21,262 bases of DNA. Source: a virus. The DNA lies in the IMG/VR virus record IMGVR_UViG_3300045284_000388, positions 1 to 21,262 of that record; one strand, given 5' to 3'. Numbering within the stretch: position 1 is the stretch's first letter; each line of letters opens with the position of its first letter. The notes under the pieces were generated by a model. That model was not told the origin of the DNA. It searched no databases and worked only from the letters and a program-made list of their open reading frames with translations. Of the stretch, positions 1 through 21,262 are shown in pieces. A program made the translations under genes and the position numbers.

Positions 1-57
1 TTTTTTTAAATACATATATGTAAGGCACTTACGCGTAAAAAGGAGGGCCGCGTATAA

Positions 58-117
58 ATGTATGCATTCAACATAGGACCCCCTCGACCACCCCACGACC
101 TACCTACCCTCCACTAG
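58..117 (+). CDS. Possible 19-residue leader peptide
   Basis: A short frame starts at ATG 58 and stops at TAG 115. It reads MYAFNIGPPRPPHDLPTLH. An 8-base purine-rich ribosome-binding sequence (AAGGAGGG, about 40-47) lies about 10 bases upstream, the best such site in the first kilobase. The last codons run through the 5' arm of the hairpin at 99-141 and the stop codon sits in its loop, so translation would open the hairpin. The proline-rich end (PPRPP) is the kind of sequence that slows ribosomes. The geometry resembles a leader peptide with an attenuator, but no T-run follows the hairpin and the downstream gene is about 1 kb away. It may be a chance frame. Confidence 0.25.
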   Translation: MYAFNIGPPRPPHDLPTLH

Positions 118-141
118 GTTTTGGTAAGGGGGGTGGGTGGG
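99..141 (+). promoter_or_regulatory. Strong 14-bp GC-rich hairpin, G-rich 3' arm
   Basis: Bases 99-112 (CCTACCTACCCTCC) can pair along their full length with 128-141 (GGGGGGTGGGTGGG), with three G-U wobbles and a 15-base loop at 113-127. No T-run follows, so it is not a classic intrinsic terminator. The 3' arm has G runs of 6, 3 and 3 and could alternatively take part in a G-quadruplex. It overlaps the end of the small frame at 58-117. Function is unknown. Confidence 0.5.
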
Positions 142-255
142 CGCCATGTAACGAATTTACGTAATAAATAAATCGCCAAATTGAGTGCTGAAAGTTAGGA
201 CAGAGCGTTAGGACTTGGGGTCGAAAATGCGTAAGTGGTTGATGCACAACAATAG

Positions 256-280
256 AGTATCGAATATCAGCTTCGATACT
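256..280. repeat. Perfect 9-bp inverted repeat, 7-base loop
   Basis: AGTATCGAA at 256-264 is the exact reverse complement of TTCGATACT at 272-280, separated by TATCAGC. A second small hairpin (CTGCC/GGCAG, 292-305) follows within 12 bases. It could be a protein-binding dyad or an RNA stem. There is no T-run after it. Confidence 0.6.
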
Positions 281-391
281 AGAGCTCCGAGCTGCCGACC
301 GGCAGGGCCCTAGATCGAAACATTATTTGTGAGTTTGTTGCATGATTGGCATGATAGTTGCTAGCCACATACTGGCATGAGAACTGCTGGA

Positions 392-462
392 TGTATATTT
401 ATACATGATATGTATATGTATACACGCCCTGTATATTTATACATCGCGTGTATATTTATACA
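392..462. repeat. Array of four 14-bp palindromes at 19-bp period (iteron/operator array)
   Basis: Four perfect dyads start at 392, 411, 430 and 449, so the period is exactly 19 bp and each is separated by 5 bases. Copies 1, 3 and 4 are TGTATATTTATACA; copy 2 differs only in the two central bases (TGTATATGTATACA). The 5-base spacers (406-410, 425-429, 444-448) are unlike each other, so selection is on the dyads and on their spacing. A partial half-site (TGTAT) follows at 470. Cooperative binding of a dimeric DNA-binding protein is the natural reading. The layout recalls the four iterons, each with internal dyad symmetry, in the lambda origin, but an operator cluster for a repressor would look the same. 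Confidence 0.8.
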
Positions 463-516
463 GACACCGTGTATTGCAAGTGGTTGGGCGACAGGCCGTT
501 AGCATGGCCTACGGAG

Positions 517-569
517 TGTAGTCGAGGCGACAACGCGTAGTGCATATACAGAGTGTAGCCAAGGCTACA
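517..569. repeat. Two copies of a 16-bp TGTAG dyad
   Basis: TGTAGTCGAGGCGACA (517-532, imperfect dyad) and TGTAGCCAAGGCTACA (554-569, perfect 7-bp arms with AA centre) start 37 bp apart and share upstream flanking bases (GAGTGTAG). A third relative, TGTAGCCCAAGCTACA, lies at 724-739. They share TGT...ACA ends with the 14-bp dyads at 392-462 but have a different core. Likely binding sites for a second regulator, or RNA hairpins; inference only. The 10-bp palindrome AGGGTACCCT follows directly at 571-580. Confidence 0.55.
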
Positions 570-643
570 TAGGGTACCCTTACCCTTTAACCCTCGACCC
601 TATCGGGGAAGGTCCCACCTAGCACCAAATCAGTTTTTCAATG

Positions 644-678
644 ATTGCCTAGGCAATAGTCACAATGTGTCTAGGCAA
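644..678. repeat. 14-bp palindrome with repeated half-site
   Basis: ATTGCCTAGGCAAT (644-657) is a perfect palindrome. Its right half CTAGGCAA recurs at 671-678, 21 bp (about two helical turns) downstream, placing both on the same DNA face. This suggests a protein-binding site pair; the protein is unknown. Confidence 0.45.
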
Positions 679-723
679 AAGGTTAACGCTGAATCATTTA
701 CACAAACTTTCTCCTTGCAATCA

Positions 724-739
724 TGTAGCCCAAGCTACA
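724..739. repeat. Third copy of the 16-bp TGTAG dyad
   Basis: TGTAGCCCAAGCTACA has 6-bp perfect arms (TGTAGC/GCTACA) and resembles the perfect dyad at 554-569, differing by two central bases. It is isolated, 170 bp from that copy. Confidence 0.45.
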
Positions 740-1092
740 CACTACCCCGCGATGCCGCCGCCCCCCTTGATCTCCTGCGTCCGCCAATACTCCCAACGGC
801 CCAAAACGCATTTCAGCCAGGACGCCCGCAATCTCTTATTCGTCTTCCCCGCGAGGCTTACCGGTATCCGGTGCGATGGCGCACACACTAAGCCCCCGCA
901 GGACGGCGCTAGCCGCTGCCAAGGTGCACCCGATTTCTCCCGCGCCAGTTCAGTCGAAGGAGGCAGTAGAGGGTCCCCTTCGCTGTGTGACAACCGAAGG
1001 ATGGCCGCAACTCTGGCGGAAGGCACGGCCCCTAAGCTGAGTTTTTAGGTAAATGCGCGGACCCGACGCAATAGCTCAGTCCAAAGGTGACA

Positions 1093-1117
1093 GCCGGGAA
1101 AGCACCGGCGCATTTTT
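1093..1117 (+). terminator. Terminator-like hairpin before the first gene
   Basis: GCCGG (1093-1097) pairs with CCGGC (1105-1109) over a 7-base loop and is followed by GCA and five T (1113-1117), an intrinsic-terminator layout with a short stem. An outer stem is also possible: AAATGCGC (1051-1058) matches GCGCATTT around 1108-1115, enclosing about 50 bases, so the element may instead be a switchable RNA. Another hairpin (1127-1150, GCAG..CAGGC/GCCTG..CTGC with a 2-base bulge) follows before the gene at 1177. Confidence 0.4.
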
Positions 1118-1176
1118 ACTACGACCGCAGGACAGGCCCCGGCCTGCTGCCAAGTCGGACCTAAGCCTTTATCAGC

Positions 1177-1800
1177 ATGAGCGAGCCTGAGCACCAGCAG
1201 ATCATTCTAGACGACAAGTTCATGGGCACCAAGGAGCCCATGTGGTATTTGCCCAAAGAGCAACCGTGGCACCGGGCGGCCGCTTTCGCATTTGCCCTGG
1301 GAGCCACGTGCAAGGATGTGGCCCGACGTCTTGAGAAGAGTGAGCCCGCGGTGCAGAATTTGCTAAGGCAAAAGTGGTTTCAGAAGGATGTCACGTCGAT
1401 CATGGCCGAGTACGGGGCCAGGGATGTGATGGAGCTCTTTCGCGCCGAGCAGTTCAATTCGCTCACGACGCTGATCGAGTTGCGAGACAACCCGAAGGTG
1501 CCCTCGTCTTCGAGGATTGCTTGTGCTCGGGACATCTTGGATCGAGCACTGGGCAAGCCCGTGCAGCGCATTGAAGCCACGCAGGTGACTTCGAGCGAGG
1601 ATCCGTGCGCGGAGGTTGAGCGGCTGGAGCAGGAGGTCGGCAGGATGCGCCGGGACAACACCGTAAGTGCGAGCACCGTAGGGTGCGAGCTGGAGAGGAA
1701 TGTGAGTGAAACGAACATTCCAATCGCCGCAGGCGAGACGGACGGCATTGGGCCCCAGACGGATGGGGGAAACGGTCACCACGAGGCTCACAACGCTTAA
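1177..1800 (+). CDS. HTH protein, putative terminase small subunit
   Basis: A 207-residue soluble protein. Residues about 32-72 read as a helix-turn-helix (a run starting WHRAAAFAFALGATCKDVARR, then SEPAVQNLLRQ), as in the DNA-binding domain of small terminase subunits. Residues about 108-133, centred on ARDILDRALGKPVQRIE, resemble the helical segment seen after the HTH in TerS-like proteins. Residues about 145-160 may form a short coiled coil, and the last 45 are polar and low-complexity. TerS recognises packaging sites on phage DNA and recruits the large subunit. It is the first gene of the + strand block but is separated from the large terminase at 6830 by 5 kb of other genes, which is unusual. 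No good ribosome site precedes ATG 1177, so a start at residue 16 cannot be excluded. A transcription factor is the alternative. Confidence 0.6.
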   Translation: MSEPEHQQIILDDKFMGTKEPMWYLPKEQPWHRAAAFAFALGATCKDVARRLEKSEPAVQNLLRQKWFQKDVTSIMAEYGARDVMELFRAEQFNSLTTLIELRDNPKVPSSSRIACARDILDRALGKPVQRIEATQVTSSEDPCAEVERLEQEVGRMRRDNTVSASTVGCELERNVSETNIPIAAGETDGIGPQTDGGNGHHEAHNA

Positions 1801-1807
1801 AAACACT

Positions 1808-1963
1808 ATGCCAGCAAAGAGCGACAAGCAGCAGAGGTTCATGGGGGCCGAGCTTGCGAGGAAGCGGGCGGGCGAAAAAACGCAGACCGGGATGTCCGAG
1901 AAGCAACTAGAGGACTTCGCCACCAAGCGGAAGATCAAGGCCGGCCTGAAACGCAAGAGCTAA
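1808..1963 (+). CDS. DUF3008-like small basic protein
   Basis: A 51-residue, lysine-rich protein starting MPAKSDKQQRFMGAELAR and ending in a basic KRKS tail. The N-terminal pattern MPAKSxxQQRFMG followed by a short helix and a MSxKxxxDFA segment is the signature I associate with the DUF3008 family, common as tiny proteins in phages and bacteria and of unknown function. The frame is open further upstream, but the family N-terminus fixes the start at ATG 1808, 8 bases after the TerS-like stop. The basic character suggests nucleic-acid binding; that is inference. Confidence 0.65.
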   Translation: MPAKSDKQQRFMGAELARKRAGEKTQTGMSEKQLEDFATKRKIKAGLKRKS

Positions 1964-2024
1964 AAGCCTTATGAACACTTATCTTTGCAACGGTGCGAGC
2001 AGCGAAGGCTGCGAGCAGTGAGCC

Positions 2025-2237
2025 ATGGCTGGAATCGCAATTTCACTGCTTTGGCTTCTGATCGGAGCGATCATTCTCGCCGGGGTGATCTGGCTGGTCC
2101 TCTACGGAATCAAAAATTTCATTACCCCAATACCGGCCAAGCTTGAGCAGGGGATCTGGTTCATCTTCCTGCTCCTGATTATCATTTACGCGATCACAGC
2201 TCTCGCTTCTGGCAGTGTTCCGCACCCGTTTCGATAA
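2025..2237 (+). CDS. Small two-helix membrane protein
   Basis: A 70-residue, very hydrophobic protein with two membrane segments, about residues 4-28 and 43-61, joined by a short loop with KNFITPIPAKLEQG. Both size and topology fit a small class II-like holin, but there is also a larger holin candidate at 4184 directly beside the lysin-like gene, so this could equally be an unrelated membrane peptide. No ribosome site is clear upstream of ATG 2025; the preceding 60 bases hold a direct repeat of GCGAGCAG (1995-2002, 2011-2018). Confidence 0.55.
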   Translation: MAGIAISLLWLLIGAIILAGVIWLVLYGIKNFITPIPAKLEQGIWFIFLLLIIIYAITALASGSVPHPFR

Positions 2238-2260
2238 TCCCAAACCGGAATTTTGACGCT

Positions 2261-2419
2261 ATGAAAAAGGACGATGCTGGGGCTGAAAGTGGGGTGCCTG
2301 TGCGCGACGAGCATAAGGCTCCCCCGTGTAAGAAGGAGGTGCTCGATGAGATTCTGTATCGCAAGGTGGAGAAGCCCACGAAGGTCGCTCATGCGGGCGA
2401 GATCCTGAAGTTTTGCTGA
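2261..2419 (+). CDS. Hypothetical 52-residue protein
   Basis: A short charged frame from ATG 2261 to TGA 2417-2419, starting MKKDDAGAESGVPV and ending in AGEILKFC. It fills the space between the membrane peptide and the tail fibre, and its codons show the same G-ending preference as the neighbours, which supports it being real. It has two cysteines (residues 23 and 52) and no membrane segment. Not recognised; upstream ribosome site is poor, so confidence is moderate. Confidence 0.45.
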   Translation: MKKDDAGAESGVPVRDEHKAPPCKKEVLDEILYRKVEKPTKVAHAGEILKFC

Positions 2420-2434
2420 TGAGCGGAGCGAATC

Positions 2435-4177
2435 ATGCCTGACCCCAATACGATTCCGTTCAAGGAGGCCGACGGGAACGGTCATTACCGGAGCAAGCAG
2501 CTGCCGCAGGACCGGGGCGAGTTTCTGGAGGCTCTGGGGTTGCCCGAGTTTGCCGGGGATGTGGTCAGTGCCAGTGGGGGCGGGACGGCGGGTGGCGAGG
2601 TGACGACGTTCTGGGGCACGGATGGGCATACGATCAAGGCCGCAACTCAGACGGGGTTGGCTAAGCTGTCGGCGGGAGTGCTCTCGGCGGTGCCCGCTCC
2701 CAGCGGGCAGGTCGTGGGAACTACGGATGTGCAGACGTTGACCAATAAGACGCTGGACAATGCGACTTACACGGGAACGGTTATCGGCATTGATAAGTTT
2801 GATGTCGGCCTGGGCAACGTCGATAACACGAGCGACGTAAACAAGCCGTTGAGTAATGCGGATGTGGCAGCTTTAGCTGCCAAGGAGGACAAACCGAGTA
2901 AGGGCATCGCGAATGGTTATGCGGGCCTCGATACGATTGGGAAGGTGCCCCTGGCTCAGCTGCCGGACGCCATAATCGGTGCGAGCAGGTATCAAGGGAC
3001 CTGGAATGCGGCGATCAATAACCCAACGATACCGCCCGCGGCTCCGGCGAACAACGGGTATTACTATAGTGTTTCGACCAGCGGTTCCACGAACATTGAT
3101 GGGATCAGTACCTGGGCGATTGGGGACACGATTATTTCTAATGGGACGATTTGGCAGAAGATCCCGGTGGCCAATGCGGTGCAAAGTGTTAATGGGAAGC
3201 AGGGCATCGTGGTGGTCAATAAGAACGATGTTGGGCTGGGGAATGTTGATAACACGAGTGATGCGACCAAAAACAGTGCCGCAGGCACTCTGACGAACAA
3301 GACGATCAACGGGGCGAATAATACGATCTTGGTGCGGTTGAATACCCCGGATGTGACCGGCAGTTTGCCGGTGGCGAATCTGGATGGAGGATCGGGGGCG
3401 GGGCCGACAACGTTTTGGAGGGGTGATGGGCATTGGGTCAGTCCGACCGGAGCTGGGGATGTGCAGGGGCCGGGGAGCTCAGTGACCAATGATATTGCGG
3501 TCTTCAGTGGGACCACGGGGAAGATTATTGCCACTAGCGGGAAGCTGATCAGTGATGTGGTGGTTGGGCCCGCTGCTTCGACGGATGGCCATATCGTGCA
3601 GTTCAATGGATCGACCGGGAAGGTATTGAAGGATGGTTTGGTGGCGCCAACCGGGACGATTGTGGGGACCACGGATGCCCAGATACTTAGCAACAAGCAG
3701 TTTAGTTATGGGACGGTTTATCGACCCCGGGGGGTGATCTATTGCAATCCTGAGGCTTTTATTAGCTCAGGGACGGCGGAGCAAACAGCACAGGCGTATG
3801 TTATCCCGGTGGGAGTATTTGGCAAAGCAGGGGATGCGGTAAAAATCAAGTGGATTGGAGTGGATACCGGAGCAACTGGAGCCAAAACCAAAAGGGTGAA
3901 GGTCAACAATGTTGTCATAAGCACGCCCGCAGGCGCCGGGGGCACTCTGCCGAATTATGTGATCGAAGCGTACCTTCAACGGTATAGCCACGCTACTTTT
4001 TTGAGAACGACTGTTTCGACCATGTTTGATGACGGAACGGCTAAGATTGCCACGGTTGATACTCAGTCTGCGACCGTGGATTTTGCGGCAACAATTCCAA
4101 TAGCTATTTCGGTACAGGCGTCAGCTGGTAATTGCACCATCTATAGCATGACCGTTGAGGCCGTACCCGCGCCGTGA
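2435..4177 (+). CDS. Tail fibre / receptor-binding protein
   Basis: A 580-residue, Gly/Thr/Ser/Asn-rich beta protein with the repeats typical of phage fibres. The motif DVGLGNVDNTSD occurs at about residues 123-134 and again from about 265. TLTNKT-type repeats occur three times (VQTLTNKTLDN, AGTLTNKTING, AQILSNKQFS), and TTFWGTDGH / TTFWRGDGH is also duplicated. Residues about 343-400 hold the DVQGPGSSVTNDIAVF type of shaft repeat. The last 140 residues form a separate beta-rich domain that probably caps the trimer and binds the host surface. A GGAG ribosome site at 2425-2428 sits 6 bases before the start. Lying upstream of the lysis-type genes and of the large terminase is unusual. Fibre identity is well supported; receptor unknown. 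Confidence 0.85.
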   Translation: MPDPNTIPFKEADGNGHYRSKQLPQDRGEFLEALGLPEFAGDVVSASGGGTAGGEVTTFWGTDGHTIKAATQTGLAKLSAGVLSAVPAPSGQVVGTTDVQTLTNKTLDNATYTGTVIGIDKFDVGLGNVDNTSDVNKPLSNADVAALAAKEDKPSKGIANGYAGLDTIGKVPLAQLPDAIIGASRYQGTWNAAINNPTIPPAAPANNGYYYSVSTSGSTNIDGISTWAIGDTIISNGTIWQKIPVANAVQSVNGKQGIVVVNKNDVGLGNVDNTSDATKNSAAGTLTNKTINGANNTILVRLNTPDVTGSLPVANLDGGSGAGPTTFWRGDGHWVSPTGAGDVQGPGSSVTNDIAVFSGTTGKIIATSGKLISDVVVGPAASTDGHIVQFNGSTGKVLKDGLVAPTGTIVGTTDAQILSNKQFSYGTVYRPRGVIYCNPEAFISSGTAEQTAQAYVIPVGVFGKAGDAVKIKWIGVDTGATGAKTKRVKVNNVVISTPAGAGGTLPNYVIEAYLQRYSHATFLRTTVSTMFDDGTAKIATVDTQSATVDFAATIPIAISVQASAGNCTIYSMTVEAVPAP

Positions 4178-4183
4178 CCAAAA

Positions 4184-4627
4184 ATGAGCCAACCTCCTGT
4201 GGAAGCCAAGGCTCCGGTGATGCGCGAGGAGTCCAATGAAGATGCCTGGAGAATCCTTCATTACAATCAAGAGCGAACCATCGCCAATCAGGAACGAATG
4301 ACCGATCTGCTTAGCAAGCTGTTGGATCAGCAACGCAAAATGGGCGAGTTGGCCATTAAGCTCGATGAGCATTTGGAGATAAGCTCGGCCACTATGCGGG
4401 AGTCGATCAAATCGACAAGCGGCTTGATTACCAGTATCATCAAAGTTCCCATTGCCATGGTCGTCGTGGGAGCGTCGAGTTGGGCGTTCATGTATGCGCA
4501 CGAGATCAGCGAGAACACCTGGCTGATTATTTTGGCCGTCGCCGTGTTCCCGTGGCTGGGCGACAGCATTACCGCGATCACGAGACTCTTTGGCCTCGGC
4601 AAAGGCGGCAATGGAGGAACGAAATGA
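4184..4627 (+). CDS. Holin-like membrane protein
   Basis: A 147-residue protein with a polar, probably coiled-coil N-terminal half (residues 15-75, rich in Q, E, R, L) and two membrane segments, about 82-104 and 112-129, ending in a basic glycine-rich tail (LGKGGNGGTK). Its stop overlaps the start of the GH75-like enzyme by 4 bases (ATGA, 4624-4627). Pairing of a small two-helix membrane protein with a cell-wall enzyme is the usual holin-endolysin arrangement, so a holin is the best guess. The long cytoplasmic N-terminus is atypical for small holins, and a virion membrane-interacting protein is possible. Confidence 0.55.
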   Translation: MSQPPVEAKAPVMREESNEDAWRILHYNQERTIANQERMTDLLSKLLDQQRKMGELAIKLDEHLEISSATMRESIKSTSGLITSIIKVPIAMVVVGASSWAFMYAHEISENTWLIILAVAVFPWLGDSITAITRLFGLGKGGNGGTK

Positions 4628-5232
4628 GCGTGCTGCTTAAAGTGGGAGGGGTGCCGGTGTATCAGGATGCGGATGGGAGCGTGCATTGGGTGGGGGAGAT
4701 GACCATTGATGCTGATGGGTGCCCGCACGCGTATGGACCGGCTGGGATTAAGCCGGCACCGCTCGATTATTTGGCGAATGCGGGGTATCCGGGGAATTGG
4801 TGGGGGGTGGTAACGGACCAGACGGGTGCGCCAGCGATTCAGGAGACCGGGGACAAGGAGAAGTGGCCATGGCCTGGGTATTACATTAGCACCACGGCGT
4901 ATCTGGTTGCGGGCTATGGCCGCTATGATTGCCGAAGGTACGTGGATAGCGAGAAGGTTAATTTCGCGGTGGTGCCGGGGAATGTGAGGATGAGCATTCC
5001 GCCGAAGTTTCTGGGGTGTCGGACGATTATCACCGACATGAAGACCGGGAAAGAGGTGGAGTGTGCCTGCTGCGACGTGGGGCCAAGCAGTCATCTGGGG
5101 GAGGCGAGCATGGCCGCGGCTGAGTTCTTCGGACTCTCGCCGAATCCTAAGAGCGGCGGTTCGAGTGATCGGTCGAGGTGGCATTACCGGATGTTTCCTG
5201 GGGTGGCTTCCAAAGATTATCCGCTACAATGA
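4624..5232 (+). CDS. GH75 chitosanase-like glycoside hydrolase, putative endolysin
   Basis: A 202-residue protein. ATG 4624 is chosen because GGAGG (4613-4617) lies 6 bases upstream and the start overlaps the previous stop. Residues 25-34 (EMTIDADGCP) carry the acidic D-A-D-G motif of the GH75 chitosanase fold. NAGYPGNWWGV (about 52-62), YISTTAYL (about 84-91) and the C-terminal DVGPSSHLGEAS (151-162) followed by a short helix match the order of conserved blocks I associate with GH75-like phage and bacterial proteins. The family hydrolyses beta-1,4-glucosamine polymers; in a phage the likely substrate is the peptidoglycan glycan or a surface polysaccharide. No signal peptide is visible, so export would depend on the adjacent holin-like protein. 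Family assignment is fairly firm, substrate is inferred. Confidence 0.7.
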   Translation: MSVLLKVGGVPVYQDADGSVHWVGEMTIDADGCPHAYGPAGIKPAPLDYLANAGYPGNWWGVVTDQTGAPAIQETGDKEKWPWPGYYISTTAYLVAGYGRYDCRRYVDSEKVNFAVVPGNVRMSIPPKFLGCRTIITDMKTGKEVECACCDVGPSSHLGEASMAAAEFFGLSPNPKSGGSSDRSRWHYRMFPGVASKDYPLQ

Positions 5233-5237
5233 AATGA

Positions 5238-5639
5238 ATGATCCGGATACTAGTTATTTTAATGGCGGCGCTCGCTGCTTCAGCGAGGGCGGACACCTAT
5301 ATGTTCGTGTTGAATCGATTCGGCGGGATCGAGGTCAAGGAGCAGGGCGAAGCGGGGGAGGTGCGGTTTTTTCAGGAGAACAAGCAAGGCGACGTGTTTA
5401 CATCGAGAGTGCGAACGATCAGGGGCTACACACCTACGGGGGTGCAGTTTCTAGTCACCAAGTTAGACAAGCCGGTGATTCACGACAAGAACCGGAGGAT
5501 TAATAGCGGTGAGTGGAAGTTGCAGATCATTGGGACAGGGCCGGCGTTTAATGCGATGCGGGCCAGGGTGCCGGTGTTGGCGGATTTTGCGGCGAGTGGC
5601 GAGGAGATGACTTTTTACGGAGACAAGACTGATGGCTAA
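5238..5639 (+). CDS. Exported small protein of unknown function
   Basis: A 133-residue protein with a clear Sec signal peptide: MIR, a hydrophobic core (residues 4-14) and an ARA cleavage site after about residue 18. The mature part is a mixed alpha/beta polar domain with no cysteine and no recognised motif. It starts 5 bases after the lysin-like gene and overlaps the next gene by 8 bases, so it is probably co-expressed with the lysis genes. A role in the periplasm during lysis is possible; it lacks the lipobox of an outer-membrane spanin and the transmembrane anchor of an inner-membrane spanin. Not recognised. Confidence 0.6.
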   Translation: MIRILVILMAALAASARADTYMFVLNRFGGIEVKEQGEAGEVRFFQENKQGDVFTSRVRTIRGYTPTGVQFLVTKLDKPVIHDKNRRINSGEWKLQIIGTGPAFNAMRARVPVLADFAASGEEMTFYGDKTDG

Positions 5640-5937
5640 GCCGATTGCCAGGTATAGACGGAGAGGGTACACGTGGGATGCGCTGCAGTTCGATGGGGCG
5701 AATGCGGCGGACGTGATCGCGTTTGTGGGAGGCAGCGATTATGCCCGGTTGGTGGGCGGGGATATCGTGCTGAGCCTGCAGGGTGCGGATGTGCAGAGCC
5801 AGAAGCTGGAGGTGTTTCCGGGCCAATGGGTGCTGATACCGAAGAGGGGCGGGCCGTTTAATGTCGTGAGTGATGGGGAGTTCAATATCGTTTTCGAGGA
5901 GGACACGGGAGGACCGGCGGAGGTGGAACCGTTGTGA
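5632..5937 (+). CDS. PGDYG-like small phage protein (copy 1)
   Basis: A 101-residue protein with the layout of the small phage domain typified by VEAVQWTG...PGDWI...F..YE (PGDYG-type): here WDALQFDG (15-22), an FVGG helix-end (31-34), PGQWVLIP (63-70) and DGEFNIVFEE (81-90). It is a paralogue of the protein at 6378-6830, sharing the QFDG, FxGGxDY, GQWV and GEF blocks in the same order. Function of the family is unknown. A GGAG site precedes ATG 5632, and the gene overlaps the exported protein's end by 8 bases. Confidence 0.6.
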   Translation: MAKPIARYRRRGYTWDALQFDGANAADVIAFVGGSDYARLVGGDIVLSLQGADVQSQKLEVFPGQWVLIPKRGGPFNVVSDGEFNIVFEEDTGGPAEVEPL

Positions 5938-6216
5938 GTGAATTGCCTGTGGATACTGGCGGCGAGCGTAACGTTAGCGTGGGACAGTGTCCCAGACGCA
6001 GCTTTGTATCGACTGTATGTTGGAATGCAGTCGATGGTAGCGGGAAATCCACCGTTAGTTGGGTATACGGTCCCGGTGGACGACAATACGTGGACGGTCG
6101 ATGGGTTGAATTACCGACAGGAATACTTTTTTGTAGTGACGGCTGTGAATTTTGATGGGTTGGAGAGCGGTTATTCTAACGAGGTAGAGTATGAGCCAAG
6201 ACACGGAAACCAATAA
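5938..6216 (+). CDS. Single-domain fibronectin type III protein
   Basis: A 92-residue protein that is almost entirely one fibronectin III-like domain: VTLAWDSVPDAALYRLYVG (residues 11-29), a tryptophan strand (NTWTVDGL), then YFFVVTAVNFDGLESGYSNE, the F-G strands with the classic YSNE end. The start is GTG 5938, directly after the previous stop; it keeps the first beta strand intact, and a GGAGGT site lies 14 bases upstream. FN3 domains in phages usually decorate virion proteins and bind carbohydrates weakly; as a free-standing protein it may be a capsid or tail decoration. The N-terminus (MNCLWILAAS) is short for a signal peptide. It overlaps the next gene by 26 bases. Confidence 0.65.
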   Translation: MNCLWILAASVTLAWDSVPDAALYRLYVGMQSMVAGNPPLVGYTVPVDDNTWTVDGLNYRQEYFFVVTAVNFDGLESGYSNEVEYEPRHGNQ

Positions 6217-6358
6217 AGAACCAAAGCAAAATCCGGGGGGTAGTCCGGGAGAGAAGAATAAGTCTTCGGATATCCAGGGGAAGGAAGCGAGCGTGAAGAT
6301 TGCGGGGCCGAAGACCGGCAAGGATAAACCAAGTAAGACTCCTGCGAGGGAGCAATAA
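6191..6358 (+). CDS. Hypothetical 55-residue charged peptide
   Basis: A short frame from ATG 6191 to TAA 6356-6358, starting MSQDTETNKEPKQNPGG and ending PAREQ. It is almost entirely K, E, P, G, S and probably disordered. A GAGG site (GAGGTAGAGT) precedes the start, inside the end of the FN3 gene. The frame fills the gap before 6378. Not recognised; support is the ribosome site and tight packing. Confidence 0.5.
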   Translation: MSQDTETNKEPKQNPGGSPGEKNKSSDIQGKEASVKIAGPKTGKDKPSKTPAREQ

Positions 6359-6377
6359 AAGAGAGAAAGGATAAGTT

Positions 6378-6830
6378 ATGGCTGAGGAACCAGTAGTAAA
6401 AGAAGGAGAGGCGGCGCCGCCGTTTGAAGGCAAAAAGTATAAGGAGCGGGTGCTGACCGTGGAGGCGGTGCAGTTCGATGGGGAGAACGGGGAGGATGTG
6501 GTGTCGTTTGCGGGCGGCGAGGACTATGGGACGACTACGGGTAAGATTGTGGTCCTGACTCCGGGGGGCAAAGATCCGCGGGGCGGGAAGATTAAAGTGG
6601 AGCGGGGGCAATGGGTGAGCAAATCCAGGACCGGGACGGTGGTGGTCAATGAGGGCGAGTTTGCGGCGAAGTTTGTCAATGAGGACGGAAGTGATCTTGA
6701 GCCGTTGCCACCGGCAAATCAGCCGCAGCCAGTGGCCGAGGATAAGTTGGTCTATCAACCGGGATTTGCGCCGCCGCCGAAGGAAGGCGAGGAGCCCAAG
6801 CCGGTGGAAGCGGAGCAACAACCTGCTTGA
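6378..6830 (+). CDS. PGDYG-like phage protein (copy 2, extended)
   Basis: A 150-residue protein with a polar N-terminal extension, then the same domain as the protein at 5632: VEAVQFDG (28-35), FAGGEDYG (44-51), a glycine-rich beta hairpin, GQWV (77-80) and NEGEFAAKFV (91-100). Residues 105-150 form a Pro/Glu-rich tail (PLPPANQPQP..., PPPKEGEEPKPVE) that looks disordered. A GAAAGG site lies upstream of ATG 6378, and its TGA overlaps the large-terminase start (TGATG). The two copies have diverged beyond easy nucleotide similarity, so the duplication is old or the copies were acquired separately. Confidence 0.6.
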   Translation: MAEEPVVKEGEAAPPFEGKKYKERVLTVEAVQFDGENGEDVVSFAGGEDYGTTTGKIVVLTPGGKDPRGGKIKVERGQWVSKSRTGTVVVNEGEFAAKFVNEDGSDLEPLPPANQPQPVAEDKLVYQPGFAPPPKEGEEPKPVEAEQQPA

Positions 6831-8488
6831 TGGACGCTGAATTTACACGACTGGCAGACGCCGGGAAGGTGGAGGCCCTGGCCCGGCTGAATGAGCTGAG
6901 GGCCGAGCAGGAGCGTCTGCGTCGTGTAAGACAGCTGCGGCAGGAATACGGGATAAACTTTTATCGGCCCCATGCCAAGCAGGACAGGTTCCATAGCGCG
7001 GGGCATAAGGTTGGCCGATACGTTAGAACGGGAAATCGCGGGGGAAAGACGAAGTGCGGGGCCGCGGAGGATGTGGCGTGGTGTATTGGGGGACGGACGT
7101 GGTACCGCAATTCCTTTGATGTGCTTGACGGAGATCGGAGGGTGGTTCGCCGTCACGTTGGGACGCAGGGTCACGAGCTTGTGACCAAGGGGATTCCCGC
7201 ACATCCGGTGAAGGGTTTGTTGCTAGTGAATGACTGGGACAAGGCCACCGAGATTTTCACGAATCGGCAGGGGTCGTATGAGAACTGGGGTGAGTTGTTT
7301 AAGCTGATTCCCAAGGAGGCGGTGGGCAAGCCGCATGTCAGTCGGGGAGGCCATGTGGACCAGATTCCAATTAAGCGTTTGAGCGAATTCGGGGGTGGAG
7401 AGTCCGTGCTCTACGTAGACACTGTGGAGTCCTATAAGCACGCGAACATGAGCGCGGAGTCCTCGTATTGGGACTTCTTCCACCTTGACGAACCCTGCCC
7501 GAGGCCCATGTTTGTCGCCCACAAGCGTGGGCTGGTGGACCGGAACGGTAAGTTCTGGGTCAATTGCACTCCACTTAGCGAAATGTGGATCAACGACGAG
7601 TTCGTGCCTCCAGATCGGTATGTAGTCGAGTCAGCTCCTGATGGCCTTGAATTTAACAAATCGGCCGACGGAGGAGGGCGATTTATGATCACCTGGAGCA
7701 TTTATGATAACCCGTACAACTCGAAGGAGGCCATTGCCGAATTTGAGTCGGGCCTTAACCGTGAAGAGCGGGAGTGCCGGTTGCACGGGCTTCCGCTCAA
7801 CATGGCCGGGCTGATCTACAAGGAGTTTGTGTATGATTTGCACGTGCTGTGCGATCCGCCGGCGGGATGGGACGACTATGCCAGGCCGCCCAGAAATTAC
7901 ACGGTCCGTGTATGGTGGGACTACCATATTAGGCTGCCGCAGGCGGTGCTCTTTTTCGCTACGGATCCGAAGGGCCGGGTTTTCGTGTTTGATGAGCTGT
8001 ATAGCGATAATCTGCTGGATCCGGTGGCCAAGGCGATTGTCGCCAAGACCAAGGGGTATTTCGTGGCGGATTATGAGATTGATAAGTTGGCGGTGATTCC
8101 ACACCCGGTAACTCAGGAGAGCATTATCGATGAACTGGCGAAATATGACCTGTACTTTGAGCCCGCGACCAAGGATCTGGCGCTGGGTATTAATAAGGTG
8201 CGAGAGAGGCTCAGCGAGCGTGATCCTCAGGGGATGCCGACAATCTTTTTTAGTCCGGGTCTGGCGCAGACTCTGTTCGAATTTACGCACTATGTGTATG
8301 ACCCGAACAAGAATACGCCGGTAGACGAGCACAACCATATGATGGAGAACCTCTACCGAGCCGTTTTGAATGGGTTGGCGTATATCGAGCCCCCGGACGA
8401 TGCGGATTATGTCAGGCGGCCATTTACGATTCGGTTGGAGCAGAACCTTTTCGATCTGCAACCGGACTTAGCGAAGGATTTGTTATGA
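6830..8488 (+). CDS. terL: Terminase large subunit
   Basis: A 552-residue packaging motor. The ATPase half has a Walker A (TGNRGGKT, residues 67-74), a Walker B (WDFFHLDE, 214-221) and a coupling motif (NCTP, 245-248). The nuclease half shows the RuvC/RNase H-like acidic residues at WWDYH (D364) and FDEL (E389), with a C-terminal DEHNHMMENLYRAV segment in place of the usual DH..DALRY helix. It cuts concatemeric DNA and pumps it through the portal using ATP. ATG 6830 is chosen over TTG 6827 because it overlaps the previous TGA (TGATG). Residues 1-40 form a helical, charged N-terminal extension. Its stop overlaps the start of the HNH gene by 4 bases. Confidence 0.92.
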   Translation: MDAEFTRLADAGKVEALARLNELRAEQERLRRVRQLRQEYGINFYRPHAKQDRFHSAGHKVGRYVRTGNRGGKTKCGAAEDVAWCIGGRTWYRNSFDVLDGDRRVVRRHVGTQGHELVTKGIPAHPVKGLLLVNDWDKATEIFTNRQGSYENWGELFKLIPKEAVGKPHVSRGGHVDQIPIKRLSEFGGGESVLYVDTVESYKHANMSAESSYWDFFHLDEPCPRPMFVAHKRGLVDRNGKFWVNCTPLSEMWINDEFVPPDRYVVESAPDGLEFNKSADGGGRFMITWSIYDNPYNSKEAIAEFESGLNREERECRLHGLPLNMAGLIYKEFVYDLHVLCDPPAGWDDYARPPRNYTVRVWWDYHIRLPQAVLFFATDPKGRVFVFDELYSDNLLDPVAKAIVAKTKGYFVADYEIDKLAVIPHPVTQESIIDELAKYDLYFEPATKDLALGINKVRERLSERDPQGMPTIFFSPGLAQTLFEFTHYVYDPNKNTPVDEHNHMMENLYRAVLNGLAYIEPPDDADYVRRPFTIRLEQNLFDLQPDLAKDLL

Positions 8489-8922
8489 CAAACAAACCTG
8501 AATGGTGGTCCCGATTTTGGGATAAAGTGGATATCAGCGGTGATTGTTGGAACTGGACGTCTGCAGTCGATGAACGGGGATATCCTAGATTTAGTTTAGA
8601 GGGGCGAAATAGACGGGCAATTAGGGTAATTTATGAGCTAAAACATGGTCCGATTCCGCCAAAAATGGAGATTTGCCATACTTGTGACAATCCTGGTTGT
8701 GTCAATCCGGAACATCTATTTTTAGGTACGCACGAAGATAATATGGTGGATTCGGCCAAAAAAGGCAGATCACTAAAAGTGTTAACTAAGCAGCTAGTGG
8801 CTGAGATTGTTAAGGCCAAAGGAACACAAAAAGGGGTAGCTAAGAAATTTGGCATATCTCAGGCTATGGTTTCATTTATAAAGAGCGGAGCCAGACACCA
8901 AACCGTGGAGGTAATACCTTGA
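8485..8922 (+). CDS. HNH endonuclease with C-terminal HTH
   Basis: A 145-residue protein. Residues 64-86 carry the HNH_3 signature: CHTCDNPGCVNPEHLFLGT followed by DN, with C64/C67/C72-type zinc or structural cysteines and H65, N74 and H77 as the HNH core. Upstream WNW and a YPRFSL strand fit the same fold. Residues about 98-135 (LVAEIVKAKG, VAKKFGISQAMVSFIKSG) form a helix-turn-helix for DNA binding. This architecture is typical of free-standing homing endonucleases. The base composition is visibly more AT-rich, with A/T-ending codons, than terminase and portal on either side, suggesting recent insertion. It overlaps both neighbours by 4 bases. HNH proteins beside terminase can also assist DNA packaging (as in HK97), so a packaging role is possible. 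Confidence 0.85.
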   Translation: MTNKPEWWSRFWDKVDISGDCWNWTSAVDERGYPRFSLEGRNRRAIRVIYELKHGPIPPKMEICHTCDNPGCVNPEHLFLGTHEDNMVDSAKKGRSLKVLTKQLVAEIVKAKGTQKGVAKKFGISQAMVSFIKSGARHQTVEVIP

Positions 8923-10859
8923 CTCAGGATGTGATCGATGAGCTGAGCAAGGAGTCAGGGGAGTTGTCCGACTTTCATAAGGACATGCTCGATCATGTCA
9001 TGGGGCTCGTGAAGGGCAGCCGCACCCAGATGTGCAAGAGCTATCAGGATTGGGACAATCAGCAGATGATCTATAAGGCCGAGCGGTTGCCCGATAAAAA
9101 TGATGTCGAGCAGTCGCTGAGGGACAAGCCGGTCAAGATGGTGGTGCCGACCACCTTTGCGCAGGTGATGACGTTCACAAGTTTCCTTTTTTTGCTCTAT
9201 ACGCAGAATCGGACGTTTTATGAGCTCGTGCCCACGGGGGACGAGGACTACGGGACGAAGTATCGGGACAGCGAGCAGATCCTGGAGAGGGACACGAGGG
9301 CCAATCAATGGAATATGCTGCTTTTTCAGCATCTGCTCGATACCGCGAGGTTTGGGATGGGGGTGACCGAGTGCTCGTGGACCAGGAAGCTGTCCAGGAT
9401 TTATATACCCCAAGAGCCGACGGTGATAAATATTGCCGGGGTCGAATCCGAGGTGCGCGGAGGGAGCGAGTGGCGCGAGTTCGTTAAGTACGAGGGCAAT
9501 TTGGTGCGTCCAGTGAGTCCGTATCGGTGGTTTCCGGATACGCGGTTTCCGCTGGTCGAGTTCCAGAGGGGGGAATTCTGCGCGAGTGAGGAGGAATATA
9601 GCAAAACGCTGCTTCAGGACTTGGAGGCGTCGGGGGAAGTGGCCGGGGTGGAGTTCATTGCCCCGCTGCCGAGAGCGCTCGATAAGTCGCGGGGAGGGCC
9701 GACCAGGACGACGAGCGCGATCCTGAGCGGGACGAGTGCAAATAACCTCACCACGGGGCCCGTAGGCTCAGGAACGGGCAAGATGGAGGGCAATGTGCTC
9801 GTGACCAAAGTGCAGGTTTGGATCGTCCCGAACAAATATAAGTTTGGACCGAAGGATAAGAAGCTGGGCCCGGAGGAATTTCCGGTTTTGTATCACGTTT
9901 GGTACGCCAATGACAACCGGTTGATCCGGATTGAGCCGGCGTACTGGTGGCACAACGAGTTTGGGTACACGCTGGCCCAGTTTACGCCCGATATGGGGCA
10001 AACGGTGAGCATGGGCCTAGCGGATTTGATCTATCGGTTGCAGGACGTGGTGACGTGGCTCATTAATGCGCGAATTACGGATGTGCGCAGGAATTTGCGG
10101 GGTCGGAACATCGTAAATCCGACGATCATCGATACTAAGACGCTGGATGGGGAGGGCGACATCTATTTAAGGAAAGGCGCCAATGTGGCGATGATGGACC
10201 GGGCGATTCGGCCGCTCGATGTCAACGATGTCACCCGGACCCATTTTCAGGACGCCGATATCCTCAATAAGATCATCCAGACCGTCACGGGGGTGAATGA
10301 TAATGCCATGGGGCAGTATAATAGCGGGCGGAGGAGTGCTTCGGAGGCTCGGGTGGTGACTGCGGGGGCTGCGGGCCGTATGAAGATGCATGGGCAGCTG
10401 ATTTGGGACAGCTCGCTGGGTAGGTTGGGAAGGTTGATGCTGAGTAATGACCGGCAGAGCCTGAGTTTGGAGTCTTTTCAGAGCATCATTGGGGATGACC
10501 CGATGATCGAGCAGCGGTACGGGACGTGGAAGGGCACTCCGGAGGATGTCATATCGGGGGCGGATTACTTTACGTTCGATTCGACCCTGCAGAGCGAGAA
10601 AGGGTTTATCGCGCAGAGCCTGCAGGAGCTGCTGGTGGCGATCATTAACAATCCGATGGCCGCGCAACAGTTGGATTTGGACCCGAGGGCGATGCTGAAC
10701 GAGATTCAGTATCTGCGGGGTGCGGGGAGCGTAAGCAGGTTTTCGCTGAGTAAGCAAGTGGCGAGCGGAGCAGCCCCGCCACTGCCTCCGAGCGTCGTTC
10801 CGGGACCGGGAGGCCAACAGGTGCAACAAGCGCCACCACAGGCCGCAGGAGCGGCGTAG
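8919..10859 (+). CDS. Portal protein
   Basis: A 646-residue protein in the portal position between large terminase and scaffold. It has a helical N-terminus, the conserved run KMVVPTTFAQVMTFTSFLF followed by an acidic ELVPTGDEDYG region, a QWNMLLFQHLLDTARFG helix, and a long helical stem region around VSMGLADLIYRLQDVVTWLINAR. The C-terminal 30 residues are Pro/Gln/Ala-rich and likely flexible. Portals form the dodecameric ring at one capsid vertex through which DNA enters and leaves. The start is TTG 8919, supported by GGAGGT (8907-8912) 6 bases upstream, inside the 3' end of the HNH gene; no earlier in-frame start fits. Length is in the range of podovirus portals. Confidence 0.85.
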   Translation: MTQDVIDELSKESGELSDFHKDMLDHVMGLVKGSRTQMCKSYQDWDNQQMIYKAERLPDKNDVEQSLRDKPVKMVVPTTFAQVMTFTSFLFLLYTQNRTFYELVPTGDEDYGTKYRDSEQILERDTRANQWNMLLFQHLLDTARFGMGVTECSWTRKLSRIYIPQEPTVINIAGVESEVRGGSEWREFVKYEGNLVRPVSPYRWFPDTRFPLVEFQRGEFCASEEEYSKTLLQDLEASGEVAGVEFIAPLPRALDKSRGGPTRTTSAILSGTSANNLTTGPVGSGTGKMEGNVLVTKVQVWIVPNKYKFGPKDKKLGPEEFPVLYHVWYANDNRLIRIEPAYWWHNEFGYTLAQFTPDMGQTVSMGLADLIYRLQDVVTWLINARITDVRRNLRGRNIVNPTIIDTKTLDGEGDIYLRKGANVAMMDRAIRPLDVNDVTRTHFQDADILNKIIQTVTGVNDNAMGQYNSGRRSASEARVVTAGAAGRMKMHGQLIWDSSLGRLGRLMLSNDRQSLSLESFQSIIGDDPMIEQRYGTWKGTPEDVISGADYFTFDSTLQSEKGFIAQSLQELLVAIINNPMAAQQLDLDPRAMLNEIQYLRGAGSVSRFSLSKQVASGAAPPLPPSVVPGPGGQQVQQAPPQAAGAA

Positions 10860-10865
10860 AGGGGT

Positions 10866-11174
10866 ATGCCTAGCGAAGAGTTGATTCGGATGAAGGCGCA
10901 CCTGGGGTCGCTGGAGGCGTTTTTGAACAGTCCGGCGCACACCGGGTTCGTCGCGGCCAGGCAGGAGGAGATCAGGGCGATTGAAGAGACACTTTTGGAC
11001 ATTGATCCAGTGGATCACGAAACGGAGATCGAGCACTTCAAGTTTAGGGGGGAGCGAAGGTGCCTGAAGAGCATGATCACCGTGTTCGCGGACGCGATGG
11101 AAGAACTTAAAGATCGGATAGCTGATCTGGAGGATGAGGAGACAGACGTAGTAGCTCCGAACGAGGATAGATAA
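10866..11174 (+). CDS. Helical 102-residue protein after portal
   Basis: A small acidic protein predicted to be nearly all helix, with heptad-like stretches at about residues 5-20, 37-50 and 68-92 (TVFADAMEELKDRIADLEDEE). It begins 6 bases after the portal stop, with AGAGGGG immediately before ATG 10866. Not recognised. Position between portal and scaffold suggests a head-assembly or scaffold-accessory role; inference. Confidence 0.55.
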   Translation: MPSEELIRMKAHLGSLEAFLNSPAHTGFVAARQEEIRAIEETLLDIDPVDHETEIEHFKFRGERRCLKSMITVFADAMEELKDRIADLEDEETDVVAPNEDR

Positions 11175-11213
11175 CACTCGAAAGTAAACTACGACAACAA
11201 AGTAAAGGTTAAA

Positions 11214-12074
11214 ATGTATAAGGATAAATTGATGTTTATGGAGGGAGACGCCGGGGGCGGATTCGGAGGGGATGGGGGAAGTGATGCTGGAGGCGATACC
11301 GGGGGCGGTCAGGACGTCTCGACGAGGGGGACGGCGGTGTTCGAGGGTGAGAGCGGCGAGCCCCATGCACCGGAGCCACAGCGGCAACCGCAGCAGGTTG
11401 CGCCGGCGGCACCGCAGGTAAATGCCAGGGAGCTCGCGGCGGAGTTTGGGCAGGTCATTGGGCAGCATTTCCAGCCGCCACCCAAGGAGATTAGCCAGGC
11501 GGAGGCGAAAAGGTTGCTCAATATCTGGGAGCCGACCAAGGAGTGGTTGGCGAAATACGATAATATCGAGACCAGGGATCAGGCGATTGCCGAGCAAAGG
11601 GATGGGCTGATCAAGCAGGCCGATACGCTGATGCGCTATCGGATGGGGGAGATGCAGCGGGCGATGGAGGAGCGGTTTTCGCCGGCCCTTCAGCACATGC
11701 AGGCGGAGCAGGCGAGAGCGGGGGAATGGAGGTTCAGCCAGGCGTTTCCGCAGCTGAACAAGGTGGAGCTGAGGCCGCTTCTGTTCAGTGTGGCCCAGAG
11801 CATATTGGCCAGCGGGGCCAGGTTCAGTGGCGAGGCGGAGCTTTTCACAGCAATTGCACGGGGAGTTGAGTCTGTGATTAAGGTTAGTAATCCCCAATTT
11901 AGTTTAGAAGCTAATGGGAATGGCGGCAGAGGAGTCGCTGTTCCGCAGGTAGGAAAAAGAACCGGCCCCACTGCCGGCAGCATTCCGGTCACTACGCCCG
12001 GAGCTGGTGGGAGTGGAGGAACGAAGGGCACGGGTCCCCCGAAACCGAGGGGCCTGGCGATCTTTGATCCGTAG
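11214..12074 (+). CDS. Putative capsid scaffold protein
   Basis: A 286-residue protein directly upstream of the capsid gene. Residues 10-33 are Gly/Asp-rich and acidic, 45-70 Pro/Gln/Ala-rich, and about 70-165 are charged helices likely to form coiled coils (ELAAEFGQVIGQHF, EERFSPALQHMQAEQARAG). The C-terminal 45 residues are Gly/Pro/basic (VGKRTGPTAG, GPPKPRG), like the capsid-binding tail of scaffolds. This composition and place match scaffold proteins of tailed phages. An AAAGG ribosome site precedes ATG 11214. The 39-base gap upstream shows no clear promoter. No protease motif was seen. Confidence 0.7.
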   Translation: MYKDKLMFMEGDAGGGFGGDGGSDAGGDTGGGQDVSTRGTAVFEGESGEPHAPEPQRQPQQVAPAAPQVNARELAAEFGQVIGQHFQPPPKEISQAEAKRLLNIWEPTKEWLAKYDNIETRDQAIAEQRDGLIKQADTLMRYRMGEMQRAMEERFSPALQHMQAEQARAGEWRFSQAFPQLNKVELRPLLFSVAQSILASGARFSGEAELFTAIARGVESVIKVSNPQFSLEANGNGGRGVAVPQVGKRTGPTAGSIPVTTPGAGGSGGTKGTGPPKPRGLAIFDP

Positions 12075-12100
12075 GGCCACAACGATAAGGAAACAAGAAA

Positions 12101-13492
12101 ATGCCATTAGGGCTTATTAGTTCAGAACAGGTCGACGATTATTGGTCGCAGAATACCAGACGTAAGATCTTTTACGCGTTCCCCAACGGAACTGCGCCGT
12201 TGACGGGATTGCTTTCCATGAGTGAAAGCGAGTTCACACCCCAGCCCAGTTTTGGGTGGAATGAGGAGCGGTGGCAGGAGACATCGACTACCGCGGCGGT
12301 TAACCCAACCAGCGCGGCGAACAAGGATGGTCCCTTTGCACTGGCAGGGGGCACCACAGCGGCCGGCGACACCAACGGTAAATTTACGGTGGCCCAGTGG
12401 GGGGCTAGCCGGATCTATGTCACCGACTCCAGTATGTTCCAGGTCAACGATAGCGTGAAGCTCTTCGGCGTGGGATTTACCACGGGCGCTGGACCGGCGG
12501 CAACCGGGAGCACCGATGTCTCGGGCCGCATCACGGCGGTGGGCACTGGTTATGTGGAGGTGGAGGCGACGACGGCGTGGACCGGAGTGCTCAATGCAGC
12601 GGTCACCAACGGGAAGCGGATGGTGCTCATCGGGACGGCCTACGCCGAAGGCGCTAGGACGGGCACCGGAGGCATAGTGTTCCCGTACGAGATCCTGAAT
12701 AACACGCAGATCTTCAAGACCCCGTACGAGATGACCAGAACCGCGCTCAAGGAACCGCTGAAGTACGATAAGACCGGGGCCTATAAGGACATGAGCAAGT
12801 CCAATGGCATCAAACACCTGGCAAGTATCGAGAGGGCCGCGTTCTTCGGCGAGCAGGCCAAGACGACCACTGTGGATCCGGACACCGGTCAGACGGTGCC
12901 GCGGAGGTTCACCGGGGGCCTGAGGTGGTTCCTGGATTCGTGGGAGAAAGGAACCAATTATGGACAACCGGATGTCACGGCAGCCGCCGATTGGCGGACA
13001 GCGCCAAACAAACGGGTCATCAAGCTGGGCGCAACGACCATCACCAAGGCTGACTTTAATCTGCTTATGGCCCGGTTGTTCGAGAGGACCAACAACACCA
13101 GTTGGGACAAGTTGTGCCTCTGCGGGCCAGAGTATCTGGCTAAAGTGGCCGACATGTTCGAACGGCAGCTACAGTTCAATAGCCTGCGCGATGAAGGGTT
13201 CGACGGGTTCAACTTCAAGCTGGTTCGGCATTTGAGCAACAGTGGGGAAGTGTTCTATAAGCAGCACCCGCTCTTTACGAGCGCGGAAATGCGCAATAGC
13301 GCCTTCTACGTGGATCTGGGGTATGTGGGGTATCGGCCGCTCAGCGACAGCGACACCGACATTCAGCCGATGATCCAGCTGCCTGACGCGGATAAGCGCA
13401 AGGACCAGTGGTTGACGGAGTGCGGGTTCGAGTACCGGTTCCCGGAAGCCAATATGTATGTGGAGAACCTGGGTGGAATCACCCTTTCATAG
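12101..13492 (+). CDS. Major capsid protein (HK97-fold, DUF5309-like)
   Basis: A 463-residue protein. Residues 95-180 form a beta-rich segment (ASRIYVTDSSMFQVNDSVKL, then GRITAVGTGYVEVEAT) of the type found near the middle of DUF5309-like capsid proteins. NTQIFKTPYE (201-210), a long spine-like helix around NGIKHLASIERAAFFGEQ, and a GLRWFLDSW segment fit the same family. The C-terminal half contains the LMARLFERTNNTSWDKLCLCG segment and ends in a beta-rich YVENLGGITLS. AAGGAAAC precedes ATG 12101. Context (scaffold before, small decoration-like protein after) supports it. HK97 fold is inferred from family resemblance. Confidence 0.82.
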   Translation: MPLGLISSEQVDDYWSQNTRRKIFYAFPNGTAPLTGLLSMSESEFTPQPSFGWNEERWQETSTTAAVNPTSAANKDGPFALAGGTTAAGDTNGKFTVAQWGASRIYVTDSSMFQVNDSVKLFGVGFTTGAGPAATGSTDVSGRITAVGTGYVEVEATTAWTGVLNAAVTNGKRMVLIGTAYAEGARTGTGGIVFPYEILNNTQIFKTPYEMTRTALKEPLKYDKTGAYKDMSKSNGIKHLASIERAAFFGEQAKTTTVDPDTGQTVPRRFTGGLRWFLDSWEKGTNYGQPDVTAAADWRTAPNKRVIKLGATTITKADFNLLMARLFERTNNTSWDKLCLCGPEYLAKVADMFERQLQFNSLRDEGFDGFNFKLVRHLSNSGEVFYKQHPLFTSAEMRNSAFYVDLGYVGYRPLSDSDTDIQPMIQLPDADKRKDQWLTECGFEYRFPEANMYVENLGGITLS

Positions 13493-13495
13493 GTT

Positions 13496-13834
13496 ATGCC
13501 TGCGTTGACTAGTTCAGCAGTTAGCCTTTACCCTGGGGACCTTAGCAGTAGCGAGTGGCCCAGCGGGGGAAAGGGGAATCGGTCGCGGTATAAAAGGAAC
13601 TGTAAGGTGGTGCTGACGACACAAGGGACGGCGGCGAACCCGATACCGGCAGCGGCGTTCGGGTTGAGCAAGCTGATCTGGTGTTCGATGTTGTATGACC
13701 GGACGAACGGGAAAGCGATTCCCGCGGTGGTTGATCCGACCACCAACACGATCCTGTTGTGCGGAGGCGCGGCGGGGGTTCCGGCGGATGTCGCATCGGC
13801 GGAAGCGTATATCGCAGTTGAAGGTTCACCTTAA
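13496..13834 (+). CDS. Small capsid-associated (decoration-like) candidate
   Basis: A 112-residue beta-rich protein starting 4 bases after the capsid stop. It has RSRYKRNCKVVLTTQG, a core KLIWCSMLYDRTNGKAIPA and a small-residue C-terminus (GGAAGVPADVASAEAYIA). Small beta proteins immediately after the capsid gene are often head decoration or stabilising proteins. No family recognised and no clear ribosome site, suggesting translational coupling to the capsid gene. Confidence 0.5.
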   Translation: MPALTSSAVSLYPGDLSSSEWPSGGKGNRSRYKRNCKVVLTTQGTAANPIPAAAFGLSKLIWCSMLYDRTNGKAIPAVVDPTTNTILLCGGAAGVPADVASAEAYIAVEGSP

Positions 13835-13867
13835 AAGTAATAAACCAAAGAAAGGAGATAGAAGAGT

Positions 13868-14074
13868 ATGGCTAGTATACCAGGATATGGAGAAGGAGTC
13901 GCCAATTGGACTCCGAGCACCCCGAAGAAATCGAGTGAGAAAGCGGACGAGTTGATGTCCACCGAGGCGAGTGACGCTAAGGATACGATGACCGGCACCA
14001 ACGAGCTGAAACAGTGGGTTGCCGGGAGCGGCACGCCGCCCAGGCCCTATGGCACTCAGGGTAGGAAATTCTAA
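13868..14074 (+). CDS. Hypothetical 68-residue protein
   Basis: A small polar, probably disordered protein (MASIPGYGEGVANWTPSTPKK at the start, ending TPPRPYGTQGRKF). It has one of the best ribosome sites in the window (AAAGGAGA, about 10 bases before ATG 13868), so high expression is likely. It is the last gene before the terminator at 14090-14148. Not recognised. Confidence 0.55.
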   Translation: MASIPGYGEGVANWTPSTPKKSSEKADELMSTEASDAKDTMTGTNELKQWVAGSGTPPRPYGTQGRKF

Positions 14075-14089
14075 AGCGGGGAATTGCTT

Positions 14090-14148
14090 GGTGGCGGTGT
14101 CGTCCGGAGTCGTTCATCATCCTTCGGGCGGCGCCGCTCACCATTTTT
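14090..14148 (+). terminator. Strong intrinsic terminator inside the late block
   Basis: GGTG (14090-14093) and GCGGTGTCGTCCGGA (14094-14108) pair with TTCGGGCGGCGCCGC (14123-14137) and CACC (14139-14142), leaving one bulged T (14138) and a 14-base loop. That is a 19-bp stem, counting several G-U pairs. An A and five T (14144-14148) follow. The 91-base gap is the largest in the + strand block. It should end, or partly end, transcription after the head genes. It could also be a processing site that protects capsid mRNA. Confidence 0.7.
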
Positions 14149-14165
14149 GGGGGGTTTGAAGTGTT

Positions 14166-15212
14166 ATGACCTTACTTGAGCTGCGGAGTGTGATTGCAGG
14201 GTATCTGCAAAAAACGGTCAGTGATTTGGTGGTCAATGGCGTGGATTTGACGTTGTTGGCGCTGAATCAGGTGAGGCGAGATGCCGAGATGTCATACGAT
14301 TTCGAATTCACGAGGAAGCACGTGACGGTGACGATTGACGGGCTGGATGGGGGGACGTTGGATGACGTGATTCAGGAGGGGAGCCCGGTGTGTGAGGCCA
14401 AGACCGTGATTGAGTGCGGGATCTACGATGACAATTGGAATGTGCATCTGGTGGAGTGGACCACGGTGGCGGAGTCGCTGGAACGGCAGCGGCAGATCAA
14501 GCCGGGGTATGGGCCCAGGTATCCGACGGATTACGAGGCGACGACGGGATATTATGAGGTGGGGTTGCAAAGGATCGCGTTCTGCGGGAACGATATCTGG
14601 ATGGTGCCCACGGGACAGAAGGGCAAGCTGTTTGATCTGGAAATCGAGGCGTATGTATTTACGCCGGATTGGAGCGCGGATAGCGACTCGGTGACGGTCG
14701 CGGATGTGCTGGGAATGGATTTTGTCAATGGGCCGTATTGGCCATATGGAGTGTTTAATGAGCGCCAGCTTTACTTGAATCTGCCTAATGGCGGCACGGT
14801 GCCGGGGTCGTCGGCGACGAGTGCGAATCTGAGGGCGATGTGGTATCGGCCCGGCGAGTGGATGATCAGCAGGTCGGAGTTTATTGGGCAAACGCCGCCA
14901 ACGGGAAACTATCAGAGTATGGCGGCGACGAGCATGACGCCCGGTGGACAGTATCAGCCGCATGGACAGTGGCAGGGACTGGGAACGGTGACGATGCAGC
15001 CGGGGAGTGAGGTGACCGGGATTTGGCTCAAGCAGGGCGCGCAGTATTTGCTGTGGGCGGCGATTGTGCAGATCAATCACCTTTGCAAAGAGTTTGTTTT
15101 TCGGCAGGAAGGTAATCTACCGCCTCCTGAGAAATTGGCGGAGGCTGCTTTGGAGAACTTCCGCCAGTGGGATTCATTTAAATATGAGCAGGACCGTCGG
15201 CACGTTTACTAG
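14166..15212 (+). CDS. Putative head-tail adaptor / connector protein
   Basis: A 348-residue protein. The N-terminus (MTLLELRSVIAGYLQK, DLVVNGVDLTLLALNQVRRDAE) is a helical bundle like those of phage adaptors that dock under the portal. A large middle domain is beta-rich (GTLDDVIQEG..., FDLEIEAYVFTPDW), and the last 60 residues return to helix (LLWAAIVQINHLCKEFVF, PEKLAEAALENFRQWDSFK). This helix-beta-helix layout and position after the capsid module fit a P22 gp4-like or similar connector. A GGGG-rich sequence precedes ATG 14166. Assignment is by layout, not by a diagnostic motif. Confidence 0.5.
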   Translation: MTLLELRSVIAGYLQKTVSDLVVNGVDLTLLALNQVRRDAEMSYDFEFTRKHVTVTIDGLDGGTLDDVIQEGSPVCEAKTVIECGIYDDNWNVHLVEWTTVAESLERQRQIKPGYGPRYPTDYEATTGYYEVGLQRIAFCGNDIWMVPTGQKGKLFDLEIEAYVFTPDWSADSDSVTVADVLGMDFVNGPYWPYGVFNERQLYLNLPNGGTVPGSSATSANLRAMWYRPGEWMISRSEFIGQTPPTGNYQSMAATSMTPGGQYQPHGQWQGLGTVTMQPGSEVTGIWLKQGAQYLLWAAIVQINHLCKEFVFRQEGNLPPPEKLAEAALENFRQWDSFKYEQDRRHVY

Positions 15213-15220
15213 AGTGAGCT

Positions 15221-16705
15221 ATGCCAGTTCCGAATTTGAAGAATAAGGGACCGCTGCTGGTTGATAAGCTGCGGGGTTACTTTGACCGGCTGCCGCCATG
15301 GTTGCGGGAGATGATCACGATCAGGGTTGAGAAGCAGAAGGTAGACGCGAAAATTACGGATCTGGACCCTGCGGCGCTGGAGAGCGAGCTGAAGCAGGAA
15401 GTTACGGACGAGAAGCTGAGGACGAATCGTTACTTAGGAGACGGCGAAGCCGGCTCGGGCAATGACATGTCCATGCTTCCTGCCAGTAATGTTAGCGAGA
15501 TTGTGCTGACCAATACCGGGCAGGTTGCGAATGTCACGGAGACCGTCAGCCAAACCGAGACGGGTTTGGTCGAGGGTCCGCCGTTGCAGGACGGTCAGAG
15601 TGAGCAGGTGGGCGATTTGTGGGTCACGAAGAAGGTTGAGGCGCCGACTTTCGACGACCAAATTTTCCAGTTGACGCGTGAGGATCTGATTCCCCCTGAG
15701 TTCAAGGCGCTAGTGCCTGAGAAATTGGAAGCGCATACAGTTGATGGGACTGCTGCGCTTCCAACTCTGGGGAGCGGGGAGACCGTCCGACGAGAAGAGC
15801 AGAAGAAGTCTGGGGTCAAGACAGTTAGTGTACAGAGCAGGAATTTAACGAGTACGCCGGTAATTACGGGGTCGAAGATGGACCCGCAGTGGAATGGGTC
15901 GATCCTGAATTTGGAGCAGAAGATCGTTCCGGCGAACACGGTGATCACGCAGCCCTTTGGGACGACGGATGCTAGTTTGAAGCCGATTGATGGGGTGAAT
16001 TCGTTGCAGGAGACGTGGAAAGATCCAGATGCGACGTTTCCATCGGTCTTTGTCAGGAAGTTTGATGCGGAGTTGCAGAATGAGGTTCAGACGTATCAGA
16101 CGATAGTACAGCAGGGGAATGCGTATGTTCCGACGAGCTTGGATTTGGACTACGAGGAAAGGTATATTGATTCGGTCCATACATTGCGGAGGGTCGATAA
16201 GGTTTTTGGTGCGATGCCTCCGCAGTTCAATACGTATACGACCAGCATGTTTACGTTTCCGGGGATATTGACCGGGTTGAGTTTTACGTTGGTGCCGCTG
16301 GCGGCGGTGAATAGGAGCGAGCCGCAATGGACGGCGGGGGTCAGGGCTAGTTTTAGTGCGCCGACGAGTCTTAGAAATCAGGTGGACTTTTTTCCGTTTG
16401 GAACGAATCCTGCGTCACTGATTCCTACACTGTATACGTGGGCACAGACGGACATTATTTTTAAGGGCATTTCGTATAGTATCAATGTGCAGAATGTGTT
16501 GTGTGATTCGTGGAGTTTGATTGGAGTGAAGTATACCGGGGATGCGTATTATGGAGGCACTACTGATAAGTTTTCGATTAGTGCAACAACTCCGAGTGCG
16601 ACGGCGTATACACTGGCGATTGGGACGGAGGTGCCTATTTCGTGTGTGCTGGAGCAGTATAAGAGGTTTTGGGTTAGAAAAATTTCACTGGTGGTATTGA
16701 GATGA
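15221..16705 (+). CDS. Putative virion structural protein, 494 residues
   Basis: A large protein with a basic helical N-terminus (residues 1-60), a Thr/Val/Glu-rich extended middle (about 85-260) and a beta-rich C-terminal half (300-494) with WTAGVRASFSAPTSLRNQ and aromatic strands. It begins 8 bases after the adaptor stop. Size, beta content and place suggest a tail hub, nozzle or stopper component. It does not resemble a tape measure (no long coiled coil). No family recognised. Its stop overlaps the next start (ATGA). Confidence 0.5.
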   Translation: MPVPNLKNKGPLLVDKLRGYFDRLPPWLREMITIRVEKQKVDAKITDLDPAALESELKQEVTDEKLRTNRYLGDGEAGSGNDMSMLPASNVSEIVLTNTGQVANVTETVSQTETGLVEGPPLQDGQSEQVGDLWVTKKVEAPTFDDQIFQLTREDLIPPEFKALVPEKLEAHTVDGTAALPTLGSGETVRREEQKKSGVKTVSVQSRNLTSTPVITGSKMDPQWNGSILNLEQKIVPANTVITQPFGTTDASLKPIDGVNSLQETWKDPDATFPSVFVRKFDAELQNEVQTYQTIVQQGNAYVPTSLDLDYEERYIDSVHTLRRVDKVFGAMPPQFNTYTTSMFTFPGILTGLSFTLVPLAAVNRSEPQWTAGVRASFSAPTSLRNQVDFFPFGTNPASLIPTLYTWAQTDIIFKGISYSINVQNVLCDSWSLIGVKYTGDAYYGGTTDKFSISATTPSATAYTLAIGTEVPISCVLEQYKRFWVRKISLVVLR

Positions 16706-16896
16706 GTCTTTTTGATGAGAGCGATACTAAGTTGAGTGCGGACATGGGGGGAAAGCAGATACGGGCACTGGGGCATAGGGACAAGTTGCCTGAGACGCCG
16801 GACTTTACACAGTGGGGCGCGCCGGTGAGGAAGGGCAGTCCATTTTTGTTGGATGATTTTAGTAGTGGCGCTCCAGCAAATACAACTAAACCGTAA
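16702..16896 (+). CDS. Hypothetical 64-residue protein
   Basis: A small polar protein, start ATG 16702 overlapping the previous stop by 4 bases. It reads MSLFDESDTKLSADMGGKQ at the N-terminus and ends in a flexible APANTTKP tail. The overlap and codon use support a real gene. Function unknown; probably virion-associated by position. Confidence 0.5.
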   Translation: MSLFDESDTKLSADMGGKQIRALGHRDKLPETPDFTQWGAPVRKGSPFLLDDFSSGAPANTTKP

Positions 16897-16905
16897 GGAG
16901 AATTT

Positions 16906-17451
16906 ATGGCTACAGATCCATTTGGAACGAACATGTTTGGCGGCGCAACTTCGATACCTGGAGGAACGTCGGCGGCGACTGCGGCGACACCAGCAGCATC
17001 GACAGCGTATAAGTATTTGGGACAAGGATGGAATGATCCACTGGCCCAGCAGATGTACCAGAAGTATGCGTTTGGTGGAAAATTGAGTCCGGGTGCTATA
17101 AGTCGGTTGTCTGGACCAGCTACGCAAGCGTATGTGGGAAGTGGAAATTATCACAATCCGATGGACCCGAAGGAGTGGGGCGGAAGTGTAAGGGGTGCGG
17201 AAGTGGATGCGATGAAGGCCGCGTACTTGGCGGCCGGCGGTCAGGGGACCTATGACCAGCTGGCGGCGACCAACCCAAAGGCGGTGGGCTGGCCCACGGA
17301 TGCGGCGGGGAATCCGTTGGGGCGGATGAATCCTACGACGGGTGCGACTGAAATGCCGAATGCAGCGACTGGGGCATGGGCACCTGGGAGCGGTGGAAGT
17401 GGGAGTACGAATACGTTGGCACCTGAAATTTTGCAGAAAATGTGGAGGTAA
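16906..17451 (+). CDS. Hypothetical Gly/Ala-rich protein, 181 residues
   Basis: An Ala/Gly/Thr-rich protein with a low-complexity N-terminus (residues 14-34, TSAATAATPAAS) and a more ordered centre (YLGQGWNDPLAQQMYQKYAFG, GAEVDAMKAAYLAAGGQ). A strong AAGGAG site precedes ATG 16906. Seven such genes follow the 494-residue protein. Not recognised; composition suggests a virion internal or appendage protein. Confidence 0.5.
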   Translation: MATDPFGTNMFGGATSIPGGTSAATAATPAASTAYKYLGQGWNDPLAQQMYQKYAFGGKLSPGAISRLSGPATQAYVGSGNYHNPMDPKEWGGSVRGAEVDAMKAAYLAAGGQGTYDQLAATNPKAVGWPTDAAGNPLGRMNPTTGATEMPNAATGAWAPGSGGSGSTNTLAPEILQKMWR

Positions 17452-17455
17452 TGTT

Positions 17456-17710
17456 ATGGCTAATGAAGAACCAAATCCGTTCGAGTTGCAACCGACGACG
17501 CCGCCGAAACAGCCACCGTGGGGTGGGATGCCGGTAATAGCACCGCAGGGAGGTGCAGCAGAGGAAGGTGGAAGTTATTTCGCGTTGAGTCCACAGGCGA
17601 TGCAAATGATGTGGGCACCACCAGAACAACAGGCTCAGGTGCAACCGTTGACGCAGGTGCAGCCGTTGGTGCAACCACAACAGCCGTTGCCGCCACTACC
17701 ACCAGCGTGA
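17456..17710 (+). CDS. Hypothetical Pro/Gln-rich protein, 84 residues
   Basis: An intrinsically disordered protein rich in P, Q, G and E. The C-terminal third repeats a VQPL unit (VQPLTQVQPLVQPQQPL) and ends PPLPPA. The frame is open upstream, but ATG 17456 is preferred because the GGAGG-like GTGGAGGTAATG lies just before it and it follows the previous stop by 4 bases. Not recognised; could be a flexible linker or scaffold-like piece. Confidence 0.45.
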   Translation: MANEEPNPFELQPTTPPKQPPWGGMPVIAPQGGAAEEGGSYFALSPQAMQMMWAPPEQQAQVQPLTQVQPLVQPQQPLPPLPPA

Positions 17711-17711
17711 T

Positions 17712-17969
17712 ATGCCAAACTATACTGTGAGAACGTGGAGACCGTCCATTGATGCGGCGACGCCGGAGGAGGCCGCGCAGCAGTCGATTGTGGTTCCGGC
17801 AATGGACGGCGATGAATTTTATGTGATGGAGAATGATCCATCTGGATCGACGCATTATGTTGCGGGGTCGGCTGCGGTGCTGGGTGGGTCGTATCCGACG
17901 CCGACAAATGTTTATAGGGGAGCGGATTTCACGCCGGTTGTGCCGTCGGCAACTCAACTGAAGGTTTAA
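17712..17969 (+). CDS. Hypothetical 85-residue protein
   Basis: A small protein with an ordered N-terminal beta-alpha segment (NYTVRTWRPSIDAATPEEAAQQ) and a beta-rich middle (DGDEFYVMEND, THYVAGSA). The first 20 residues resemble small interaction domains in general but no family could be named. It begins 1 base after the previous stop, so translation is probably coupled. Confidence 0.45.
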   Translation: MPNYTVRTWRPSIDAATPEEAAQQSIVVPAMDGDEFYVMENDPSGSTHYVAGSAAVLGGSYPTPTNVYRGADFTPVVPSATQLKV

Positions 17970-17973
17970 AGTT

Positions 17974-18663
17974 ATGGCATTTGGAACTTACGCTTCAACG
18001 GGGGGAGTAGGGACTATGGTTGGTACTCAAGCTCCGCAGAAATTGTTTGGGGATTTACCGGCAAACTCATTTCCTGGTGCGGTGACGCCGAATACAACGG
18101 TGGAGATGCCAAGTTATGTGGATTGGGATTCGGTACAGGCGGCGCAGAATGCACAGAAGGCGCAAAGTAGGGCAAGTTGGGCGAGGGCTGCGGCAGCAAA
18201 TGCGGCGGGACAGCGGCAAACTAATCAAGATGCGGAGGGAGCAAAACTTAGGTCGGCGTTCGATGAGATGTACGGGCCGCAGTTGCAGAACGCGTATAAT
18301 GATCAAATGGTTTCGCAGGAGGGCCAGACTTCGGCGATGGGAGTGTATACGCCGAAAAGGCAAGGAAAAACTACGCATCCCATAAATGCATGGTCGAGCA
18401 ACCTGAGTGTAGCAGATGCGGGTAGACCGGGCGCGATGCCAGGGGCTTTTGCTTCACCTGGGGGTGGAGACTATCATACGCCGTACAGATTGGGAGAGGA
18501 AGAGTTACGAAAACGGTTGGATTATATGTGGCGGATGGAAACTGACCCATATATCCGGGCAGCGGGTCAGCTGGGCGGAACGATGAGAGGGGAGTATCCA
18601 ACTGTGGGAGGAAGTAACCCGTCTGCTTGGGCGCGGATGGTTAAAGAACGTGAAGGAGAATAG
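17974..18663 (+). CDS. Hypothetical virion-type protein, 229 residues
   Basis: A protein with a Gly/Thr-rich start, an Ala/Gln/Arg-rich helix (residues about 52-85, VQAAQNAQKAQSRASWARAA) and a helical C-terminal region (EEELRKRLDYMWRMETDPYI). Start ATG 17974 is 4 bases after the previous stop. It belongs to the run of unrecognised genes before the giant protein. A small ejected core protein is possible; inference. Confidence 0.5.
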   Translation: MAFGTYASTGGVGTMVGTQAPQKLFGDLPANSFPGAVTPNTTVEMPSYVDWDSVQAAQNAQKAQSRASWARAAAANAAGQRQTNQDAEGAKLRSAFDEMYGPQLQNAYNDQMVSQEGQTSAMGVYTPKRQGKTTHPINAWSSNLSVADAGRPGAMPGAFASPGGGDYHTPYRLGEEELRKRLDYMWRMETDPYIRAAGQLGGTMRGEYPTVGGSNPSAWARMVKEREGE

Positions 18664-18665
18664 GT

Positions 18666-19751
18666 ATGGCCAGGAGACGAAAAATCGGCGGGGATGACGA
18701 AGGAGGAGATGGCATAGTTGACGCGTACACGCAGGCGTATTTCAAACGGGGACAGCAGGAAGATCCCAGGATGGCGATGGCCATGCAGTTGATGGGATTG
18801 CAGGAAAAGTCACAGCAAGCTAGTGAGGCGAGAGCGCAGGAAGAACGTCAGCAACAGGCGCTGGAACGGTATCAGCAGGGCCAGTTGGGAATTGAGCGGG
18901 AGAAGCTAGGCGTGACCTCTAAAGAGGCAGAGGCGGCGGAAAAGGCGCGTCAGGAGGAGCGTGCATTTCGCGAGGGCGCGACTACGCGGGACATCCAGTA
19001 TAAGATGGATCAGGCCGGGAGGGAGCAGGAGAAAGCTAAAGGGGAACAGGAAAATAAACTTAGGGAGATAAAAGCTGGTGTTTTGAAGCAAACGATAGCG
19101 GCTGGGAGACCGTTGACTCCAATGGAAGAAGCCATGCTGGGCAATATTGATCCTGAATATAAGGACGTTGCCGCTGGAATGAGGGAGCAGGCGCTTGGGG
19201 AGGCGGTAGCGCAAAATCTGGAAAGATTTAGGGGCATGAAGCCAGAGCAGCGCAAGGCGATGCTTCAGAATCCGGTCGAGATGGGAAAGATTGGCGGCAT
19301 CGAAGGGTATAACCGAATCATGGCGCAGTTGGGACCGGAGGCAAATCAGCCAGCCGCTCCGGAAAGAGGCTTTTGGTCGAAGATGTTTAGTGGAACTGGA
19401 AAGCCCACTGCTATTGGGGCTATACCAGAGTTGGCAGATACTGAAAGAGTTATACCGGAATGGCAGCAACCAATAGGTCCGCAAAATGTTGTTTCTGCGC
19501 CCGCTCCAGTAGTTCAGAGGCCACCAACTGCTATCGGCGCTTTGCCAGAATTGACGGAGCCCGAGAGAGTTATACCGGAGTGGCAACAACCAGTTCAGCC
19601 GGGTCTGTCTATTAACGATATTTTAGCGAAGGCGCTGCAAACTAATCAGGCGCAGGCACAGGAGATGCCGTGGCTATATGGTGGGCAGGGTTGGCCGACT
19701 AGTAGGCCGATACCCGGACCAACGCCGCTACCGAGAGAGTTGTTACAGTAA
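18666..19751 (+). CDS. Coiled-coil protein with duplicated motif, putative internal virion protein
   Basis: A 361-residue protein. Residues about 45-160 are dense in E, Q, K, R and A and should form long coiled coils (ARAQEERQQQALERYQQGQL, GREQEKAKGEQENKLREIKAG). Residues 247-269 and 287-309 are a near-identical 23-residue repeat beginning PTAIGA and ending ERVIPEWQQP, 19 of 23 residues the same. The C-terminus is Pro-rich. AAGGAG overlaps the previous gene's end just before ATG 18666. Long helices plus proline linkers upstream of a giant Gly/Ala-rich protein suggest an ejection protein; no family recognised. Confidence 0.5.
   Translation: MARRRKIGGDDEGGDGIVDAYTQAYFKRGQQEDPRMAMAMQLMGLQEKSQQASEARAQEERQQQALERYQQGQLGIEREKLGVTSKEAEAAEKARQEERAFREGATTRDIQYKMDQAGREQEKAKGEQENKLREIKAGVLKQTIAAGRPLTPMEEAMLGNIDPEYKDVAAGMREQALGEAVAQNLERFRGMKPEQRKAMLQNPVEMGKIGGIEGYNRIMAQLGPEANQPAAPERGFWSKMFSGTGKPTAIGAIPELADTERVIPEWQQPIGPQNVVSAPAPVVQRPPTAIGALPELTEPERVIPEWQQPVQPGLSINDILAKALQTNQAQAQEMPWLYGGQGWPTSRPIPGPTPLPRELLQ
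19404..19592 (+). repeat. Intragenic duplicated 69-bp segment
   Basis: The two units span 19404-19472 and 19524-19592, 51 bp apart, within the coiled-coil gene. Protein identity is 19/23, while many codons differ at the third position (for example ATT/ATC, GGG/GGC, GAA/GAG), so the duplication is old and kept at protein level. Confidence 0.75.
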
Positions 19752-19771
19752 AATTAGAAAGGAAGATTACT

Positions 19772-20305
19772 ATGGGTCACGAAATGCGTTATCGGAGAGG
19801 CGTTCCGCTGACTGGAGAGGAACGAGCGGGAGGTGGGCAGGGTGCGGGACGGACTTGGCAGCAGGGAAATATGTATCAACAACAGCCGGGGGCTGGTGGA
19901 TTCGGGATTAATCCGGATGCTGGTGGTCCGCCGGGAGAGAATCAGTGGCGGGCTGGTGGCGGTGGATATGATTTTGGACAGATTTTGCAGGCGTTGATGT
20001 CGCAGTATCAACCGCAAGAAAGTCCGTCGGAGGCATTGATTACCAAGAAAATGCTGCAAGACCCGGTGGGGTATTACAATAAGATGGCGAGTTTGCCATC
20101 GAATGCCCCGGGGTCGTTGAGTCCATTTGCGCCGGGAGGACAGTTTGAAAACGTGCCACGGTTGACGCCGGCGGCACAGCTGGCGAGTCAGGGAAATACT
20201 GCGACGAATCAGTGGGCGCAGATGGGAGGCGTGGAGGGAATGGATCCCGAGGAACTCAAGAGGTTCAATAGGCAAACTGCGCTGAGTCGCAGGACCTACA
20301 TGTAA
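19772..20305 (+). CDS. Hypothetical 177-residue Gly/Gln-rich protein
   Basis: A protein with a long Gly/Gln-rich, probably disordered N-terminal 60 residues (ERAGGGQGAGRTWQQGNMY) and a more ordered part (DFGQILQALMSQYQPQE, ALITKKMLQDPVGYYNKMA). AAAGGAAG lies about 10 bases before ATG 19772. Its TAA (20303-20305) is in the same frame as the following gene and only one codon separates them. Not recognised. Confidence 0.5.
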   Translation: MGHEMRYRRGVPLTGEERAGGGQGAGRTWQQGNMYQQQPGAGGFGINPDAGGPPGENQWRAGGGGYDFGQILQALMSQYQPQESPSEALITKKMLQDPVGYYNKMASLPSNAPGSLSPFAPGGQFENVPRLTPAAQLASQGNTATNQWAQMGGVEGMDPEELKRFNRQTALSRRTYM

Positions 20306-20308
20306 GCC

Positions 20309-21262
20309 GTGCCGCTCGATTATCGTCACGTCAAGGACATGTATGACCAGCTCGCCGAGGCGGGTGCGGTCAGTGAGCCTTTGGCCGACTGGTCAGCGAA
20401 GATGAACCAGGCCACCGGCAGCGAGGACTATTCTGCCGGGATGGACGATAATTGGCTGAAGAGGGCGTCGGTTGGAATCGATAAGCTGCTGGAGATGACG
20501 GGAATTCCGTCGGTCACGGGGGCGGTTGGACGTGGCGCGGGAGAGTTGTTAGGGATTCCGGAAGCGGGGGAGCAGATCGGCCGGGAGTTGCCCAGGAATA
20601 TCGTTGATATCGCGCCGTGGGCGCTAAGCGCGTTTGGTCCGCCGGGAGTTGCGGCGGGAGCGGCATTGTCGAGCGGGTTGAGCGGCGCAAAGGCTTACAC
20701 GGACACCGGGAGCACGGCGGCTGGGGTGATCGCCGGCGGTCTTAACCTGGCAATGCCGGTCGCTGGTGGTTTGGCCAGGAACATAGCGTTGGAGAAGTTG
20801 GGTGCACAGTTGGTTAAGGGGCCGCTGTTGAAGGGCGCGGAGGAAGTTGGGGTGGATCGGCTGCAGCAGTTGGCGGCTGGCGTCGTTCCGAAGATGATGA
20901 ATGAGTATGTGCCGACGACCCTTGGTCAGGCGGTCGGTGGATTCGGGGCTGAGCAGGCGGCGATGACCGGTTTGAACGTGGCGGGAAACGCGGCGCAATC
21001 ACTCTATTCTGGCGAGCCATTCCATTGGGACCCGAGGGAAGAGCTTTTGGGTGGGGTTGCAGGCGCTCTTCCGTTTGCGGGGATGTCGGTCGCCAGGCAC
21101 GGAATGGTCGGGCTGGGTGGAGAGGCAGCCAGGCGGCACATCGAGGAAACCAATACGGCAATCGGACTGACCCGGAAAGCGGAGGACGAGAAGCTGCTGG
21201 CGGACAGAGTCGCGGAGCAGACTTCGGTCGAGCACATACCGGATGTCCTGCAGTCCGAGGAA
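20309..21262 (+). CDS. N-terminal part of a large ejection-type virion protein (incomplete)
   Basis: An open frame with no stop from GTG 20309 to the window end, 318 codons seen. ATG 20339 (residue 11), preceded by AAGGAC, is an alternative start. Residues about 98-160 are hydrophobic and Gly/Ala-rich (APWALSAFGPPGVAAGAALS, AGVIAGGLNLAMPVAGG), as are 200-265; such membrane-active stretches occur in internal core/ejection proteins and in very long multidomain podovirus proteins. The visible end turns charged and helical (TRKAEDEKLLADRVAEQ). No lytic transglycosylase or other catalytic motif is visible in this part. Position at the end of the structural block supports the reading. Confidence 0.6.
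   Translation, partial: MPLDYRHVKDMYDQLAEAGAVSEPLADWSAKMNQATGSEDYSAGMDDNWLKRASVGIDKLLEMTGIPSVTGAVGRGAGELLGIPEAGEQIGRELPRNIVDIAPWALSAFGPPGVAAGAALSSGLSGAKAYTDTGSTAAGVIAGGLNLAMPVAGGLARNIALEKLGAQLVKGPLLKGAEEVGVDRLQQLAAGVVPKMMNEYVPTTLGQAVGGFGAEQAAMTGLNVAGNAAQSLYSGEPFHWDPREELLGGVAGALPFAGMSVARHGMVGLGGEAARRHIEETNTAIGLTRKAEDEKLLADRVAEQTSVEHIPDVLQSEE

Follow-up and report, generated by a model that had tools for sequence, protein, structure and literature searches.

In phages with short tails, the nozzle serves as gate and as docking point. The closest described counterparts of the locus analysed here are the tails of VP1, which we take to be a Vibrio phage, and of Vibrio phage VS-ABTNL-3 (PDB 8zkk, 8zkm). 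They share with our locus homologous portal and capsid proteins and a gene order of portal, scaffold position, capsid, adaptor position and giant last gene. Their layout is known because the 516-residue VS-ABTNL-3 protein at the nozzle position matches the VP1 nozzle (E = 9.5e-149). The tail of SU10 has been described as an adaptor with a beta-propeller nozzle (PMC9509320), and the same account gives the sequence similarity of the SU10 and T7 nozzles as undetectable. For DEV (Schitoviridae), a dodecameric tube and no beta-propeller nozzle is reported below the adaptor (PMC10925440). Ejection proteins are described as mosaic (PMC8954989). Set beside these systems, the new content of our locus is the proposed exchange between the nozzle and another protein, p20; in all other respects the locus is a divergent case of something known. 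Neither p20 nor such an exchange was described in the titles and abstract openings listed by searches of an openly licensed library.

The window, meaning the whole stretch of DNA analysed, is a linear IMG/VR phage record of 21,262 bases, and the genes considered here are all plus-strand genes. A fibre-like gene is followed by the large terminase, portal, scaffold-position protein, capsid, p17-p19, p20-p27 and a truncated p28. The fibre-like gene p04 (2435-4177, +) had PHROG tail matches. The portal protein p13 (8919..10859, +) matched PHROGs 332, 15554 and 1216, PDB chain 8zkk_A ('portal gp5', E = 2.1e-33) and chain 8zkm_K of VP1, and the major capsid protein p16 (12101..13492, +) matched PHROG 1328 (E = 9e-11) and PDB chain 9in6_M, the VP1 major capsid protein (E = 4.4e-17). 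By tblastn, capsid and portal were 23-27% identical to their homologues in Microcystis phage Mel-JY34, Caulobacter phage Kuura, Desulfofustis phage LS06-2018-MD01, Vibrio phage VS-ABTNL-3 and Roseobacter phage CRP-810. Judged by these matches, the portal and capsid proteins are distantly related to their VP1 and VS-ABTNL-3 counterparts, and the best explanation is a phage that has VP1, VS-ABTNL-3 and Kuura as distant relatives. The Fredfastierviridae (PaP2) were the weakest of six references, their portal and capsid families reaching the window at E = 8.1e-9 and 8.6e-7.

Three close IMG/VR contigs were used for comparison, 3300027821_000018 (G001), 3300027821_000004 (G002) and 3300027821_000010 (G003). 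More distant loci came from alignments of the portal (147 relatives, 80 loci among them taken in), the adaptor (33 loci, several sharing a contig) and p28 (5 loci). Iterative profile searches covered the plus-strand ORFs of 106 loci, G001-G003, the window and six reference phages; they returned 79 p19, 43 p20 and 32 nozzle matches, many of them repeats of one contig.

The gene just before the block, p19 (14166..15212, +), is the probable head-tail adaptor, a label that draws on context more than on sequence. Its profile aligned with the adaptor-position proteins of VS-ABTNL-3 and Mel-JY34 at a probability of 78 (hhalign, E = 1.9e-5) and weakly with the SU10 adaptor chain (E = 0.87). Seven of 25 p19 members match a PHROG annotated 'virion structural protein', though the window's own p19 does not, and p19 lies upstream of the nozzle gene in all 27 contigs carrying both. 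No relative appeared among the genome contigs scanned with p19.

Eight packed ORFs, p20-p27, fill positions 15221-20305. The preliminary description had seen no diagnostic motif in them, and library searches agreed: none of the eight reached a Pfam cut-off or matched a PHROG at E = 0.05 (best 0.066), and nothing exceeded the NCBIfam cut-off for p20, p22, p25, p26 and p27, the five block genes scanned. Its account of many products as Gly/Ala/Gln/Pro-rich or coiled-coil stood for composition in five of the eight (p22, p23, p25, p26 and p27, G/A/P/Q fraction 0.39-0.58), coiled coil having been judged by eye only. The fraction is 0.24 in p20, 0.30 in p21 and 0.33 in p24; outside the block, the scaffold-position protein p15 is also rich in these residues (0.41). 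The proposed placement, where podoviruses carry tail and ejection genes, likewise held up, with a podovirus-type portal and capsid and the probable adaptor p19 upstream and a giant PLxRFG-type gene downstream.

Homologues of the block recur in the close contigs with their order mostly kept, G002 having one extra gene. By phmmer (E = 0.01), p20, p22, p25 and p27 have homologues in all three, as does p24, displaced in G001; p21 and p23 have them in G002 and G003, and p26 in G002 only, with a similar-sized gene at the p26 position in G001 and G003. When the window was compared with one chosen close homologue per gene, pN was lower than pS for all eight block genes, with extremes of 0.13/0.60 for p24 and 0.51/0.82 for p26 and the weakest case in p21 (0.41/0.55). 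In the iterative searches, p21-p26 were confined to the window and G001-G003 and p27 gained one match (L130); members of p26 from G001 and G003 and of p21 from G001 had entered the profile seeds by position, so their own matches there are uninformative. Profiles of p17, p19, p20, p22, p25 and p27 compared with reference ORFs below 1300 aa (from 140 selected) gave probabilities of at most 14, and hmmsearch of p21, p23, p24, p26 and p28 against the reference ORFs gave no match.

We then compared p20 (15221..16705, +), a beta-rich protein at the nozzle position, with the VP1-type nozzle. A nozzle profile built from ten relatives recovered the VP1 nozzle, 9nwi and the SU10 chain 7z47_G. Among 66 contigs with p19 (loci of one contig merged), 31 carried only p20, 27 only the nozzle, eight neither and none both, so that p20 and the VP1-type nozzle are mutually exclusive in this set. 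The counts include near-copies, which makes the Fisher value of 1e-11 for the exclusion too strong, and since p20-type phages were abundant in the alignment used to fetch the second contig batch, 31 versus 27 does not indicate prevalence. Of the eight contigs with neither gene, six have at most 518 bases after p19 and L127 ends inside fibre-like genes; the eighth, L054, has both the adaptor and the giant gene, with neither p20 nor a nozzle in between. The p20 family comprises 30 contigs besides the window, near-copies included. In 28 contigs and in the window, the start of p20 is at most about 75 bases from where p19 ends, the gap being wider in G002, where a 62-aa ORF intervenes, and in L106, where 3.6 kb with fibre-like genes lie between.

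A quick portal tree was built from 87 rows (23 p20, 29 nozzle and 35 unassigned, many of the latter short contigs). In it, 21 of the 23 p20 rows fell in a 38-row group without any nozzle row (SH-aLRT 90); L130 and L136 stood elsewhere. Support on this tree is by SH-aLRT only, and long-branch warnings were raised. The p20/nozzle split required two changes when unassigned rows were ignored, and p20 required 14 when these were counted as a state. The map of G002 looks complete because its ends carry a 53-base terminal repeat; besides head genes and the giant gene, its only other large structural candidate, by eye, is a fibre-like gene. In G001-G003 the nozzle profile found nothing better than E = 1.7, and a piece of the G002 p20 only at E = 7.3. 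The VS-ABTNL-3-seeded profile still finds a nozzle in contigs whose portals are 33-39% identical to that of the window, the VS-ABTNL-3 portal itself being at 22%. Two proteins escaped the same profile, the CRP-810 'stabilization protein' and the LS06 candidate. The absence of a VP1-type nozzle from the window clade is thus well supported by the sequence searches, and the absence of any nozzle whatever less well.

The preliminary description had suggested a possibly novel machine, and sensitive searches of p20 against nozzle and N4 profiles returned no match to either. The p20 (23-row) and nozzle (10-row) alignments gave an hhalign probability of 0.04; p20 thus showed no similarity to this nozzle profile, which also reaches the SU10 chain. 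Neither p19 nor p20 showed profile similarity to 11 proteins of the Schitoviridae phage N4 (best probability 0.5 for p20), a set in which the N4 counterpart of DEV gp75 was not singled out. No PHROG matched any of 23 aligned p20 members, and tblastn with p20 found nothing in annotated phages at E = 10. An AlphaFold model from 23 sequences (pLDDT 77.6, pTM 0.45) is nearly all beta, a chain of small beta domains, with ten-residue blocks from residue 331 onward averaging 78-95; with 5 close sequences only, the pLDDT was 32. Against solved PDB chains the model had no significant match (best E = 0.35). In BFVD it matched A0A6J5RCY2, an uncharacterised protein of an uncultured phage, at E = 5e-14 but with a TM-score of 0.34, and in VIA the best Z of 5.3 was at noise level, with nozzle chains absent among the matches listed. 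These fold results are compatible with a new fold and with a known one. An internal repeat in p20, suspected by eye, was unsupported (best probability 2.1).

What the analysis shows is the gene order, the homologies, the mutual exclusion of p20 and the VP1-type nozzle, and the PLxRFG domain in p28 homologues; for all block proteins, we infer function, oligomeric state and presence in the virion. Taken together, we judge it a little more probable than its negation that this block serves a podovirus-like phage as its distal tail and ejection cassette, with p20 replacing the nozzle. The adaptor p19 would bind the portal, p20 would dock on the adaptor at the site taken by the nozzle in relatives, and a p20 oligomer of serial small beta domains would form the end of the tail channel, which portal, p19 and p20 would make up together. 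The evolutionary part of this reading is tentative, at somewhat under an even chance: an uncultivated podovirus-like clade may have exchanged the canonical nozzle for the non-homologous, serial-beta-domain p20 while keeping portal, capsid and adaptor. A nozzle-less tail is plausible, and less novel, given the precedent of DEV. If true, the exchange would be a natural, phylogenetically bracketed swap in which an unchanged kind of adaptor carries an unrelated protein, and it would illustrate the modularity of the tail; p20 would represent a tail-channel protein of a type new to podoviruses, and its gene family would gain a working name. The analysis also names a concrete pair for structural work, p19 with p20.

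The main rival is that p20 is a receptor-binding tail fibre or spike at the adaptor, the nozzle having disappeared or its function having passed to the adaptor or small proteins. Several features of the family fit such a role: lengths from 313 to 887 aa, C-termini that vary between members, long low-complexity inserts in L130 and L136, and an identity between window and G002 of 90% over residues 6-196 against 59% over residues 181-493. The fibre-like genes between adaptor and p20 in L106 point the same way. A fibre, however, has no need to exclude the nozzle, yet no contig in 66 carries both; the window already has another fibre-like gene in p04, and the tail would be left without an obvious channel protein. 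We consider a fibre role rather unlikely.

Less probable still, p20 may be a true nozzle homologue that has diverged past sequence recognition. Its gene place is that of the nozzle, the exclusion is strict and the p20 model is all beta; moreover, SU10 and T7 offer a precedent for nozzles without detectable sequence similarity (PMC9509320), which makes divergence likelier and the novel reading less probable. Weighing against it are the hhalign probability of p20 versus nozzle and the recognisable nozzles still found at 33-39% portal identity. The fold matches of p20, of which none to a solved chain was significant, include no nozzle. We regard divergence as improbable.

Downstream, p26 (18666..19751, +) is a Q- and charge-rich candidate ejection protein (G/A/P/Q 0.40, D/E/K/R 0.27), with a coiled coil by eye, and p27 (19772..20305, +) is a G/Q/P-rich candidate (G/A/P/Q 0.45) that is probably disordered. 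Both have positional analogues before the giant gene in relatives. The cassette extends past 20305: p28 (20309..21262, +) supplies 318 aa from the start of a giant protein that the contig end truncates, with homologues of 1805, 2306 and 2260 aa. The PLxRFG domain (NCBIfam NF032893), which is a domain of giant phage proteins, sits at the end of these giant homologues, scoring above the cut-off of 100 bits in both that were scanned (105.1 and 117.3), and tblastn gave weak matches to DarB-like and PLxRFG-annotated phage proteins. Among 22 loci where the giant start could be located, 18 have a G/A/P/Q fraction of no less than 0.36 in one or both of the two genes before it, a limit chosen after seeing the values, with near-copies among the loci; the exceptions are L118 and L132-L134. 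For p26 and p27, no Pfam, PHROG or NCBIfam match and no shared sequence with known ejection proteins was detected.

The layout of p26-p28 resembles the ejection sets of T7 and P22, and sequence similarity to either was not found. As in the T7 gp14-gp15-gp16 set, consecutive genes lie behind the tail genes with the giant last; unlike that set, the giant in relatives of the window carries the PLxRFG domain instead. Because p26 and p27 precede a giant whose homologues end in PLxRFG, the three look, by analogy, like an ejection set in a divergent form of a known kind. They would be packed in the head and ejected ahead of the DNA, building a path across the cell envelope.

Gene context supports the tail and ejection reading of the block. 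That p20-p27 are instead head decoration, host-takeover or other late proteins lying there by chance fits their want of library matches and their being known here from genes alone, yet it is very improbable given that relatives preserve the order of genes that runs from the adaptor to the giant PLxRFG gene and that p20 trades places with the nozzle. Where the preliminary description suggested that the tail and ejection machine may be novel, the term suits mainly p20, which has no library match or significant solved-fold match and excludes the VP1-type nozzle among the contigs compared; it fits p26, p27 and the giant less well, as these resemble a known arrangement.

The remaining genes, p21-p25, would be lineage-specific accessory virion proteins. 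They comprise the small protein p21 (16702..16896, +), the G/A/P/Q-rich p22 (16906..17451, +), which ends in LQKMWR, the P/Q-rich p23 (17456..17710, +), the small p24 (17712..17969, +; 75% identical in G003, dN/dS about 0.12) and the G/A/P/Q-rich p25 (17974..18663, +). The best start of p23 is the ATG at 17456 behind GGAGG, versus the mechanical ORF start at 17342. A peptide resembling LSPxVLxKMW is common to p22, p23 and other small genes and was considered a possible docking motif. When a matrix was trained on p22, the score was 20.5 for p23 and 18.9 for a gene that lies between terminase and portal in G003, against a maximum of 18.3 in 200 shuffles; once the M-W columns were removed, p23 scored 10.4, with the null median at 13.0, and the gene of G003 lay outside the best 14. 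A pattern of this type, picked after seeing the sequences, occurred in none of 1162 gene-like ORFs of the wider relatives. At the end of p22, the MWR-stop codons overlap the ribosome-binding site of the next gene.

In the related contig G002, the homologue of p20, the beta-rich protein in the nozzle position, runs across the contig ends (G002:47829-48431 and 2-943). Compared with the window protein, it showed 90% identity over residues 6-196 and 59% over residues 181-493, a split that looks as if the two parts had different histories. In another related contig, G003, the homologue of p19, the probable head-tail adaptor, consisted of two ORFs (L022; G003:13364-14401) separated near 13888-13895, reflecting either a sequencing error or a real break.

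An LSPxVLxKMW-like peptide was observed at the C-terminus of p22 (17400-17451) and internally in p23 (17590-17640). It also formed the C-terminus of an unrelated gene in G002 (G002:1580-2100) and of a G003 gene located between terminase and portal (G003:7980-8061). A rival explanation for this recurrence is overlap with the ribosome-binding site of the next gene. By eye, the two 3' end copies in G002 differed mostly at synonymous positions.

Genes related to p12, labeled HNH-like by eye (window 8485-8922; G002:40549-41010 and 46176-46613), occurred in the terminase-portal interval of the window and G002, and in G002 also before p19. In G001 and G003, other small genes occupied the terminase-portal site. 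A portal relative with 35% identity was carried by a contig (L143) that had been assigned to a Rickettsiales genome bin. The binning may be in error, and this assignment is not host evidence for the window.

Farther upstream, p08 (5632-5937) and p10 (6378-6830) look like paralogues, since both matched the same G002 ORFs; p10 also matched PHROG 1810, whose function is unknown. The very hydrophobic 70-residue product of p03 (2025-2237), possibly a holin, shared 90-94% identity with its counterpart in each of the three close contigs (G001, G002, and G003).
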